A stretch of DNA of 64,000 nucleotides from Gemmatimonadetes bacterium 2013_60CM_65_52 (GTDB lineage Bacteria > Gemmatimonadota > Gemmatimonadetes > Gemmatimonadales > Gemmatimonadaceae): positions 389,406-453,405 of the forward strand of contig NGFI01000002.1 of the NCBI GenBank assembly GCA_002215645.1. The letters are read 5' to 3'. Position 1 is the first letter of the stretch, and each line of letters begins with the position of its first letter. Of this stretch, positions 1-64,000 are shown piece by piece. Both the position numbers and the translations under genes were made by a program. The notes under the pieces are model-generated. The model was given only the letters and a program-made list of their open reading frames with translations. It did no database searches and was not told where the DNA came from.

Positions 1-795
1 CCAATGCGCGACGGCGACGCGGTCATCTGCTTCAACTATCGCTCCGACCGTATGCGCCAGATCGTGCGCTCGCTCACGCAGCCGGACTTCAACGATTTCG
101 ACGTCTCGACGCGGCCCGCGCTGCACGTCGTCACCATGACGGTGTACGACCAGACCTTCAACGTGCAGGTCGCGTTCCCGCCACAATCGATGGCGAACAT
201 CGTCGGTCAGGTGGTCTCGGGCGCCGGCTTCGCGATGTTACGGACCGCGGAAACCGAGAAGTACGCCCATGTGACTTACTTCTTCAACGGGGGCATCGAG
301 ACGCCGTTTCCGCACGAGGATCGGCGGCTGGTGCCCAGCCAGAAAGTGGCGACGTACGATCTCGCGCCGGAGATGAGCGCGTACGGCGTCACGGATGTCC
401 TCTGCGACGCCATCGTCGAGCGGGAGCACGACTTCATTCTCTGCAATTACGCCAATGGCGACATGGTGGGACACACGGGCTCCATCCCCGCGACACTCAA
501 GGCCGTCGAGACGGTCGACGAGTGCCTCACGCGGGTCGTCGCAGCGGCTGGTGCTGTGGGGGCGCGGTTGCTCGTCACCGCGGATCACGGCAACTGCGAG
601 ATGATGATCGATCCCGCCACCGGCGGTCCGCACACCGCCCATACCACCAACCCGGTACCTTTCGTCGTCGTGGATGATGCCGGCCGCGCGCTGCGCGGTG
701 GCGGCGCCCTGTGCGACGTCGGTCCGACCATTCTCGCGCTGCTCGGCCTCGAGCAGCCATCCGAAATGACGGGACGCGACCTGCGGCTCGTCTGA
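1..795 (+). CDS. gpmI: 2,3-bisphosphoglycerate-independent phosphoglycerate mutase (C-terminal part)
   Basis: Interconverts 3- and 2-phosphoglycerate in glycolysis using two metal ions (Mn) and a phosphoserine intermediate. Only the last 264 residues are in the window; the 5' part with the catalytic serine lies upstream. Alkaline-phosphatase-superfamily metal-site motifs are visible: NYANGDMVGHTG near residue 150, TADHGNCEMM near 195 and HTAHTTNPVPF near 213. The frame is open from base 1, so the methionine at base 4 is internal. A short gap separates it from the following barrel-protein gene, which need not be functionally related. Confidence 0.95.
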   Translation, partial: PMRDGDAVICFNYRSDRMRQIVRSLTQPDFNDFDVSTRPALHVVTMTVYDQTFNVQVAFPPQSMANIVGQVVSGAGFAMLRTAETEKYAHVTYFFNGGIETPFPHEDRRLVPSQKVATYDLAPEMSAYGVTDVLCDAIVEREHDFILCNYANGDMVGHTGSIPATLKAVETVDECLTRVVAAAGAVGARLLVTADHGNCEMMIDPATGGPHTAHTTNPVPFVVVDDAGRALRGGGALCDVGPTILALLGLEQPSEMTGRDLRLV

Positions 796-816
796 CGCGC
801 AACCTCGAGTGATTGA

Positions 817-1509
817 ATGATTGAACGTGTGGTGGGGGCATTCCTCTGCGCGGTGGTGCTCGTGCAGCCGGCGCTGGCGCAGGTCGGCCACGAGCCGGAG
901 CGCAGCCCGTACAGGGACCTCGAATACAGCCAGGAGCTCACGCTGTTGAGCGGCTGGATGAAGGCGCGGCACGATCCCGCGGGCATCGCGCCGAACGGCT
1001 TTGCCATGCTCGGAGCGCGTTATGAATGGACGCTCACGGGCCCGCTCGCGCTCAGCGCGGACGTCCTCGGCGGGTCCACGCATCGCGACGTCATCGATCC
1101 CCTCAGGCCAGCCGCGACACGCCACATCGGCACGCAGAGCTCCAAGGAGTTTGCCGCGGATCTTGCCCTGGTGATGAACCTGACGGGCGCACGAAGCTGG
1201 CACGGTATGGTGCCGCAGGTGCGGACGGGGCTCGGCGTGGTGCATAATGGCGCCAGCGACGACTCCACGGGCTTCGCGTTCGGCACCCCCTTTGCATTCT
1301 CTTTCGGCGGCGGCGTGAAGTACGTGCCGAATGGACGCGTGCAGTTGCGCGTGGACCTGACGGACCGGCTGTTCAAGTTGAACTACGCCGATGCGTACTA
1401 TCGGGCCGCCTCCGACAACACGTCGGTACTGAGCAGCTCAACCGCGCGATCGTTTTATACGCATCACACCGCACTCACGGTGGGCCTGTCGTATCTCTTC
1501 GCGCGCTGA
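817..1509 (+). CDS. Secreted outer-membrane beta-barrel-like protein
   Basis: A 230-residue protein with an N-terminal signal peptide (hydrophobic stretch ending near ALAQ, residues 16-21). The rest alternates short amphipathic strands with glycine-rich turns and ends in an aromatic-rich strand (LTVGLSYLF), the pattern of a small OmpA/OmpW-type barrel. No catalytic motif is visible. It starts 21 bases after gpmI on the same strand and may be co-transcribed. Assignment to the outer membrane is inferred from the pattern, not from a recognised family. Confidence 0.6.
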   Translation: MIERVVGAFLCAVVLVQPALAQVGHEPERSPYRDLEYSQELTLLSGWMKARHDPAGIAPNGFAMLGARYEWTLTGPLALSADVLGGSTHRDVIDPLRPAATRHIGTQSSKEFAADLALVMNLTGARSWHGMVPQVRTGLGVVHNGASDDSTGFAFGTPFAFSFGGGVKYVPNGRVQLRVDLTDRLFKLNYADAYYRAASDNTSVLSSSTARSFYTHHTALTVGLSYLFAR

Positions 1510-1547
1510 CCGCCGGTCCGACGCTCACTCGAGCAGAGGCGGCAATC

Positions 1548-2054
1548 ATGGCGCGCGACTTCGAGAACCTGCACGACAGCGAAGAGCTGGACGATCGTGA
1601 GTTGAGAGATCTGGTGCGCGAACAGCTCGCGCAGCATACGGCGCTGGACGTGGACGACATCACCGTGCTCGCAAAGGACGGCTGCGTCTCGCTCACGGGC
1701 CGAGTGGGCACGGATGGCGAGCGTCGTGTGGCGGAGCACGTGTTGACGGACGTGCTGGGGCTCACGAACTACACCAACGATCTCGTGGTGGACTCGTTGC
1801 GCCGCGCCGAAAGTCCGGAGGCCATCGACGACCATCTCGCGGACGAGGCAGAGCGCAGTGGCACGCTGCTCGGGGACGTTCCGGTGCCACTGAGCCCCGA
1901 AGCGGAGCATCTCGCCGACGAGAAGGAAGACGACCTGGCCGGCACCACCGACTATACGGTGGTCATGGAGAGCGGACGAACGTGGAATCCCCCGGACTCT
2001 CCCACGCCCGAGGGGATGGACGCGTCGCGCGGCGAGCTGGGCGAAGCGCACTGA
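1548..2054 (+). CDS. BON-domain protein
   Basis: 168 residues, cytoplasmic by sequence because no signal peptide is seen. Residues about 18-82 form a BON domain: a predicted helix, then VLAKDGCVSLTGRV, a helix (ERRVAEHVLTDVLGL) and a final strand (NDLVVD). BON domains bind lipids or membranes and occur in OsmY-like stress proteins. The second half is acidic and probably disordered, ending in a Pro/Glu-rich tail. It stands alone, and its role cannot be deduced beyond the domain. Confidence 0.75.
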   Translation: MARDFENLHDSEELDDRELRDLVREQLAQHTALDVDDITVLAKDGCVSLTGRVGTDGERRVAEHVLTDVLGLTNYTNDLVVDSLRRAESPEAIDDHLADEAERSGTLLGDVPVPLSPEAEHLADEKEDDLAGTTDYTVVMESGRTWNPPDSPTPEGMDASRGELGEAH

Positions 2055-2144
2055 CGTCTCGAAGGAGCTGCGCGGACTCCGCGTCGTCGCGGCGGTCCCT
2101 CAATCCGCTTCACAGGTCCGCGTGGCAAGTCCTATCTTTCGCGA

Positions 2145-2564
2145 ATGCCCACGTCCCTTACCCGTCGCGTCACGTTCGCCGCGGCGCACCGTTATCGCAT
2201 TGCCGAATGGAGTGACGAGCGCAACGCGTCGACGTTCGGCGCCTGCGCGCGGCCGAATTACCATGGTCACAGTTACGTCTGCGACGTCACTGTCACGGGA
2301 GCCGTCGATTCCGTAACCGGGTTTCTCGTTGACCTGGGCCGGCTGGACGCCGTGTTGGAGCGTGAAGTCCGCGATCGTTTCGATCACAGCAATATCAATC
2401 TGGACGTCGCGGAGTTCGCGGACGGCGGGCTCGTGCCCACCGGAGAGAATCTCGCGCGATACATCTTCCGGCGCGTGCAGGCCGCACTGGGCGATCATGT
2501 GCAGGTCGCGCGCGTTACCGTGGCGGAAGATGGAACGCTCAGCGCGACCTTCGAGCCAGACTGA
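2145..2564 (+). CDS. 6-pyruvoyl-tetrahydropterin / 6-carboxytetrahydropterin synthase family protein
   Basis: Converts 7,8-dihydroneopterin triphosphate, either to 6-carboxytetrahydropterin (queuosine and deazapurine pathway) or to 6-pyruvoyl-tetrahydropterin. The 139 residues hold the three zinc histidines (FAAAHR near residue 15, YHGHSY near 40) and the catalytic Cys in GACARPNYHGH. That Cys-to-His spacing is the longer one seen in eukaryote-type PTPS rather than the shorter one of E. coli QueD. DHSNIN near residue 84 carries the conserved Asp-His, and the late PTGEN motif is present. No other queuosine gene is nearby, so the exact pathway is open. Confidence 0.88.
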   Translation: MPTSLTRRVTFAAAHRYRIAEWSDERNASTFGACARPNYHGHSYVCDVTVTGAVDSVTGFLVDLGRLDAVLEREVRDRFDHSNINLDVAEFADGGLVPTGENLARYIFRRVQAALGDHVQVARVTVAEDGTLSATFEPD

Positions 2565-2628
2565 TCCGCCGTGACGTTCCGCATTCTTGGTCGTGCTTTG
2601 GAAGTAGCGGGGCGCGGCGGGAGGCCTG

Positions 2629-3417
2629 TTGCCCCCGCATTTTCCTTCTCCCGTGCCAACTCTCTCCCCCGCCCGACCCGCGTCCGTGCGCAGCACCACG
2701 GCCGAGCAACTTGCACCTGTACTCCGAGTGCATGGTGAGATTGCGCGCGCGTGCATGCCGTCCGTGGACGTCGCTGCGGCCCGTGCGCGCATCGCGGGCG
2801 GGCAGATCGCGTATGATGCGCTGCACGTGATCGCCTCATGTGGTGATCTGCGCCCTGGCCTCGCTCGCGTGCTCGACGCTTTCGAGGTCGCCGGCATCCT
2901 CTCGAACGACGAACGGCGGTCGGTCATTGCGGGTGAGCCCGACGTCGACGACCTCGTCAGCGGCTGGTTTACAGGGGACCGGGTTCCGCGCGCTGGGAAC
3001 CGGCGTCTGGCGCGCCAGGCCGCGATCGTCGTCGCCAATGCGTTGCTGCGCGCCGCCACCGAGCGCGTTGGTGCCCCGTCGACCTGGCGCGGATGGACGC
3101 GTGTCGTCTGTCCTTGCTGCGGCGGCTCGCCCGACATCGCGCTGCTGGAGCGTGGCGGACACCGGACGCTCGTCTGCGCCCGCTGCGACGCGCAGTGGCG
3201 CGCTCCGCGTACCGGCTGCCTCGGTTGCTACCAGGTCGATGCCCCGGTTCTCGCGCGTATCGAGAATCCGGCGCTTGGCTATGATCTCGTGATGTGCAAT
3301 TCCTGCGGCAGGTTTCTCAAGGAGCGGCCTCGCCGCGGATTCGAGTCGCTTCTGGTCGAGCGCGCCATCACGCTCGAGCTCGATCTGGCGGCGGAGCAAC
3401 GGGGCCTGCGCATCTGA
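2629..3417 (+). CDS. FdhE-like formate dehydrogenase accessory protein
   Basis: 262 residues with four rubredoxin-like CxxC knuckles in the C-terminal half (CPCC, CARC, CLGC, CNSC), arranged as in FdhE, a cytoplasmic chaperone needed for assembly or export of formate dehydrogenase. The N-terminal half is helical. TTG at 2629 is chosen as start because GGGAGG lies four bases upstream; a GTG at 2653 is the alternative. It is followed two bases later by mobA, and moeA is close by, which supports a role in maturing a molybdopterin enzyme. No formate dehydrogenase gene is in the window. Confidence 0.8.
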   Translation: MPPHFPSPVPTLSPARPASVRSTTAEQLAPVLRVHGEIARACMPSVDVAAARARIAGGQIAYDALHVIASCGDLRPGLARVLDAFEVAGILSNDERRSVIAGEPDVDDLVSGWFTGDRVPRAGNRRLARQAAIVVANALLRAATERVGAPSTWRGWTRVVCPCCGGSPDIALLERGGHRTLVCARCDAQWRAPRTGCLGCYQVDAPVLARIENPALGYDLVMCNSCGRFLKERPRRGFESLLVERAITLELDLAAEQRGLRI

Positions 3418-3419
3418 CC

Positions 3420-4043
3420 GTGGCCGGCGCGCGCCCGGAGTGCATCGGAGTACTGCTGGCGGGTGGGGAGTCGCGGCGTTTCGGTGGGTTGCCCAAGGGA
3501 CTCGCCATCGTGGACGAGATGCGCATCGCGGATCGCGTGATCGCGGCGTTGCGAGCTGCGAGCGACGACGTCATCATCGTCGCGAACGATCCCGACGCAC
3601 CATCCTGGTTTCCCACGATGCGCGTCGTCGCGGACGCGGTCCCGGGTCTCGGACCCCTTGCCGGCATCGAGACTGCGCTGCGTGCGGCGAATGGCGCTGC
3701 CGTCCTCGTGGTTGCGTGGGACATGCCCTTTGTCCCCGCACCGCTCTTGCGCGGCATGCGCGCCCTCGGCGACACCGGTGCCGAGGCCGTGGCGCCCGTC
3801 CACGACGATCCACCGATGATCGAGTCGCTGTGCGCCTACTATGCGGCGTCCGCTCTTCCTGTGTGCAGCGAGCTGCTCGCCCGTGGAGAGCGCCGTGCCT
3901 GGGCGTTGTTCGCGCAACTTCCGTCCGCGCTCGCCGTGCCCGAGCGCGTACTCGTGGAGCACGGCGTGCCGGAGCGGATCTTCTTCAGCGTCGACGAGCC
4001 GGAGGAGTTGGAGGAGCTGGGCGGCGAGTTGCCTCGACGCTGA
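3420..4043 (+). CDS. mobA: Molybdenum cofactor guanylyltransferase
   Basis: Adds GMP to molybdopterin to make the bis-MGD precursor used by enzymes such as formate dehydrogenase. The GTG at 3420 lies two bases after the FdhE-like stop and leads straight into the nucleotide-binding signature LLAGGESRRFGGLPKGL (residues about 11-27). The metal-binding Asp is in WDMPF near residue 101. At 207 residues it has normal family length. The frame stays open upstream of the start, but that stretch is the shadow of the preceding gene. Operon partner of the FdhE-like gene. Confidence 0.9.
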   Translation: MAGARPECIGVLLAGGESRRFGGLPKGLAIVDEMRIADRVIAALRAASDDVIIVANDPDAPSWFPTMRVVADAVPGLGPLAGIETALRAANGAAVLVVAWDMPFVPAPLLRGMRALGDTGAEAVAPVHDDPPMIESLCAYYAASALPVCSELLARGERRAWALFAQLPSALAVPERVLVEHGVPERIFFSVDEPEELEELGGELPRR

Positions 4044-4069
4044 GCGTCACGCCGGTCATCTTTGATGGC

Positions 4070-5575
4070 ATGCGGTCCTCCCGATCCCTGTTGTTTCTCG
4101 CGCTCGCTTCGGCGTGCGCTCATGCCCCGGCTCAGACGGTCACACCCTCGCCGTCAGAGGGCTCCGGACGCGGCGCCCTTCAGCCGTTCGTCGATTCGCT
4201 CATCGACGTTCCGGATTTTCGCAGCGCGCACTGGGGCATTCTCATCGTCGATCCCGCTCGCGGCGAGACGCTGTACGCGCGCAACGCCGACAAGCTGTTC
4301 ATGCCGGCCAGCAACATGAAGCTCGTCACCGCGGCGGTCTCGCTCGCGCAGCTCGGCGGAGACTTCCGCTGGACGACCACGGTGTTCGCACGCGGCGCCG
4401 TTCGCGACGGCGCTCTCATCGGCGACGTGTTGATTCGCGGGAATGGCGACCCGTCCCTCAGTACGCACATGCAACGTGGTGACGCCCTCGTGCCGCTGCG
4501 TGCCCTGGCGGATTCGTTGCGTGCGCGCGGGATCGCACGCATTCGCGGACGAGTGGTCGCCGCGCCCTCGCTCTTCGTCGACGCACCCCTCGGCTATGGG
4601 TGGGCGTGGGACGACCTGGACGAGCCGTATTCCGCCGGCGTGGACGCGTTGTACTTCAACGAGGGCTTCTCGGAGGTCGTCGTGCGCGGTGGTGCGCGCG
4701 CCGGTGATGCGGTCGCCGCTCGCACGCGGCCTGCCGCTTCCTTCCCGTCGCTCATCGTCCGCGCCTACACCGTCCCCGGTGTGCACGCTGGCAGCAGCTC
4801 GGCGGATAGCGCGCGCGCAAAAAGCACGATCACAGTCTCGCAGGACTCATCGCACGCGGGCGTGCTGGTCGCCGGAACGATCGCGGCTGGAGATTCGGTG
4901 ACCGTTGCGATCACCCATCGCGATCAGACCGCAGCGTATCTCGCTGCGCTTCGCGAAGCGCTCGCGTCCGGCGGAATCGCCGTGGACGGCACAGCCAGCG
5001 ACACGAGCGCTCGCGCTGATTCTCTCTTCTCGGTCCGCTCTCCCACGTTACGCGAGACGCTGCCGTTCTTCGAGAAGCCATCGCAGAATCAGATCGGCGA
5101 GCTCCTGCTCAAGACGCTGGCGCTGCAGATCACCGGCGTTGGCCGCGCCGATAGCGGAGTCAAAGTCGTCGGACGGCAACTCGCAGCGTGGGGCGCCGCA
5201 CCGGACGGTTTCGTCATTCGTGACGGAAGCGGCCTGTCGCGGCACGACTATCTGAGTCCGCGTACCATCGTTCGCGTGCTCGACGCCATCACGCATTTTC
5301 AGGATTTCCGCGCGCTCTATGACGCGCTCCCCATTGCCGGAGTCGATGGAACGATTGCATCGCGCATGAAGGGAACGCCCGCGCAGGGCAACCTGCATGC
5401 GAAGACCGGCACCATCGACAAGGCGCGATCGCTGTCCGGGTACGTGAGCACGGCGGACGGCAGGCTCCTGCTCTTCAGCGCGCTGTGCAACAACTTCATG
5501 GTTCCCGCGCGGCGGGTCGATGCCGTCACGGACGCACTGAGTGCGCGTCTCGCGTCGATGCGACTCGCGCCTTGA
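4070..5575 (+). CDS. dacB: D-alanyl-D-alanine carboxypeptidase/endopeptidase (PBP4 family)
   Basis: Periplasmic penicillin-binding protein that trims or cleaves peptidoglycan cross-links. 501 residues, with an N-terminal export signal ending in LASACAHAPAQ; the Cys makes a lipoprotein possible. All three active-site motifs are visible: SNMK (Ser about residue 81), SQN in KPSQNQIGE (about 344) and KTG in HAKTGTI (about 445). The large insertion between the first two motifs is typical of this class. It sits between mobA and moeA in a run of nearly touching genes, although it is unrelated to molybdenum cofactor synthesis. The ATG at 4070 is the only start that begins with the signal peptide. Confidence 0.92.
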   Translation: MRSSRSLLFLALASACAHAPAQTVTPSPSEGSGRGALQPFVDSLIDVPDFRSAHWGILIVDPARGETLYARNADKLFMPASNMKLVTAAVSLAQLGGDFRWTTTVFARGAVRDGALIGDVLIRGNGDPSLSTHMQRGDALVPLRALADSLRARGIARIRGRVVAAPSLFVDAPLGYGWAWDDLDEPYSAGVDALYFNEGFSEVVVRGGARAGDAVAARTRPAASFPSLIVRAYTVPGVHAGSSSADSARAKSTITVSQDSSHAGVLVAGTIAAGDSVTVAITHRDQTAAYLAALREALASGGIAVDGTASDTSARADSLFSVRSPTLRETLPFFEKPSQNQIGELLLKTLALQITGVGRADSGVKVVGRQLAAWGAAPDGFVIRDGSGLSRHDYLSPRTIVRVLDAITHFQDFRALYDALPIAGVDGTIASRMKGTPAQGNLHAKTGTIDKARSLSGYVSTADGRLLLFSALCNNFMVPARRVDAVTDALSARLASMRLAP

Positions 5576-5576
5576 C

Positions 5577-6836
5577 GTGACACTCAGTCGTCTCGACGTC
5601 GCGGACGCGAGTGCCCACATCCTTGCGAACGTCGTAGCGCTGGCCGAAGAGCACGTGCCGCTCGCTGAGGCGCTCGGCCGGGTCCTTGCGCGTGACACCG
5701 GGTCGTCGGTCTCGCTTCCACCGCGAGACAATGCGAGCATGGACGGTTTCGCCGTTCGCGCGGAGGACGTACGTGGCGCGACACGAAATGCACCAGCGCG
5801 TCTCACCGTCATCGAGACGATTGCTGCCGGCGCACGCCCAGCGCGACGCGTGGAACGTGGAGAAGCTGCCCGCATCATGACGGGCGCGTACGTTCCCGAT
5901 GGGGTCGATTCCGTCATTCGTGTCGAGGACACGGACGCGTCGGGAGACGTGGTTCTCGTGCGCGACGAGCGCGACGCCCTTCGCAATATCCGGCGGCGAG
6001 GGGAAGACGTGCAGGCGGGCGCCATCGTCATGCGCGCCGGAACTGCGCTCGCTCCCGCGCACATTGGCGTACTATCCAGCATCGGTCGCGCGACCGTTCC
6101 AGTGCATCGCCGTCCGCGTGTCGCGGTGCTCGCCACGGGAGATGAGCTGGTTCCCGTGACGGACTTCGATGCGGTCGTGGCTGGAGATCGCATCGTCTCG
6201 TCGAACAGTTACTCGCTGGCAGCCGCGGTGCGCGCCGCCGGAGGAGAGCCCGTGGACCTTGGCATCGCACCAGATACGCCCGATGCGCTCGCAGAACACT
6301 TGCGTCGCGCTGAAGGATGTGACCTCGTGCTCACCAGTGGCGGCGTGTCCGTGGGCGACTTCGACTACACGCGCGGCGTCATCGCCCAGCTCGGAGGCAC
6401 GCTGTCGCTGTGGAAAGTGCGAATGCGGCCCGGCGCGCCGCTTGGCTTCGGGACCGTGTTCGGCGCACGCTGGCTCGGCCTTCCTGGCAACCCCGTATCG
6501 GCGCTCGTCACCTTCGAGCTCTTTGGCCGTCCGCTCGTCCGTGCGCTCAGCGGGAATGCGCGGCCGCATCGTCGCACGATTGCCGTGACACTGGCGGAAC
6601 CCATGAAGCTCGCGGTGCCACTCACACATTTTCTTCGCGTGCATCTGGACAGCGGGCATCCCTTTCCACTCGCGCGGCTCACGGGTGCGCAGAGCTCCGG
6701 CATGCTCACATCGATGTCGGCGGCGGATGCACTGCTCGTCGTCCCGCCCGATCCCCTCGAGCTGGACGCAGGAGCAACGCTGCGCGCGCTGCTGCTGGAC
6801 GGCGACCTGGGTGGCAGTGGGCGCTTCCTCTCTTGA
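5577..6836 (+). CDS. moeA: Molybdopterin molybdenumtransferase
   Basis: Inserts molybdate into adenylylated molybdopterin. 419 residues with the family signatures in order: PRDNASMDGFAVR (near 45), LATGDEL (near 186), TSGGVSVGDFD (near 255) and LPGNPVSA (near 302). GTG at 5577 is preferred because it follows the dacB stop by one base and gives the usual N-terminus; an upstream ATG would lie inside dacB. Its stop overlaps the start of the next gene as TTGA. With mobA and the distant mogA/moaB gene it completes much of the late cofactor pathway. Confidence 0.93.
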   Translation: MTLSRLDVADASAHILANVVALAEEHVPLAEALGRVLARDTGSSVSLPPRDNASMDGFAVRAEDVRGATRNAPARLTVIETIAAGARPARRVERGEAARIMTGAYVPDGVDSVIRVEDTDASGDVVLVRDERDALRNIRRRGEDVQAGAIVMRAGTALAPAHIGVLSSIGRATVPVHRRPRVAVLATGDELVPVTDFDAVVAGDRIVSSNSYSLAAAVRAAGGEPVDLGIAPDTPDALAEHLRRAEGCDLVLTSGGVSVGDFDYTRGVIAQLGGTLSLWKVRMRPGAPLGFGTVFGARWLGLPGNPVSALVTFELFGRPLVRALSGNARPHRRTIAVTLAEPMKLAVPLTHFLRVHLDSGHPFPLARLTGAQSSGMLTSMSAADALLVVPPDPLELDAGATLRALLLDGDLGGSGRFLS

Positions 6837-7516
6837 CTGCCTCGTACGACGCGAACGTGGAGCGAGCGGATCTCGTTCGTCGCTTTCGCACGTCGACGCG
6901 AACGATTCGTGTCGCTGAACGGGATGTCACGCTGCTCAGTCCAGCGAATGCGGACGACCTGATCAGCGAAGACGATTATGTGCGCGATGAACGTCTGCCA
7001 TACTGGGCCGACCTCTGGCCATCGTCACTCATACTTGCCAACGAGCTCGCGCTCATGCGACTCGGCGGACAGCGCGTTCTCGAGTTGGGCTGCGGCCTTG
7101 GGGTCGTCGCGCTCGGCGCCACGTTGGCGGGCGCGCACGTGACGGCGACGGACTACTATGAGGACGCACCGCGCTTTGCCCGTCTCAACGTCCACGCGGC
7201 GACCGGTCGGGAGATCACCGCGCGCCACGTGGACTGGAGCGCTCTACCGGAGGACCTCGGCCGGTTCGACGTCGTCGTCGCGTCTGACGTGTTGTACGAG
7301 CATCGGTACGCGACGCTGGTAGCCAACGCCATCGCCGTCACACTCGTGCGCGGCGGGGAAGCGATCGTTGCAGATCCGGGCCGTATCGCGCTTCCCGCAT
7401 TTCTCGAGGAGTGCGGCGAGCGTGGTCTCGTGACTGAGCCTGACGTGCGCACCTACAAGGAAGGCGAGATCACGCAGACGATCACGCTCCACCGGGTGCA
7501 CTGGCGGAGCGAGTAG
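6833..7516 (+). CDS. Class I SAM-dependent methyltransferase, probable ETF-beta lysine methyltransferase family
   Basis: 227 residues. A Rossmann SAM-binding motif (LELGCGLGVVALG, residues about 82-94) is followed by acidic TATDYYE and by the post-II motif SDVLYE, which matches the (D/E)XX(Y/F) signature of the MTF16 lysine methyltransferases such as METTL20/ETFBKMT. The N-terminal PYWADLWPSS stretch is also typical of that group. The TTG start overlaps the moeA stop; GTG at 6857 is an alternative. The gene converges on the etfB-etfA-etfD operon that starts eight bases away, making ETF-beta a plausible substrate. The substrate is inferred, not shown. Confidence 0.75.
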   Translation: MTASYDANVERADLVRRFRTSTRTIRVAERDVTLLSPANADDLISEDDYVRDERLPYWADLWPSSLILANELALMRLGGQRVLELGCGLGVVALGATLAGAHVTATDYYEDAPRFARLNVHAATGREITARHVDWSALPEDLGRFDVVVASDVLYEHRYATLVANAIAVTLVRGGEAIVADPGRIALPAFLEECGERGLVTEPDVRTYKEGEITQTITLHRVHWRSE

Positions 7517-7523
7517 CGCGCCC

Positions 7524-9620
7524 TTACGCGTGCACGCCGTTGGAGACAACCGCCAGCGACGACGCCACGACCTCCGCAATGTCCAGTACGGGCACGTCCG
7601 AGCCAGCCGCTTTGACGCCGTCGGAGATCATCGTCATGCAGAACGGACATGCAACGGCAATCGCATCGGCGCCCGTCGCAAGCAGCTCCTCCGTACGCTC
7701 GACGTTGATCCGCTTTCCTGTGCGCTCTTCCATGAACATGCGACCACCGCCCGCACCGCAGCACAGGCCGCGGTCCTTCGTGCGCGGAGGCTCCACGAGC
7801 GTGACGACGGGAAGCGCCCGCTTGAGCGTCTCGCGCGGTGCATCGTAGACGTCGTTGTATCGGCCCAGATAGCAACTGTCGTGATATGCCATCGTGAGCC
7901 GCTTGCCCTCGGCCGTCGCCAGCGGAATGCTCCCATCTTCCAACAGCCGCTCGATGAACGTCGAGTGGTGGACCACTTCGTAGTTGCCGCCGAGCTGCGG
8001 GAATTCGTTGCCGATCTGGTGGAAGCAGTGCGGACAGTGCGTGACGATCGTGCTCACCTCGTAGCGATCGAGCGTCTCGATCGCGTTCTTCGCCAGCATC
8101 TGGTAGAGGTACTCGTTCCCCATGCGGCGCGCCGGATCGCCGTGACAGCTCTCTTCCTGCCCGAGAATCGCGAAGCGGATTCCGCACGCCTGCATGATGC
8201 GCGCGAACGCCACAGTGATCTTCTTCGCGCGGTCGTCGAACGATCCCATGCAGCCGACCCAGAACAGGAGGTCGGGACGCTCTCCCCGCTCCGCCATCTC
8301 GGACATCGTCGGGATCCGCAGGCCCTCCGCCCATCGTCCGCGATCGCCCGCATCGAACGCCCACGGTGAGGCGTTGCGTTCCAGCGACTCGAACACCGGC
8401 TGCATCTCCGAAGGAAATCTCGACTCCGTGAGCACCAGGTTTCGACGCAGCTGGTTGATGACGTCGAGCTGGTCGATGGACACGGGGCATTCTACCACGC
8501 ACGCGCGACAGCTCGTGCACGCCCACAGCTCCTCGTCCGTGATATACGCTCCGAGGAGCTGGTGCTCGGCGACGTCCCCTCCGATGCTGGCGTATGAATC
8601 GTCGTCGCCGCCATGCAGCAGCGCGGATCGCATGAAGTCCATGCGGTCGCCTGTCACGGCCGGAGCCTTCTCCATCAGGCGCTGCCGAGTGTTGACGACG
8701 ATCTTTCGCGGACTCAGCGGCTTGCCTGTGATGTTGGCCGGGCAGGCCGCCGTGCAGCGGCCGCATTCCGTGCAGGAGTAGCCGTCGAGAAGATTCTTCC
8801 AGGAAAGGTGCTCGACGTCGCTCGCCCCGAATTGCTCGACATCGGCTTCCAGGTCCATCGGGCGCATGGCACCGCGCGTGCCCGGCCCGCTCGTATTCGC
8901 GAAGTAGACGTTGATGAGCGACGTGACGACGTGCAGGTGCTTCGAGTACGGCAGGTAGTTGAGGAACGCGAGGATCAGCAGCGCATGCGTCCACCAGAAG
9001 ATGTGATAGCGCAGCAAGGCGCTCCGCGGCGACATCGTCTGCGTGATCGCCCGGCCGATCATGCGCGAGATGAGCTTTTCGCCACCGAACGCCGAAGGAT
9101 CCGCGGCCAGCAGGAATCCGTTCGTCAGCAGCAGCGTGACCATGAGCCCAGCGATCATGCTGAGGATGATGATCGCATCCGTGTGCTCGAGATCGTCGCC
9201 CTCGAGGCGGCGTGGGTGCAACACCAGCCGCCGATAGAGCGCAACCGCAACGGCCGCGATCACGAGGGCCGCGAAGATGTCCTGCGACGCGGAATACACG
9301 AGATACACCGCGCGCGGCAGGATGAGCTCGAAGGAGAACTCCGGGATCACGCCCGCCATGACGATCTCGATGGTGCCGGCAGTGAGCACCATGAAGCCCC
9401 AGAAGATGAGGGCGTGCATGGGTCCGGCGATCGGATCGCGGAAGATCTTCTTCTGCGCGATGCCGATCTCGAGCACGTTCCTGATTCGTGTCAGCGGGTG
9501 GTCGGTTCTATCCTCGCTGTATCCGAGACGGAGATATCGGACCAGGCGCTGAACGTTCAGCGCGAAAAAGCCCGTTGCGGCAACGAGCACGAAAAGGAAG
9601 ACGACGTTTCCGGCGGTCAT
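7524..9620 (-). CDS. etfD: ETF-linked membrane iron-sulfur oxidoreductase (EtfD/HdrD-like)
   Basis: 698 residues. The first 250 or so carry several membrane helices of the nitrate-reductase gamma type (haem b quinone module). A ferredoxin domain follows with two 4Fe-4S motifs ([12 protein letters not shown] near 282 and [12 protein letters not shown] near 366). Two CCG domains follow, with HCPHC near 530 and [11 protein letters not shown] near 646. This layout matches EtfD, which passes electrons from ETF to menaquinone during acyl-CoA oxidation. Its start overlaps the etfA stop (ATGA), so it is translationally coupled to etfA. Confidence 0.88.
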
Positions 9621-10606
9621 CCGCTCGCGCGCGCCTGACGTACGGCCAGCGTCAGCGCGGGCACCACCTCGAGGACGTCGCCCACGATCCCGTAATCGGC
9701 AACCTTGAAGATCGGCGCTTCCTTGTCCTTGTTGATCGCGACGATCGTCCGAGACGCGCGCATGCCCGCGAGATGTTGAATGGCGCCGCTGATGCCGATC
9801 GCAACGTACAGCTGTGGGCTCACCTGACGGCCGGTCTGCCCGATCTGATCGCTGTGCGGCCGCCAGCCGTCATCGGTCACGGCGCGAGTGGCGCCCACGG
9901 CCGCGTTGCCGAATGCATCCGCCAGCTCTTCCACGATTCGAAAATTCTCCGCCGCCTTGAGCCCGCGCCCGCCGGCGACAATCACTGGAGCATCGCCGAG
10001 ATCCGGACGTCCCTTCGCTCCCTCCTTCACTTCGGTCACGGTGACGACGGCAGCCGGTGCCGCGGCGAGTGCGATGGCCTCCGTCCGCGCCGACGTCGGC
10101 GATTCCACCGCCGCGATGGCACCTGGTCGCACGCTGATGACGGCAAGCGGTCCCGCAATGGCGAGCGAAAGCAGCACCTTGTTTGCGTAAGCGGGATGCG
10201 TCACGACGAGCGAGTCCCCGGCCGGCGTGGCGTCGAGCACGTCGGTCGCGATCGGTGCATCGAGGCGTGCGGCGATTCGGGGGCCAAGGTCGCGGCCCTG
10301 GGCGGAGAATCCGAGCAGGACCGCGCGATACTCGCCTGCCCTCGCGCGCCCCACGATCGTGGCCGCGAGCGCTTCGCGCGCGAAGGTGGCCAGCTCCGGC
10401 GCTTCGACGAGGAAGATGACGTCGGCGCCGTGCGTCGCGAGATCGGTCGACCTCGCGGCAATGCCCGGAGGCCCCGCGAGCACAACATGCACCTCACCAC
10501 CACCTGTCGCGCCGGCGAGGCGGCGTGCCGCCGTCACCGCTTCCAGCGCAACCTTTCGCAGCTCCCCTCCGCGCGACTCGGCCCATACGAGAACGTTCCC
10601 CATCAC
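9617..10606 (-). CDS. etfA: Electron transfer flavoprotein alpha subunit
   Basis: Binds FAD and, with EtfB, carries electrons from acyl-CoA dehydrogenases to the membrane oxidoreductase encoded downstream. 329 residues. The C-terminal FAD domain shows [41 protein letters not shown] and a late [21 protein letters not shown]-type segment, all strongly conserved in the family. It overlaps etfB by four bases at its start and etfD by four bases at its end, giving one tight three-gene operon. The substrate dehydrogenase may include the glutaryl-CoA dehydrogenase encoded at 21.2-22.4 kb. Confidence 0.95.
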
Positions 10607-11355
10607 AACACCTTCGCTTCAGTCTGGAGCAGGCGCACGAGCTCCGGCACCGCGGCCACGCCTTCGCCGATGATTCGCCCGGCCGGCCGCTCCGGCGGAA
10701 GTTGCGCTTTCTGCACGGTAACGCGCGCGGCGCCGAGTTGCGCCGGCTTCGTTTCGAGTGGCTTCTTCTTCGCCGCCATGATGCCCTTGAGCGAGGGATA
10801 GCGCGGGCGAGCGACGCCTTCGTCGATCGTCACCACCGCGGGCAGTGGGAAGCTGACGAGCTCCGCGGCACCTTCCAACTCTCTGCGCGCGACGCCCGTT
10901 CCTCCGGTGACGCTGAGCTCCGATGCTGCCGTCACACATGGAACTCCGAGCAGCTCGGCGGTTGCGGTGCCGACCACTGCGGACGAGGAATCGAACGAGT
11001 GCTTGCCGAACAGGACCAGGTCAAAGCCACCCGACTGCAACTCGGCGGCGAGTGCCTTCGCGATCGCGATGCCGTCGGCGGGGACCGCGTCGGCCTTGAG
11101 GTGCACCGCGCGATCGACGCCCATGCTCATCGCCTTGCGCAGAGACTCCTGCACGGAGTCCGGCCCGATGGCGATGACGACCGACTCGCCGCCGCCGGCC
11201 TTCTCATTGATCTGGAGCGCCGCTTCCACGGCGTAGCCGGCGAAATCATCGATGTCGAACTTGAGACCGGTGTCGTCGATCGCGGCGCCGGAGGCGGCGA
11301 TTCGAAAACGCGATTCCGAGTCGGGCGTGCGCTTGATGCAGACGGCAATTTTCAC
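10603..11355 (-). CDS. etfB: Electron transfer flavoprotein beta subunit
   Basis: First gene of the etf operon, 250 residues, binding AMP and forming the dehydrogenase docking site. The start is taken as GTG at 11355, giving VKIAVCIKRTPD, with GGAG seven bases upstream; the longer reading from 11382 would run over a palindrome. The recognition loop reads PRYPSLKGIMAAKKKPLE, closely matching the loop of mitochondrial ETF-beta whose lysines are methylated by METTL20. A METTL20-like gene lies at the far end of the operon. Confidence 0.95.
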   Translation of the reverse strand: MKIAVCIKRTPDSESRFRIAASGAAIDDTGLKFDIDDFAGYAVEAALQINEKAGGGESVVIAIGPDSVQESLRKAMSMGVDRAVHLKADAVPADGIAIAKALAAELQSGGFDLVLFGKHSFDSSSAVVGTATAELLGVPCVTAASELSVTGGTGVARRELEGAAELVSFPLPAVVTIDEGVARPRYPSLKGIMAAKKKPLETKPAQLGAARVTVQKAQLPPERPAGRIIGEGVAAVPELVRLLQTEAKVL

Positions 11356-11365
11356 CGTCAAACTC

Positions 11366-11385
11366 CATGTGAAAAGATTCACATG
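11366..11385. promoter_or_regulatory. CRP-type palindrome upstream of etfB
   Basis: The 20 bases CATGTGAAAAGATTCACATG form a perfect inverted repeat with 8-base arms. The core TGTGA-N6-TCACA (11368-11383) is the consensus CRP site. It ends about ten bases upstream of the etfB start and covers the ribosome-binding region, so a bound regulator would probably repress or reset transcription there. No CRP-family gene is in the window. Confidence 0.6.
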
Positions 11386-11454
11386 AACTTACGGCCACGG
11401 CGCCACGAGAGGTAGGTCGTAAGCGCGGACGTCAGCTCACGAGAAGTCGCGAAG

Positions 11455-11670
11455 CTAGTCCGCTCCGCGCCCGGGGTCCGTTCCGAGCTCCTCGCTATTG
11501 CCCGCGATGGAGCCGCCGGAATTCTGCGTTGCACCACCCGGCCGCGCCGCAGCCCCCTGCTCCGTTCCGCTTCGCACATGCTGACGCGCACCGCCCGGTG
11601 CGCCCTTCGCGTCGCGGGTGTCCAGCTCGGTCGGATGCGCGGGCACCCGGGATTTCGCCGTATCCGTCAC
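11455..11670 (-). CDS. Small disordered protein of unknown function
   Basis: 71 residues from a GTG at 11670 with a strong ribosome-binding site (GGAGG four bases upstream). The product is rich in Gly, Ala, Thr, Arg and Asp, has no hydrophobic core, and is predicted to be intrinsically disordered (motifs such as DTRDAKGAPGG and NSGGSIAGNSEELGTD). It lies downstream of hsp20 on the same strand, beyond a strong hairpin, and 99 bases upstream of etfB. I recognise no family. The RBS and position suggest a real stress-associated small protein. Confidence 0.5.
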   Translation of the reverse strand: MTDTAKSRVPAHPTELDTRDAKGAPGGARQHVRSGTEQGAAARPGGATQNSGGSIAGNSEELGTDPGRGAD

Positions 11671-11702
11671 GATTCCTCCATGTCCTGTCACCAACACAGG
11701 AG

Positions 11703-11717
11703 GCAAGTGCGGGGCCG
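11703..11717 (-). promoter_or_regulatory. Weak candidate sigma-54 promoter for the 71-residue gene
   Basis: CGGCCCCGCACTTGC on the minus strand keeps GG-N10-GC spacing and the TTGC box, but the -24 box is CGGC rather than TGGC. It lies about 33 bases upstream of the GTG at 11670 and overlaps one arm of a hairpin, so it could be chance. Confidence 0.25.
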
Positions 11718-11735
11718 GCCGGTGGTCGGCCCCGC
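11709..11735 (-). terminator. Strong hairpin downstream of hsp20
   Basis: GCGGGGCCG and CGGCCCCGC form a perfect 9-bp stem with a 9-base loop, starting seven bases after the hsp20 stop. There is no T tract, so it may be a processing or stability element rather than an intrinsic terminator. Confidence 0.45.
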
Positions 11736-11741
11736 TTCGAT

Positions 11742-12533
11742 TCACCGAATGTCGACGCGTTTGGAACGCTTGGATTCCTTTGGCACCGGAATCGTCACCT
11801 CGAGCACGCCGTTGTCGAACCGTGCATTGCATTGCGACGCATCGACGTCCTTCGGCAGCGGGATGGAGCGCGAGAAGCTTCGGTAGCTGCGCTCGGAGTG
11901 ATAGAACCCGTCGCGGTCCTCCTCGGACTCGTATTGCCGCGAGCCGCTCAGCGTGAGGATTCCGTCGTCGACCTCGACGGTGACGTCCTCCTTCTTTACG
12001 CCCGGCAGATCGGCGCGAATCACCAGGTCGTCGCCGCGCTGCAGCACTTCGACCTCTGGCAGCCAGCTCGTCCGCTGCGCCGCACCGCCGTCGCGCCGTG
12101 CGATGGAAGTATTGCCACGCGCCGAGCGGGGCGTTCCGGCGCCCAACGAGCGAATCGTGGTGCCGGACGGCGCGCCGCCCCAAGGCGCAAACGGATCACC
12201 GAGTGGCGCAAAGCCGAAATCGGCAAAGAGGCGGTCCATGTCCTCGCCGAATCGGCGCATGAACGAAAACGGACTGTTGTAGTGCTGCCAGTCCTCCGTG
12301 ATGTCGCGATCGCGCGCGGCCGGCGAGCCTCCAGAGCCGGTCGTTCTCGTCTTTTCGCGATCGATGGGGACGGTGCGCTGCTGATCGCCGCGCGGAGGAC
12401 TCTGGCTGGTCGATGAGCGCTTGCCCGGCGTGTTGTCGGCCGTGGAGCTGGTGGCGTGGCTCGTCGCGTTGTTACCAGCCTGATTCGTCCCGCTCTCCTG
12501 CTTGTCCTGCGCGTTCCGCTGATTGGTGGCCAT
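11742..12533 (-). CDS. Hsp20 / alpha-crystallin family small heat-shock protein
   Basis: ATP-independent chaperone that holds unfolding proteins. 263 residues, longer than usual because residues 1-85 are a Ser/Thr/Asn/Gln-rich disordered extension. The alpha-crystallin domain occupies about 155-255, with DLVIRADLPGVKKEDVTVEVDDGILTL and the closing NGVLEVTIPVP. A PFAPWGG-like linker precedes it. The ATG at 12533 has GGAG six bases upstream. A consensus sigma-54 promoter lies about 37 bases upstream, and the gene for a sigma-54 activator ends just before that, so control by this activator is likely but inferred. Confidence 0.9.
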   Translation of the reverse strand: MATNQRNAQDKQESGTNQAGNNATSHATSSTADNTPGKRSSTSQSPPRGDQQRTVPIDREKTRTTGSGGSPAARDRDITEDWQHYNSPFSFMRRFGEDMDRLFADFGFAPLGDPFAPWGGAPSGTTIRSLGAGTPRSARGNTSIARRDGGAAQRTSWLPEVEVLQRGDDLVIRADLPGVKKEDVTVEVDDGILTLSGSRQYESEEDRDGFYHSERSYRSFSRSIPLPKDVDASQCNARFDNGVLEVTIPVPKESKRSKRVDIR

Positions 12534-12569
12534 ACGATTCTCCGTGTTGACTGCTCGGCGGAAATCGCG

Positions 12570-12584
12570 GCAAGCCAAGTGCCA
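12570..12584 (-). promoter_or_regulatory. Sigma-54 (-24/-12) promoter of hsp20
   Basis: TGGCACTTGGCTTGC on the minus strand matches both boxes exactly (TGGCAC, N5, TTGC; GG-N10-GC). It lies in the 90-base gap between the sigma-54 activator gene and hsp20, with predicted transcription start near 12559 and the hsp20 ATG at 12533. Confidence 0.8.
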
Positions 12585-12623
12585 ATCAGGCGGCGGCGCG
12601 CTTCCTCGGGAGACGCCGCACTG

Positions 12624-13637
12624 TCACGATGCTTCGACCAGGCGGATCGAGTCCGATGACATCTCTCGAACGATCCGCGCAAGCGTCGGCCGTGAGATAC
12701 CGAGCAGCTTGGCAGCGCGACTCTGATTGCCGCCCGTGGCGCTCAGAGTGAGATGGACTGCCTCCCGCTCGATCTCGCGAAGCGACTTGCCCGACAGCGG
12801 AATCTCGATTTCGCCGGCCAGCGGAGCGCCGGACATGAGTGTCGATCGCGACGTACGCCGCTGAATGAGCAGATGCGCGGCCTCGATGACCTTGCTGGCG
12901 CCGCTCAGCACGTGTGCGCGCTCGATCACGTTCTTGAGCTCGCGGACGTTGCCCGGCCAGGCATGAGCCTGCAGCAATGCTTGCGCATCGGACGAGAGCG
13001 TCTTGGGCGTCTGCTCGTGCTCGCGGGCCATCTCGCTGAGAAAGTACCGCGCCAGCACCTCCACGTCGCCGCGACGCTGGCGGAGCGACGGGATCTCGAG
13101 GCGTAGCACGTTCAGGCGATAGAACAGGTCGAGTCGGAATTCCCCGTCTTCCACCGCGCGCTCGAGCGCCACGTTGGAGGCCGCCATGATCCGGCAGTCG
13201 ATCGACACTTCCTGCGTGGCGCCAAGACGGCGGATCCGCCGCTCCTCGAGCGCGCGCAACAGCTTCGGCTGCACGTTCAACGGCAGTTGATGCACCTCGT
13301 CGAGAAACAGCGTGCCGCACCCGGCGAGCTCCATGAGGCCGGTCTTGCGCACCCGCGCGCCCGTGAACGCACCGGCTTCGTGCCCGAACAACTCGGACTC
13401 GAGCAGCGCATCGGGAATGGCGGCGCAGTTGATGGCCACGAAGGGCGCGGCCGCGTTACGGCCCTCGTAGTGGATGCCGCGCGCGAACATCTCCTTGCCC
13501 GTGCCGGTTTCGCCCAGCAGCAGCACGGTGGAGGTATGCGCCTGGGTCACCCGGCGCGCGAAGTCGATCGCCTGCCGCAGCTCGACGCTGCGACCGACGA
13601 CCCGGTCGAAAGTGAATCCCTGGGGTTGCAGCGACAT
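12624..13637 (-). CDS. Sigma-54-dependent transcriptional activator (AAA+ and Fis HTH, no sensory domain)
   Basis: 337 residues. The AAA+ domain (about 12-240) has Walker A GETGTGKE, the sigma-54 contact loop [15 protein letters not shown], Walker [11 protein letters not shown] and the arginine-finger region [16 protein letters not shown]-terminal Fis-type HTH (about 285-325) contains [20 protein letters not shown]. There is no receiver, GAF or PAS domain at the N-terminus, as in PspF, so activity is probably set by a partner protein or by expression level. A sigma-54-type element lies upstream of its own start and a perfect one at hsp20 just downstream. Confidence 0.93.
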
Positions 13638-13703
13638 GAGGGATGCGACGAGGCACGCGAAACCGCGCGGCCGTCTTCGGCCCCGCGCTACCGGGACACG
13701 ACG

Positions 13704-13718
13704 GCAAGCCTGATGCCG
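13704..13718 (-). promoter_or_regulatory. Candidate sigma-54 promoter of the activator gene
   Basis: CGGCATCAGGCTTGC on the minus strand has GG-N10-GC spacing, GGCA in the -24 box and TTGC in the -12 box. It is in the gap upstream of the activator, 67 bases from its ATG, suggesting autoregulation. Confidence 0.5.
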
Positions 13719-13745
13719 GCCGCCGGAGTCACCCGTGAAGCAAGT

Positions 13746-14816
13746 CTACGCTGGCGGTGGAGGCGGCGCAGTGACCGGGGGCACGAACAAAGACCGAAGA
13801 GAATCATCGATTTCCGCAGCCAGGCGGACGGCGCCCGACTGCCGGAAGAGATCCTGCGCCTCGCGATAGAATTGCGACGCCTCGGTCGACTGGCGACGCG
13901 CCCGGAACATCTCCGCCATCTGCCGGCGAAGCTCCGCCGCAAGCAACACGTCCTCCCCTGCATCCGTGAGATCGAACGCCTCACGCAGCATGGCTTCGCC
14001 GTCGTCGAACCGGTCCTGCCGCCGAGCAATGCCGGCGAGCAGCTTCAGCGACTCCGCGCGACGCAACCGGTCGCCCCGCCGATCCGCGATGGCGAGCGCG
14101 AGCTTGCACTCCCGCTCGGCCTCGCTGAGCCGATCCGCCGCGAGCATGGCCTCGCTTCGGTTGATCCGGCAGACGCATTCGACGACCTGATCTCCGCGGT
14201 CCCGAGCGAGGTCGAGCGCGACGGAGAAGGCTGCCTCGGCATCCTGATACCGCCGCTGCGCCATGTACACCATCGCGATGTTGTTGAGGGAGCGGCACTG
14301 CCCGTCGTGATCGTCGATCTCCTCTGCCTTCCGGAGGCTGCCGCCGAATCGCTGTAGTGCGACATCGTGTTGGCCGCGGATGCTCGCGACAACGCCGAGA
14401 TTGCGTTCCACCATCGCGGACAGCCGGATGTCGCCCGCTCGCCCGGCTGCCTCTTCGGCTTCGCGGTACAACTGCTCGGCAAGATCGAGGTCGCCACGAC
14501 GCTCGGCCACGATGCCGCGACAGTTCAGGGCGTGTGCGTTGCCGAGCGCGTATCCAACCGTGTGGGCGATGTCCGCGCTCTGGCGATACAGGCGGTCGGC
14601 TTCGGCCGTGTCGCCACATTCGCAGTGCACGGTGCCCTTCCAGCGGAGTACGTCCGCAAGATCGTTGCTTGGTTCGCTATGCATGAGTGACGCGAGTGCG
14701 CGATCGTACCAGCCAAGCGCCTCACCCGCCGAACCGACGCGTTCGGCGGTCCGACCCCGTTCGATGAAGCGTCTCGCTTCACCCAACGTGCGGGAGGTGC
14801 GACGGTGGCGAGTCAT
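13746..14816 (-). CDS. Tetratricopeptide-repeat protein, paralogue of the N-terminal part of the 1,605-residue protein
   Basis: 356 residues made almost wholly of TPR helices from about 15 to 335, with a short proline tail and no signal peptide. Segments such as MVERNLGVVASIRGQHDVAL and RSLNNIAMVYMAQRRYQDAE line up with MTAQNLGVIANIRGDLDLAL and KTLNNLGLLHTGQQRWSAAA in the giant protein encoded at 15.6-20.4 kb. Even the C-terminal AEIDDSL region matches ADIDSRM there. It thus looks like a copy of that sensor domain lacking all output domains. It follows a lipoprotein gene by 37 bases, as the giant gene does. Confidence 0.8.
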   Translation of the reverse strand: MTRHRRTSRTLGEARRFIERGRTAERVGSAGEALGWYDRALASLMHSEPSNDLADVLRWKGTVHCECGDTAEADRLYRQSADIAHTVGYALGNAHALNCRGIVAERRGDLDLAEQLYREAEEAAGRAGDIRLSAMVERNLGVVASIRGQHDVALQRFGGSLRKAEEIDDHDGQCRSLNNIAMVYMAQRRYQDAEAAFSVALDLARDRGDQVVECVCRINRSEAMLAADRLSEAERECKLALAIADRRGDRLRRAESLKLLAGIARRQDRFDDGEAMLREAFDLTDAGEDVLLAAELRRQMAEMFRARRQSTEASQFYREAQDLFRQSGAVRLAAEIDDSLRSLFVPPVTAPPPPPA

Positions 14817-14853
14817 TGTCGCGCTGCGCAGTGGAGTGTGGGACTCGCGCGGC

Positions 14854-15513
14854 TCAGCTATCGTCGGCGGCGCGTCCGGACGACATCAGGTATCCCGAGA
14901 AGTGGTCCACGGTGAAGGTGAAGTTGCGCTTTTGAACGTTGACGGTGCCGGGGCGCAACTCCTTCACCCGGACTTTCGTGTGTTTTGAATCGACGAAGTT
15001 GCGATCGAGGTCGGTGTCGAAGTACGCACCGATCAGCAGAGGCGCGAGCGCCGGATTCTGCTGGACCGAGGTGTTCCGCAGTTCCTGCTGGATGAGAACC
15101 GGCACCGGAAACACCAGGTGCGGCTGGAAGTCATACGCCACGTCGTCGCCGGGCTTGGCGGTGACGGTGATCAGTGTGCGCACGGGTACCGCGCCCGCCG
15201 GGAACGTCACGACGACGCCCGCGCCGGGAAGCCACATCTGCCCGCCCGCCGGCCCGATCCAGGCCGTCGTCGTGATCCGGGCCGAGAGCGGTGTGAGACG
15301 CTTCACGGTGACGACCGTGTCTTCGTGACCCTGCCCGGGTCCGTTGTTGCCGTTCGACTGATTGCTTGCGGCACCCTTGTCGGCGAGCGCACCGACAGCC
15401 GTAAGGCGCGTGCTCTCGCGCATCGGGCTTGTGGGACCTTCGGCGCCCCGACACGCCAGCAGCAATCCTGAGATGACTGCGAGGGGTGGAATGAGACGGG
15501 CCATGCGCGTCAT
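14854..15513 (-). CDS. Lipoprotein with ZU5-like domain
   Basis: 219 residues. The signal peptide ends in the lipobox LLLAC (Cys about residue 21). A Ser/Asn/Gly linker leads to a ZU5-like beta domain: GGQMWLPGAGVVVTFPAGAV, then LITVTAKPG, then a FPVPVLIQQ-type strand, with HFSGYLMSSG near the end. Such domains act in protein-protein contacts in the periplasm or envelope. The ATG at 15513 has GGAG seven bases upstream. It lies between the giant signalling gene and a TPR gene on the same strand. The C-terminal HFSGY motif is shared with the lipoprotein at 20.4 kb. Confidence 0.75.
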   Translation of the reverse strand: MTRMARLIPPLAVISGLLLACRGAEGPTSPMRESTRLTAVGALADKGAASNQSNGNNGPGQGHEDTVVTVKRLTPLSARITTTAWIGPAGGQMWLPGAGVVVTFPAGAVPVRTLITVTAKPGDDVAYDFQPHLVFPVPVLIQQELRNTSVQQNPALAPLLIGAYFDTDLDRNFVDSKHTKVRVKELRPGTVNVQKRNFTFTVDHFSGYLMSSGRAADDS

Positions 15514-15553
15514 CGCTGCTCTCCGTAAAGGGTCTTGCAACAAGGGGTCTTCT

Positions 15554-18500
15554 TCATCCGACCAACAGCGTCGGCACGCCGTCGTGCGGCGTCACCGCGA
15601 GCCGACCGTGCTTCAGCAACTCGACAAACCGCGCCGATAGCGGCTCGGCTCCCATCCGTTCAGCGCGGTCCGCGTATTCCGTCGCGATATCACGGATGAC
15701 GGACCTCGAAACCGGCGCGGAGCCATCGGCGAGCAATGGGGCGCACGTCGCCACGAGCCATGCGACTCCGTATGCGTCGTGTGCGCACCCGAGGTCCACG
15801 CCGGACTCGAAGTAGCGCTGGGCCCGAGGACTATCTCCGTCCGTGAGCGCCATGCGAACCGCCAACGCCTCGACGAGCTCACGTCCCTGGAACCACGCAT
15901 GGCCCAGCACGCAAAGCACGGCGAGCACCGAACGCCACGACGCGGCAGCCATCTCTTCCTCCCCCGCGTCGAGCGCCATGAGACCGATCCCGGCGCTGGC
16001 ACCAGCGACGACCTCGTGCAGTCCGACTGCACGCGCCAATGCGGAGACCTCGCTGTACAGCCGAATCGCGTCGTCGCGCCTCCCCTCCTGCCGCGCGAGG
16101 TGCGCGAGGTTGTAGAGGGCGGCGACGCGGTGCGGCTCGTTCCCGATGGTCTCGAACAACTCGTTCGCCTCCTCGAGCTGCGCGCGCGCATCCGCCATCC
16201 GGCCCCGCTTCATGAACAGCGCACCGAGGTTGAGGGCGGCCAGTCCTGCAAAGTCGGGTGTATGCACGTCGCGGCCACGTGCGAGAGCACTGCGGTACGC
16301 GCTCTCGGCTTCGTCCAGCGCGCCGAGATATGTGTGCCCAACGCCGAGATTGATCTGGCAGCGGATCTGGCCGAGCGCGTGATCGAGCGCTTCGCACAGC
16401 TCCAGCGCCCGGCCAAAGTGCAGCATCGCCTCCGCTGGCCGTTCCTGTAGTATCGAGGATCCCAGCCGGAGGAGCGCCTCGGCCTGCGGCCATCGGTCGT
16501 CGCGACGTTCGGTGATGGCCAGGCACTCCCGCGCCAGGCTCCACGCGACATCCGCTTCGCCGGTGCGGCTGTGGGATTGCGAGAGCGTCATCAGGAGCGC
16601 CGCGCGCTCGTCATCGAGCCCGAGCGCCTCCGCCTCAGCCAACAATTGGCGACACGAGGCGCGCGTCACGTCCACGGCCTCGCCCTGGAGTGAGCGAAGG
16701 CGCGTGACTCCCCGGCGTACCTCCGCGCGCTGAGCAACGGACATGGAGGCCCCGTATTCCTTGATGACGGAGCCATAGATCGTCTCTGCCTCCGGATATC
16801 GACCCGCCGACTCGGTGATGGCCGCTCGGCGGATGCGCGCGCCGGCGAGGAGCACGGGGCTGGAAGCGTGACGCTCCGCCGCGATGAGCTGAACGATCGC
16901 CTCGTCGTGAGCATACACGGACGCCGCGCGCTCCGCCGCTTCACGCGCATGCGCGAAGGCCTTCTCCTGCACGCCAGCGACGTCGTAGTGGTGTGCCAGC
17001 GCAGCAACGTGAGTGGGCCGCAGCTCCTCCATTGCCTCTGCCACACGCTGATGGAGCCGCTTCCGCCGCTCGGGATTCAACGTCTCGCGCATGATGTCCA
17101 CGAGAAGCGCGTGCGCAAACGCGATATGGCTTTCGCCATGCACATCCGATACGTCGAGCACCGATCGCGTGATGCCTTCATCGATGGCGTCGAGCACTTC
17201 CTCCTCCGAGCCGATGCCGGCCCGGACAACCACTTCCACGTCGATGGCGCGTCCAAGCGTTGCGGCGGCGGCGAGAATGCTGCGCGCCCGCGGAGACAGC
17301 CGGCTCACGCGGCGCGTGAGAAGGTCGCTCACGGCGACGGGAAGCATACCTTCGCTCGGCGTCGTCCACTCCCACCGACGCCCGGTCCAGCGGAGACGAT
17401 GCTCGTCCAGGAGTGACCGGAGCATCTGCACGGAGAAAAACGGGTTGCCCTCCGATTGGCGATACAGATACTGCACGAGGGCATCGTCCGCCGGGCTGCT
17501 GAGCACCTGGCACAACCAGTCGTGCTGCTCCGCCGCCGACATCCGCGCGACGCGCAGCAAGGAAAAACGCTCGTCCCGCGAGAGCCGCGCGAGTGCATCG
17601 GTACTGGCGGTGCCGTTGTCCTCTTCGCGGATCGTCACGCAAAAGAGGATGCGATCGCGGGCGACGCGCGTCATGACGTGCTCGAGCAGGCTCCACGACG
17701 TCTCGTCCGCCCACTGCATGTCGTCGATGACGATCACGAGTGGACGCGCCGCGGCGGCAAGCGCGAGGTACTCGGCGACCTCCTCGAAGAGCGCGAAGCG
17801 CGTTCCGTCTGCTGACGGCGGCGCCGCGGCTCCCGCATCGGACAACAAGCGCGGCAACTGCCGCCACGGGCGATCGACGACGACACGCAACACCCGGATT
17901 GCCTGGAGCACCGCCGTCCAGGGCGCGAGTGGTGCGCGCGCCTCGGCGTCGACGCAACGGCCGAGCACCAGCGAGCCGGCCCGCATGCGGACCTCGGAGG
18001 CCATCTCGCGTACGAGTGCCGACTTCCCGATGCCCGCCTCTCCCACGACCGCCACGAGGCGCGCGCCCGAGTGGACGCTCTCATCGAGCAGTTGCGTGAG
18101 CCGGCGCCGCTCCGCCACGCGGCCGACGAAGCGCTCCTGCGTAAGGGGCTGGTCGTGGCCGGCCGTGCGTGCCTGCCCCGCGGACACGGCGATGTCGCGG
18201 CCCTCGAGCTTCGCCTCGTACAGCGCACGGTCCGCCGACTCGAACAGCTCCTCGATCGTCGCACCGTTGTCCGGCGCGACCGCGACACCCACCGAAATGG
18301 TGGTGCTCATCGCCGACCGGCGGTCGGACGGAGGACTCATCGCGAGACTGTGGACCGCACGGCGCAGCGAGTCCGCGACGATCATCGCGTCTTCCGGCCG
18401 GGTGTTCGAGAGCAGCGCGACGAATTCGTCACCGGCGTAACGGCCAAGGAAGTCCGACGAGCGAATGTTGCGACGCAACACGCCCGCCAGCTCGCGCAGT

Positions 18501-20371
18501 ACCTCGTCGCCCGCGAGATGGCCGTAGGTGTCGTTGATCAGCTTGAAGTGATCGACGTCGATCACCAGCAGAGACACGGCCGAGGGACGCGAGCGCAGTT
18601 CAGCGCGTGCCCGCTCGAGGAACGCGCGGCGCAGTGGCAGGCCCGTCAACTCGTCCGTCTCCGCGCCGCCACCCACGCCGTCGAGCCGCGGACGAGTGGC
18701 CGGCGCACGGACGCCACCACGCGTTCGCGCCAGCTCGCCCGACACCTCCTCGAACGCCGGGAACAGCCCGGGATCGAACTGATGGCCCACGTCATGGCGC
18801 ATGACGTCCAGCGCTTCCTGGTGCGAGAGCGGACGCTTGTAGCTCCGCTGCGACGTGAGCGCGTCGTAGACGTCCGCGATGCACAGAATGCGAGCCGTCA
18901 ACGGAATCTCCTCGCCGACGAGACCATGCGGATAGCCCTCGCCGTCCCAGCGCTCGTGGTGCGATTCGACGATCGGCCGCACGTCCCACGGGAAATCCAC
19001 GTCGGCGAGCATCTCCGCGCCGTGCACGGGATGCTGCTTCACGAGCTCCCATTCGATGGGCGTCAGCGGGCCCGGCTTGTTCAACACCTCCGACGCGATC
19101 ACCAGCTTGCCGACGTCGTGCAGCATGGCACCGATGCGGAACCAGAAGAGGGACTGCGCGTCGAGGCCCGCGCGCGCCGCCAGGGCGCAAGCCACGTCGG
19201 CCACGCGCTCGCAATGACCCTGCGTGTAGTGATCCTTCGATTCGATCGACTCGCCCCACTTCCGGACGACGTCGAGGAAATCGCCCTCGAGCTGCGTCAT
19301 GCGCGAGTCGATGTCCGCGAGCTCGCGTCGCGCGCGAAGCTGCGAGAAGATGCGATGCGCCGCGTTGAGACAGTGCAAGGTGTCGCGATTGCGCCCCTGC
19401 CGGCGGTGCAGATCGGCTTTCGCCTTGGTGGCCTCCGCAAGCAGGAGCAGATCGTCGCGCCGCTCCGCGATGTCCTGCGCCTTGCGGAGATGCTCCTCGG
19501 ACGAGGCGAGGTCGCCCGCCTCCCGCGCGATGATCCCGTACACCTTGTGGAGGTCGCCCTCCGCGCGCGCGTCGCTCGCGCCCGCGGCGAGCGCCGACGC
19601 GAGGTCCGCTACGAGGCGGGCACGTTCGAAGTTCCCCTGCGCCAGGAAATGCTCGGCGTAGTTCACCTCGATCATGATGCGCGAGCTGACGTCGCCGAGG
19701 ATTTCAGCGATCGTCAGGGCTTCCTGATACACGGCAGCCGCCGCGCTCCAGCGCTGCTGGCCAGTGTGCAGCAGGCCGAGATTGTTGAGCGTCTTGCAGA
19801 CGTCGGCAGGCAGGCCGAGCGCGCGATAGTCGCGGAGACCGGTCTCGAAATGGTGAAGCGCCAGATCGAGGTCGCCGCGAATATTCGCGATGACGCCGAG
19901 ATTCTGCGCCGTCATTGCGGCAAGCTTGGCTTCGCCTGCCGAAACCGCGTTGTCGCGCGCCGCGTTGAAGAGCACCTCTGCCTCGTCCATGCGGCCGGAC
20001 TGCCAATGCACGATCGCCTGGAGGTTGACGGCGTGGCCGATGGCAGCGACGTCGCCGTGCTCCGTGGCAATTTCGAGCGCGGTGTTCAGACACTCCAGTG
20101 CGGCGTTGCCGTCGCCGTCCGTCTGATGGGTGCGTCCGATCCACCGCAGGAGCGCCGATGCTTCTCGCGCCCTGGGGTTCGGCAGCAACTCGAGCGCGCG
20201 AAGCCATAGCTCGCGTGCCCGGACACGCTGCCCCTCACGCTCGGCCTGAAGCCCCTGCTCGACGAGCTCCTCGTACGCCGGCGAGTCGCCGTTCGCGACG
20301 ATCAATCGCAGCGCGGGCGACGAGCGAGCCGGCGTCGTGACCGCGGCCCGGCGATAGGAGCGTTCGTTCAT
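15554..20371 (-). CDS. Giant TPR / HD-GYP / GGDEF / AAA-type ATPase / TPR signalling protein
   Basis: 1,605 residues, no signal peptide. Order: TPRs (about 30-350); HD-GYP c-di-GMP phosphodiesterase (about 380-545) with HDVGK and HHERWDGEGYP; GGDEF diguanylate cyclase (about 575-700) with DVDHFKLINDTYGH, an inhibitory-site RSSD and the signature RYAGDEF (Ala for the first Gly); a STAND/LuxR-type ATPase with Walker A GEAGIGKSA (about 777) and Walker B VIVIDDMQWADE (about 882); then TPRs to the end (1,100-1,600). Both turnover activities of c-di-GMP appear intact, gated by an ATPase and two protein-binding arms. Its start overlaps the upstream lipoprotein gene by four bases. Partner and signal are unknown. 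Confidence 0.9.
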   Translation of the reverse strand: MNERSYRRAAVTTPARSSPALRLIVANGDSPAYEELVEQGLQAEREGQRVRARELWLRALELLPNPRAREASALLRWIGRTHQTDGDGNAALECLNTALEIATEHGDVAAIGHAVNLQAIVHWQSGRMDEAEVLFNAARDNAVSAGEAKLAAMTAQNLGVIANIRGDLDLALHHFETGLRDYRALGLPADVCKTLNNLGLLHTGQQRWSAAAAVYQEALTIAEILGDVSSRIMIEVNYAEHFLAQGNFERARLVADLASALAAGASDARAEGDLHKVYGIIAREAGDLASSEEHLRKAQDIAERRDDLLLLAEATKAKADLHRRQGRNRDTLHCLNAAHRIFSQLRARRELADIDSRMTQLEGDFLDVVRKWGESIESKDHYTQGHCERVADVACALAARAGLDAQSLFWFRIGAMLHDVGKLVIASEVLNKPGPLTPIEWELVKQHPVHGAEMLADVDFPWDVRPIVESHHERWDGEGYPHGLVGEEIPLTARILCIADVYDALTSQRSYKRPLSHQEALDVMRHDVGHQFDPGLFPAFEEVSGELARTRGGVRAPATRPRLDGVGGGAETDELTGLPLRRAFLERARAELRSRPSAVSLLVIDVDHFKLINDTYGHLAGDEVLRELAGVLRRNIRSSDFLGRYAGDEFVALLSNTRPEDAMIVADSLRRAVHSLAMSPPSDRRSAMSTTISVGVAVAPDNGATIEELFESADRALYEAKLEGRDIAVSAGQARTAGHDQPLTQERFVGRVAERRRLTQLLDESVHSGARLVAVVGEAGIGKSALVREMASEVRMRAGSLVLGRCVDAEARAPLAPWTAVLQAIRVLRVVVDRPWRQLPRLLSDAGAAAPPSADGTRFALFEEVAEYLALAAAARPLVIVIDDMQWADETSWSLLEHVMTRVARDRILFCVTIREEDNGTASTDALARLSRDERFSLLRVARMSAAEQHDWLCQVLSSPADDALVQYLYRQSEGNPFFSVQMLRSLLDEHRLRWTGRRWEWTTPSEGMLPVAVSDLLTRRVSRLSPRARSILAAAATLGRAIDVEVVVRAGIGSEEEVLDAIDEGITRSVLDVSDVHGESHIAFAHALLVDIMRETLNPERRKRLHQRVAEAMEELRPTHVAALAHHYDVAGVQEKAFAHAREAAERAASVYAHDEAIVQLIAAERHASSPVLLAGARIRRAAITESAGRYPEAETIYGSVIKEYGASMSVAQRAEVRRGVTRLRSLQGEAVDVTRASCRQLLAEAEALGLDDERAALLMTLSQSHSRTGEADVAWSLARECLAITERRDDRWPQAEALLRLGSSILQERPAEAMLHFGRALELCEALDHALGQIRCQINLGVGHTYLGALDEAESAYRSALARGRDVHTPDFAGLAALNLGALFMKRGRMADARAQLEEANELFETIGNEPHRVAALYNLAHLARQEGRRDDAIRLYSEVSALARAVGLHEVVAGASAGIGLMALDAGEEEMAAASWRSVLAVLCVLGHAWFQGRELVEALAVRMALTDGDSPRAQRYFESGVDLGCAHDAYGVAWLVATCAPLLADGSAPVSRSVIRDIATEYADRAERMGAEPLSARFVELLKHGRLAVTPHDGVPTLLVG

Positions 20372-20994
20372 GGTGTGCTGTCCGCCGGCGGGCTGCCGTC
20401 GAACGTAGCGACCTGATAGCCGCTGAAATGCAGGATAGGCCGGTACACGAAGCCTGACTGAGCGTCGCGCGAAGTGACGAGCGCGGCGTTCGTGAGGCTT
20501 TCGTCGACACAGACACCCGCGTCGCAGTACAGGATCTTCGACGTCGCGTTGCGCGACGCGGCCGGATCGTACAGGTACAGAACCGCCGATGGTACGAGAC
20601 CGCTGAGGGGAACGAAGCGAAGGCGCGGAAAGAAATCGACGTGAGGATGCCCGGATTGGTCAGCCCACGTGCGAGCCGTGATGACCACGGGCAGCGTCGC
20701 GGGCAGGCACGGTACCGTCCATTCACCGACCCCGTAGGTCGAGGCGAGATCGCAAATGCCGCCCGCCTCGACGCGGAGCTTGTTCGAGCGCCCGATGTCG
20801 TACGTCCCGGCGACTGCCGGGTCGACGGTGATGACCGTGACCGTGGTGTCGATGGAGGTGAGCAGCGACGTGACGCCGCTCAGCAGGGAGCGCGACGAGC
20901 TGGTGGGGCGAGATGCGACGTCAGCCGTGCACGCGCACAGGACGACTGCCGACGTGATCAGCAGTGAAGAAATCGCGCGTTTGTCGAAGGCCAT
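20368..20994 (-). CDS. Lipoprotein, first gene of the giant signalling operon
   Basis: 208 residues. The signal peptide ends in the lipobox VVLCAC. The mature protein has a Ser/Thr-rich linker and a beta-rich domain ending in HFSGYQVATFDG, the same closing motif as the ZU5-like lipoprotein at 14.9-15.5 kb, so the two are probably distant paralogues. The ATG at 20994 has GGAG nine bases upstream; the longer reading from 21024 lacks an RBS. Its stop overlaps the start of the giant gene, so the pair is translationally coupled. A sigma-54-type promoter lies 72 bases upstream. Confidence 0.72.
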   Translation of the reverse strand: MAFDKRAISSLLITSAVVLCACTADVASRPTSSSRSLLSGVTSLLTSIDTTVTVITVDPAVAGTYDIGRSNKLRVEAGGICDLASTYGVGEWTVPCLPATLPVVITARTWADQSGHPHVDFFPRLRFVPLSGLVPSAVLYLYDPAASRNATSKILYCDAGVCVDESLTNAALVTSRDAQSGFVYRPILHFSGYQVATFDGSPPADSTP

Positions 20995-21065
20995 AACCGC
21001 TGCTCCAGGCCGCTCATTGTCCATCCCGCGCTACGTCGCGCACGCTTTGGGCGAGTCGGTCAAAT

Positions 21066-21081
21066 AGCAAGCGCCGCACCA
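21066..21081 (-). promoter_or_regulatory. Sigma-54 promoter of the lipoprotein/giant signalling operon
   Basis: TGGTGCGGCGCTTGCT on the minus strand matches the -24/-12 consensus at all but two positions (TGG.-C-G, N4, TTGCT) and keeps GG-N10-GC. The predicted transcription start is near 21054, with the lipoprotein ATG at 20994. Confidence 0.65.
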
Positions 21082-21142
21082 CGTTGTAAGTTGCTGCGAC
21101 ACAATGCTTTACGGATCGCACGGACATTCTGTCCTGAGCGGT

Positions 21143-21159
21143 TGGAAAATTTCTTTCCA
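21143..21159. promoter_or_regulatory. Inverted repeat upstream of the sigma-54 promoter
   Basis: TGGAAA-N5-TTTCCA lies about 90-105 bases upstream of the predicted transcription start, the usual distance for an enhancer bound by a sigma-54 activator. It is in an AT-rich patch between two genes. No second copy was found near hsp20, so the assignment is speculative. Confidence 0.3.
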
Positions 21160-21203
21160 CGTGTTGTAAAGAATTGTTGCTGTGTGCGACGGCCCCGGAG
21201 GTC

Positions 21204-22376
21204 CTACTTGAAAGCGTTCAACCCCGTCACAGCCTGCCCGAGAATGAGGGAATGCACGTCATGCGTCCCCTCATAGGTGTAGACGCTCTCGAGATTCGCC
21301 ATGTGGCGCATCGAGGCGTACTCAGCGAGGATGCCGTTTGCACCAAGTAGGCGGCGCGCTTCACGGGCGACGTCCGTCGCCATGCTGGCGTTGTTCCGTT
21401 TTGCCAGCGACACCTGCTGCGGCGTGAACGTGCCCGCGTCCTTCAGGCGGCCGAGGTGCAGCGAGACGAGCTGCGCCTTCACGATCTCCGTCAGCATGTC
21501 GGCCAGCCGAACCTGCTGAATCTGAAACCCACCGATGGCGCGGTCGAACATGACGCGGTTCTGTGAGTAATCCAGCGCTTCCTCGAAGCACGCCATGGCC
21601 GCGCCGATCGCACCCCACGAGATCCCGTAACGCGCCTGCGTGAGGCACATGAGAGGACTCTTGAGCCCTCCCGATTGCGGAAGGATCGAGTCGGCGGGAA
21701 GATGCACGTCCTGGAACACCAGCTCGCTCGTGTCGCTCGCGCGCAGCGACAGCTTTCCCTTCTGATCCTTCGCCGTGAAGCCCTTCGTGCCCGCGGGCAC
21801 GATGAAGCCGCGAATGGAGGCGTCGCTCGGGTCGCCGTTGGTCTTCGCCCACACGACCGCGATGCCGGCGGTGGATCCGTTCGTGATCCACATCTTCGCG
21901 CCGTTCAACACCCACGTACCGTCCTGCTGCTCGCGCGCCATGGTGATCATGCCGCTCGGATTCGAGCCGTAATCCGGCTCCGTGAGCCCGAAGCAACCGA
22001 TGATCTCGCCCGCTGCCATGCGCGAGAGATAGGTCCGTCGCTGTACCTCGCTGCCAAACGCGAAGATCGGATACATCGCCAATGCGCCCTGCACGCTCGC
22101 AAAGGAGCGCACGCCGGAGTCGCCGCGCTCGAGCTCCTGCATGATGAGACCGTACTGCACGTTGTTCAGCCCCGCACACCCATACTCTTCGGGCAGATTT
22201 GCCCCAAAGACTCCCAACTCGCCAAGCCCGGGAATGATCTCCTTCGGAAAGCGGCCTTCCACATACGCGTGTCCAATTATGGGCAGCACCTGCTCGTCCA
22301 CGAATTGCCGTACGCTGTCGCGGACGGCGCGCTCTTCCTCGGACAGGACGGAGTCGATGTTGAAAAAATCGAGCAT
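21204..22376 (-). CDS. Glutaryl-CoA dehydrogenase-like acyl-CoA dehydrogenase
   Basis: FAD enzyme oxidising, and probably decarboxylating, glutaryl-CoA in lysine and tryptophan breakdown, passing electrons to ETF. 390 residues. GCDH hallmarks are seen: GVRSFASVQGALAMYPI near 88 with the substrate-binding Arg, GCFGLTEPDYGSNPSGM near 128, MWITNGS near 164, and the catalytic Glu in YTYEGTHDVHSLILGQAVTG near 370. Other short-chain dehydrogenases lack this last motif. ETF genes are 10 kb away. No glutaconyl or crotonase genes are adjacent. Confidence 0.87.
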   Translation of the reverse strand: MLDFFNIDSVLSEEERAVRDSVRQFVDEQVLPIIGHAYVEGRFPKEIIPGLGELGVFGANLPEEYGCAGLNNVQYGLIMQELERGDSGVRSFASVQGALAMYPIFAFGSEVQRRTYLSRMAAGEIIGCFGLTEPDYGSNPSGMITMAREQQDGTWVLNGAKMWITNGSTAGIAVVWAKTNGDPSDASIRGFIVPAGTKGFTAKDQKGKLSLRASDTSELVFQDVHLPADSILPQSGGLKSPLMCLTQARYGISWGAIGAAMACFEEALDYSQNRVMFDRAIGGFQIQQVRLADMLTEIVKAQLVSLHLGRLKDAGTFTPQQVSLAKRNNASMATDVAREARRLLGANGILAEYASMRHMANLESVYTYEGTHDVHSLILGQAVTGLNAFK

Positions 22377-22511
22377 GTTTTGATCGAGGAGCTGAGGCGG
22401 TGGTGACGAAAGCTAATGGCTGCCCGGCGGCCTCGGAGGGTATGTCGGGAGCGCCATGCAGACCGCAGATTCCGATGTCGTACCCGTCACGTCACTTCGC
22501 CCGGACCATGT

Positions 22512-24539
22512 ATGCCCCTATTCCGCGTCCTTGTCATTGTCGCTTTCACCTGCGTCGCCGGAGCGGCTCAAGCGCAATCCACCGCACCACGCCCGCTGCG
22601 GGCGACCGACATCTATAGAATCCGGTCGGTCGGCGATCCACAGATCTCCCCCGACGGCCAGTGGATCGCCTACAGCGTGTCGTCGGCGGATTCGGCGAAG
22701 GACAAGTCCGATACGGACGTGTGGATGACGAGTTGGGATGGCGAGACGACGATTCGTCTCACGTCCTCGCCCGAGTCCGAGAGCACGCCGAGGTGGAGTC
22801 CGGACGACCGATATCTCGCCTTCTCGTCCGGCAGACAGGACGGCAAGGGCGGCCAGGTCTGGCTGCTCGATCGTCGGGGCGGCGAGGCGCAGCGGCTGAC
22901 GATGCTCAAGGGAGGCACGTCCGATTTCGCCTGGTCGCCCGATGCGAAGCGATTGGTCCTCGTCCTCGACGAGGAGACGGACTCGATCGCGCGACGCGAC
23001 ACGGCGGAGCACAAGACACCGAAGCCCATCGTCGTGGACCGCTACAACTTCAAGCGCGACATCACGGGCTACCTGGGCTCCAGGCGATCGCACCTCGCGC
23101 TGTTCGACGTCGCGACGAAGAAGCTCGACACGTTGACCACCGGAATGACGGAGGATGATCTGCCGTCATGGTCGCCGGACGGCACGCGCGTCGCCTTCGT
23201 TCGAACCGAGATCGCGGAGCCCGGGAAGACGCGCGATTCGAACATCTGGGTCATGGACGCCAGGGCGGGATCCACGCCGAAGCAGCTCACGACGTTCGAG
23301 GGAACGGATGGTGGCCGTCCGTCGTGGAGCCCGGACGGGAAGTCGATTGCCTTTACTCGCGGCGACGAGCCGCGCTATTCGGCGTACAGCCTCAGCAAGC
23401 TTGCGGTGGTGCCGGGCGACGGCAGCGCCCCTGCGAGAATCGTGAGCGGCTCGCTTGACCGGCCTGTGTTCTCACCACGGTTCACCGCCGACGGGCAGTC
23501 CGTGCTGGCGACCATCTCGGACGATCGAATGGACGCCCTCGTGAAGATTCACGTCGGCAACGGAACCGTGACGCGGCTGCTCGGCGGCGACCGAGCCGTG
23601 CTCGCATACAGCACGCTGCCCGATGGCAGGATTGCGGTGCTCGAGAGTGTGCCCGCGCGCGCACCCGAAATCTCCGTGGTCACGGGCGACAACGGACTTC
23701 GACAAGTGACTCACCAGAACGACTCGCTGTTCGCGCAGCTCAAGCTGGGAACCGTCTCGCCGTTCACGTCGAAGAGTCGGGATGGAACGGAAGTTCACGC
23801 CCTGCTCTATCGGCCAGCCGACGCGGCACCCGGCGTGCGCCTTCCGCTGGTTGTTTACATCCACGGTGGACCGAACGGTCAGGACGCTTTTCGCTTCGAC
23901 TTCGACCGCCAGTTGTTCGCGGCGAATGGTTATGCGGTGCTCGCGGTGAACTATCGCGGCTCAAGCGGGCGCGGCTCCGTGTATCAGAAAGCGATCTTCG
24001 CCGACTGGGGGAACAAGGAGGTGCAGGACATCCTCGGCGCTGTCGACGAGGCGGTCCGTCAGGGTGTCGCGGACGCCAATCGTCTTGGAATCGGCGGCTG
24101 GAGCTACGGCGGCATTCTGACGGATTACACCATCGCGACGACGCAGCGCTTTCGGGCCGCCGTCAGCGGCGCCGGCAGTGCCCTTCAACTCTCGATGTAC
24201 GGAACGGACCAGTACATCAGCCAGTACGAGCTCGAGATCGGCGCGCCGTGGAAGGCGCAGCAGAAGTGGATCGACATTTCCTATCCATTCTTCCACGCCG
24301 ACCGCATCAAGACGCCGACATTGTTCATGGGCGGGCAGAGCGACTTCAACGTCCCCATCATCGGCGGCGAGCAGATGTACCAGGCGCTGCGGTCACTCGG
24401 CGTGGAGACCGGACTGGTGATCTATCCCAATCAGTTCCACGGCCTCACGGTGCCGAGCTATCGTGTGGACCGGCTTCAGCGCTTCCTGGCGTGGTATGAC
24501 AAGCACCTCAAGACCGGCATGACCGCGATGGTGCACTGA
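22512..24539 (+). CDS. S9-family prolyl oligopeptidase-like peptidase (secreted)
   Basis: 675 residues with a signal peptide ending in GAAQAQ. Residues about 30-390 are TolB/PD40-type beta-propeller repeats (SPDGQWIAYS, SPDDRYLAF, SPDGTRVAF, SPDGKSIAF). The C-terminal alpha/beta hydrolase has YIHGGPNGQ for the oxyanion hole, nucleophile Ser in GGWSYGG (about 535), Asp in QSDFNVP (about 616) and His in QFHGL (about 649). This is the layout of dipeptidyl or acylaminoacyl peptidases. The ATG at 22512 begins the signal peptide. It is divergent from the glutaryl-CoA dehydrogenase gene. Confidence 0.92.
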   Translation: MPLFRVLVIVAFTCVAGAAQAQSTAPRPLRATDIYRIRSVGDPQISPDGQWIAYSVSSADSAKDKSDTDVWMTSWDGETTIRLTSSPESESTPRWSPDDRYLAFSSGRQDGKGGQVWLLDRRGGEAQRLTMLKGGTSDFAWSPDAKRLVLVLDEETDSIARRDTAEHKTPKPIVVDRYNFKRDITGYLGSRRSHLALFDVATKKLDTLTTGMTEDDLPSWSPDGTRVAFVRTEIAEPGKTRDSNIWVMDARAGSTPKQLTTFEGTDGGRPSWSPDGKSIAFTRGDEPRYSAYSLSKLAVVPGDGSAPARIVSGSLDRPVFSPRFTADGQSVLATISDDRMDALVKIHVGNGTVTRLLGGDRAVLAYSTLPDGRIAVLESVPARAPEISVVTGDNGLRQVTHQNDSLFAQLKLGTVSPFTSKSRDGTEVHALLYRPADAAPGVRLPLVVYIHGGPNGQDAFRFDFDRQLFAANGYAVLAVNYRGSSGRGSVYQKAIFADWGNKEVQDILGAVDEAVRQGVADANRLGIGGWSYGGILTDYTIATTQRFRAAVSGAGSALQLSMYGTDQYISQYELEIGAPWKAQQKWIDISYPFFHADRIKTPTLFMGGQSDFNVPIIGGEQMYQALRSLGVETGLVIYPNQFHGLTVPSYRVDRLQRFLAWYDKHLKTGMTAMVH

Positions 24540-24549
24540 CGACCTGCGT

Positions 24550-25251
24550 TCATCGCAGAACGCGACGCGCGCGCGGAGCGACACCAATTTCCCTGGCCTT
24601 GCGGCGGAACTCCGCGCCGTGATCGATCGGACGGCCGGTCTCGGCCTGCCATTGGTGTACCATCTCGTGTAACAGCGTCTGAAGTGCCTCGTTCCAACCA
24701 TTGCGGCGGAGATGACGCCGGCTGATCGCGATTTCGGCGCCCTGGCCTGCTGCGGCCGGCGAGTAGTGCCCGAGTCGCGACTTCATCCGGCGTGAGATGC
24801 GCACCGAGATGGGAGCGAGAGTGCCACTGAAGTGTCGCTCGTTGAACTGCCGGTGCCAGTTCGCAAGCTTCTCCGACACAGGCTCGTCGTCATTGTGCGT
24901 GCGCTCCCGTCTCGTTGGAGCCTCGGACGGCACGACGGGATGAGACACGATGATCTTCTGCGCCTCACGCTTCTCCGCACGTGTCCGGCCCTGGACAAAA
25001 GTCACGATCGCGCGATGCACGTGTTCGGGAGCGGAGAGGAATTGCGCGTGAACGCGAAGCCGCTCGCCGGCAAAGCTGACCATGACGTTCCGGTTGCGCG
25101 TGAGCCGTAACGTCTCGATTCGCTCGAGGCCGAGGGCGCGCAGCCGGTTCAGAAGCTCCGTTTCGTTTTGCGGTGATTGAGGCGCGAGCCCGAGGTCGAG
25201 CTGCGCGCTGTCGCCGCCCCGTTGCAGAAGGCGTCTCAGCGCCTGAAGCAC
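24550..25251 (-). CDS. SprT-like zinc metalloprotease domain protein
   Basis: 233 residues. The C-terminal half has LLHEMVHQWQ (HExxH zinc site) and a third ligand region in DHGAEFRRKAREIG, followed by a basic end, as in SprT/Spartan-like proteins; bacterial members are poorly understood. The N-terminal 100 residues are an unrecognised alpha/beta region. GTG at 25251 is chosen as it opens the conserved frame just before the stop of the upstream phosphoesterase gene, overlapping it by 16 bases, so the two are likely translated together. Confidence 0.75.
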   Translation of the reverse strand: MLQALRRLLQRGGDSAQLDLGLAPQSPQNETELLNRLRALGLERIETLRLTRNRNVMVSFAGERLRVHAQFLSAPEHVHRAIVTFVQGRTRAEKREAQKIIVSHPVVPSEAPTRRERTHNDDEPVSEKLANWHRQFNERHFSGTLAPISVRISRRMKSRLGHYSPAAAGQGAEIAISRRHLRRNGWNEALQTLLHEMVHQWQAETGRPIDHGAEFRRKAREIGVAPRARRVLR

Positions 25252-26057
25252 TTGGTGGGTCCGGGGACGAACGCGCGGTCCGAGCTCGACCATACCAGTG
25301 TGGAGATCTCGATCTGCTCGGGCGAGAGCCGAATGCTGTTCACCGACGATGGCCGTCCGCCCCGCATGCGGTTCGAGACGGTGCCCGCGGTGGAGATGAC
25401 CGTGCCCTTGGTCGTGTGCTCGATGTAATGCACCGCATCCTGGTGGTCGTGACCGCAGAGGACCAGATCGACCTTCATGTCGGCGAAGGCCCCGAGTGCG
25501 CGCGCGGTGTTCTTGAGGCCGTGCCGCTGCGAGAGCTCTCCCTTCACCGGATTGTGGTGCATGACGATGACGCGCAGATCCTCCGCGGGTGATTCCGCGA
25601 AAGTCTTCCGCAAGCGCTCGATCTGCGACCGCCGGACGATTCCAATGATGGAGATGTCGCGGAGCCGCCACGTGAGGGTCTGACGGATTACGCCGTGCGA
25701 AGTATTGAGTCCCGCGAACGTCGCGCCCGGAACACGGAGCACCGGCTCGATGTCCTCGTCGATGTAGCGGCGATATGCGGCGAGCAGCAGCGCTTCGTTG
25801 CCAAGCGCAAAGGGAGCCTTCCACCAGGCGACATCGTGGTTGCCCGGAATGCAGATCACCTTGCTGGTCTCTTCCGCATGCTTGATGAAGGCGCGGGCTC
25901 TCTGGAATTCTCCCGAACGCGCGCGCTGGGACAGATCGCCGGAGATCGCGACGACGTCGTACCGGAATTCGTGTATCAGCGCTTCCATGGCTTCGTACTG
26001 CTCCGGCACGGCCGGATGTCCGAAGTGCAGGTCGGAGCAGTGGAAGACGGTCGTCAC
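25236..26057 (-). CDS. Calcineurin-like metallophosphoesterase
   Basis: 273 residues with the full dinuclear metal site in order: DLHFGH (near 9), GDLSQR (near 41), GNHD (near 71), VMHHNP (near 172) and GHDHQ (near 208). This resembles the cyclic-nucleotide phosphodiesterase/CpdA group, but substrate cannot be read from sequence. GTG at 26057 overlaps the stop of the isocitrate dehydrogenase gene as GTGA, and gives a protein that begins directly with the first strand. Last shared residues overlap the SprT-like gene. Confidence 0.88.
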   Translation of the reverse strand: MTTVFHCSDLHFGHPAVPEQYEAMEALIHEFRYDVVAISGDLSQRARSGEFQRARAFIKHAEETSKVICIPGNHDVAWWKAPFALGNEALLLAAYRRYIDEDIEPVLRVPGATFAGLNTSHGVIRQTLTWRLRDISIIGIVRRSQIERLRKTFAESPAEDLRVIVMHHNPVKGELSQRHGLKNTARALGAFADMKVDLVLCGHDHQDAVHYIEHTTKGTVISTAGTVSNRMRGGRPSSVNSIRLSPEQIEISTLVWSSSDRAFVPGPTKCFRR

Positions 26058-27064
26058 AGTTGCGCGATGACGGCGTCTGTGAACTGATCGGTGCTCGCTG
26101 TTCCGCCGAGATCGCGAGTCACGGTGCGTCCGTCCCGGATGGTCTTCTCGAGCGCGCGGCGAATGCGTGTGGCGCGCTCGCCGTCGTTCATGTACTCCAG
26201 CATCATACATGCGGCCAGGATGACGGCGCCGGGATTTGCGACGCCCTTTCCGGCGATGTCGGGCGCCGTGCCATGCACAGCCTCGAAGATCGCTCCGCCC
26301 AGGCCGATGTTGGCGCCGGGCGCGAGCCCGAGGCCGCCCACGAGGCCGGAGATCTCATCGGAGAGGATGTCGCCGAACAGGTTCGTCGTGACGATGACGT
26401 CGAACCGCTCCGGGTTCAGCACCAGGCTCATCGCCATGGCGTCCACGATGACTTCCTGGAATTCGATGGACGAGTACTGCTGCGCCACCGTACGTCCGAC
26501 GTCCAGAAAGAGCCCCTGCGAGTACTTCAGTATGTTGGCCTTGTGGACGAGCGTCACCTTGCGGCGCCCGTGCTTCACGGCGTGATCGAAGGCATAGCGA
26601 ACGATGCGCTCCGAGCCGGCGCGGGTGATGAGCGCAATGGACTCCGCGGCCGCGCGCGGATCGCTGCCGATTCTGATGTAGTGCTCGTTCCCGATGTACA
26701 GCCCTTCCGTATTCTCCCGAATGAGCACGAGGTCGATTCCCTCGTAGCGACCGCCGGGCACGATCGTATGGGCCGGCCGCACGTTCGCATACAGATCGAA
26801 CGTCTTGCGCAGCGCCACGTTGATGGAGCGGAAGCCTTCTCCCACCGGCGTCTCGAGCGGGCCCTTCAACGCGATGCGCGTGCGTCGGATCGAGTCGAGG
26901 GTCTCGTCCGGAATGGGATCGCCGTAGCGCGCAACACCGGCCATTCCCGCATACTGTGTATCCCACTGTATGTCCGCACCCGCCGCCTCGAGAATGCGCA
27001 CAGTCGCGCTACAGATGGACGGGCCGATGCCGTCGCCCGGAATGAGTGTCACCAATGTTGCCAT
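26054..27064 (-). CDS. NAD-dependent isocitrate dehydrogenase-type enzyme
   Basis: Isocitrate/isopropylmalate dehydrogenase family, 336 residues. The substrate-binding run KGPLETPVGEGFRSINVALRK (residues 68-88, quoted only in part as SINVALRK) with LYANVRP points to homomeric NAD-isocitrate dehydrogenase rather than LeuB. RENTEGLY, the metal Asp in NLFGDILSDE and HGTAPDIAGKGVANP follow in normal order. It would oxidise isocitrate to 2-oxoglutarate in the TCA cycle. It begins an apparent operon with the phosphoesterase and SprT-like genes, whose link to it is unclear. Confidence 0.88.
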   Translation of the reverse strand: MATLVTLIPGDGIGPSICSATVRILEAAGADIQWDTQYAGMAGVARYGDPIPDETLDSIRRTRIALKGPLETPVGEGFRSINVALRKTFDLYANVRPAHTIVPGGRYEGIDLVLIRENTEGLYIGNEHYIRIGSDPRAAAESIALITRAGSERIVRYAFDHAVKHGRRKVTLVHKANILKYSQGLFLDVGRTVAQQYSSIEFQEVIVDAMAMSLVLNPERFDVIVTTNLFGDILSDEISGLVGGLGLAPGANIGLGGAIFEAVHGTAPDIAGKGVANPGAVILAACMMLEYMNDGERATRIRRALEKTIRDGRTVTRDLGGTASTDQFTDAVIAQL

Positions 27065-27081
27065 GTTCGTGCTATTCCGGC

Positions 27082-27732
27082 TCAGGGCGCAGTGACGAGG
27101 TCGGCGAAGCGGGTCGCCAGATTGGCAATGACGGCGGGCGTCATGGCGCTGGCGGGATCGCTGCGGACGACACCGACCCAGCGTACGTCTCCGAGGCGTC
27201 CATCCAGCAGCGCGACGCGGAGCACGGCCGCCTGTTTACCCGTCCCCGCGCTCGGAAAGCTCAGCTCAACGGGAACCAGCACGGCGCGCGCGTTCTCCTC
27301 GAGCGCGACCATGGTACGCAACTGCGTCACGAGCGGATCGCCGATCTTCGTGCCCGACACGATGTTCGGATCGCGCAGGACGTTCACGCCGAGTGCATAT
27401 GGATCGGCCGCGTAGGTTGGGTTGCTTTTCGTGTCGCGGACGAGATCGGCCGGATAGATCCACTGCGTCCTGAGTCCGCGCGCGCCGAGCTCCTTGGCGA
27501 GGGCGTCGTCGAGCGCGCGAAGGAATTCCCGAGTTCGCGGAATGGCCGCGCTCCAGCCGAGTCCGTCGCCCGCTGCCACATAGTATGTCGGCGTCAGGAT
27601 GGTGCGTTGCGCGGCAAGCTGCGCCAGCGGGCGGATCGGCTGCTCTGCCGGCGACGATTCCTCGGGCTTCTGTCCGCCATGGCAGGCCGACAGGAGGACG
27701 AGCGCCGCGAGCAGGCGAGCAGAATGAGACAT
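27082..27732 (-). CDS. Lipoprotein of unknown function
   Basis: 216 residues with signal peptide and lipobox LLSAC (Cys about residue 17). The mature part alternates helices and strands: ILTPTYYVAAGDGLGW, then LDDALAKELGARGLRTQW, then VALEENARAVLVPVELSF. It resembles periplasmic proteins of unknown role that measure or combine small domains, but I recognise no named family. It lies 17 bases upstream of the isocitrate dehydrogenase gene on the same strand and is divergent from cstA. Confidence 0.65.
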   Translation of the reverse strand: MSHSARLLAALVLLSACHGGQKPEESSPAEQPIRPLAQLAAQRTILTPTYYVAAGDGLGWSAAIPRTREFLRALDDALAKELGARGLRTQWIYPADLVRDTKSNPTYAADPYALGVNVLRDPNIVSGTKIGDPLVTQLRTMVALEENARAVLVPVELSFPSAGTGKQAAVLRVALLDGRLGDVRWVGVVRSDPASAMTPAVIANLATRFADLVTAP

Positions 27733-27835
27733 CAGGTCGTCATAGGTGAAGGGACTCGCGAAAGCTAATCGTGCTGCTCGGCCCGAGCGACGGCCGTCAC
27801 ATTGACCCTCACCGCTCCCGCGAGCACTTTGGCGC

Positions 27836-29932
27836 ATGATCTCTTCCGGGACGCCGAACCTTCGCAGACGCATCGCCTCCGCGCTCGTCTGGAGCCTTGT
27901 GGCACTCGCCGGAGCTGTCGCGCTCGGACGCGTGGCGCTCGGCCGTGGCGAGCATATCAGCGCAGCGTGGTTGCTGGTGGCGGCCCTCTGCACCTACGCG
28001 GTCGCGTATCGGTTTTACAGCGCGTTCATTGCATCGCGGGTATTTGCCCTCGACGACGCCAGACGGACACCGTCCGAGCGCCTCTCCGACGGGAGAGACT
28101 ATGTCCCGACGAATCGGTGGATCGTGTTCGGGCATCACTTTGCCGCGATCGCCGGTCCCGGACCGCTCGTCGGCCCCACGCTCGCCGCGCAGTTCGGCTA
28201 CCTGCCGGGCATCCTGTGGATCATCGTCGGCGTCGTGGTTGGCGGCGCCGTGCAGGATTTCGTCATCCTCTGCGCCTCCATCCGCCGCGACGGCAAGTCG
28301 CTCGGCCAGATGGCGAAGGAGGAGATCGGACCGGTGGCCGGCTTCACGGCGCTCGTCGCCGTCCTTGGCATCATGGTCGTGCTGATCGCCGTGCTCGCGC
28401 TCGTCGTGGTGAACGCGTTGAAGTCGAGTCCGTGGGGCACGGTCACCATCGCGCTGACGATTCCCATCGCGATGTTGATGGGCGTCTACATGCGCTGGAT
28501 CCGGCCCGGACGCGTGCTCGAGGCAAGTGCCATCGGTCTCGTACTCCTCGGACTGGCTTTGCTCGCCGGCCGTTGGGTTGCGGAGCGTCCCGACATCGCC
28601 GCGACCTTCACGTTGAGCGGCCGGACGCTGGCGTTGCTGCTGATGGTCTATGGATTCGCGGCGTCTGTCGTTCCCGTGTGGCTTCTCCTCGCGCCGCGCG
28701 ACTACCTCTCCGCGTTCGTGAAGATCGGCGTCGTGGCGGCGCTCGCAATGGGCATTCTCGTCGTCCTCCCGCCGTTGCAGATGCCGCCGCTCACCAGATT
28801 CATCGACGGCACGGGGCCTGTCTTCGCCGGCGCGCTGTTTCCATTCGCCTTCATCACCATCGCGTGTGGTGCGGTGAGCGGCTTTCACGCGCTCATCGCA
28901 TCGGGCACAACGCCGAAGTTGATCGAGCGCGAGAGCGACGCCCGCGTCGTCGGATACGGGGCGATGCTCGTGGAGTCGTTCGTTGCCGTGATGGCGCTCA
29001 TCGCGGCATGCGCGCTGACGCCTGGCGTGTATTTCGCCATCAACGCTCCTATAGCTGCGCTCGGATCGACTACGCAAAGTGCTGCGGCCGCAATCGCCAA
29101 CTGGGGGTTCGTCGTCACGCCGGCGGAGCTCGACGCCCTGGCGCGCCAGGTGGGCGAAAGCTCCCTCCTCTCGCGAACGGGCGGCGCACCCAGCCTCGCC
29201 GTCGGCATGGCGCACCTGTTCTCGCGCGCACTCGGCGGCACGGGTGCGACCGCCCTTTGGTACCACTTCGCGATCATGTTCGAGGCGTTGTTCATTCTGA
29301 CCACGCTCGACGCCGGCACGCGCGTGGGGCGCTTCATGCTCCAGGACCTCGGCAAGCACGTGTGGTTGCCGTTCGGGCGTACCGCATGGATGCCGGCCGT
29401 CGTGCTGTCGAGTGCTCTCATCGTTCTCATGTGGGGCCACTTTCTCTGGCAGGGCGTCAACGATCCCCTTGGCGGCGTGAACTCGCTCTGGCCGCTCTTC
29501 GGCATCTCGAATCAGCTTCTTGCGGCCGTCGCGCTGTGCGTGGCGACGACGATCATCATGCGCATGGGCAAGGCTCGATACGCGCCGATCACTCTCGTGC
29601 CGCTCGCATGGTTGGTGACGGTCACCATGTCCGCCGGATTCGAGAAGCTGTTCTCGCCGCTCCCCAAGCTCGGCTTTTTCGCGCACGCGCGCATGCTTCT
29701 CGACGCGCAATCCGGTGGACGACTGCCGCCGGGAGTGACGTCGCAGAGCACACTTCTTCAAATGGTTGGCAACGACTACCTCGATGCGGCGGTCGCTGCG
29801 TTTTTTCTGCTCGCCGTCATCGTGATCCTCGCGGATAGCGCACGCGTGTGGTGGGGTCTTCTGCGCGGAGGAATGCCGGTTCGGTCGACTGAAGTGCCGT
29901 TCGCCCCTCGCGCCTCGCTGGCCGGGGACTGA
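27836..29932 (+). CDS. cstA: Carbon starvation protein CstA (peptide/pyruvate transporter family)
   Basis: 698 residues with about 16-18 membrane helices. Family signatures include RDYVPTNRWIVFGHHFAAIAG (seen in part as FGHHFAAIAGPGP, near 95), the QFGYLPGILWI segment and WPLFGISNQLLAA (near 555). Members take up peptides or pyruvate under carbon limitation. The downstream DUF466 gene overlaps its stop by one base, a conserved pairing. The C-terminus is normal length. No CRP-like palindrome was found in the 100 bases upstream. Confidence 0.93.
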   Translation: MISSGTPNLRRRIASALVWSLVALAGAVALGRVALGRGEHISAAWLLVAALCTYAVAYRFYSAFIASRVFALDDARRTPSERLSDGRDYVPTNRWIVFGHHFAAIAGPGPLVGPTLAAQFGYLPGILWIIVGVVVGGAVQDFVILCASIRRDGKSLGQMAKEEIGPVAGFTALVAVLGIMVVLIAVLALVVVNALKSSPWGTVTIALTIPIAMLMGVYMRWIRPGRVLEASAIGLVLLGLALLAGRWVAERPDIAATFTLSGRTLALLLMVYGFAASVVPVWLLLAPRDYLSAFVKIGVVAALAMGILVVLPPLQMPPLTRFIDGTGPVFAGALFPFAFITIACGAVSGFHALIASGTTPKLIERESDARVVGYGAMLVESFVAVMALIAACALTPGVYFAINAPIAALGSTTQSAAAAIANWGFVVTPAELDALARQVGESSLLSRTGGAPSLAVGMAHLFSRALGGTGATALWYHFAIMFEALFILTTLDAGTRVGRFMLQDLGKHVWLPFGRTAWMPAVVLSSALIVLMWGHFLWQGVNDPLGGVNSLWPLFGISNQLLAAVALCVATTIIMRMGKARYAPITLVPLAWLVTVTMSAGFEKLFSPLPKLGFFAHARMLLDAQSGGRLPPGVTSQSTLLQMVGNDYLDAAVAAFFLLAVIVILADSARVWWGLLRGGMPVRSTEVPFAPRASLAGD

Positions 29933-30132
29933 TGACGCAGTTCTCTCGATTCGTCGTCATCATGCGCCGGGCCGGTGCCCTGGCTCGCCGCGTGATCGGC
30001 GCGCCTGACTACGAGGCCTACCTCTCGCACATTCGCGTGCATCACCCGCATACGGTTCCGCTCACGCGCGGCGAGTTCGCCCGCGACGCCCTTGCCCGAC
30101 GATACGAGCGGCCGGGAAGCCGCTGCTGCTGA
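29932..30132 (+). CDS. YbdD/YjiX-family (DUF466) small protein
   Basis: 66 residues, soluble and basic. Conserved features are an N-terminal helix, GAPDYEAYLSHIRVHHP (near 24) and MTPAEF-like PLTRGEF (near 43), all typical of YbdD/YjiX, the small partner always found beside CstA/BtsT transporters and needed for their activity. The ATG overlaps the cstA stop (TGATG). The ending CC is unusual but no family significance is known to me. Confidence 0.88.
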   Translation: MTQFSRFVVIMRRAGALARRVIGAPDYEAYLSHIRVHHPHTVPLTRGEFARDALARRYERPGSRCC

Positions 30133-30162
30133 CCGCACCCTTCACTCTTCCTCCTACTGCGC

Positions 30163-31482
30163 ATGACTTCGAGACGTGAAGCCCTGAGACGCCTGGGGCT
30201 GGCAGGTGCCGCGGCAATTCTTCCGCGTCAGCTCTGGGCGCTGCCGCTATCGTCGCCGCTTCGCATCAACGGCGAACGGCTCAACGCCACGCTCACGAAG
30301 CTGTCGGAGTTCGGCAGGAACCCACAGGGAGGCGTTACGCGGCTGGCTTACTCCGAGGCGGACTTACACGCCCGCGAGTGGACGATGTCCCTCGTGCGCG
30401 AGGCGGGACTCCGCACCGAGATCGACGCCGCCGGTAACATCGTTGGCCGCCGCACGGGCACCGACGCGTCGCGAAAGCCCATCGTTTTCGGCTCGCACAT
30501 CGACTCCGTGCCGGAGGGCGGCAACTACGACGGCGACCTTGGCTCGCTCGCGGCCATCGAGGTGGCGCGAACCATCGAGGAACACCATGTCGATACGCGT
30601 CACCCTCTCGAGGTCGTGATCTTCCAGAACGAGGAAGGCGGCGTGGTCGGCAGCCGCGCCTGGAGCGGCGATCTCTCCGAGCAGGATCTCGCCAATGTGA
30701 CGCGCAGCGGCAAGACGATCCGCGAGGGCATCGCCATCCTCGGCGGCGATGTGTCACGACTCGCATCGGTGCGCCGGACGCCCGGAGCCATTGCCGCATA
30801 TCTCGAGCTCCACATCGAGCAGGGCGCCGTTCTACAGGAGACAGACACCGACATCGGCGTCGTCACGGGAATCGTCGGCCTCAACTGGTGGGAAGTGACG
30901 ATCGACGGTTTCGCCAACCATGCCGGCACCACGCCGATGGATCGGCGTCGCGACGCAATGATCGCCGCGGCGAAGTTCACGCTGATGGTGAATCGCGTGG
31001 TGACGTCGCGACCGGGGCGACAGGTCGGCACCGTGGGCCGCATCGCCGCGTTCCCGGGCGCGCCGAATGTGATTCCCGGCAAGGTCGTGCTCTCGCTCGA
31101 GCTGCGCGACCTCGATGCTGCGGTCATCGCCTCGCTCTACGACGAGATCGTCGAGAACGCAAAGAAGATCGGCCGCGAGAACGGCACCACGTTCATCTTC
31201 AAGGCGACGAACGCCAACCGGCCCGCACCGACGGACGAACGTCTGCGCGTCGCCATCGAAGCCTCTGCGCGCGAGCTGGGACTCAGTACACGCCGCTTGC
31301 CAAGCGGCGCGGGGCACGACGCGCAGGAGATGGCGCACATCGGCCCCGCCGGCATGATCTTCGTGCCGAGCGTGGGAGGCATCAGCCACGCCCCGAACGA
31401 GTTCACCAAGCCGAAAGACTGCGTGAACGGCACCAACGTGCTGCTACAAACCGTCCTCCGCGTCGACGCCGAGCTGCCGTAG
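30163..31482 (+). CDS. Zn-dependent M20 amidohydrolase (N-carbamoyl-amino acid / allantoate hydrolase family), Tat-type signal
   Basis: 439 residues. The N-terminus SRREALRRLGLAGAAA is a twin-arginine signal, so the enzyme is probably exported, which is unusual for this family. Metal ligands are in GSHIDSVPEGGNYDGDLG (near 108), FQNEEGG (near 150) and HIEQGAVL (near 215), with a dimerisation/substrate motif NHAGTTPM (near 252) and the late GAGHDAQEMAHI. It hydrolyses ureido or carbamoyl groups; the exact substrate is uncertain. Followed by convergent transporter genes. Confidence 0.87.
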   Translation: MTSRREALRRLGLAGAAAILPRQLWALPLSSPLRINGERLNATLTKLSEFGRNPQGGVTRLAYSEADLHAREWTMSLVREAGLRTEIDAAGNIVGRRTGTDASRKPIVFGSHIDSVPEGGNYDGDLGSLAAIEVARTIEEHHVDTRHPLEVVIFQNEEGGVVGSRAWSGDLSEQDLANVTRSGKTIREGIAILGGDVSRLASVRRTPGAIAAYLELHIEQGAVLQETDTDIGVVTGIVGLNWWEVTIDGFANHAGTTPMDRRRDAMIAAAKFTLMVNRVVTSRPGRQVGTVGRIAAFPGAPNVIPGKVVLSLELRDLDAAVIASLYDEIVENAKKIGRENGTTFIFKATNANRPAPTDERLRVAIEASARELGLSTRRLPSGAGHDAQEMAHIGPAGMIFVPSVGGISHAPNEFTKPKDCVNGTNVLLQTVLRVDAELP

Positions 31483-31484
31483 GA

Positions 31485-31718
31485 CTACCCGCGTTTGCCG
31501 TTCACCGCGCGAGCGCGCGCTGGACGCGAAACGAGCAGCATGAAGACGCCGAAAGCCAACATCACGAGCCCCCACCACATGTTGATCTGACCATGGCGCG
31601 TGAAGGCGGGTGCGGCGGTCGTGGGCTCGGTGAATCCATACACCGTCAATAGAAACCCGAGGAGCGTGAACAGCGCACCGATCGGCACGCGGACGTCGAG
31701 ATCGTTCGTGGCGTTCAT
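31485..31718 (-). CDS. Small two-helix membrane protein next to SSS transporter
   Basis: 77 residues with two predicted membrane helices (about 11-30 and 48-66) and a basic tail. It follows the sodium:solute symporter gene by four bases on the same strand. Paired small membrane subunits are known for some SSS-family carriers, so an accessory role is possible. I recognise no named family. Its stop is two bases from the end of the convergent amidohydrolase gene. Confidence 0.65.
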   Translation of the reverse strand: MNATNDLDVRVPIGALFTLLGFLLTVYGFTEPTTAAPAFTRHGQINMWWGLVMLAFGVFMLLVSRPARARAVNGKRG

Positions 31719-31722
31719 CGGA

Positions 31723-33468
31723 TTACAGGAAGAGGAGGTTGAGAGCGATCAGGAGCAGCAGCGTCACGACGCCGAGGAACGCCGGTCGTTCCCACACGGC
31801 GCGCGCGGCGCTCACCTGACGCGGCGTGAGCGAGTACACCAGGCCGCGCAGCTCTTCCTCCGGTCGGGGACGGGTCAGCAGACTGATGACGATGGTGACG
31901 ACGAAGCACGTCGTCCACGCAAAGATGGCGGTCCAGAAGGTCTGCCCCATCTCGCTCCGGAAGGTCTGCATCACACCGAAATAGCCGCCCTTCACGCCAG
32001 GCACTGCGCCCGCGGGCAGCGTGAGCCCATGATGGATGGCCGCCGCAACCGTGCCGGAGAGGAGTCCCCAGAATGCGCCATGCCCGGTGGTGCGACGCCA
32101 GAACATGCCGAGAAAGAACGTGGCGAACAGCGGCGCGTTCACGAATGCGAACACGAGCTGTAGAAGCTCCATGATGTTGTTGAACGACGCGGCGACATAC
32201 GCTGCCGCGATGGCGAGCGCGATGCCCACGACAGTTGCCACGCGACCGATCCACAGGTAATGCGCGTCGTCCGCGTCCTTGCGAATGTACGTTTGGTACA
32301 AATCGTACGTCCAAACGGTATTGAACGCCGTCACGTTGCCCGCCATCCCCGACATGAACGACGCGAGCAGCGCGGCCAGTCCGATGCCGAGCATGCCATT
32401 GGGAAAGAGGTGCATCAGCATCGACGGCGTGGCGAGGTCGTAGTCGAGGATCACGCGGCCCGCCGTGTCGGTGAGCGGTATTCCACCCGCACCCATCTTT
32501 GGCGGAATGATTCCCTTGCCGCCGATGACGAGGGCGATCATCCCCGGCACGATGACGAGAAAGGGAAAGATCATCTTGGGCACCGCCGCGATGAGCGGCG
32601 TACGCCGCGCCGAGTCCATCGAGTCGGCCGCCATGGCGCGCTGCACCACGAGAAAGTCCGTACACCAGTAGCCGAACGACAGCACGAACCCGAGCCCCAT
32701 GACGAGCCCGAACCACTCCACACCGATCAGATTGTGCGCAGGCGAGTCGAGTCCCTGCCAGGCATGGGTGTATGCGCCCGCAGGCTGGCCCTGCGCCACC
32801 GCAAGCGTCGAGAGCTTCGCCATCAGGCCGTCCCAGCCACCGACCTCGTTGAGGCCGACGATGGTCAGCGGCGCGAATCCGAACACGATGAGGAAGAACT
32901 GCAGAACCTCATTGTAGATGGCGCTGGTGAGCCCGCCCAACAGGATGTAGGTGAGCACGATGGCCGCGGACACCAGCACGCTCGCGTTGAAGCTCCAGCC
33001 GAGCAGGAGGTGCATCAGCGCGCCCATCGCGTACATCGACACGCCGGACGAGAACACGGTCATGACCGCGAACGAGATCGCGTTGAACGCGCGGGTCTTC
33101 TCGTCGAATCGAAGTCGCAGATATTCCGGGACCGACCGTGCTCGCGAGCCGTAGTAGAACGGCATCATGAACAGGCCGACGAAGATCATGGCGGGGACGG
33201 CGCCGATCCAGTAGAAGTGGCTCGTCGCGATGCCGTACTTGGCACCGGAAGCGCCCATGCCGATGACCTCCTGGGCACCGAGGTTGGCCGACAGAAACGC
33301 GAGGCCGGTGATCCATGCCGGCAGCGAGCGCCCCGACAGAAAGAAGTCCGTGCTCGTTCGCATCGCGCGGCGCAACTGCCAGCCGATGCCGAGGACGAAC
33401 GAGAAATAGACGAGGATGATCGTGTAGTCGATCCACGACAGGCTGACGGGCGTGAGAGTAGGCGCCAT
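31723..33468 (-). CDS. Sodium:solute symporter (SSS family)
   Basis: 581 residues with about 14 membrane helices. SSS signatures include SWIDYTIILVYFSFVLGIGW at the start, SGRSLPAWITGLAFLSANLGAQ in part (near 46), and the region around SFMSGMAGNVTAFNTVWTYDLY (near 350), which resembles the sodium-site helix of sugar or inositol carriers such as vSGLT. The substrate is not certain. ATG at 33468 starts the first helix; the upstream open frame is not conserved. It leads a two-gene unit with the 77-residue membrane protein. Confidence 0.9.
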   Translation of the reverse strand: MAPTLTPVSLSWIDYTIILVYFSFVLGIGWQLRRAMRTSTDFFLSGRSLPAWITGLAFLSANLGAQEVIGMGASGAKYGIATSHFYWIGAVPAMIFVGLFMMPFYYGSRARSVPEYLRLRFDEKTRAFNAISFAVMTVFSSGVSMYAMGALMHLLLGWSFNASVLVSAAIVLTYILLGGLTSAIYNEVLQFFLIVFGFAPLTIVGLNEVGGWDGLMAKLSTLAVAQGQPAGAYTHAWQGLDSPAHNLIGVEWFGLVMGLGFVLSFGYWCTDFLVVQRAMAADSMDSARRTPLIAAVPKMIFPFLVIVPGMIALVIGGKGIIPPKMGAGGIPLTDTAGRVILDYDLATPSMLMHLFPNGMLGIGLAALLASFMSGMAGNVTAFNTVWTYDLYQTYIRKDADDAHYLWIGRVATVVGIALAIAAAYVAASFNNIMELLQLVFAFVNAPLFATFFLGMFWRRTTGHGAFWGLLSGTVAAAIHHGLTLPAGAVPGVKGGYFGVMQTFRSEMGQTFWTAIFAWTTCFVVTIVISLLTRPRPEEELRGLVYSLTPRQVSAARAVWERPAFLGVVTLLLLIALNLLFL

Positions 33469-33532
33469 CGTTCGTGTGCTGGAGGAAGAGGGAACTACAG
33501 CGTTTGCCGACCGGCACCAATCTTGGCTCGTG

Positions 33533-34720
33533 TCACCGCTTCGCGCGAGGCAGCACCGCAAAAAGTCCCAGCGCCGCAACGAACGCGAATGCGGCGCCCA
33601 TCTCGAAGGCGCGCGCCGCGCTCCAGTGGTCCCACACGTAGCCGAACAGCAGCGACGCAGGCAACGCGCCCAGGCCGATCGCGAGATTGTACCAGCCGAA
33701 CGCCGTTCCGCGCCGCTCGCGCGGCACCAGGTCCGCCACAAGCGCCCGCTCGCTTCCCTCGGTGAGGCCGAAGAACAGGCCGTACACGCCGAACAGCGCC
33801 CACGCATGCCAGGCCTGCGTCGCCTGCGCAAATCCGAAGTACACCACCGCATAGAGGGCCCAGCCCGCCACCAGCGTTGCACGCCGCCCGACCCGATCGG
33901 ACAGCGCGCCACCTGGTGTGCTCGACGCGGACTTCACGACGTGTAGCGCCGCCCAGAGAATCGGCGCGAGCGCAACGTTGACGCCGAGCTGATTGGCCCG
34001 CAGCAGGAGAAACGCGTCGGTGGAGTTGCCGAGCGTGAAAATGAGAATCACGGCCAGGACTCGCCAGAACGCCGCGCTCATCGGCTTCGTGAGATCGGGG
34101 CCCGACGACGTCCCGCTGTCCACGGCACGCGGCACCTCGCGCACGGCGAAGATCACCACGAGAACGGCGAGCACGCCGGGAATTGCGGCCAGCCAGAACA
34201 CGGTGCGCATGTCCGCCCAGTGCCACGTCAACACCGCGAAGGCAATGAGCGGCCCGAGCACGCCGCCCGCATGATCGCCGGCTCGCTGAAAGCCAAATGC
34301 CTTTCCGCGAATGGACGGGTCGACCGAATCGGCAATCAGCGCGTCGCGCGGAGCGTTCCGCAATCCCTTCCCCACTCGGTCGGCGACGCGAATGAGGAGT
34401 ACCTGCGTCGCGGATTGTGCGATCGCAACGAGCGGACGCATGAGCGATGCGAGCGCATACCCGAACACGACGAGCGGCTTTCGCTTCTGAATCCTGTCGG
34501 ACCACCATCCGCTGGCGAGCTTCAGCAGCGCCGCCGTCGTCTCCGCCGCGCCCTCGATGGCGCCGATGAAGCTGGCATTCGCGCCGAGCACCGTGCTGAT
34601 GAACACGGGCAGCAGCGGATAGATCATCTCGCTGGACACATCCGTGAGAAAGCTCACGGCGGCCAGCGCAAAGACGTTGCGTCCCAGGCGGTGCTGCCCG
34701 GGCTGCCCGGATGTCGCCAT
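33533..34720 (-). CDS. Major facilitator superfamily transporter
   Basis: 395 residues, 12 predicted membrane helices in two halves. The loop 2-3 motif reads SDRIQKRKPLVVFGY (near 74) and the cytoplasmic loop DRVGKGLRNAPRDALIAD (near 113) is typical of the MFS group with EmrD/tetracycline-like exporters of unknown specificity. The second half repeats the motif as SDRVGRRATLVAGW (near 275). It is divergent from an M20 peptidase gene, with 64 bases between starts. Substrate unknown. Confidence 0.88.
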   Translation of the reverse strand: MATSGQPGQHRLGRNVFALAAVSFLTDVSSEMIYPLLPVFISTVLGANASFIGAIEGAAETTAALLKLASGWWSDRIQKRKPLVVFGYALASLMRPLVAIAQSATQVLLIRVADRVGKGLRNAPRDALIADSVDPSIRGKAFGFQRAGDHAGGVLGPLIAFAVLTWHWADMRTVFWLAAIPGVLAVLVVIFAVREVPRAVDSGTSSGPDLTKPMSAAFWRVLAVILIFTLGNSTDAFLLLRANQLGVNVALAPILWAALHVVKSASSTPGGALSDRVGRRATLVAGWALYAVVYFGFAQATQAWHAWALFGVYGLFFGLTEGSERALVADLVPRERRGTAFGWYNLAIGLGALPASLLFGYVWDHWSAARAFEMGAAFAFVAALGLFAVLPRAKR

Positions 34721-34784
34721 GGCTAAGCTCGCGAGGGAATGCCCACGCCTTGCGTGGGACGCAGTTGGCCATCATAGATAACGG

Positions 34785-35999
34785 ATGCGATCCGATGGCG
34801 CGTCCTCCTGCCACGACCTCGCCAGGCTCTTCGAGCGCCTCGGACCGGCTCGGCGCCGACTTGCGGCGCGGGACGATCGATTGATCGCGGCGCAGATCGC
34901 GCTGTGCGAGATTCCAGCGCCGACCGGCAGTGAAACCGCGCGCGGCGCATGTGTCGCCCGGCTCTTCAGCGAGCTCGCGCTCGACGTGCGCACCGACGAG
35001 GTGGGCAATGTCGTGGGCGTGCGCGAAGGCGACGAGGACGTCGAGCCGGTCGTGGTCTGCGCGCACCTCGACACGATCTTCCCCGACGGCACGGCGATCA
35101 CGGTGGAGCGCGACGGACGCCAGTTGAGCGGTCCGGGCATCGTCGACAACTCGCGAGGTCTGGCGGCAATGCTTGCAGTGGCCGAGTCCATCGACGGGCA
35201 CTCGCTGCGCACGCGGCGTCCGATCGTCTTCGCAGCCACGGTCGGCGAAGAGGGATCGGGCGACCTGCGCGGGGTCAGGCATCTCTTTGAATCATTCGAC
35301 CGTGCCCCGGCGTCCTGCATCGCGCTCGACGGCGCCGGCGACGAGCGCATCGTGACGCGCGCGCTGGGCGCTCGACGATGCCGCATCACCTATCGCGGGG
35401 AAGGAGGACATAGTTGGGCATCGTTCGGCGTGCCGAACCCTGTACACGCGGCAGGCGCCGCCGCCGCACGACTGGCGTCTGTGCCATTACCGCGCACCCC
35501 TCGCACGACCCTTTCGGTGTGTCGCATCGGTGGCGGCATCAGCATCAACGCCATTCCGTGCGAAGCGTGGCTCGAGGTGGACGTGCGCTCCTCCTCCCCG
35601 AGCGTGTTGAACCGCTGCATGTCGGAAATGGAGGCCGCCGCGCGTGCGGCGCTGCGCGAAGAGAACTCGCGCCGCGCACCGAGCACGACACTCCTCTCGT
35701 TCGTCATCGACGTCATCGGCGACCGCCCGTGCGGGGAGCTCGACGTCGAGCACCCACTCGTGCAGGCCGCGATTCAGGCGACCAGCTTTATCGGTCGCAC
35801 CGCGGAACTCGCGACGGCGTCAACGGATGCCAACGTGCCGATCAGCCTCGGCGTGCCGGCGATCGCGATCGGCGCCGGTGGGCGCGGGGGCGGCGTCCAC
35901 ACGCCCGACGAGTGGTACGACAACACCGACGGCTCACTCGGTGTTGCGCGCGCGCTGACGCTCATCGTCGCCGCCGCCGAGCTGGCGGCGGCAGACTGA
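34785..35999 (+). CDS. M20-family peptidase (PepT/CPG2-like)
   Basis: 404 residues. Metal site: CAHLDTIFPDG (near 93), GPGIVDNSRGLAAML (near 118), catalytic EEG in TVGEEGSGDLRG (near 153) and the late GGVHTPDEWYD (near 370). The lid domain contains EGGHSWASFGVPNPV (near 207). No signal peptide, so probably a cytoplasmic aminopeptidase or dipeptidase. The ATG at 34785 lacks a clear RBS, and the first 30 residues are poorly conserved in look, so the true start could be later. Confidence 0.85.
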   Translation: MRSDGASSCHDLARLFERLGPARRRLAARDDRLIAAQIALCEIPAPTGSETARGACVARLFSELALDVRTDEVGNVVGVREGDEDVEPVVVCAHLDTIFPDGTAITVERDGRQLSGPGIVDNSRGLAAMLAVAESIDGHSLRTRRPIVFAATVGEEGSGDLRGVRHLFESFDRAPASCIALDGAGDERIVTRALGARRCRITYRGEGGHSWASFGVPNPVHAAGAAAARLASVPLPRTPRTTLSVCRIGGGISINAIPCEAWLEVDVRSSSPSVLNRCMSEMEAAARAALREENSRRAPSTTLLSFVIDVIGDRPCGELDVEHPLVQAAIQATSFIGRTAELATASTDANVPISLGVPAIAIGAGGRGGGVHTPDEWYDNTDGSLGVARALTLIVAAAELAAAD

Positions 36000-36000
36000 C

Positions 36001-36993
36001 CTACCTTCGCCCGCGGATCTCCGAGTGATCCGTGACGGTGAGCTCCGCATCTACGCCTTCGATGACGCAGTCGTCGCCGATGAGCGAGTGATGGAGCGTC
36101 GCGCGCCGGATCTTCGCCTTGCTTCCGATGATCGTATCGGTCAGCGTCGAACCCTCTACAACCGTGCCCTCGCCGATCGAGACGTTCGGACCGATCACTG
36201 AGTCCGACATCGTTACGCCATCCTCGATGTACACGGGGTCGTGGATGGTGACGCTCTTCTCGATCTGCTTCGGGCGACGCGCGGCGCCCTTCTCCAGCAC
36301 GGTGCGATTCGTCTCCAACAGCGTGTCCAGCTTGCCGGCGTCGTACCAGCCCTCGACTTCCACCACCTTGATCTTCGCGCCCTTGTCGATCATGTACTGG
36401 AACGCATCGGTCAGATAGTACTCGCCCTGGTTCTTGGGCTGCGTGAGCACGTAGTCGATGCCCTCGTTGAGCAGCTTCCAGTTCTTCACGTAGTACAGGC
36501 CGATGTTCGCGCGCTTGGACACCGGCGTCTTCGGCTTCTCGACGATCTTCGTCATGTTGCCGCCATTGTCCGTGACGACGACGCCGAACCGCTGGTAGTC
36601 CTCGACTTCCTTCACCCAGATGATGCCATCCGCGTCCGTGGTCTTGATGACCGACAGGTCCGCGTCGAAGATCGTGTCCACGAAGATGATGAGGACATCC
36701 TGGTCGATGTACGGCCGCGCGAGCTTCACCGCGCCGGCGGTACCGTCCTGCACCTGTTGCTCCACGAACACCGAGGGCAGCGACCCGAACTTCGTCTTCG
36801 CGTGTTCCTCGACCTTCTCCTTCAGGTGCCCGGTGATGTAGATGACCTGGTCCACGCCGCCGAGCCGCTGCAGATCCTCGAGGATGTAGTCCATGACCGG
36901 CTTGCCGGCGATCCTGAGCATCGGCTTTGGAACCAGATGCGTGTGCGGCCGCAGCCGCGTGCCCTTTCCTGCCAATGGAATGATGACTTTCAT
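36001..36993 (-). CDS. Sugar-phosphate nucleotidyltransferase with left-handed beta-helix
   Basis: 330 residues. The N-terminal nucleotidyltransferase has IIPLAGKGTRLRPHTHLVPKP (seen in part as GKGTRLRP, residues 9-16) and the metal Asp in FVDTIFDAD (near 108). The C-terminal 90 residues are hexapeptide repeats (VYIEDGVTM, VSIGEGTVVEG). It activates a sugar-1-phosphate with NTP for cell-envelope glycans; glucose-1-phosphate thymidylyl- or uridylyltransferase are the likeliest. It is coupled to the cupin gene upstream by an ATGA overlap, a pairing seen with GDP-mannose genes too. Confidence 0.82.
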   Translation of the reverse strand: MKVIIPLAGKGTRLRPHTHLVPKPMLRIAGKPVMDYILEDLQRLGGVDQVIYITGHLKEKVEEHAKTKFGSLPSVFVEQQVQDGTAGAVKLARPYIDQDVLIIFVDTIFDADLSVIKTTDADGIIWVKEVEDYQRFGVVVTDNGGNMTKIVEKPKTPVSKRANIGLYYVKNWKLLNEGIDYVLTQPKNQGEYYLTDAFQYMIDKGAKIKVVEVEGWYDAGKLDTLLETNRTVLEKGAARRPKQIEKSVTIHDPVYIEDGVTMSDSVIGPNVSIGEGTVVEGSTLTDTIIGSKAKIRRATLHHSLIGDDCVIEGVDAELTVTDHSEIRGRR

Positions 36994-37367
36994 GGTGCGC
37001 TCGTTCCCTCGCGTCCGTAGGCGTCCTTGAGGCGGACCACGTCGTCCAGGTGCGGCGTGCTGGCCTCGAGGACGTCGCAGTCGGTGACCGCTTCCATGTA
37101 ATGAATGGTGCCCGGCGTGACGCGAAATGCCTCGCCCGCCTTCAACTGCATGTCGCGCGGTGTATCGCTCCCGTCGAGTTGCACGCAATACCTGATCTCA
37201 CCGGAGAGGAGGTAGACGGTCTCGTCCTTTTGCACGTGATACTGCACCGAAAGCTTCTGGCCGGCATTGATGTGCAGAATCTTTCCCACGTAGAGCTCGT
37301 TCGCCGCCCAGATGGTCTCGTGGCCCCAGGGCTTGGGAACGTGGCGAACCTCCGTGCGTCCGCTCAT
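36990..37367 (-). CDS. Mannose-6-phosphate isomerase type II-like cupin
   Basis: 125 residues forming a single cupin barrel: KPWGHETIWAAN (near 12), the first metal motif QYHVQKDETVYLLSG (near 42) and the second, GEAFRVTPGTIHYMEA (near 78). This is the fold of the isomerase half of bifunctional ManC proteins. Together with the coupled nucleotidyltransferase gene it probably supplies an activated sugar. It lies six bases after atpH, so it may be transcribed with the ATP synthase Fo genes. Confidence 0.8.
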   Translation of the reverse strand: MSGRTEVRHVPKPWGHETIWAANELYVGKILHINAGQKLSVQYHVQKDETVYLLSGEIRYCVQLDGSDTPRDMQLKAGEAFRVTPGTIHYMEAVTDCDVLEASTPHLDDVVRLKDAYGREGTSAP

Positions 37368-37373
37368 GGGTGC

Positions 37374-37916
37374 CTAACGGCCAGCCACCATCCGCCGTCT
37401 CAACGTCGCGAGACGTTTCTTGACGGAGCCATCCAGCACCGTGTCGCCGACGTGAACGATCACACCTCCCATGATGGACGGATCCACCGTGAGATGTGGG
37501 ACGACCTCCTTTCCGAACACGCGCGAGAGCTGGGCGGCGATGGCCGACTTCTCTTCTTCCGGCGCCTCGCGTGCCACGGTCACGTTTGCGTGCAGGCGGC
37601 CCTCGGCTTCATCCACCAGCGTCCGATATTCGCGCGCGACTTCCGGGATGAGCATTTGCCGGCGATGCGTCACCATGGACTGCAGAAAGCGAAGGAACAC
37701 GCGGGGCGTGTCCTCGGACAGCGCGGCACCGAGCAGCTCGTTCTTCCTCGCCGTGCTCACGCGAGGCGACTCGAGGAAGAGCCGTAGCGTCGCGTTCTCC
37801 GCCATCGCGTCGGCGACCTCGCCGATCATCGCGCCCCACCCTTGCAGATCCTCCGCCTTGCCCGCGAGGGCGAACAGCGTCTCCGCGTAGTTCCGCGCGA
37901 TCGTCGTGTCGCGCAT
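37374..37916 (-). CDS. atpH: ATP synthase delta subunit
   Basis: Joins F1 to the peripheral stalk of Fo. 180 residues: an N-terminal helical bundle starting IARNYAETLFALAGKAED and a C-terminal VDPSIMGGVIVHVGDTVLDGSVKKRL-type segment (partly VDPSIMGGVIVHVGD, near 144), the family signature. It lies three bases after atpF. In the usual operon atpA, G, D and C would follow, but here a cupin gene follows instead. Confidence 0.93.
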   Translation of the reverse strand: MRDTTIARNYAETLFALAGKAEDLQGWGAMIGEVADAMAENATLRLFLESPRVSTARKNELLGAALSEDTPRVFLRFLQSMVTHRRQMLIPEVAREYRTLVDEAEGRLHANVTVAREAPEEEKSAIAAQLSRVFGKEVVPHLTVDPSIMGGVIVHVGDTVLDGSVKKRLATLRRRMVAGR

Positions 37917-37919
37917 GGA

Positions 37920-38501
37920 TTATCGGCTCGCCGCGACGGAGTCGGACGTCAGGCCAGCGAGAAAGCTCTCGACCAGCTGGCGATTTGCGGTCTGGTCGAG
38001 ATTCCGCTCGACCACCTTGCTGGCACCCGCGATGGCGAGATCCACGGCTTCCCTGCGCAGTTGCGCGATGGCGTTCGTCTTCTCGCCCTCGATCTCCTGC
38101 CGGGCGCGTGCGATCATGGCCGCCTGCTCCGCACGTGCCTGCTCGATGAGCTCCGCACGCACGCGCTCGGCCGCTACGCGCGCCTCGGCGATGAGCTTCT
38201 GCGCTTCGCCGCGGGATGCGTCCAGCGCTGCGCGATGTTCGGCGAGGATGCGCGCCGCCTCCTCGCGATCGCGCTGGGCCGCATTGATCGCGTCCTCGAG
38301 CGCCTTCTCGCGGGCCTCGACCGCCTTCGTGATGGGCCCGAAGGCGAACCGGGCGAGGATGAAGGCCAGGACGACGAAGATGACGAGCGTCCACACCATG
38401 AGCCCGTAGTTGGGCTCGAGAAGATTCTTCGACGCCGGTTCGGCGGCAGCCGGCATGGCCGACAGGGCGACGAGCGCGAACGAACGAGCGAGAGTGCGCA
38501 T
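37920..38501 (-). CDS. atpF: ATP synthase b subunit
   Basis: Peripheral stalk. 193 residues: a leading cleavable-looking hydrophobic stretch (about 5-22), a membrane helix LMVWTLVIFVVLAFILARF (about 33-51), then a long charged coiled coil with heptads rich in Glu, Arg and Ala to the end (about 55-180). The double hydrophobic N-terminus suggests a signal peptide, a feature shared with the a subunit gene here. Followed by atpH. Confidence 0.93.
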   Translation of the reverse strand: MRTLARSFALVALSAMPAAAEPASKNLLEPNYGLMVWTLVIFVVLAFILARFAFGPITKAVEAREKALEDAINAAQRDREEAARILAEHRAALDASRGEAQKLIAEARVAAERVRAELIEQARAEQAAMIARARQEIEGEKTNAIAQLRREAVDLAIAGASKVVERNLDQTANRQLVESFLAGLTSDSVAASR

Positions 38502-38529
38502 CGGAATGAGATCGACGGTTTAGGGCGGT

Positions 38530-38555
38530 CCGCCGGCGCCCCGGGGCTCCGGCGG
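38530..38555. other. Hairpin just downstream of atpE
   Basis: CCGCCGG and CCGGCGG form a 7-bp stem enclosing a loop with the palindrome CCCCGGGG, starting 11 bases after the atpE stop and before atpF. It may protect or separate the atpE transcript segment, as subunit c is needed in about ten copies. Confidence 0.4.
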
Positions 38556-38566
38556 GCCGAAATGGT

Positions 38567-38836
38567 TTACAGCTTGCCCTGCATCTGGAAGGCGATGACG
38601 ACGCCGAACAGCGCCGCGCCTTCGATGAGCGCGGCGAAAATCAGCGCTGCCGTCTGAATGCGGCCCGCGGCTTCGGGCTGGCGCGCCATGCCTTCGACAG
38701 CCTGACCGCCAATGCGGCCGATGCCGATGCCCGCGCCGATCACAGCGAGTCCGGCACCGAGTCCGGCGCCGACGCCGACGAGACCACGGCCGTTGTCGGC
38801 GGCGGCCTGCAGCATTGGGAAGATCGAGTGAACCAT
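38567..38836 (-). CDS. atpE: ATP synthase c subunit
   Basis: Proteolipid rotor ring. 89 residues, two membrane helices joined by the polar loop RQPEAAGRIQ (about 52-61). The first helix has the GxGxG repeats typical of ring packing (AGLGAGLAVIGAGIGIGRIGG in part). The ion-binding Glu sits in AALIEGAALFG (about 71). Gly follows the Glu rather than Ser or Thr, and the first helix lacks the sodium-type Gln in the expected place, so it is probably proton-driven. Confidence 0.95.
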   Translation of the reverse strand: MVHSIFPMLQAAADNGRGLVGVGAGLGAGLAVIGAGIGIGRIGGQAVEGMARQPEAAGRIQTAALIFAALIEGAALFGVVIAFQMQGKL

Positions 38837-38901
38837 GGTGAATCTCCGGATCGAACGTTGAACTGCGTCAGCGCCCGCGGCTTGCGCCGCCGTCCGTCAG
38901 C

Positions 38902-38915
38902 GAGCCCCGGGGCTC
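38902..38915. other. Perfect palindrome upstream of atpE
   Basis: GAGCCCCGGGGCTC is a 14-base perfect palindrome in the 142-base gap between atpB and atpE. With the hairpin after atpE it brackets the subunit c gene. Confidence 0.35.
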
Positions 38916-38978
38916 AACGGACCTCGCCGGCCACCTGACCGGCTACTTTCCACACGGAGGAGCGACGGCCGTGGGATC

Positions 38979-39923
38979 TTAGTGGTGACCCTCCCGCATC
39001 TGCCCGATGAACACGGACGCAAGCAGCGAGAAGATGAATGCCTGGAGGAACGAAACGAAGAGCTCGAGCATCATGATGCCCACGGCCGCCGCAAGCGGCG
39101 CCGCGCCGAGCGCGTAGCTCTTGAACGCGAACACGAGTCCGATGAGCGCGAGCACGACGATGTGCCCCGCCGTCATGTTCGCGAACAATCGAATGGCGAG
39201 AGCGAACGGTTTGGTGAACTTGCCCACGATCTCGATGGGCGTCATGAGGACGAACATCGGAACGCGCATGAGGACCGGCAGGTCCTTGTTCCAATAGAAG
39301 ATCGTGCTCAGGTAGCCCAGCCCGTTCGCGCGGATGCCCGCCGTCTCGACGACGATGAACGTGATGATCGCGAGCGTCGCCGTCACCGAGATGTTGCCGG
39401 TGGCGGTGGATCCGAATGGAACGAGGCCGATCAGATTCAGCGTCAGGATGAAGAAGAACAGCGCCAGAATGTAGGGTGCGTAGCCCTCGCCATGCGGTCC
39501 GAGGTTCGGAATTGCCACCTCGTTCCGGATGTACAGGACCATGGCCTCGATGCCTGACGCGAAACCCTTCGGGCGTCCGACCTCGTGCGTGTGATTCTGG
39601 TGCGCACGGGCGGCGCCGATGAGGATCAATGAGATCAGCACAGCGGCCAGCAGCAAGAACACGAGGTGCTTGGTGGGCGACAGGTCGATCGTCGCTCCGC
39701 CGATGTGCACGGGAGTCCAGCGCGGCAGCACGACCTCGTGCACTTCCCAGAAGCGGGGGAAGCCGGGGACGTCGATGCAGTGGGAGTCGCTGATGTGCGG
39801 CGTGATGAAGTCGCCGGGGGCGTACTCCTCACATCCTGCCACATGGGGCGCTTCTGCGACCTGCTGCGCGCCCGCAGTGGACCCGGCGATGACGAGCGCA
39901 AGAAGGACTGAACCGAGTTTCAT
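38979..39923 (-). CDS. atpB: ATP synthase a subunit with signal peptide
   Basis: Forms the proton half-channels. 314 residues. The first 22 residues are a signal peptide (ending AGAQQ), followed by a periplasmic extension with two Cys (GCEEYAPGDFITPHISDSHC), as in a subunits of Bacteroidota-like bacteria. The essential Arg lies in KPFALAIRLFANMTAGH (about 235), and the late FSLLASVFIGQ is conserved. The start overlaps the preceding small membrane protein gene by four bases (ATGA). Confidence 0.93.
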   Translation of the reverse strand: MKLGSVLLALVIAGSTAGAQQVAEAPHVAGCEEYAPGDFITPHISDSHCIDVPGFPRFWEVHEVVLPRWTPVHIGGATIDLSPTKHLVFLLLAAVLISLILIGAARAHQNHTHEVGRPKGFASGIEAMVLYIRNEVAIPNLGPHGEGYAPYILALFFFILTLNLIGLVPFGSTATGNISVTATLAIITFIVVETAGIRANGLGYLSTIFYWNKDLPVLMRVPMFVLMTPIEIVGKFTKPFALAIRLFANMTAGHIVVLALIGLVFAFKSYALGAAPLAAAVGIMMLELFVSFLQAFIFSLLASVFIGQMREGHH

Positions 39924-40285
39924 ACGTTGAGCAGCGGCGGTTCGATCAGTTCGGTCAGAAAGAAGAAAGTCGCAAGGCTCACGAGGGCCGCGCTTTGCGG
40001 CATCCCGAATGCCCGGCTCACGAATCCAAAGATGACCAGCGCAACGAGGCAGATAGCCGCCCCGAGTCCCCATCCCGCAATTCCCTTCCCCTGGTCGGAG
40101 AGGAGGCGGGCAATCGCAAATGCCACCACCTGCACCACGAGCGCAAACATCGCGCTCCACATCACCGCCACCCGCTCGGCCGGCGATCCATACACAAGGA
40201 TGAGTACGCCTGCCGCCAATCCGATGGCCACCAAAGACGCCAACCCGTAGAGCGCGACTCCCCGGCCAACTCCTTCCCGCGTCAC
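39920..40285 (-). CDS. AtpI-like membrane protein of the Fo operon
   Basis: 121 residues with four predicted membrane helices, conserved GWGLGAAICLVAL, and a late FFFLTELIEPPLL helix. Position between atpZ-like and atpB genes and helix count match AtpI/UncI-type proteins that help assemble the c ring, but similarity is weak by eye. It is overlapped by four bases with the genes on both sides, so it is surely co-translated with atpB. Confidence 0.65.
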   Translation of the reverse strand: MTREGVGRGVALYGLASLVAIGLAAGVLILVYGSPAERVAVMWSAMFALVVQVVAFAIARLLSDQGKGIAGWGLGAAICLVALVIFGFVSRAFGMPQSAALVSLATFFFLTELIEPPLLNV

Positions 40286-40578
40286 CGCGCGGCGTCCCGC
40301 TGGGCGGCTCGCGCCGCGTCATCAGCCGCCTGCGCCGCCATGAGCGTGCGGTACATGCTATAGAAGCTCAGCCCCGCGCCCAGGAAGACTCCGACGATGA
40401 GGAGCCACGGCGCTGTGCCAAGCTTCCGGTCCAACCACTGTCCGATGTAGAGGAACACCAGGATCGACACCGCGAACTGCAGTCCAAGTCCGGCGAAATG
40501 ACTCGGCGAGATGGCTCCGGTGTCCGCGCGGGACGTCGTTGGCGAGCCCCCGGCGCGGTCCTCTGGGGTCCCTGACAT
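40282..40578 (-). CDS. AtpZ-family membrane protein
   Basis: 98 residues. The two-helix hairpin FAGLGLQFAVSILVFLYIGQ then WLDRKLGTAPWLLIVGVFLG matches AtpZ, a Mg/Ca-transport or assembly factor encoded at the head of many atp operons. The N-terminus is a Ser/Thr-rich cytoplasmic tail. First gene of the Fo operon; a CRP-like palindrome lies about 20 bases upstream of its ATG. Confidence 0.82.
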   Translation of the reverse strand: MSGTPEDRAGGSPTTSRADTGAISPSHFAGLGLQFAVSILVFLYIGQWLDRKLGTAPWLLIVGVFLGAGLSFYSMYRTLMAAQAADDAARAAQRDAAR

Positions 40579-40594
40579 GCGACGCGGAATTTAG

Positions 40595-40618
40595 CGCTTG
40601 TGAAATTTTTCGCAAGCG
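40595..40618. promoter_or_regulatory. CRP-like imperfect palindrome upstream of the Fo operon
   Basis: A 24-base near-palindrome with arms matching at 10 of 12 positions. Its centre, TGTGA-AATTTT-TCGCA (40599-40614), differs from the CRP consensus at one base. It lies 17 bases upstream of the atpZ start and is the second site of this type in the window, after the one at etfB. Confidence 0.5.
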
Positions 40619-40804
40619 AACTGGCCTCAAAACCGAATGGCGGCCGAAGATCGCGCCAAACCCCGCAAGTCCAGTCCCGACGCCAACTTTCGAAGTGACG
40701 CCTCACGTTGACTATTCGTCCCCATGTTGATAAGTTCGCAGCCCTTCGGATGTGTGAGCGGAAGCGCGCTCCACTCCGAGTCCGCGCCTCTCCCGGTTCG
40801 TGTC

Positions 40805-41272
40805 ATGAATTCCCGCCTGCTCATCTCGTTGCTCTGCGCCGGAGCGCTCGCACTCGCGTGCGGTTCGCTCACCAAGCATGAAGGTACGGCCACCACGAGC
40901 ACGCGACATTCGAGCAAATCGATCACCGCACCGCGCGTCAACAGCACCTTCGCCGTCAACATCGAGCCTCACGCGCTGCACTTCGCGCTCAATCTCACCA
41001 ACGAGAGCCGCAAGAACGTCGAGCTCGAGTTCCCCAGCGGCCAGCAGTACGACTTCAGCGTGCTCGATTCGCTGGGACACGAAGTCTATCGCTGGGGCGC
41101 CGGCCGCATGTTCACGCAGTCAGTGCAGAACCGCAATCTCGACGGCGGCGACACCATGCGCATCGAGGAGCGCGCGCAGACGTCGCTCCCGCGAGGCCGT
41201 TATGTCGCCGTCGCCACGCTCCACAGCAAGAACTTTCCGATGAAGGAGAGCTCGGCTTTCGAGCTGCGGTAG
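40805..41272 (+). CDS. Lipoprotein with BsuPI-type domain
   Basis: 155 residues with a lipobox ALAC (Cys about residue 19). The mature domain is an Ig-like beta sandwich: HFALNLTNESRKNVELEFPSGQ in part (FALNLTNES), YDFSVLDSLGHEVYRWGAGRMF, and a late LPRGRYVAVATL, all matching the intracellular proteinase inhibitor BsuPI fold. Whether it inhibits a protease in the periplasm is unknown. The ATG at 40805 starts the signal peptide. A second BsuPI-like gene follows. Confidence 0.75.
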   Translation: MNSRLLISLLCAGALALACGSLTKHEGTATTSTRHSSKSITAPRVNSTFAVNIEPHALHFALNLTNESRKNVELEFPSGQQYDFSVLDSLGHEVYRWGAGRMFTQSVQNRNLDGGDTMRIEERAQTSLPRGRYVAVATLHSKNFPMKESSAFELR

Positions 41273-41318
41273 CAGTTCACGACGCGGCGCCCGCCGCTCG
41301 CGTCAGGCTCACGGTTTC

Positions 41319-41675
41319 GTGCCCGCATCGCTCGCGTCTTTCCCCGCCACACTCACGGCGACCGTGGACGATCGCGTGGTCACGCTCACGCTTGCGGTCA
41401 GCAATCCGTCGAAGGCCCCGACGCGCATCGCGTTCACGACCAGCCAGCGCGCCGCATTCACCATCTCGGATGCCAGAACCGGCGCACTATACTGGAGCTC
41501 GGCCGAAGGCATGTCGTTCGCGCAGACGGTTGGCCAGGAGACGATTCCCGCGCGCGGCAGCCTCGAGTACTCGGCCACCTGGCGCGCTCCCGGGCCCGGT
41601 GATTACGTGGCTGATGGTGCGCTCGCGAGTGCCTCCCACAGTGCGCGTGCGATGACCACGGTGACGGTGCGCTGA
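41319..41675 (+). CDS. Second BsuPI-type domain protein
   Basis: 118 residues from GTG 41319. Same fold order as its neighbour: LTLAVSNPSKAPTRIAFTTSQ, AAFTISDARTGALYWSSAEGMSF and IPARGSLEYSATW. A clear signal peptide is not seen with this start; one further upstream cannot be found. It is probably a duplication of the adjacent lipoprotein gene, 46 bases away. No catalytic or metal motif is visible. Confidence 0.62.
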   Translation: MPASLASFPATLTATVDDRVVTLTLAVSNPSKAPTRIAFTTSQRAAFTISDARTGALYWSSAEGMSFAQTVGQETIPARGSLEYSATWRAPGPGDYVADGALASASHSARAMTTVTVR

Positions 41676-41761
41676 TCGTCGGTGCGCCGGGCTCGGCCAG
41701 TGCGGCGTGCACGTGTTGTGCATCGTCGTGGACCCCACATCGCCCTGCGTCCACGCGTGAC

Positions 41762-42604
41762 ATGGCATCCATCTGGAAAGGCGCCCTTGCATTCGGGCTC
41801 GTGAACATTCCCGTCGAGCTGCGTCCGGCAATCCGCAGCGCGGAGAAGCTGTCGTTCCGCCAGCTCGACAAGAAGCACCACAAGCCGATCAAGTACGAGC
41901 GCGTGTCCACGGTGGACGGCAAGACGGTGCCCTGGAGCGACATCATCAAGGGCTACGAGATCTCGAAGGGCAAGTTCGTCGCGCTCACGGATGCGGACTT
42001 CAAGTCCGTCGCGCCGGAGCTGAGTCGGATGCTCGAGATGACGGACTTCGTTCCGGCGGAGTCGATCGATCCCCGGTACTTCGACACGCCGTATTTCCTC
42101 GTGCCGCGCGAGGGCGGCGAAAAGGCGTACGCGTTGCTTCGCGACGCCCTCGCCGAGACCGACAAGGTGGGCATCGGGACCTTTGCCCTGCGGCAGAAGC
42201 AGCACCTCGCCGCGGTGAAGCCGATGGGCGATGCCCTCGTGCTCGAGCTGATGCGCTTCGACGACGAGCTGGTGGATCCGACCGAGCTGAAGCTGCCCAC
42301 CACGGCGGACGCGAAGGTGCGTCCCCAGGAAAAAGAGATGGCGGTGAAGCTCATCGAGAACCTCGCGCAGGAGTTCGACCCGGCGAAGTACCGTGACGAA
42401 TATCAGGACAAGCTGCGTGAGATCATCAAGGCCAAGGCCGCCGGCAGGAAGGTGGAGGCACCGGCGATCGGTGAGCGGCCGGACACGCAGGTGGTCGATC
42501 TGGTGAGTCGATTGCAGGAGAGTCTCGCGGCAGCCGCGAGCGCGAAGCGCAGCGCAAAGAAAACGGCCGCGCGGAAATCGACGCGAAAGCGGAAGACCGC
42601 GTAG
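41762..42604 (+). CDS. ku: Ku protein (non-homologous end joining)
   Basis: Binds DNA ends as a homodimer and recruits LigD. 280 residues. Begins SIWKGALAFGLVNIPVEL, the bacterial Ku opening, with YERVSTVDGKTVPWSDIIKGYE near 41 and FDDELVDP near 160. A Lys/Arg/Ala-rich tail (about 250-280) is typical of DNA-contacting extensions. It is followed six bases later by the ligase gene, forming a two-gene repair unit. Confidence 0.95.
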   Translation: MASIWKGALAFGLVNIPVELRPAIRSAEKLSFRQLDKKHHKPIKYERVSTVDGKTVPWSDIIKGYEISKGKFVALTDADFKSVAPELSRMLEMTDFVPAESIDPRYFDTPYFLVPREGGEKAYALLRDALAETDKVGIGTFALRQKQHLAAVKPMGDALVLELMRFDDELVDPTELKLPTTADAKVRPQEKEMAVKLIENLAQEFDPAKYRDEYQDKLREIIKAKAAGRKVEAPAIGERPDTQVVDLVSRLQESLAAAASAKRSAKKTAARKSTRKRKTA

Positions 42605-42610
42605 ATCGTC

Positions 42611-43627
42611 GTGGCTCGCGTCCCCGAGCCGATGCTGGCTTCCCCAACGGGGAGGCTGCCGCCGCTCGACGGGTGGACCATCGAGCCGAAATGGGACGGC
42701 ATTCGGGTGATCGCCGACGTGTCGCCGGCCGGCGTTCGTCTGTGGAGCCGCAACGGCATCGACAAGGCGCGCGAATTTCCGGAGGTGGTTCGGGCACTCG
42801 CAACGCTGTCGACGCGAGCGGGCAGCATGACGCTCGACGGAGAGCTCGTCGCCATCGATCGGGCCGGAGCGCCTCTCCGATTTCAGGCGCTTCAGAATCG
42901 CCATGTCGGTGCGTCGGGTGGCGCGCGCGGCGTCCGAACCGCATTCGTTGCGTTCGACATCCTGGCGCTCGGCGACGTGGACCTGCGTCGACAGCCATGG
43001 ACGGAGCGTCGAAAGAGGCTCGAGCGTTTGCTCCGACGGTCGGCGCGCGCGCTCGTGCGGCTGAGTTCCTCGGCGCGCTGCGGAACCGCGGCCGCGGGGC
43101 GCATGCTCGCGGCGGCGACTCGCGACGGATGGGAGGGTTTGATTCTCAAGCACACCGCCGCGCCGTATCTCTCGGGGCGGCGATCTCCCTTGTGGCGAAA
43201 GCTCAAGCTCGAGCACGAGCAGGAGTTCGTCATCGGCGGATACACGCTGCCAACGGTGGGCGCGGCGCGGGACCACTTTGGAGCGCTGCTCGTCGGCTAC
43301 TATGACGATGAGGGTGCGCTGCACTATGCGGGCAAGGTCGGCACCGGCTATACGCATGCGACCCTCGCTACGCTCGGACCGCGGCTCGCCGCACTGGGGC
43401 GCCAGTCGTCACCGTTCGCGGACGCGCCACCCAAACGCGAGACGATGGTGTGGGTCAAGCCAACGTTGGTGGCGCAGATCCGATACAACGAGATGACCGA
43501 AGGCGGCCTGCTCCGCCAGCCGGCGTTTCTCGGCCTGCGCGACGACAAGCGGGCACGCGACGTTCGCCTCGAAGCCGACGCCACGCAGCATCAAGTGCTG
43601 GACCTTCTGGCCCGCTGCGCGCTCTGA
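42611..43627 (+). CDS. ATP-dependent DNA ligase (stand-alone LigD ligase domain)
   Basis: Seals ends held by Ku. 338 residues from GTG 42611. The adenylation motif EPKWDGIRV has its Lys at about residue 27. Motif III-like VAFDILALG (near 115), motif IV GWEGLILK (near 172) and the motif V LWRKLKLE (near 195) follow, then an OB-fold. Only the ligase module is present; the polymerase and phosphoesterase domains of full LigD are missing from this gene and its neighbours. Confidence 0.9.
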   Translation: MARVPEPMLASPTGRLPPLDGWTIEPKWDGIRVIADVSPAGVRLWSRNGIDKAREFPEVVRALATLSTRAGSMTLDGELVAIDRAGAPLRFQALQNRHVGASGGARGVRTAFVAFDILALGDVDLRRQPWTERRKRLERLLRRSARALVRLSSSARCGTAAAGRMLAAATRDGWEGLILKHTAAPYLSGRRSPLWRKLKLEHEQEFVIGGYTLPTVGAARDHFGALLVGYYDDEGALHYAGKVGTGYTHATLATLGPRLAALGRQSSPFADAPPKRETMVWVKPTLVAQIRYNEMTEGGLLRQPAFLGLRDDKRARDVRLEADATQHQVLDLLARCAL

Positions 43628-43679
43628 TAACCTTCGTGCTGGACGCGGTGCCACATCTCAGATCCTCTTCCCGGCTTTC

Positions 43680-44690
43680 GTGACGAGCACTCTCAACATC
43701 AGCGCTTCTCGCGACGACGCGCGCGACGTCGAGCTGCTTCATGGCCTCGCGCGTGCGCGCGCCGCGCTCAACGAACAGATTGCCCGCCGCATCGTTGGCC
43801 AGCAAACGGTGGTGGACAACCTGGTCGCCGCAATCCTCGCCGGTGGGCACGCGCTGCTCGTCGGTGTCCCCGGATTGGCGAAAACACTTCTCGTCCAGAC
43901 AGTGGCGGAAGCGCTCGATCTCCAGTTTTCGCGCGTGCAGTTCACGCCCGACCTGATGCCGAGCGACATCACGGGCACCGAGCTGTTGGAGGAGGATCAC
44001 GCGACGGGCCGTCGGGTGTTCAAGTTCGTGCGCGGTCCGGTGTTCGCGAACATCGTTCTCGCCGACGAGATCAACCGCGCCCCGCCGAAGACACAGGCCG
44101 CGCTGCTTCAGGCCATGCAGGAGCATGCGGTGACGGCCGCCGGCGCGACCCACCGGCTGTCCGAGCCGTTCTTCGTTCTGGCGACGCAAAATCCCATCGA
44201 GCAGGAGGGCACGTATCCGCTGCCCGAAGCGCAGCTCGACCGCTTCATGCTGCAGCTCACCGTCGGCTATCCCAGCCGCGAGGAGGAGGAGCGCATCGTC
44301 CACGAGACGACGAGCGATCGCGCAGTGGAGGTCCGTCCGGTGCTCACGGGCGCGCAGCTCCTGGAATTGCTGCATCTCGTACGGCGGCTGCCCGCGGCAC
44401 CGAGCGTCGTGAGTCACGCCGTGAGCCTCGCGCGTCGGACGCGTCCCGATTCACCGGAAGCACCGCCGGCGGTGCGCAAGTACGTGAGCTGGGGCGCAGG
44501 GCCACGCGCGTCGCAATACCTGATTCTTGGCGCGAAGGCGCGGGCGGCTATGGACGGCCGCGGGATGCCCGACATGGAGGATGTCGACGCGATGGCCACG
44601 CCGGTGCTCACGCACCGCCTGGTGCTGAACTTTCAGGCGGAGGCGGAGGGAATCACGGCGCAATCGATCATCGCCGGACTGACCGCGTAG
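43680..44690 (+). CDS. MoxR-family AAA+ ATPase
   Basis: 336 residues. Walker A GVPGLAKTLLVQ (near 60), the MoxR signature RVQFTPDLMPSDITGTELL (near 84), Walker B NIVLADEINRAPPKTQ (near 120) and sensor 1 FFVLATQNPIEQEGTYPLPEAQ (in part, near 162). MoxR proteins are chaperones for metal-cofactor insertion or complex assembly, usually beside DUF58/VWA genes. Here no such partner follows. GTG at 43680 is the likely start; a SARP-type gene comes next. Confidence 0.9.
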   Translation: MTSTLNISASRDDARDVELLHGLARARAALNEQIARRIVGQQTVVDNLVAAILAGGHALLVGVPGLAKTLLVQTVAEALDLQFSRVQFTPDLMPSDITGTELLEEDHATGRRVFKFVRGPVFANIVLADEINRAPPKTQAALLQAMQEHAVTAAGATHRLSEPFFVLATQNPIEQEGTYPLPEAQLDRFMLQLTVGYPSREEEERIVHETTSDRAVEVRPVLTGAQLLELLHLVRRLPAAPSVVSHAVSLARRTRPDSPEAPPAVRKYVSWGAGPRASQYLILGAKARAAMDGRGMPDMEDVDAMATPVLTHRLVLNFQAEAEGITAQSIIAGLTA

Positions 44691-44844
44691 GTTCCCCGCG
44701 GAACGGGCATCGTCAGCGGAATTGCCTGGTAAACATGGCGTAAGCGGGCGGGGGCTTGCGATGACGATCAAGTGACGCCACGATTGCAGTGTTTACGCAC
44801 CGGCGCCGACGCCGTCCCCACGCGGTCTTCCGTGCCTCACGTTC

Positions 44845-47800
44845 ATGGCCACAACTGAGCTCCGCCTTCTCGGCGAGAGCGTCATCGTCACGCCGAAAGC
44901 GCGCATAACGTCCAGCGCGCCGCACCTGTTCGGGCTCATGCTGTTATTGACGCTCGAGCCCCCCGGGAGCCTCAGTCGGCGGCAGATTCAGGCGTTGTTG
45001 TTCAGGTCCCCGGACGGGCGTTCGGCGTCCCACAACCTGCGGCAATTATTGTATCGCATTCGGCGAGCGGGGCTCACCATCGACGAGCGTGGCGGTGTGC
45101 TCACACTCCAAGGCGCGCACACCGTGACGCCGATTCAGCTCCTTCGCGCACGCTCGCCCGAACAGCGAAGCGGACTGACGCCGGGCGCACTCGTTCCCCT
45201 TCCCGGATGGGCGCCGAAGCTACCTCCAGCATTCGTCGACTGGCTTGACGAGCGGCGCAGCGCGATACGGCGTCAGGTGATCGAGTGTCTTACGGGCGAT
45301 ATCACCCGTGCCAAGGCTGGCTCCGACTGGCAGCTCGTGAATCGCCTCGCGGGGCTGCTCCTCGAGTTGGAGCCGGATCACGTCGCGTCGAGCTATTCAC
45401 GCGCAGAGGCGCTTTCGATGCTCCGTCGGCAGCAGGAGGCGCTCGACGTCGTCGATCGGGCGCTCCGCAACGCCGCTATTCCACACGTCCGCGACGAGCT
45501 CCAGAAGTTTCGCGGGCGAATCGAGCGCCAGCCGGTATCGCGCGTTCAGCCCCGCCTGCACGGGCGGCAGGATTGCATGGCCTTTCTCTGGGACCAATGG
45601 GAGCAGTGTCGTGCGAGCGCACGCCTCGTCGTCCTTCTTGGCGCGCCCGGGATGGGGAAGACCCGGGTTGCCGACGAGCTCTCGGCCGCGGCTCGTCTGC
45701 GTGGCGTGACCGTGATTCAGCATCGGTGCGAGGGGAGCGCACGCGCGTATCCCTTGTCGCTCTTCGCACAGGTCCTCCCCGAGTTGCGCGCCAAGCGCGG
45801 CAGTCTCGGCGCGGCGCCCGCGCATGTCGCCGTGCTCGAGCGTTTGCGTCCCTCGAACGCGACATCCGCCTACGAGATTCCGCGCGGCGAGTCCCTTCAG
45901 GCGCTGCGGACCGAGATCCAGGATGCGTTGATCGACGTGATCGAGGCCGTGAGCGCGGAGGCACCGCTCCTGCTCATCGTAGACGACGCGCATCTGCTCG
46001 ACCGCAGCTCCGCCGCAATTCTCCGTGCACTCAGTACCGCGAGGAACTCCGCGCATCTGATGGTTCTGGCCTGCTGCCGTCCCACGGCCGAGGCTCAGCA
46101 GCTTCTCGCGCCGAGTGAGCGGTCGGCATCTTTTCCGCTTGCGCCGCTCGAGGCGTCGGACAGCCGCGCGTTGCTGGCGGAGCTGACCGGGCATCTGCAT
46201 TGGAGCAATGAGCATTTCGAGACGTGCCTGCGGGAAGCGGAGGGCATTCCGTTCTATCTGAATGCGATCTCGCGCGTGGAGCCTGCTGCGCGGGAGGCGG
46301 GATCGCACGGGTTCGACGTGCAGTCCCTCGGCGCCAGCTCCTACTTCTCATTGGATGCGGCGGCACGGCTGGTCCTAGAGAGCTGTCTGCTACTGGGCAG
46401 CCTGGCGACGCTGGAGCGTTTGCGCTCGATCACGGAGCTCGATGAGATCGGGTTGATCGGGGCGGTCCGGACACTGGAGGAGCGCGGCGTGGTGAGCCTG
46501 GTGGACGATCAACTTCGCGGCCCTCACGCGCTGTTGGAGGCGGTGATCCTCGGGCTCATTCCTCCGGGTGTGCTGCGGCTCCTGCGATTGCGTGTGGCGA
46601 GCAAACTGGCGGCGGAGTGCGAGGCACAGGGGTACTCGATGCCGTTGGCGTTGGCGGCGGCGGAGAACTGGCTGGCGGCGGGAGATGAGGCAGCCGCCGT
46701 CCACGTTCTTCTCAAATGCGCGACTCACATCGCTGCATTGGCCGAACCGGCAGAGGCAGTAACACTCCTGACGAAGGTGCCCACAACGGCTCTCAAACCG
46801 CGCAATCAGGCCGCGCTCCTCGACCATCAAGCTCGTTATGCGGCCGCCGCGAATATGCAGCAGGCGGTGCCATTGCTGCTTCGCCGCCGCCTCCAGCTTG
46901 CCAAGGACCTCCGTCAACCTCCTGCGGACATTGCCGCGCTCGAACTTCGTCTGGTAACAGCAGACACTTTTGTCGGTGTTGACACCTCCAATGCGCTCAC
47001 GTCCCTACGCACTATCGTGAGCGATCCTGGGAGCGGAGAACATCATCGGCTCGAAGCCATCACCCAGATGCTGATCATCGCCGACGCCGACTACGATGTC
47101 GAGAGCGCTCACTCGTTGTACCTTCTTGTTGAGCGCTCCTCACCAACTGCACTTGCATCGTTGGCGGGGCAGCAGGCGCAACTCGTCTTTCAGACGGCCT
47201 TTGGCGATCAACGGCGCGCTCTCCAATTGGCAACGGAGATCACCGAACGGATTCCCTCAGCGACGGACGACGCCGCCTGCCGTCGAGTGCGCCGGCATAC
47301 AGCGTATGCGTTAAGCAGATTGCTGGAGCTCGACAGAGCGTCGTCATTGTTACTGGCGGACTACCACTTCGTCTCGACGCGCGGCCTTAAGTTCGAGTCC
47401 CTTTTCATCGCGTCGCTGCTCAGCGACATAGCGCTTTCTCGTGGGGAGCTCGGCGACGCTGAGAGATGGTTTGATGTGATGAAGAGCATGACGACTCAGG
47501 GCAATTCCACGACCACAGTCCCGGTTACCGGCTACTACCATGCTGGCGCTCTTCTCGCGATGCTGGCAGGTCGGTATCAGGAGGCTGAGAGTCTCATCGA
47601 AGTGCCCGAGAATGAGGACGCGCGAATGCGCTGCGCTCGTTACGTAGCTTCGCGACTTGCGCTACGCCTTCGTCTAAATGTTCTACGTGGTGATCATATC
47701 GATACTGAGCTCGTAGCTTCCCTGCGCGAGCTATATGACCGCGGGCGAGTTCTGGGCGGTCAGGATTCAATCGTTGAGGCACTTTGGTGCGCCCTTCTAC

Positions 47801-47955
47801 TCCGTGAGGGCCCTCAACGCGCCTCCGAGTTTCTAAGCGAATACCTCCGACACCACCGGCGAGAGCGAGGCTCACCTGAGTGGCTGCTTCGACACCGCAC
47901 TTCTGCCGATGATGCGTGGCAGGACGTGATGCTTGAGAGTCCGATTGGAGGCTAG
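44845..47955 (+). CDS. SARP-like / STAND ATPase / TPR transcriptional activator
   Basis: 1,036 residues. An N-terminal winged helix (about 5-90, SLSRRQIQALLF and NLRQLLYRIRRAG) resembles SARP/AfsR DNA-binding domains; a BTAD-like helical part follows to about 230. The ATPase has Walker A GAPGMGKTRVAD (near 268) and Walker B LLLIVDDAHLLDR (near 377). The rest, to 1,036, is helical repeats. Such proteins bind DNA and oligomerise when a signal releases the ATPase. The last third (from about 46,900) has clearly lower GC and different codon choice. It converges on a membrane HD-GYP gene. Confidence 0.82.
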   Translation: MATTELRLLGESVIVTPKARITSSAPHLFGLMLLLTLEPPGSLSRRQIQALLFRSPDGRSASHNLRQLLYRIRRAGLTIDERGGVLTLQGAHTVTPIQLLRARSPEQRSGLTPGALVPLPGWAPKLPPAFVDWLDERRSAIRRQVIECLTGDITRAKAGSDWQLVNRLAGLLLELEPDHVASSYSRAEALSMLRRQQEALDVVDRALRNAAIPHVRDELQKFRGRIERQPVSRVQPRLHGRQDCMAFLWDQWEQCRASARLVVLLGAPGMGKTRVADELSAAARLRGVTVIQHRCEGSARAYPLSLFAQVLPELRAKRGSLGAAPAHVAVLERLRPSNATSAYEIPRGESLQALRTEIQDALIDVIEAVSAEAPLLLIVDDAHLLDRSSAAILRALSTARNSAHLMVLACCRPTAEAQQLLAPSERSASFPLAPLEASDSRALLAELTGHLHWSNEHFETCLREAEGIPFYLNAISRVEPAAREAGSHGFDVQSLGASSYFSLDAAARLVLESCLLLGSLATLERLRSITELDEIGLIGAVRTLEERGVVSLVDDQLRGPHALLEAVILGLIPPGVLRLLRLRVASKLAAECEAQGYSMPLALAAAENWLAAGDEAAAVHVLLKCATHIAALAEPAEAVTLLTKVPTTALKPRNQAALLDHQARYAAAANMQQAVPLLLRRRLQLAKDLRQPPADIAALELRLVTADTFVGVDTSNALTSLRTIVSDPGSGEHHRLEAITQMLIIADADYDVESAHSLYLLVERSSPTALASLAGQQAQLVFQTAFGDQRRALQLATEITERIPSATDDAACRRVRRHTAYALSRLLELDRASSLLLADYHFVSTRGLKFESLFIASLLSDIALSRGELGDAERWFDVMKSMTTQGNSTTTVPVTGYYHAGALLAMLAGRYQEAESLIEVPENEDARMRCARYVASRLALRLRLNVLRGDHIDTELVASLRELYDRGRVLGGQDSIVEALWCALLLREGPQRASEFLSEYLRHHRRERGSPEWLLRHRTSADDAWQDVMLESPIGG

Positions 47956-47976
47956 TTCTCGCCTGTCGACGAGAAC
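47955..47976. terminator. Hairpin between converging genes
   Basis: GTTCTCG and CGAGAAC form a 7-bp stem with an 8-base loop in the 28-base gap between the SARP-like gene and the HD-GYP gene. No T tract, but the location suits a bidirectional terminator. Confidence 0.45.
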
Positions 47977-47983
47977 GACGTGA

Positions 47984-49309
47984 CTATCTGCGTCCGCCGG
48001 TTGCCATAAGCCGCAGGATACTGGTCCGCGGGGTAACTCTGTCCGTCGGCGGGAACAGCCACGCCCAGAAATCGCTCTCAAGAAGCTGATCAGTGATCTC
48101 CGGATCGAACTGTCGGCCCCGGCATCGACGCAGTTCCGAACGCACGACCTCTTCGCCGAGCGGGCCTCGATAGGGCCGTTCGGTTGTCATCGCATCGAAC
48201 GTGTCAGCAAACATGATGATGCGGGACGCCAAAGGAATCTCTGTTTCCTTCAGTCCCTCAGGATACCCCGTGCCATCCCAGTTCTCGTGATGATGTCGAA
48301 CTGCTGGGACGAGCTCGCGCAACTTTGTCATCGTGGCGATCAAGTTGGCACCATCTTGCGGGTGCTCCTTGATTACTGCCCACTCCTCGGCGGTCAGGCG
48401 CTCCTCCTTCGCAAGGATTGGAGCGTACTTGTCGTAGATTTTCCCAACATCGTGTAGGAGTGCAGCGGTACCAACCTTCTCTACTTCGGCTCCTGATAGG
48501 CCAATGAGCTTCGCAATCTTTATAGCATATTCCTTTACGCGTCGAGAGTGGCCAGACGTGTAGGGATCACGCGCTTCGATGGACTTAACCATCAACTCGA
48601 GTAGCTCACGATTCGTCTGTGCAAGCTCGAGGTTGGTCGTGTTCATCTGACGCAAACCAAGAATCGGCAGCCACAGTAGAGAAGCCAGCATGGGCCCGTA
48701 ATTGGCATAAACCCAAGCGAACGCGAACACGAGCGGCAGGGCCAGAATGTCGAGACCCACCGTGGAAAGGTTGTTTTCGCGCCAAACCTGCCACGTTCTT
48801 ACATTTGTTGCAAGCGCGATTACATGACTTACCAACAGCGTGTTCAACGTGAACACAATCCCGTAAGCAACAATTAGCGGAATACCAATCTTCAGTGTGG
48901 CGTCTGCCGCAGACGTATGAGTCAACGCGAGCAACGTAACTCCGCCGAGCTGTCGATAGACCGCGATCGCGATAGCGTAGGTAACGATGAGCTGCGCTGT
49001 ATTGAACGCGAACTTGATGACGCCGCGCCGCTTGGCAATTTCCGCGATGGCGTTGGCTAATCCAATCGCAGCAAGGGCCGCGAAATTTGGCACGAGCAAG
49101 ACCGCGGTCATGTACGGGATAAACGAAATCGATCCCGTGGCACCCCGCGGAAGCAAGAAGACCATCAACTCCGCAGTTAATGCGAGAGCTGCGAGTACTC
49201 CAACAGTGCCGACGCTGTAGTCGCTCGGAGGAGGAGCAACCCCCCATAACATCACCGATGCAACAGCGGCGAGGACACAGATTAGCTGAATGAAAGACTT
49301 AATGCTCAT
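47984..49309 (-). CDS. Membrane-anchored HD-GYP c-di-GMP phosphodiesterase
   Basis: 441 residues. About seven membrane helices occupy 1-225, a MASE-like sensor, followed by a linker helix and an HD-GYP domain (about 240-420) with HDVGK (near 305), HHENWDGTGYPEGL (near 355) and a DTFDAMTTERPYR segment. It should hydrolyse c-di-GMP. The ATG at 49309 is preferred over a TTG at 49342. Local GC is lower than average. It is a second HD-GYP protein after the giant one at 15.6-20.4 kb. Confidence 0.9.
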   Translation of the reverse strand: MSIKSFIQLICVLAAVASVMLWGVAPPPSDYSVGTVGVLAALALTAELMVFLLPRGATGSISFIPYMTAVLLVPNFAALAAIGLANAIAEIAKRRGVIKFAFNTAQLIVTYAIAIAVYRQLGGVTLLALTHTSAADATLKIGIPLIVAYGIVFTLNTLLVSHVIALATNVRTWQVWRENNLSTVGLDILALPLVFAFAWVYANYGPMLASLLWLPILGLRQMNTTNLELAQTNRELLELMVKSIEARDPYTSGHSRRVKEYAIKIAKLIGLSGAEVEKVGTAALLHDVGKIYDKYAPILAKEERLTAEEWAVIKEHPQDGANLIATMTKLRELVPAVRHHHENWDGTGYPEGLKETEIPLASRIIMFADTFDAMTTERPYRGPLGEEVVRSELRRCRGRQFDPEITDQLLESDFWAWLFPPTDRVTPRTSILRLMATGGRR

Positions 49310-49554
49310 CGCGTTAGGTTGATGCGACCGCCCTCTTGCCAACTACTCGTTCGTCATGCCCAAAGGTTCGTGCCGCTAAAGCAGAACGAGAATAGTGCAC
49401 CAAGGAAACCAGTCATTTCGCGTCACCTCCACATCTTGAAGGTCGTGGTTGCCCACGCCAGCCCAAAAGTGTTGGCTCCGCTCAGTTCTCTAGTTCCGCT
49501 TCGCTAAGGGTTCGCTCCAGCAAAAGGGTCGGCCTGCATCACACAAGTAAATTC
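49310..49554. other. Lower-GC intergenic stretch
   Basis: About 245 bases between the HD-GYP start and the next gene, with lower GC than the flanks and no open frame with an RBS. It may hold the HD-GYP promoter or a decayed gene; I see no repeats or RNA motif. Confidence 0.4.
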
Positions 49555-50373
49555 CTAATCCACCCACCTATTCGTCGCATCGAGCACTGCCAGCACGCTG
49601 GCCGTCTCGACGCTGTCCCGCACCAACGCACTCCCCGTCAACAGAATCGCCTCACGCCCCACACGCGTCGTCAACGCGATGAACACGAACTCGCGCTCGA
49701 ACGCATCGATCATCCGCGCACCCTCGAACGCCAGGGTCCGGCTGTCCACATCCGTCTGCACCACCGCGTTCACCGCGGCGCGCGCGGCCGTCTCGATCCG
49801 CAGCCGCTCACTGCCCTCGCCGGACGCCTCACCGACGAACACGTCCTCCCCACGCCGGATCGTCACGCGACAGCTCGTACCGCTCACGCGCGAGCGCCGC
49901 ACCTCGACGTCCTCGAAGTAGACCGTCCGCTTCGACGACCGCCGCGGCGGCTCCTCCGCCGTCCCAACCCCGGCACCAGGCGTGAGCCGGCCCGCACGCA
50001 GCGCATCCGCCGCCGGGCCCTCGCTCGTGGCAACCGAAATCTTCTTGTGGCTCACTCGCATACCGAGTTGCGCCAACAACGCGCTTTCGACGTTTCGCAC
50101 GGTCTGCTTCGGCGACACCGCAGTCGTCGTCAGCACGTGCACCTCGGACACCTCGCCGTCATCCCCAGCGATGATCCGCACGTTGATCACGCCCGGCAAC
50201 GTGCCGAGCAGCTCCTCCGCCCGCGCAATCGGCAACAGGCTCCCAGCGATGGGAGAAGGCTCCTCCACGGCACGCGACGAGCCGGAGGCGGGGGCGCTAG
50301 CGTTCTTCGCCGACACCGTCAACAAGGGATTTTTAGGGGACGTGGGACGGTTGGGTGCTACCTGGTTCAGCAC
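49555..50373 (-). CDS. Conserved-looking protein of unknown function
   Basis: 272 residues, no signal peptide or membrane helix. A Pro/Ser/Ala-rich N-terminus (1-45) precedes an alpha/beta domain: GVINVRIIAGDDGEVSEVHVL (near 62, quoted partly), TVRNVESALLAQLGMRVSHKK (partly) and ISVATSE. A second part (about 150-272) reads TVYFEDVEVRRSR, ETAARAAVNAV and FIALTTRVGREA. I recognise no family. It lies 92 bases downstream of a sigma-54 activator on the same strand. Confidence 0.55.
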   Translation of the reverse strand: MLNQVAPNRPTSPKNPLLTVSAKNASAPASGSSRAVEEPSPIAGSLLPIARAEELLGTLPGVINVRIIAGDDGEVSEVHVLTTTAVSPKQTVRNVESALLAQLGMRVSHKKISVATSEGPAADALRAGRLTPGAGVGTAEEPPRRSSKRTVYFEDVEVRRSRVSGTSCRVTIRRGEDVFVGEASGEGSERLRIETAARAAVNAVVQTDVDSRTLAFEGARMIDAFEREFVFIALTTRVGREAILLTGSALVRDSVETASVLAVLDATNRWVD

Positions 50374-50402
50374 GCGCCAGGAGGAAGGAGCCCGGCGCTA
50401 CG

Positions 50403-50422
50403 GCGTGCCTGCCTCGGCACGC
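50403..50422. repeat. Inverted repeat between two minus-strand genes
   Basis: GCGTGCC-TGCCTC-GGCACGC is a perfect 7-bp stem with a 6-base loop, upstream of the unknown gene and downstream of the sigma-54 activator. No T tract follows on either strand. Confidence 0.4.
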
Positions 50423-50465
50423 ACCGCTCTGTTCGACGCTGAGAAAATTCTAATCCACTCTATGA

Positions 50466-52052
50466 CTAGTCAAGCGAATACTCGATTTCCGGCAACCGGT
50501 ATTCCTTGATCTTTCGATACAATGTGCGCTCGCCGATTCCCAGCAGGTCCGCAGCGCGCCGCCGATTGCCACGCGTCTCCTTCAGCGCGGCTTCGATCAC
50601 GGCACGCTCGACCTCGGACATCTTTGTGCCCGGGGCCACTGTTACGACGTTCGGCGGGGGGCTTTCGTCACGCGCGCCGATTCCGGGCACGGATCCGGGC
50701 CCCAACACCCCGCCGCCAGGCGCCACGACTTCGCCGATGAATGCGCCTCGGCCGGGCCCCAGCACGCCCAGCCCCGCCGATCCGTGACCGTCGTCCATTC
50801 GCCGCCGCAGCTCCTCGACCTGGAGCTTCAGCTCGAGCAGACTGCGCAGGATGAACTCGAGCTCACGCCCGTCCGTCCTGGCGGCTCCCTGCACCAGCGA
50901 CGGCACCGGCACGGGCAGAAAACGCGCGCTCCCTCCCTCGCGAATGGTGCGCGGCAGGTCCTCGGGGCCGATCTCCCGGCCGTGTGACAGGACGACCATG
51001 CTCTCCACGAGGTTGCGCAGCTCGCGGACGTTGCCGGGCCAGGGATACGCGACGAGCAGCTCCATGGCCTCCGCCGAGATCCCGCGGAACGGGCGGTCGT
51101 GCTGCTTCGTGAAGTCCCTGATGAACCGGCGAACGAGAATCGGGATGTCGGCCGGCCGCGCGCGCAGCGGCGGGAGATAGATGCTGAGAACGTTGAGGCG
51201 ATAGTACAGGTCCGCGCGGAACTCCCCTTCCTCCACGCGCTCGCGCAACGGCCGGTTCGTCGCGGCAATCACGCGCACTTTGACCGGAATGCTCTGCGTC
51301 CCGCCGACGCGCGTGACTTCGCGCTCCTCGAGTACCCGCAACAGCTTGACCTGCGTCGAGCGCGGAATCTCGCCGATCTCGTCGAGAAACAGAGTCCCGC
51401 CATCGGCGAGCTCGAACCGTCCGAGACGCCGTTCGTTCGCGCCCGTGAAGGCGCCCTTTTCATGCCCGAACAGCTCACTCTCGAGCAAAGTCTCCGGCAG
51501 CGCTCCGACGTTCACTGCGATGAAGGGCTTGTTGCGGCGCGGACCGAGAAGGGCCAGCGCGCGCGCGACGAGCTCCTTGCCGCTGCCACTCTCGCCCTCC
51601 ACGAGCACCGTGCTGCTCACGGGCGCCATCTGCTCGACCTTCACCATCACTTCGCGCAACGCCTCGCTCTCGCCAATCAGACCGGTCGCCTCCTGCAGCT
51701 CGCGGCGGTCCACGATGCGACGCACGCCGAGGGCGACGTCGTCGACGTTGATGGGTTTCACGAACAGCTCGACGTACCCGAGTGCGCGAAGCCGCTCGCG
51801 ATGCTCCGCATCGTCACCGTTCATGAGTCCGACGACGGGCGTTCCCTCCCACAGCAGCTCGCGAATGAGGCCGACGTTCGAGGCATCTGCCAGATCGCCA
51901 CTGATGACGATGAGCCCGGGCTTCGCGCGCCGGATCTCCGCGCGCACGTCGTCCAGCGGACTCACGAGCGCGGTCGTGACTCCGTCAGCCTCGAGCCGCG
52001 CGTTGAGACGGACCGCCGGCTCGACGTCGTGCAGCGTGATCAGGATGGTCAT
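50466..52052 (-). CDS. Sigma-54 activator with degenerate receiver domain
   Basis: 528 residues. Residues 1-118 have the fold pattern of a receiver and keep the late Lys ([10 protein letters not shown] near 103). The acidic pair after the first strand and the phosphorylated Asp after the third are missing (ILITLHDVE and [10 protein letters not shown]), so it is probably not phosphorylated. The AAA+ part has [23 protein letters not shown] and [10 protein letters not shown]; a glycine-rich linker precedes the Fis HTH ([20 protein letters not shown], about 500). Its start overlaps the stop of the mogA/moaB gene (ATGA). Confidence 0.9.
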
Positions 52053-52522
52053 TTGTGATCGACCGGCTCGCCGCGGAGGATCTGCACGGCGTGCTCGATG
52101 ATGGGCTCGAGGGCGGCAAGCGACTCTTTCACGCCATTCGTGCTCCCCGGGAGGTTGACGATGAGCGTGAATGCGCGCACGCCCGCTATGCCGCGGCCCA
52201 GCGCGGCGCGCGGAAAGTATTGTCCCGTGACCCACCTGATCCGCTCGGCGATGCCGGGCGCGTCACGCTCGAGGACTGACCGGGTGGCCTCCGGCGTCAC
52301 GTCTCGCGAGGCGAGTCCGGTCCCGCCGGTGGTGATCACAAGGTCGGCCTTGTCGTAGTCGCACCAGTCGATGAGGTGCCGCACGATTGCCAGGGTCTCG
52401 TCGGGCACGATGGCGCGGGCGACCAGGCGGTCGCCGGCCCAGGCCGCGGCAGCGTCTCCACTGCTGTCGGGTCGCTCGCCGCGACTTCCGGCGTCGGAGA
52501 TCGTGAGCACCGCGATTCGCAC
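52049..52522 (-). CDS. Molybdopterin adenylyltransferase (MogA/MoaB family)
   Basis: Adenylylates molybdopterin before MoeA inserts molybdenum. 157 residues from GTG 52522. The signature TTGGTGLASRDVTPEAT (near 74) holds the catalytic Asp, and NLPGSTNGVKE (near 125) follows. It sits between gcvT and a sigma-54 activator, apart from mobA and moeA at 3.4-6.8 kb, and overlaps the activator by four bases. MogA and MoaB cannot be told apart by eye. Confidence 0.88.
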   Translation of the reverse strand: MRIAVLTISDAGSRGERPDSSGDAAAAWAGDRLVARAIVPDETLAIVRHLIDWCDYDKADLVITTGGTGLASRDVTPEATRSVLERDAPGIAERIRWVTGQYFPRAALGRGIAGVRAFTLIVNLPGSTNGVKESLAALEPIIEHAVQILRGEPVDHK

Positions 52523-52530
52523 GTGCTGTC

Positions 52531-53634
52531 CTAGAGGTGAGAGGCGTTCTTGTAGAACGGGGGCCTGGTAACGGTGGCGGGGAAGCGCTTGCCGCGAATC
52601 TCGATCTCGAAAGCGGTGCCTTCCTTCGCACCCGCCATGGGCAGGTACGCGGTGCCGATGGCGATGCCGAGCGAAGGACTCATCGCCCCGCTGCACACGA
52701 TGCCGCTCGGCTGTCCCTCGTAGTAGATGGGATAGCCGTGCCGGGGGATCTGTCGATCCGTCATGGTGAATCCCACCAGGCGCTTCTTCAGGCCCTCCGC
52801 CTTCTGGCGCTTGAGCGCATCGCTTCCCACGAAGTCGCCCTTGGGCAGTTTCACGAGCCACGCGAGATTGGCCTCGAGCGGAGTGACGGTGTCGTCGATG
52901 TCATTTCCGTACAGCGCCATTCCCATCTCCAGACGCAGCGTGTCGCGCGCACCGAGGCCCGCCGGCACCACTTGGCCGGTCGCCATGAGTGCCTCCCAGA
53001 TGGGGACGGCGGACTCGTTGTCGATGTACAGCTCGAAGCCGTCTTCGCCTGTATATCCGGTCCGCGAGATAATCGCGCGACGACCCGCCACCTCGCCCTC
53101 GGCGAAGTGGTAGTACTTGATGGCGGAGAGATCGGTGGCGGTGAGCGTCTGGAGGATGGGCGCGGTGGCGGGGCCCTGCACTGCCAGCAGCGTCATGTCA
53201 TCGGTGGCGTCGTGCACGTCGACGCCGAACCGGCTGGCATGCCTGGCGATGTGTGCGTAGTCCTTCGGCGCGTTGCTCGCGTTGACCACCATCATCACGC
53301 GATGCTCGAATCGATAGACGAGACAATCGTCCTCGATGGTGCCGCGGTCGTTGAGAATGGTCGAGTAGTGCGCCTGTCCCGCCGCGAGTGCGGCGACGTC
53401 GTTCGTCGTGACGTAGTTGACGAAGTCCACGGCGCGCTCGCCGTTGATCCAGAACTCGCCCATGTGCGAGACGTCGAAGACACCGCACGACTCCCGCACG
53501 GCCCGGTGCTCCGCCGTGATGCCGCCGGGGTATTGCACGGGCATCTCGTAGCCGGCGAACGGCACCAGCTTGGCGCCAAGGGCGACGTGAACGTCCCGGA
53601 GGGGAGTACGCTTGAGGGTCGTCTGCTCGGCCAT
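52531..53634 (-). CDS. gcvT: Aminomethyltransferase (glycine cleavage T protein)
   Basis: Transfers the methylene group from lipoyl-H protein to tetrahydrofolate. 367 residues. Folate-site features: [14 protein letters not shown] (near 51), YTTNDV-like [19 protein letters not shown] (near 75), [13 protein letters not shown] (near 193) and [20 protein letters not shown] (near 229). The ATG at 53634 is used; the upstream open frame is unlike the family. No gcvH or gcvP is in the window. A palindrome lies about 36 bases upstream. Confidence 0.95.
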
Positions 53635-53669
53635 CTCGAAGAACGGGGTTGAGGGAGGAAAGAAGATAA

Positions 53670-53687
53670 TGGCACAACTGCGTGCCA
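53670..53687. promoter_or_regulatory. Palindrome upstream of gcvT
   Basis: TGGCAC-N6-GTGCCA, a perfect 6-bp inverted repeat, lies between the gcvT start and the end of the next upstream gene. It could be an operator; no known family consensus is recognised. Confidence 0.3.
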
Positions 53688-53712
53688 GTACGGCAGTCCC
53701 CACCCCGAGACT

Positions 53713-54600
53713 CTACGAGATGCGGAAACCGCGTGTTTCCAGGTACTTACGGTTGATTTCCGCCGATTCGCGCGCAGTCCGCCCCGGCTCCGTCTCATCC
53801 AGCTCGACGACGCCCCATCCATTGAAGCCGATCTGGTTCAGCGCCGAGAAGACCGCGTCGAAGTTCACACGTCCGCGGCCGAGCTCGACGAAGCGGTATC
53901 CATCGTGACTGGCGGACGGCTCGACGTCCTTGAGATGCAGGAACGCGATGCGGTCGCGGTAGGTTCTGATCGCTTCCGCGGGGTTGCCGCCGCCCTGCTG
54001 GTAGTGTGCGGTGTCGAGGAGAAGCTTTACGTCTTGCGGATCGGTGTCCGCGAGAATCCGCGCCATGTCCTCCGGCCGTTGGCTCAGCGTTCCCATGTGA
54101 TGGTGATACGCCAGCGGCACACCGATAGCGGCAGTGCGCGCGCCCAGCGTGGTGAGGAGCTTGCTGAGTCGGGTGAAGTCGTCGGGCGTGGGCGCGCGCC
54201 CGGCGGGCGGTGCGTCGGTGACCTGGAGGAACAGTCCCCCGGTGTCGCGCACGAAGCGGGCGCGCGCCACATGCTCCTCGAGCATCTGTGCTTCGCGCTC
54301 GCCGTCGAGCGTGATCGCGCCACTCGACAGCGCGACAAACGTCAGCTTCTTCTGCGAGAGCAGATCACGAAACACCGAGGGCTGCCGCCAGAAATGCTGC
54401 CAGGTGTTGCTCCGCACTTGAATGCCCGGATATCCGACGTCGGATATCTCGTTGATGGCGAGGAGATCGTTGTTTCCCCAGGTGATGGCGGAGTAGCCGA
54501 CGCGCAGCGTCGCGGTGCTCGGAGCGACGATTGGACGTGCGCACGCGGCGGCCATGCCGCCGATGGTGGCGAGAATGAAGTCGCGACGGCTGACGGTCAT
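53713..54600 (-). CDS. Tat-exported sugar phosphate isomerase/epimerase-like TIM barrel
   Basis: 295 residues. A twin-arginine signal SRRDFILATIGGMAAAC, with a Cys that may be lipidated, starts at residue 4. The TIM barrel of the xylose-isomerase-like family has metal-site candidates YHHHMGT (near 135), LLLDTAHYQQGG (near 167), LHLKDVEP (near 195) and VVELDETEPGR (near 262). The substrate is unknown. It is divergent from a Tat-exported Gfo/Idh oxidoreductase, and such pairs often act on the same sugar in the periplasm. Confidence 0.85.
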   Translation of the reverse strand: MTVSRRDFILATIGGMAAACARPIVAPSTATLRVGYSAITWGNNDLLAINEISDVGYPGIQVRSNTWQHFWRQPSVFRDLLSQKKLTFVALSSGAITLDGEREAQMLEEHVARARFVRDTGGLFLQVTDAPPAGRAPTPDDFTRLSKLLTTLGARTAAIGVPLAYHHHMGTLSQRPEDMARILADTDPQDVKLLLDTAHYQQGGGNPAEAIRTYRDRIAFLHLKDVEPSASHDGYRFVELGRGRVNFDAVFSALNQIGFNGWGVVELDETEPGRTARESAEINRKYLETRGFRIS

Positions 54601-54710
54601 GAAATCACACCACGGTTGAACGATGACGACACGCCCCGTAAGATCGAGGCACGTGAAATGTGGGACGTAGAAGTGGACGAGACCATGGGCCACCAGCGGG
54701 AGACGAACAC

Positions 54711-56033
54711 ATGACGACGAGACGCGACTTCATCAAGCAGACGAGTGCGGCGGGTCTCGGAGCCGCCGCGATGAGCCGGCTGCCGATCGGCATACCGCGA
54801 TTCGCCGGATCGCCGAACGAGAAGGTCGTCGTCGCGGTGATCGGGTTGAACGGACGTGGGATGGTGCACGTGCAGAACTTCAGCCAGCTCGCGAACTCCG
54901 AGGTCGCGTATCTCTGCGATGTGGATTCCGCCGTGCTCGCAAAGGCGGCGAGCTCGCCCGCGTTGGGCGGACGGACGCCGAGGCTGATCGGTGATTTTCG
55001 CCGCGCGCTCGACGACAAGGATGTCGACGTCATTTCGATTGCCGCGCCGGATCACTGGCATGCGCCGATGGCGATTCTCGCGTTGAAGGCGGGAAAGCAC
55101 GTGTACGTCGAGAAGCCGTGCGGACACAATCCACACGAGGGCGAATTGCTCGTTGCCGCGCAACGGAAGTACGGCAAGCACGTCCAGCAGGGATCGCAGC
55201 AGCGTTCGTCGCCGACGACCATCGAGGCGCTCCAGATGATTCGCGAGGGCGCCATCGGAAAACCGTACATGGTGCGGTCGTGGTACGCCAATACGCGATC
55301 CGGCATCGGGCATGGCAAGCCCGTGCCGGTGCCGGCGACGCTCGACTACGAGCTCTGGCAAGGACCCGCCGAGCGCACGCCCTACCGCGACAACGTGATT
55401 CATTACAACTGGCACTGGTTCCGGCGGTGGGGGACCGGGGAGATCTGCAACAACGGCACGCATGAGATCGACATCGCCCGCCTCGCCCTCGGCGTGGATT
55501 TTCCGACGTCCGTGACGTCGTCGGGAGGGCGCTATCACTTCGATGACGACTGGGAGTTTCCCGACACACAGGAAGTGACCTTCGAGTTCGACGGCGGGCG
55601 TCGGATCGTGTGGCAGGGTCAGAGCTGCAACGGTTTGCGCTTGTTCGAGCGCGGCCGGGGCAATGCCATCTACGGCACGGATGGCAGCATCGTCCTCGAC
55701 CGCGACGGCTACGTTCAGTACGACGTGAAGGAGAAGTTGGTGAAGCAGAACATGGAGGCGAAGGGCGGCACGGGTGTCGATCTCACGGGCGACGACGGAG
55801 CGACGGCCTCGCACATGCGGAACTTTCTCGGCGCCATTCGTACGGGCGAGACGCTGCGCGCGCCGATCGCCGACGGCGCGAAGAGCGTGCATCTATGCCA
55901 CCTCGGCAACATCGCGCAGTACACCCGCCGCCAGTTGCGGATCAATCCAGCGACGGGTGCGTTGGTCGAGGATCCAGACGCGAGTAAATACTGGTCGCGG
56001 ACCTACGCCAAGGGGTGGGCGCCCAGCCTCTAA
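54711..56033 (+). CDS. Tat-exported Gfo/Idh/MocA oxidoreductase
   Basis: 440 residues with Tat signal TTRRDFIKQTSAAGLGAAA at the start. The NAD(P) fold follows (VVVAVIGLNGRGMVH near 42), EKPCGHN with the conserved Lys near 139, and NWHWFRRWGTGEICNNGTHEID (partly, near 230) with the His of the active site. The start ATG at 54711 begins the Tat signal; the frame is open further upstream. It is divergent from the Tat isomerase gene and its stop overlaps the end of the convergent hydrolase by four bases. Confidence 0.9.
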   Translation: MTTRRDFIKQTSAAGLGAAAMSRLPIGIPRFAGSPNEKVVVAVIGLNGRGMVHVQNFSQLANSEVAYLCDVDSAVLAKAASSPALGGRTPRLIGDFRRALDDKDVDVISIAAPDHWHAPMAILALKAGKHVYVEKPCGHNPHEGELLVAAQRKYGKHVQQGSQQRSSPTTIEALQMIREGAIGKPYMVRSWYANTRSGIGHGKPVPVPATLDYELWQGPAERTPYRDNVIHYNWHWFRRWGTGEICNNGTHEIDIARLALGVDFPTSVTSSGGRYHFDDDWEFPDTQEVTFEFDGGRRIVWQGQSCNGLRLFERGRGNAIYGTDGSIVLDRDGYVQYDVKEKLVKQNMEAKGGTGVDLTGDDGATASHMRNFLGAIRTGETLRAPIADGAKSVHLCHLGNIAQYTRRQLRINPATGALVEDPDASKYWSRTYAKGWAPSL

Positions 56034-57154
56034 GGAGCGGTACGCACCGGAGGCAACGGCCGCGACCGATCCTCGTACGGGCGCAGGTTCCACTCGAAGA
56101 ACGCCCACGTGCGATTCCAGGAATCGATCTGCTCGGGAGAATCGACGCGCTCGAGCGTCTTCGGGTCCACTCGACGGCTGAATGCGTGTCCCACCGATGC
56201 TCCCCACGGCGCGGGATTGACGTAGATCTTCGTCTCCGTGAGATCGGGCTTGAGCGCGCGCAGCGTGTACACCATCTGCTGGTCCTCGACGTAATTCACG
56301 TCCTCGTCGTTGGTGGCGACGTGAACGAGCATCGGCACCTTGAGGTTCTCGACGTGGAACACAGGCGAGCGCTTGATGTATTCCTCGCGCTTCTCGAACG
56401 GCAAGCCGCCGATACCCTCCTCCGGCGCGTAGTCGCGCTGATAGCCCGGGCCCTTGTACGACAGGCGGAATACGAGATTGGTGACCGGCACGATGGCCGC
56501 ACCGGCCTTGAACGGATGCTCGGAGCGGAAGAGCGTGTGTGACGTGATGAATCCCCCGTGGCTCCATCCCATGATGCCCAGACGGTCCATGTCCACATAC
56601 GGCAGCGTGGCCAGATAGTCCACGGCGGAGACGGCGTCATCCACTTCCTTTCCGCCGTAATCGATGGCGGCGTAGTGTTCCTCGCCGTAGCCGGTGCTGC
56701 CGCGATAGTCGGGCGTGATGATGACGTAGCCCCGCTGCACCGCTTCGCGCACGAAGGGAAACATGGCCGTGCCCCAATCGCCATGAACGCCGCCGTGGAC
56801 CCACACCATCGCCGCGTGTCCCTTGGTGCCCCGCTTCGCGAGCGGCGCGAAGAGATAGGCGGGCACCGTTCGTCCATCGACGCGGCTCCGGTACGTGACC
56901 TTCCGGAACTCCATCACACCCGCGCTGCGCGCCGCGTAGATGCTATCGGTCGCCTTCTTTGCGACGAGATCTCTCGCGGCGTTTCGCTTCGGCAGGTCCT
57001 GAGGACGGTTGCTGACGTACAGGGCTCGCGCGCGCGCCGAATCCATTACCACCGGCGTCACAGGTTCGCGAGCAACCGGTTCCTGCGCCCCGACAGTGGC
57101 GCCGCACAGCCCGGCGGCAGTGACCTGAGCTACGATGGCGAGGGTACGTCGCAT
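56030..57154 (-). CDS. Secreted S9-type alpha/beta hydrolase (prolyl oligopeptidase family)
   Basis: 374 residues with a signal peptide ending GATVGAQ. No beta-propeller: only the hydrolase domain is present, with MVWVHGGVHGDWG (near 133), nucleophile Ser in GIMGWSHGGFITS (near 217), Asp in NDEDVNYVED (near 296) and His in VGHAFSRR (near 335). Substrate could be a peptide or an ester. Smaller than the S9 peptidase at 22.5-24.5 kb. It converges on the Gfo/Idh gene. Confidence 0.87.
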   Translation of the reverse strand: MRRTLAIVAQVTAAGLCGATVGAQEPVAREPVTPVVMDSARARALYVSNRPQDLPKRNAARDLVAKKATDSIYAARSAGVMEFRKVTYRSRVDGRTVPAYLFAPLAKRGTKGHAAMVWVHGGVHGDWGTAMFPFVREAVQRGYVIITPDYRGSTGYGEEHYAAIDYGGKEVDDAVSAVDYLATLPYVDMDRLGIMGWSHGGFITSHTLFRSEHPFKAGAAIVPVTNLVFRLSYKGPGYQRDYAPEEGIGGLPFEKREEYIKRSPVFHVENLKVPMLVHVATNDEDVNYVEDQQMVYTLRALKPDLTETKIYVNPAPWGASVGHAFSRRVDPKTLERVDSPEQIDSWNRTWAFFEWNLRPYEDRSRPLPPVRTAP

Positions 57155-57243
57155 GCGGGGAGTCTCGAGGTGAAGGTGGCGGAGAATATATCCATCCTCC
57201 TCCACGCCGCACCCCGATTACTTCCGCGCCGCCAAAAGGAGCG

Positions 57244-57747
57244 TCAGCGGAGGCGACGCAGCAGAGCCACCGACTGGTTCCGGCGCAGCATGCCGTAAGG
57301 ATCGCGACAGATCGGGCAGGGCATCATCTTTGGCGTAGCGCCAAGCTCCACGGTGACGGGGCCGCGAACGACGGTCTTGCCCTGTGTCGTGTCGTTCACC
57401 GTGACGCGAATCGTGACCGTGTTCCCGTCGCGCTGGCCGTCGAACTGCGCCGGCATCATCGGTCCGACCGCGATCGGATATGCGCGGAGCAAGTACTGCC
57501 CCGTCACGGAGAATCGGCCGTTGGCGTCCGGCGTCACCGGGCCATGGATGTCGCCATAAGTGCAGGCGATGTGGAGATGCATCGCCGTGTCGCCCACGAT
57601 GAGCGCGCCGCTGTCGCCGCCCCACGTGCCGACCGCGATGGGGCCCTCCCCGGGCGTGATGCCGGCCGTCGTGGCCGCGCACGCAATGGTGACGACAGCC
57701 GTCGCGACGGCCGCGAGCACGCGAATCTGAGGAAGTGTCGTCATCAT
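57244..57747 (-). CDS. Putative lipoprotein of unknown function
   Basis: 167 residues. The signal peptide ends in TIAC (Cys about residue 23). A beta-rich domain follows: GTWGGDSGALIVGDTAMHLHIACTYGDIHGP (partly) and a strand set ending PVTVELG, then a CPICRDPYG motif near the C-terminus, a CxxC pair that may be oxidised or bind metal. Two adjacent ATGs (57747, 57744) cannot be told apart. It follows the pheA gene by 38 bases on the same strand. No family recognised. Confidence 0.6.
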   Translation of the reverse strand: MMTTLPQIRVLAAVATAVVTIACAATTAGITPGEGPIAVGTWGGDSGALIVGDTAMHLHIACTYGDIHGPVTPDANGRFSVTGQYLLRAYPIAVGPMMPAQFDGQRDGNTVTIRVTVNDTTQGKTVVRGPVTVELGATPKMMPCPICRDPYGMLRRNQSVALLRRLR

Positions 57748-57785
57748 CAAGCCGAACCCCGGCAGCCGTGCTCGGGTCACCGGCG

Positions 57786-58352
57786 TCAGGCGGACGCAGC
57801 CGTCCGGCGGCGCATCAGCGCGAAGGTTGTCGTGTTGTCCTGTCGGTCCTCGAGGCCTGAGGCGAGCTGAACGAGGCCGTATTGGGCCGCCGCCCACGGC
57901 GCCGCGATCGCCGCGACCGTCGGATCTCGGCGGATGGCCACGAGCCGAGCCGCTCCCGCGGTATCGTGCGCTTCGACCACCTGGATGCGGGGATGCGCCG
58001 CAAAGAAGCGCGTGCACTGGCGCAGGGCCATCGGGTGGCTCAGCACTTCACGTATGTCGTCCACGGTCGCGCCGCCGATCCCAAGCAACGCGAGCTGGAT
58101 GGGCAGTGAGACTTCGCGCACGCGCTCGAGCGACGAGAACTTCCCAATGGCATCCAGCGCGGCGTGCACGGGACCGGCAATCAGGTTGTCGACCGGGATC
58201 GCCGCGAAATCGGCATGTCCATCCACCACGAGTCGCGCTGCTCGTTCGAAGGTGTCGCACGGCAGGAGGTCGAGCGCGCCTTCCACGAGCTGCATGGCGG
58301 CGCGCTCGCTGAACGCACCCGACTCTCCCTGAAATGCAACGATGGGACGCAC
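57786..58352 (-). CDS. pheA: Prephenate dehydratase without ACT domain
   Basis: Turns prephenate into phenylpyruvate in phenylalanine synthesis. 188 residues, catalytic domain only. GESGAFSE (near 9), VDNLIAGPV (near 55) and SHPMALRQCTRFF (near 107) fit the family. The usual catalytic TRF motif reads NTTTF (near 178), so Thr and Phe are kept but Arg is lost. GTG at 58352 is preferred; an ATG at 58406 would overlap the peroxiredoxin gene by 38 bases. Lacking the ACT domain, feedback inhibition by phenylalanine is not expected in the usual way. Confidence 0.75.
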   Translation of the reverse strand: MRPIVAFQGESGAFSERAAMQLVEGALDLLPCDTFERAARLVVDGHADFAAIPVDNLIAGPVHAALDAIGKFSSLERVREVSLPIQLALLGIGGATVDDIREVLSHPMALRQCTRFFAAHPRIQVVEAHDTAGAARLVAIRRDPTVAAIAAPWAAAQYGLVQLASGLEDRQDNTTTFALMRRRTAASA

Positions 58353-58368
58353 GCGCGGGGTCGTCAGC

Positions 58369-58836
58369 TCACAACCTCGCCACGACCTCTGCAACCTCGT
58401 TCGCATGGCCGACGGGTTTCACCTTCTCGAAGACGTGTGCGACGCGGCCGTCGCGGCCGATGACGAAGGTCGTCCGATTCACACCCATGTATTTCCTTCC
58501 GTAGAGCGACTTCTCGCCCCAGACGCCGTACAGCTCGCACACGGCGTGGTCGGTGTCGGCGATGAGCGGAAACTCGTATCCGTGCTTCGTCTTGAACCTC
58601 TGATGCTTGGCGACGGAGTCCGGGCTGACTCCGATGACCTTCGCGCCGAGTCCCTCGAACCGAGGGAGGGCATCCTGGAAACCGGATGCCTCGATGGTTC
58701 AGCCAGGGGTGTCGTCCTTCGAATAGAAGAACAAGACCACCAGCTTTCCCTTGAAGTCTGCGAGAGACACACGACCGCCGGTGTCATCCAGCGCCGTGAA
58801 TCCGGGCGCCTTGTCTCCAGCTTTCATGCTAGGCAT
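58369..58836 (-). CDS. Selenocysteine-containing peroxiredoxin (Bcp/PrxQ-like)
   Basis: Reduces peroxides. Read through one in-frame TGA (58699-58701) the gene encodes 155 residues that fit Bcp throughout: KAGDKAPGFTALD, FFYSKDDTPG, then position 46 (normally the peroxidatic Cys) as UGA, then TIEASGFQD, VIGVSPDSVAKHQRF, EKSLYGRKYMGVNRTTFVI and a normal C-terminus. The TGA is followed by a SECIS-like hairpin. The resolving Cys five residues later is Ser. The ATG at 58836 has GGAAAG upstream. A broken gene is unlikely, since every other codon is intact. No sel genes are in the window. Confidence 0.85.
58666..58692 (-). promoter_or_regulatory. SECIS-like hairpin after the UGA codon
   Basis: In the mRNA, seven bases after the UGA, GAGGCAUCC and GGAUGCCCUC pair (7 bp perfect, then a one-base bulge) around the 8-base loop GGUUUCCA. 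The loop starts 15 bases after the UGA and opens with GGU, as in bacterial SECIS elements read by SelB. Confidence 0.65.
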
Positions 58837-58937
58837 TTGGGCTTTCCAATGGCTGGTATGTGCGCAGAATACCTTGCACGGAGGATAGTTGGCATGAACC
58901 ATGGATGGCACTGTCCCGACTCGAGGCAGAAGGACAC

Positions 58938-59174
58938 ATGCGGATCACACCCGGACTGCTCTTGGGTGCACTGGCACTCTGTTCAACCAACGCATCATGC
59001 CAGGACATCAAACCGGGTACGAGCGTGCGCCTCCGTACGCAGCCTGATTCAGGCTTGATAGTTGGAGCTCTAGGCGCGGGCGCCGCTGGCATCGTCGGCG
59101 CTGTAGCTGGATATCTGATTCGGCCTAGCCTGTGGGTGGAATTTCACCAAGCTGACTTTCCGCGGGACCCTTGA
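58938..59174 (+). CDS. Small secreted protein of unknown function
   Basis: 78 residues. A signal peptide (LLLGALALCSTNASC) ends near residue 20, then DIKPGTSVRLRTQ and a Gly/Ala-rich hydrophobic helix GLIVGALGAGAAGIVGAVAG (about 39-58), perhaps a membrane anchor. The ATG at 58938 has AAGGA four bases upstream. Divergent from the selenoprotein peroxiredoxin gene, about 100 bases apart. No family recognised; it may be the shortened remnant of a longer protein. Confidence 0.5.
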   Translation: MRITPGLLLGALALCSTNASCQDIKPGTSVRLRTQPDSGLIVGALGAGAAGIVGAVAGYLIRPSLWVEFHQADFPRDP

Positions 59175-59180
59175 AGATAT

Positions 59181-59245
59181 TTGCCACAGAGCACACAGAG
59201 AGCACAGAGATTTTTACGTCGTAACTCTGTGGCCTCTGTGGTTAT
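59181..59245. repeat. Intergenic inverted repeat with CACAGAG units
   Basis: One side has CCACAGAG (59184-59191) and two further CACAGAG copies; the other has CTCTGTGG (59225-59232) and CCTCTGTGG (59233-59241). Together they can fold into a long hairpin. The sequence type (TTTGCCACAGAG...) recurs as dispersed intergenic copies in several environmental phyla, from memory. It sits just after the small secreted protein gene and may be a mobile or REP-like unit. Confidence 0.6.
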
Positions 59246-59352
59246 TCAACGCAGTTGCTGTTTGTTGCAACACGACAACTCTCCCGCTGCCGTTCTTAAA
59301 CGTCCATAATTGAGACTCCCGCACGTCCAGGGTAGCTCGATAGCCTGAATCG

Positions 59353-60276
59353 TCAGGTGAGTTTCTCTCCACCCATCAGTACCGCCATGATCGCCTTCTG
59401 CACGTGCAGGCGATTCTCCGCCTCGTCCCACACCTTGCTGCGCGGACCGTCGATGACCTCGGCCGCAACCTCCTCGCCGCGATGCGCCGGAAGGCAGTGG
59501 AGGAAGATCGCATCACTCGACGCGCGCTGCATGAGTGACTCATCCACCGTGTAACCGGTGAAGTCGCGCTCCCGTTTCGTCTGCTCCTCCTCCTGCCCCA
59601 TGCTCGCCCACACGTCCGTGTTCACCACGTGCGCACCCGTCACGGCTTCGCGCGGATCGCGCGTCAGCGTGATCTTTGCATGCGCGCGGGCTCGCTCCAA
59701 CAGATCGGCATTCGGCTCGTAGCCTTCCGGACACGCCAACGCGAGCTCGAAGCCCAGACGAAAGGCCGCGTTGATCCACGAGTTGGCCATGTTGTTGCCA
59801 TCGCCGATCCACGCAATCTTCCGGCCCTCGATACTGCCGAAGGTTTGCCGGACCGTGAGGAGATCCGCCAGCACCTGGCAGGGATGTACCAGATCCGTGA
59901 GCCCGTTGATCACGGGGACGTCCGCGTAACGCGCGAGCTCCTCGACCTCCGCGTGAGCGAAAGTCCGAATCATGATGCCGTCGACATACCGGGAGAGCAC
60001 GCGCGCCGTATCGGCGATGGGCTCTCCCCTGCCCAACTGCACGTCGCGCGGCGACAGAAACAGTGCGTGACCGCCGAGTTGATAGGTTCCCACCTCGAAC
60101 GAGACGCGCGTCCGCGTGGACGCCTTCATGAAGATCATCGCCAGCGTCTTGCCGGCGATCGGCTTGCTCGTGTACTCGCCGCGGCGCATACGCTCGGCGA
60201 GGTCGAACAGCTTCGTCAGCTCGAGGGTGGAAAAATCCGGTATCGCGAGAAAGTCGCGATGAGGGCGGTCGGTCAT
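59353..60276 (-). CDS. argF: Ornithine carbamoyltransferase
   Basis: Makes citrulline from ornithine and carbamoyl phosphate in arginine synthesis. 307 residues. Carbamoyl phosphate site STRTR in KASTRTRVSFEVG (near 51), HPCQVLADLLT (near 132), DVWASMGQE (near 220) and the OTC-specific HCLPAHRGEEV (near 260). The last motif separates it from aspartate carbamoyltransferase. ATG at 60276, 40 bases after hslU. No other arginine genes are adjacent. Confidence 0.95.
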   Translation of the reverse strand: MTDRPHRDFLAIPDFSTLELTKLFDLAERMRRGEYTSKPIAGKTLAMIFMKASTRTRVSFEVGTYQLGGHALFLSPRDVQLGRGEPIADTARVLSRYVDGIMIRTFAHAEVEELARYADVPVINGLTDLVHPCQVLADLLTVRQTFGSIEGRKIAWIGDGNNMANSWINAAFRLGFELALACPEGYEPNADLLERARAHAKITLTRDPREAVTGAHVVNTDVWASMGQEEEQTKRERDFTGYTVDESLMQRASSDAIFLHCLPAHRGEEVAAEVIDGPRSKVWDEAENRLHVQKAIMAVLMGGEKLT

Positions 60277-60316
60277 CGAGTGCGGGAAAAGGTGCGCGCG
60301 CCGGCCGGCGAACGCG

Positions 60317-61789
<1,473 letters not shown>

Positions 61790-61790
61790 C

Positions 61791-62336
61791 TCAGCTCGCC
61801 TCGAGGACGGTGATGTTGGTGTTCGTGTAAACGCAGATCTCGCCGGCAATCGTCAGCGCACGGCGCACGATCTCCGCGGGAGGAAGGTCCGTGTTGTTCA
61901 CGAGAGCGCGCGCCGCGGCCAGCGCGTACGATCCGCCGGATCCGATCGCGAGAATGCCGTCGTCCGGCTCGATGATCTCGCCGGTTCCGGAAATCACGAA
62001 GCCGTGATTCGCATCGGCCACGGCAAGGAGTGCCTCCAGGCGCCGCAGGACGCGATCGGACCGCCAGTCCTTGGCGAGCTCCACCGCGGCGCGCGACAGG
62101 TTGCCCGGATACCGCTCGAGCTTCTCCTCGAACTTCTCGAACAGCGTGAGCGCATCGGCCGCCGAGCCCGCGAAGCCCGCGAGCATGCGGCCATCCTTCA
62201 GCGCGCGCACCTTCTGCGCCTTCGCCTTCATGATGGTCTCGCCGACGGTGACCTGGCCGTCGCCGCCAATGGCGACAGCACCGCCGCGCCGCACCGCGAG
62301 AATGGTGGTGGCGCGTATCCGGGGAAGCTCTGACAT
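61791..62336 (-). CDS. hslV: HslV proteolytic subunit
   Basis: N-terminal threonine protease of the proteasome family, degrading proteins fed by HslU. 181 residues. The mature protein starts at Thr in RATTILAV (about residue 10), with [16 protein letters not shown] (near 29) and [12 protein letters not shown] (near 137) conserved. The short pro-segment of eight or nine residues is cleaved. Placed directly before hslU and after the 118-residue membrane protein gene. Confidence 0.97.
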
Positions 62337-62383
62337 ACGGGGGAATCTATCCCCGTGTACCCGGAATGCCGACCGAGACGCCT

Positions 62384-62740
62384 CTAGCGCGGTTGCTCCG
62401 GCGGCCGCCCCTTGCCCCGCCGCAGCGCACCTCGATTCACGATGCGCTCACGCAGGTAGTGACGATTGCCATAAAGGCCCATCATGAACAGCAGAACGCC
62501 GAGAATCATCGCGACCGTGCCATATCGCCAGGTGTCTCGGCCGATCAGCGCAGCGGCCATGCAAAGCACCGCCAGTCCGATGCATCCCTCGGCGCCGGGG
62601 CTTCGCTCGGCGCGCTCCTGACGGCGGCGGTCGCTGCGGAACGCCATCTCGTCCGGCAGCCACGCATCGGCGACGATCGCTACGCCAAGGACTGCGACGA
62701 GCACGCCAAGGATGAGAGGAATGGTTTCGACGCGGAACAC
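62384..62740 (-). CDS. Small membrane protein of unknown function
   Basis: 118 residues from GTG 62740 with GGAG five bases upstream. Three predicted helices: [20 protein letters not shown] (about 7-26), a middle one [14 protein letters not shown] (about 53-66) and [16 protein letters not shown] (about 74-90), then a basic tail. No family recognised. It lies between xerC and hslV in an otherwise standard gene order, so it may be a lineage-specific insertion. Confidence 0.65.
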
Positions 62741-62780
62741 GGTGACTCCTACAGGAGGACGACAGCGTCCCAAGCGAGAA

Positions 62781-63719
62781 TCAGGCCCGCGGATGCGCTT
62801 TCTGGTAGACCTGCTTGAGGCGCTCCACGCTGGTGTGCGTGTAGATCTGCGTGGTCGAGACCGACGCGTGGCCGAGCAGCTCCTGCACGGCGCGAAGATC
62901 CGCACCGTTGTCGAGCAGATGCGTGGCAAAGGTGTGTCGCAGGGAGTGCGCCGAGAGGCCAGCGTCCTCGTCGATCTGCGCGAGAAAGGCGGAGACGACC
63001 TTCTGAATCATCCGCACGCCCATCCGCCTGCCGGTGCGCGCCAGAAAGTACGCCGTTCGCTCGGCATGCGGCCCCGCATTCCGCAGCAGCTCGTCACGCT
63101 TCGCCTCATAGTTGCGAAGCGCGAGCACCGCGTGGTCGCCCACCGGCACGATGCGCTCCTTCCGGCCCTTTCCTCGCACTTTCACCTGCTGGCTCACGAG
63201 ATCGAGGTCGCCGCGACTGAGTCCCTGCAACTCGGAGAGCCGCATGCCGGTGGAGTAGAACAGCTCGAGGATTGCCAGGTTGCGAACACCCGCGAATGCG
63301 CCCTCCATTGCGCGCGCCTCCGCAATCTGAAAGAGCAGGTCGATCTGCACGCGGTCGAGATACGCCGGCAAATAGCGGTCGAGCTTCGGCGCGCTGACGG
63401 CACTGGCGGGATTGGCTTCCACCAGCTCGTTGCGATGCATCCATCGATAGAAGCCGCGCACGCCGGAGAGCGTCCGCGCGAGCGTGCGCTTGCCCGCGCC
63501 CCGATGTGAGAGGTGAGCGAGGAAACCGCGCATCGCGAGGCGATCCACACCTTCCCAGCTCCAGCTCTCCGTGCCGTAGTGCTTCGAGAGAAAGGCGACG
63601 AAGTCCGTCAGGTCGCGCTCATAGGCCTTTACAGTGTTCGGAGAGACGTCCCGCTCCTTCGCGAGATGGCGCAGGTACTCGGCGACTTCGCCCGGCCGGG
63701 CGTCGTCGGGACGGATCAC
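62781..63719 (-). CDS. xerC: Tyrosine recombinase XerC/XerD
   Basis: Resolves chromosome dimers at dif. 312 residues. N-terminal SAM-like core-binding domain (about 8-95), then the catalytic set: Arg in GMRLSEL (near 158), Lys in GKGRKER (near 183), His-x-x-Arg in HSLRHTFATHLL (near 257), His in LGHASVSTTQIY (near 283), with the nucleophile Tyr after it. The trmFO-xerC-hslV-hslU order is the conserved codV-type cluster, so this is a housekeeping recombinase, not a phage integrase. Overlaps trmFO by four bases. Confidence 0.92.
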   Translation of the reverse strand: MIRPDDARPGEVAEYLRHLAKERDVSPNTVKAYERDLTDFVAFLSKHYGTESWSWEGVDRLAMRGFLAHLSHRGAGKRTLARTLSGVRGFYRWMHRNELVEANPASAVSAPKLDRYLPAYLDRVQIDLLFQIAEARAMEGAFAGVRNLAILELFYSTGMRLSELQGLSRGDLDLVSQQVKVRGKGRKERIVPVGDHAVLALRNYEAKRDELLRNAGPHAERTAYFLARTGRRMGVRMIQKVVSAFLAQIDEDAGLSAHSLRHTFATHLLDNGADLRAVQELLGHASVSTTQIYTHTSVERLKQVYQKAHPRA

Positions 63720-64000
63720 CCGCGAGCCCCCGCCGGCACCAGCGCATCACGCCACGCGGCCATGTGCTCCAACGCGCGCTCGGCGAGTTTTGCCCGTTTC
63801 GTCGCTTTGTCGCGAACGCGTACGCCGAGGTCGTCCACGAGGCCGAAGTTTGCGTTCATGGGCTGGAAGTGCGCCGGGTCCGCCTCGCGGAGATACCGAT
63901 ACAGCGCGCCGAGCATGGTCGTCGGCGGCGGGAGTGCGGGCTCGTCGCCCGCAAGCATGCGCGAGAGGTTGATCGCCGCCACGATGCCGGTGGCCGTGCT
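63716..64000 (-). CDS. trmFO: TrmFO tRNA methyltransferase (C-terminal end)
   Basis: Folate-dependent enzyme making 5-methyluridine at tRNA position 54. Only the last 94 residues are in the window; the gene runs past base 64000. STATGIVAAINLSRMLAG, then PTTMLGALYRYL and FQPMNANFGLVDDLG are the family's C-terminal signature. It leads the xerC-hslVU cluster on the minus strand. Confidence 0.93.
   Translation of the reverse strand, partial: STATGIVAAINLSRMLAGDEPALPPPTTMLGALYRYLREADPAHFQPMNANFGLVDDLGVRVRDKATKRAKLAERALEHMAAWRDALVPAGARG

Follow-up and report, generated by a model that had tools for sequence, protein, structure and literature searches.

Putative c-di-GMP operons combining ZU5/GAIN-type lipoproteins, TPR proteins and a sigma54 activator in Gemmatimonadaceae and their relatives

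The sigma54 activator PspF is a receiver-less AAA+ protein with a GAFTGA loop and a Fis-type HTH, and it is governed by its partner PspA. In Vibrio vulnificus, the TPR-only protein RcbA binds the TPR-GGDEF protein RcbB through both TPR domains and derepresses it (PMC12282931). The canonical autoproteolysis motif is H-X-S/T, and His-Phe stacking is important for cleavage; the motif alone is insufficient, because BAI2 keeps HLS yet is not cleaved (PMC13062082). The nucleophiles are T838 in CL1 and T383 in GPR56 (PMC13062082, PMC7948743), and the autoproteolysis motif of PIDD is HF/S (PMC3210808). Bacterial ZU5 domains have been described in polymorphic toxins and large surface proteins as secreted, proposed autopeptidases (PMC3482391). 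A survey of the open-licence literature found no publication on a lipoprotein-TPR c-di-GMP module, no paper joining Gemmatimonas or Gemmatimonadetes with HD-GYP, and no work on ZU5 lipoproteins beyond the last of these reports. Each single part of the locus described here is already known; the combination of the parts and their spread in Gemmatimonadota did not turn up in this literature.

In this study, five genes were found on the minus strand of a 64-kb window, which is the whole stretch of DNA that was analysed. Their order is lipoprotein 1 (20368–20994), a giant protein of 1,605 aa (15554–20371), lipoprotein 2 (14854–15513), a short TPR protein of 356 aa (13746–14816) and a receiver-less sigma54 activator (12624–13637). 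The presumed starts are 20994 for lipoprotein 1 (the end of the originally predicted region; an alternative ATG lies at 21024), 20371 for the giant, the ATG at 15513 for lipoprotein 2 (with GGAG upstream), 14816 for the short TPR protein and 13637 for the activator. The intergenic gaps are −4, 40, 37 and 108 bp; nothing resembling a terminator was found between the five genes. The genes from 20994 to 12624 are read as one operon that is presumably co-transcribed. The first four had been placed at the same coordinates by the original prediction, which included neither the activator as fifth member nor four further pairs of an HFSGY lipoprotein and a TPR-type protein elsewhere in the genome. We propose that the operon is a Gemmatimonadaceae c-di-GMP module expressed from a sigma54-type promoter, in which the short TPR protein would be a partner shifting the activity of the giant and the lipoproteins would form the envelope side; this proposal has about an even chance of being right.

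The giant begins with a TPR array (residues 36–361; 19289–20266) that is homologous to the short TPR protein. An HD-GYP domain (residues 376–535; 18767–19246; Pfam HD_5, E 1.5e-37), a GGDEF domain (residues 570–726; 18194–18664), an AAA_16 ATPase domain (residues 747–909; 17645–18133) and a second TPR array follow. Pfam matched TPR_12, HD_5, GGDEF and AAA_16, and the motifs HDVGK, HHERWDGEGYP, AGDEF, the RxxD I-site (RSSD) and Walker A are all intact, which confirms the predicted architecture of HD-GYP, GGDEF, ATPase and second TPR array. The giant is probably a cytosolic enzyme able to make c-di-GMP through GGDEF and to break it through HD-GYP, and its activity could be gated by the N-terminal TPR array together with an AAA_16-TPR switch. 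Outside the lipoprotein-TPR module, a 1,036-aa protein that presumably resembles BTAD-type regulators adjoins another HD-GYP protein (47984–49342) within the stretch 44845–49342 of the window.

Both lipoproteins of the window end in HFSGY and are each paired with a TPR protein, as had been noticed at the outset. Lipoprotein 1 has the lipobox LCAC and its HFS motif at 20422–20430, and lipoprotein 2 has the lipobox LLAC and its HFS motif (mature residues 184–186) at 14896–14904. Only HFSGY is common to the two in pairwise BLAST. Lipoprotein 1 finds its best matches in a subfamily with a conserved Cys pair, and lipoprotein 2 in a plain type; the profiles of the two subfamilies align with 98.3% probability and E 1.4e-14, HFSGY falling on HFSGY, and the two proteins are therefore homologous. 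The HFSGY DNA pattern occurs at six places in the 4.2-Mb genome versus two for a reversed control, and all six belong to this family, which rules out HFSGY as coincidence. All six HFSGY proteins, two of them in the window, adjoin a TPR or GGDEF-AAA-TPR gene. The other four loci comprise a lipoprotein with TPR-HD-GYP, histidine kinase and pilin genes (C11), a lipoprotein with a second giant of 1,629 aa (C2 at 227 kb), an AraC-like regulator with a lipoprotein and a TPR-only protein (C10 at 544 kb), and a GGDEF-AAA-TPR protein with a lipoprotein (C10 at 57 kb). A further ORF of the window (40724–41272) was considered as a family member and was rejected after its sequence was read.

Of 249 genomes from the phylum, 95 gave matches to a profile of the six lipoproteins, and a contig scan with a five-row alignment gave six loci. 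Sixty neighbourhoods from relatives (Gemmatimonadaceae and other Gemmatimonadota MAGs) were picked by the lipoprotein alone, giving 67 lipoproteins when those of the own genome are included. A TPR, TPR-HD-GYP, giant or GGDEF-AAA-TPR gene directly adjoins 53 of these 67, on the same strand in 52 cases; some of the others have a family gene at a distance of one or two ORFs, and about 9 of the 60 loci are orphans. Among same-strand family genes, 41 are immediate downstream neighbours of a lipoprotein gene and 15 are immediate upstream neighbours. An operon of lipoprotein, short TPR protein, sigma54 activator and TPR-HD-GYP protein recurs with the short TPR proteins of one clade, in L093, L094/L126, L098, L114, L115, L116 and L124, and the window operon reads as this arrangement with the giant as its HD-GYP part, placed upstream with a lipoprotein of its own. 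Because the pairing recurs across relatives, it is taken to mark a real signalling module and not a chance duplication. The co-occurrence that the original prediction had proposed to look for is thus present, in six of six cases in the own genome and 53 of 67 overall; neither an absence of the pair elsewhere nor an alignment at random level, the two outcomes named beforehand as speaking against that prediction, was found.

Variants of the pairing were also observed among the neighbourhoods. The GGDEF-AAA_16-TPR partners in L032 (3418–6444), L069, L072, L078, L080, L087, L089 and L091 mostly give no GGDEF motif match and often have no Walker A, and are probable pseudo-enzymes; in these loci, the lipoprotein gene lies downstream, not upstream. 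In L020 (7043–8794) and L129 (12352–13452), lipoprotein and TPR-HD-GYP genes are followed by a histidine kinase, and in L020 also by a type IV pilin-like gene, which hints at a link to pili. AraC-type regulators with a receiver-like N-terminus adjoin TPR proteins in L033 (3975–6835) and L022 (6692–7525), one of these loci having a lipoprotein and one having none. Two or three lipoprotein genes are clustered beside one TPR-type gene in L067 (7563–10770), L086 (7405–10279), L130 (9806–11967) and L117 (7486–10684), and some lipoproteins (L112, L067, L068 and L086) are long enough for two domains.

The short TPR protein consists of repeats followed by a short Pro-rich tail at its C-terminus. It aligns with residues 36–361 of the giant at 117 bits (31% over 327 aa, 1 gap, 1e-32), versus only 36 bits for the C-terminal TPR array of the giant. 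The next matches in the whole genome are the TPR domains of two other HD-GYP proteins (90 and 80 bits), and the remaining TPR matches reach 50 bits for a protein adjoining an HFSGY lipoprotein and at most 26 bits for the others. Since other TPR proteins of the genome score far lower, the alignment is specific and not generic TPR likeness, and the predicted kinship of the short protein with the N-terminal array of the giant stands far above that of random TPR proteins. The original prediction had gone further and had read the short protein as a duplicate that could compete with the array of the giant for one ligand, as a decoy or modulator; the clear homology of the two arrays, which align repeat by repeat, and their location in the same operon are consistent with that reading. 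However, in a tree of 63 TPR domains the two arrays fell into distinct, old clades that each have conserved gene partners of their own. One clade (support 100/100) unites the short TPR protein of the window with 12 other short TPR proteins from the family. The second (100/99) holds the TPR domains of every giant, that of the window included, together with those of most TPR-HD-GYP proteins, both from the family and from class relatives. Outside these two clades lie 11 TPR-HD-GYP proteins, which form a group, and three short TPR proteins (L022, L097 and L123), the placement of L022 and L123 being unsure on account of their long branches.

On the strength of the TPR tree and the differing lipoprotein subfamilies, a recent tandem duplication of the lipoprotein and TPR pair was rejected; of the duplicated module that had been proposed, the module itself and the homology of the TPR domains are retained. 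The genus relatives L103/L125 carry giant, lipoprotein and activator without a short TPR protein, and L120, L121 and L128 carry lipoprotein, activator and TPR-HD-GYP protein likewise without it, and the short protein is therefore not essential to the module. Its loss in a relative that has the giant (L103) also indicates no fixed stoichiometric need. Given its own clade and its absence from L103/L125, a decoy arising from recent duplication is unlikely, and competition between the two arrays for one ligand is a most improbable account of the short protein. Moreover, no signal peptide was seen in the TPR proteins; the lipoproteins carry a lipobox and are predicted to be exported, and therefore the two TPR domains cannot simply be rivals for the lipoprotein as a ligand. 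To judge from the tree and the neighbourhoods, the short TPR protein represents an old lineage that has been conserved separately, alongside partners of its own, namely the sigma54 activator and the TPR-HD-GYP protein, and its distribution fits a dedicated but dispensable regulator. Thus, the decoy half of the original proposal does not hold, and the modulator half has a published precedent in RcbA/RcbB (PMC12282931).

The activator of the window has an AAA+ domain with a GAFTGA loop and a Fis-type HTH, and has neither a receiver nor a sensor domain of its own. RpoN is present in the genome, and with these sequence features the protein classes as a sigma54 activator (bEBP). Promoters were scanned with a hand-made −24/−12 weight matrix. 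The sequence match TGGTGCGGCGCTTGCT (21066–21081, minus strand; 13.9 bits), ahead of lipoprotein 1, has the top score in the whole window on either strand. The arms GTAAAGCATTGT (21101–21112) and ACAATTCTTTAC (21166–21177) of an imperfect inverted 12-mer, which may be due to chance, lie upstream of lipoprotein 1 and could be candidate activator sites. Across the family, a site of at least 13 bits was found upstream of 9 of 67 lipoproteins versus 1 of 553 other genes. Sites of at least 11 bits precede 7 of 9 operons with an activator versus 5 of 57 lipoproteins without one (Fisher 3e-5, the genomes being related and the counts not fully independent). Outside that count, L120, L127 and L128 score 15.6, 15.0 and 11.7 bits, and L130 scores 16.0 bits with no activator in the stretch examined; no sigma54-type site was found in L129, a locus of the activator-free type. 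Dependence on sigma54 is not universal, because the activator homologues adjoining giants in L067 (15689–16717) and L068 (13575–14594) have no GAFTGA; they have no strong site either and probably no longer work with sigma54. A second −24/−12-like site, TGGCACTTGGCTTGCC (12569–12584, minus strand; 12.1 bits), lies just after the activator gene of the window, where an Hsp20-like ORF (11742–12578) begins; the activator may act on this ORF as well.

The adjacency of short TPR protein and activator in the window and in L093, L094, L098, L114, L115, L116 and L124, together with the absence of a sensor domain from the activator, would also suit a different arrangement. The short TPR protein might regulate the activator and not the giant, holding and releasing it in the manner of PspA and PspF on a c-di-GMP-dependent or envelope signal. 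However, activators occur without the short protein in L103, L120, L121 and L128, and the short protein occurs without a nearby activator in L097, L123 and L022. Its strongest sequence kinship is with the TPR domains of HD-GYP proteins and so points towards a TPR-TPR complex, and control of the activator in place of the giant is rather unlikely. In the preferred reading, the short TPR protein would bind the TPR array of the giant (in relatives, that of the TPR-HD-GYP protein) TPR to TPR and shift its activity as RcbA does, and the activator encoded next to it would be a second likely target. The activator would make the operon self-reinforcing.

No database family matched the lipoproteins apart from weak ZU5 hits. 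Among 40 divergent members, 24 matched Pfam ZU5 (best 1.9e-6), lipoprotein 2 itself remaining below the curated cut-off, and a PDB profile search placed the ZU5 domains of ankyrin-1, ZO-1, UNC5B and ankyrin-3 among its best, weak hits (E 0.04–0.4). The AF2 model of lipoprotein 2 has a domain pLDDT of about 95; its top structural matches are ankyrin ZU5 (Z 11.6), UNC5b (8.3) and ZO-1 (7.8), and adhesion GPCR GAIN domains follow at Z 5.8–7.8, slightly above unrelated folds (about 6). The ZU5 sequence hits and the position of the motif indicate that the GAIN relation is more than a common arrangement. The model thus assigns a ZU5/GAIN-type beta-sandwich fold to lipoprotein 2. The model of lipoprotein 1 is poor (pLDDT 46), and its kinship is given by the profile alignment with the subfamily of lipoprotein 2; both are predicted to be exported lipoproteins of one ZU5/GAIN-type family.

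Three columns are invariant across the 40 divergent lipoproteins: one holds a Phe of the core, and the other two are the first two residues of HF(S/T). Its third residue, Ser or Thr, and the aromatic residue that follows are nearly invariant. The motif fits the canonical H-X-S/T and lies close to the C-terminus in all 67 lipoproteins, with a C-terminal strand of 7 or 8 residues in 26 of them. The last structurally aligned pair joins F185 of lipoprotein 2 to residue 837 of CL1 and residue 382 of GPR56, just before T838 and T383, which places the HFS motif at the GAIN cleavage position. The last aligned residue of GPR97 opposite F185 is 249, after which GPR97 is cleaved. Self-cleavage of the lipoproteins at HF(S/T) is plausible on this modelling. 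The lipoproteins might even be stand-alone GAIN/ZU5 domains self-cut at HF|(S/T), with the short C-terminal strand held like a Stachel until envelope force or a ligand releases it and reports to the TPR, c-di-GMP and sigma54 proteins encoded alongside, e.g. by import of a peptide that a TPR array then binds or through some membrane partner; this elaborate scheme is very unlikely.

The lipoproteins could also be cargo only, such as adhesion or matrix proteins placed with c-di-GMP and sigma54 regulators and signalling nothing back to the TPR proteins. That the lipoprotein gene stands first in most pairs and carries the sigma54-type site agrees with this possibility, as does the location of lipoproteins and TPR proteins in different compartments, but the position of a promoter tells only the order of an operon. 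The lipoproteins are small, single-domain and often in tandem with giants, and their extremely conserved catalytic-type motif would be at least as much in keeping with a role in processing or sensing. A cargo role is a real possibility, to which we incline somewhat less than to its negation. Under the module that we propose, the two lipoproteins would be its envelope side, as sensor or regulated output, and a lipoprotein would either signal by way of a membrane partner encoded elsewhere or of a peptide that is released, or serve as output only.

If this proposal is true, Gemmatimonadota have an envelope-to-c-di-GMP module that has been duplicated repeatedly (this genome has six of the lipoprotein genes) and links a ZU5/GAIN-superfamily lipoprotein to c-di-GMP enzymes and often to a sigma54 activator. 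The invariant HF(S/T) would offer a small bacterial protein for probing the origin and use of ZU5/GAIN self-cleavage, which has been studied mainly in animals. The locus would also allow the question posed by RcbA/RcbB, whether TPR-only proteins steer TPR-tethered c-di-GMP enzymes, to be asked in an independent case.

The window pair resembles RcbA/RcbB in that a TPR-only gene and a TPR-enzyme gene share one operon, although a lipoprotein gene intervenes in the window. The lipoprotein, HD-GYP domain, AAA ATPase, second TPR array and sigma54 activator of the window module are all absent from RcbA/RcbB; the short TPR protein has no counterpart of the C-terminal region of RcbA, and GGDEF directly follows the TPR array in RcbB, whereas HD-GYP does so in the giant. 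RcbA/RcbB has been reported from gamma- and beta-proteobacteria only, and the window pair may work like RcbAB by analogy without being classed as a member. The lipoproteins are similar to the ZU5/GAIN/Nup98 domains of PIDD, NLRP1/CARD8 FIIND and adhesion GPCRs in fold (GAIN Z about 6–8) and in H-X-S/T within the last strands at the cleavage position. In contrast to those proteins, they are single-domain bacterial lipoproteins, known here from sequence and model, that have no UPA, death or 7TM domain and often only 7–8 residues from the motif Ser to the C-terminus. The bacterial ZU5 domains described before lie inside large RHS/SpvB toxins (PMC3482391), whereas the domain here is a free-standing, lipid-anchored protein encoded beside c-di-GMP genes. 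Likeness to RRNPP-type peptide/TPR systems is limited to the adjacency of the genes and the short C-terminal tail. Unlike in PspF/PspA, a TPR protein encoded in a c-di-GMP operon is the candidate partner of the window activator.

Follow-up and report, generated by a model that had tools for sequence, protein, structure and literature searches.

A Bcp-type peroxiredoxin gene of the Gemmatimonadaceae with a predicted selenocysteine codon at the peroxidatic position and a distal candidate SECIS hairpin

One gene in the window (the whole 64,000-nucleotide stretch of DNA analysed here) resembles bcp/prxQ and is interrupted by a TGA at the codon for its catalytic residue. Is this TGA read as selenocysteine (Sec), and if so, which RNA element would direct its decoding? 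On the minus strand the reading frame spans 155 residues; codon 46 is a TGA, the only internal one, and the stop codon is TGA as well (Table 1). The internal TGA lies in the context FYSKDDTPG-U-T and replaces the peroxidatic Cys (CP) of the TPG-C-T active site. With Cys put in for the TGA, the protein scored 155.8 bits against the NCBIfam Bcp model NF006960 (cut-off 140) and 139.9 bits against the Pfam AhpC-TSA model PF00578 (cut-off 26), which places it among the peroxiredoxins and, within them, with the Bcp type. Translation and both models thus confirmed the initial annotation of a Bcp/PrxQ-like gene that is intact on both sides of the TGA for 155 residues. Because homologues tend to begin at residue 4, the second ATG, at position 58827, is the likelier translation start. 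The downstream gene pheA (scanned as 57786-58406, with a GTG taken as its start) is likely to form one operon with bcp. Where the TGA is counted as a stop, the gene is probably annotated as truncated or split.

Table 1. Features of the bcp locus and of selD in the same genome. Coordinates are positions in the window unless a contig is named.
Feature	Position	Strand	Basis
bcp/prxQ gene, codon 46 an in-frame TGA	58369..58836	-	translation, Pfam/NCBIfam match
In-frame TGA, predicted Sec codon at the peroxidatic (CP) position	58699..58701	-	codon comparison across 70 loci, Sec machinery
Codon 39, Ser at the catalytic Pro position of PxxxTxxC	58720-58722	-	alignment
Ser51 codon at the usual resolving-Cys position (CP+5)	58684..58686	-	residue 51 in alignment; counted from codon 46
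Proximal hairpin of the initial annotation, 7 bp, loop GGUUUCCA	58669..58690	-	fold of window sequence
Distal hairpin, proposed SECIS core, 7 bp, GUU loop closed by G-C	58651..58667	-	pairing and covariation in TGA genes
Prephenate dehydratase gene pheA, 16 nt past the bcp stop	57786..58352	-	PF00800, 166.2 bits
selD (L047), contains an in-frame TGA and immediately precedes the tRNA-Sec gene	own genome, contig C13, 706819-707924

A single in-frame TGA could be a sequencing error, or a true stop in a dying gene; TGC and TGT are one base away from TGA, and the active-site Pro of the window protein has changed too. We searched for the same codon in related genomes. Bcp matches (E<=1e-20) were found in 240 of the 395 genomes searched in the phylum, and all places with one TGA among the matches listed in that search fell in the window's own family, the Gemmatimonadaceae. 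Within this family 135 of the 179 genomes searched gave a match at E<=1e-25, with 30 places that contained one TGA. We aligned all 30 with 40 other loci. Thr43 and Arg121 were present in 70 of the 70 aligned sequences, and the CP codon was TGA in 28, TGC in 38 and TGT in four, so that Cys-containing Bcp homologues do align at the Sec position (42 of the 70 loci), in agreement with the initial annotation. In the 28 TGA genes the CP codon is the only TGA within the aligned protein. The two remaining places listed with one TGA (G407 and G408) in fact carry TGC at the CP codon; the TGA of G408 sits at residue 154, and G407 has no stop inside the alignment. The 42 Cys loci comprise 36 from the family and six from elsewhere in the phylum (L033, L036, L042, L043, L044 and L046). 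Two of the 42, L056 and L071, represent one gene of genome G070, leaving 41 distinct Cys genes; L071 was excluded from the tree and from the structure counts, and the fragment L087 from the structure counts.

TGA thus occupies exactly the CP codon in 28 of 179 family genomes, which excludes a sequencing error, and 27 other genomes stand in for resequencing of this one in establishing the TGA as a true codon. These 27 genomes, together with the homology on either side of the codon and with the Sec machinery and covarying hairpin described below, refute an error or a dying gene for the group as a whole. For the window gene itself we regard either as very improbable.

The genome that carries the window encodes a tRNA-Sec with a TCA anticodon (69.6 bits, cut-off 47; also called by ARAGORN) as well as selA (542 bits), selB (324 bits) and selD (367 bits), and hence has the Sec-decoding trait. 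The initial annotation had proposed a Sec codon at the peroxidatic position, and this proposal held up: selB and selC, on which it hinged, were both found, as were selA and selD. The selD gene itself contains one in-frame TGA, and its match ends 94 nt before selC. The selD and tRNA-Sec genes adjoin in many relatives as well.

Among the 30 genomes with one-TGA places, tRNA-Sec was found in 23, selB above cut-off in 23, selA in 24 and selD in 25. All 28 genomes whose CP codon is TGA had at least one of tRNA-Sec, selA, selB and selD above cut-off, and 18 had all four; at the thresholds used, G407 and G408, with TGC at this codon, had none of the four. Seven of the ten TGA genomes with gaps in the machinery are less than 90% complete. 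The other three are G257 (95% complete), where selB was missing, and G342 (93%) and G306 (90%), each of which lacked tRNA-Sec and selD. As tRNA-Sec was present in 277 of the 395 phylum genomes, the Sec trait is common in the phylum.

The codon might be read as Trp or Cys without any selenium, by a changed code or by plain read-through, and SECIS-free read-through of UGA is indeed known from some genetic codes. The complete set of tRNA-Sec, selA, selB and selD speaks against such a reading, as does the restriction of the sole inner TGA to the CP codon in 28 of 28 genes, where it goes with a hairpin. Nor is TGA simply reassigned, because the same gene's own stop is TGA. We consider decoding without selenium extremely unlikely. 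Judged from sequence, Sec is almost certainly what the TGA encodes, and it is the sole good reading.

To function in this way the codon would require a SECIS. According to the accessible text of PMC13188914, bacterial SECIS elements have a loop of 3-9 nt with a G in the first two positions and an MFE <= -7.5, and the UGA-to-loop spacing given in the accessible text of PMC13188914 and PMC10778597 is 16-37 nt. We applied a stem criterion of 4-16 bp. The 52 nt from the TGA folded at -24.1 kcal/mol (z = -2.85) and formed two hairpins: the proximal one, which the initial annotation had described, and a distal one, which it had overlooked.

In the window gene the proximal hairpin is present as described, with 7 bp and an 8-nt loop that opens with GGU, all in keeping with the published loop and our stem limits. 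It had also been placed at the spacing expected of a SECIS; this did not hold, as 15 nt separate the last TGA base from the loop, one below the published minimum. The noted hairpin is not the conserved element either, with all of its pairs made in only 4 of the 28 TGA genes (and in none of 40 Cys genes). A variant of 9 bp that includes one bulge was fully paired in 10 of 28 TGA genes versus 1 of 40 Cys genes. Across the TGA genes 87.3% of its cells were paired and 13 were double-changed, a count that 0 of 500 shuffles equalled. Its five lower pairs were present in 20 of 28 genes, where codon draws led us to expect 3.9, and folding of the proximal region averaged -12.4 kcal/mol in TGA genes versus -6.6 in Cys genes. 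The loop has no conserved G: GATTTTCGC was the commonest form of columns 19-27, in 9 of 28 genes. These data suggest that the proximal stem has probably been retained for a reason, and it is probably a remnant of an ancestral SECIS or a helper.

The distal hairpin gave a different outcome. Its stem begins 31 nt after the TGA, and the distance from the TGA is 37 nt to GGUUC and 38 nt to GUU. In an ungapped alignment 27 of the 28 TGA genes, but none of the 40 Cys genes, could form all seven pairs (195 of 196 cells paired versus 143 of 280); the one exception, L020, lacks a single pair. All but one of the 28 TGA genes have G-GUU-C as the loop, and GGTTC stands at this place in 3 of the 40 Cys genes. 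RNAalifold predicted the distal hairpin completely and the proximal one partially. Compared with the SECIS consensus in the accessible text of PMC13188914, the distal hairpin is alike in its loop (GGUUC or GUU), its leading G, its stem (6-7 bp) and its MFE (-7.9 to -12.8 for the distal region over the 28 genes); its spacing is at the upper limit or one past it.

Coding constraint does not account for these pairs: random draws of synonymous codons gave the distal hairpin in an expected 0.59 of 28 genes, and it was observed in 27. For an Arg within the hairpin, 27 of the 28 TGA genes use CGG and one has CAG. The same Arg in the 41 Cys loci is encoded by CGC or CGA in 26 and by CGG in five.

Three pairs of the distal hairpin changed on both sides, in 24 cells, and 0 of 500 shuffles, which do not preserve kinship, scored as high. 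The covariation score was 0.34 versus 0.19 and was lost on sliding the partner. Two of the five covariation measures were unremarkable, namely the number of double-change pairs (65 of 500 shuffles) and of further pair types (498 of 500). Parsimony on the protein tree called for double changes to have arisen independently five times (three times at columns 39-47 and once each at columns 36-50 and 35-51), while the same covariation count on 38 Cys genes (the divergent L033 and L044 excluded) gave no signal. The covariation is an observation, as are the position of the TGA, its conservation and the machinery. The sequence data point to the distal hairpin as the most likely, putative docking site of SelB.

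Where does the corresponding loop lie in other bacteria? A pattern scan of named genomes for a TGA in the Bcp active site returned at least 119 stretches, with Acidobacteria, Chloroflexi, Neomarinimicrobiota, Planctomycetes, Deltaproteobacteria, Bacillota, Actinomycetes and others as source groups among the matches listed. Two chance hits (L151 and L196) and eight stretches identical to family members over 66 nt were removed from the 119, leaving 109; the active-site Pro is present in all 117 pattern hits, but the pattern requires it. Among the matches listed, 43 of the 109 other-group Sec-Bcp genes had a GUU loop on a stem of at least 4 bp at +17, and none of the 109 had a GUU loop at +38; in 52, no hairpin with a three-nt loop beginning with G (GG or GU) was found by the criterion used. 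In the family, on the other hand, a GUU-loop hairpin occurs at +38 in 27 of 28 genes and additionally at +17 in three. In one gene assigned to 'Gemmatimonadetes bacterium' outside the family copies (L159), the GUU loop stands at +17 and is absent from +38. The candidate SECIS loop of the family therefore appears to lie 21 nt further downstream, at +38 versus +17 in many relatives elsewhere.

The SelD genes of the same genomes carry a hairpin, GGTCCGGG(T/C)GACC, at a constant distance from their TGA in 17 of 21 loci, with a 5-nt loop at +16 (described from these 17, with L209, L218, L222 and L228 left out). A single SelB presumably serves both the distal spacing of bcp and the proximal spacing of selD.

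The same selenoprotein would be made if SelB docked on the proximal hairpin, as it seems to do in other groups, with the distal hairpin acting as an enhancer or a roadblock. Such docking would fit the 9-bp stem, which is conserved with double changes, is paired beyond the synonymous expectation and folds more strongly when the gene has TGA than when it has Cys; the GGU-opening loop of the window gene may play a part or even be the actual SECIS. The three relatives with a further GUU loop at +17, the closeness of the SelD hairpin to its TGA and the distal spacing at the upper edge of the published range (38 nt if the loop is GUU alone) point the same way. However, the G of the proximal loop varies whereas 27 of 28 distal loops retain GGUUC, and full pairing in 4 of 28 (noted form) or 10 of 28 genes (9-bp form) compares with 27 of 28 for the distal hairpin. 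Proximal docking is consequently a possibility that we take seriously but regard as rather unlikely.

With the distal hairpin as the preferred docking site, we can propose a history, for and against which we see about equal chances. The SelB loop of the family would have shifted downstream by seven codons (21 nt, roughly two RNA-helix turns), the old stem becoming a spacer, and one SelB would serve both the distal bcp and the proximal selD SECIS; the Sec codon would have gone back to Cys on several occasions, and the distal hairpin would have decayed afterwards. If this is true, a bacterial SECIS can relocate within a coding sequence, and Sec/Cys exchange in peroxiredoxins is not one-way. The displaced hairpin would also be a natural test of the maximum UGA-SECIS distance in bacteria.

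The Sec/Cys part of this history was examined on a protein tree of 69 sequences with columns 46 and 51 masked. The tree requires nine Sec/Cys changes, at least five of which are forced by well-supported branches. Cys genes lie within Sec clades (L021; L038 and L084-L087; also L019, L023, L067 and L068), and this nesting suggests reversion from Sec to Cys. As the distal hairpin is common to 27 of the 28 Sec genes, one gain followed by several reversions is the simplest history, and the sequences are most simply read as several changes from Sec to Cys; parsimony alone cannot separate gain from loss. One nested gene, the Cys-type Bcp L086 (G428), has kept GGTTC and six of the seven distal pairs, and its hairpin is probably a fossil SECIS. 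Decay of the hairpin is not general proof of reversion, as only L086 clearly retains it: the other eight scorable nested Cys genes have one to five distal pairs, like the 31 other Cys genes.

We also considered the bcp-pheA pair as a marker of the Sec form, scoring it only where the locus extends far enough downstream. Within the genus, pheA adjoins bcp for the Sec genes L017 and L020 and for the Cys genes L022 (G195) and L071 (G070), which rules the marker out. Since Sec genes and Cys genes of another clade both stand beside pheA, gene replacement is indicated too.

In a 2006 survey of Sec/Cys exchange, peroxiredoxins were credited with no Sec-to-Cys and five Cys-to-Sec events, and exchange was described as mostly unidirectional (accessible text of PMC1794560). 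The nested Cys genes bear on that claim.

How would the enzyme work? At CP+5, where 2-Cys PrxQ proteins have their resolving Cys, the window protein has Ser51, and Cys100 is its sole remaining Cys. The initial annotation was correct in this for the window gene, but the loss is not a trait of the group: of the 28 TGA genes, 23 encode Cys at CP+5, four Ser and one Val, and every one of the 42 Cys loci has Cys there. Reliance on an external thiol is therefore proposed for the window gene and not as a group property. The difference between Sec and Cys forms (Cys missing in 5 of 28 versus 0 of 42 loci, the latter being 41 distinct genes) gave a Fisher p = 0.008 with kinship ignored, and the tree contains five CP+5 changes. 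For the other groups the count covers Sec forms: among the matches listed, 39 of the 109 Sec-Bcp genes have Cys at CP+5. To judge from the alignments, loss of the resolving Cys is compatible with reduction by an outside thiol.

Cys100 is unlikely, as a rule, to replace the resolving Cys, as only two (L017 and L066) of the five Sec forms without a CP+5 Cys possess it. Of the remaining three, L069 has a Cys at 79, and L020 and L049 have none in the aligned part, which lacks the first nine positions of L020 and the first four of L049.

The active site of the window protein shows a further change. The T-x-x-U part of the PxxxTxxU motif is present as TPG-U, and Ser39 stands in place of the active-site Pro, which all 27 other TGA genes and all 42 Cys loci have at residue 39. 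To our knowledge this Pro is nearly invariant in peroxiredoxins. The Ser may reduce the activity of the window protein.

Taken together, the gene very probably encodes a Bcp/PrxQ-type peroxiredoxin with UGA read as Sec at CP, SelB most likely acting on the distal hairpin, and reduction by an external thiol. We infer the insertion of Sec, the binding of SelB to the distal loop, the peroxidase activity and the reductant. SelA and SelD would load selenium onto tRNA-Sec, and SelB would dock on an mRNA hairpin in the coding region and deliver the charged tRNA to the UGA. The docking hairpin would be the one with the distal G-GUU-C loop, 37 nt after the UGA, the proximal hairpin being an ancestral remnant or an auxiliary stem. 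The selenolate would then reduce H2O2 or organic hydroperoxides, and because the resolving Cys is Ser, an external thiol, either thioredoxin or a small one, would reduce the resulting selenenic acid.

Gemmatimonadota are common in soils, and the gene extends a known selenoprotein family within this phylum. What deserves specialist attention is the apparent displacement of the SECIS, together with the seeming reversions to Cys. Among the titles and abstract openings of the open-access literature, we found no report of a Sec-Bcp from Gemmatimonadota or of a displaced SECIS.

In further favour of Sec decoding, the same genome contains a second TxxU peroxiredoxin-like gene whose in-frame TGA falls at the TxxU position (L229; contig C2, 628058-628441, plus strand, TGA at 628193). 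Its N-terminus looks by eye like a signal peptide, Phe occupies the place of the active-site Pro, and a hairpin of 7 bp with the loop CGUGAUCA lies 21 nt after the TGA.

Three known systems invite comparison. PrxU of Eubacterium acidaminophilum, reportedly described by Sohling et al. in 2001, is likewise a peroxiredoxin containing selenocysteine; model NF040737, which from its name we take to represent this protein, gave the window protein 57.2 bits against a curated cut-off of 270, and membership in PrxU was rejected. With the Cys-type Bcp/PrxQ proteins, of which E. coli BCP is one, the window protein shares TPG-C/U-T, the active-site Arg and matches to solved structures down to E = 4e-38 (5enu, 5iph, 3gkk and others), the nearest chains being 5enu and several 'bacterioferritin comigratory proteins'. 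It differs from them in having Sec for CP and Ser for the CP+5 Cys.

The closest counterpart is the Sec-containing 'Prx, TxxU' family. In the accessible text of the respective papers it is represented by 43 genes in the Sargasso Sea set, under COG1225 (PMC1088965), and by 253 in the GOS set, under pfam00578 (PMC2398784), and reviews list it as COG1225/Bcp (PMC9312934) or as pfam00578 with the motif PxxxTxxU (PMC13188914). The window gene agrees with it in family, in the TxxU active site, in Sec at CP and in a hairpin within the coding region. It differs in the Pro-to-Ser change and in a proposed SECIS core that lies 21 nt downstream of its position in 43 of the 109 other-group genes among the matches listed. 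Because the family has already been described, the gene is an additional member of Sec-Bcp, and the displaced SECIS makes it a variant.
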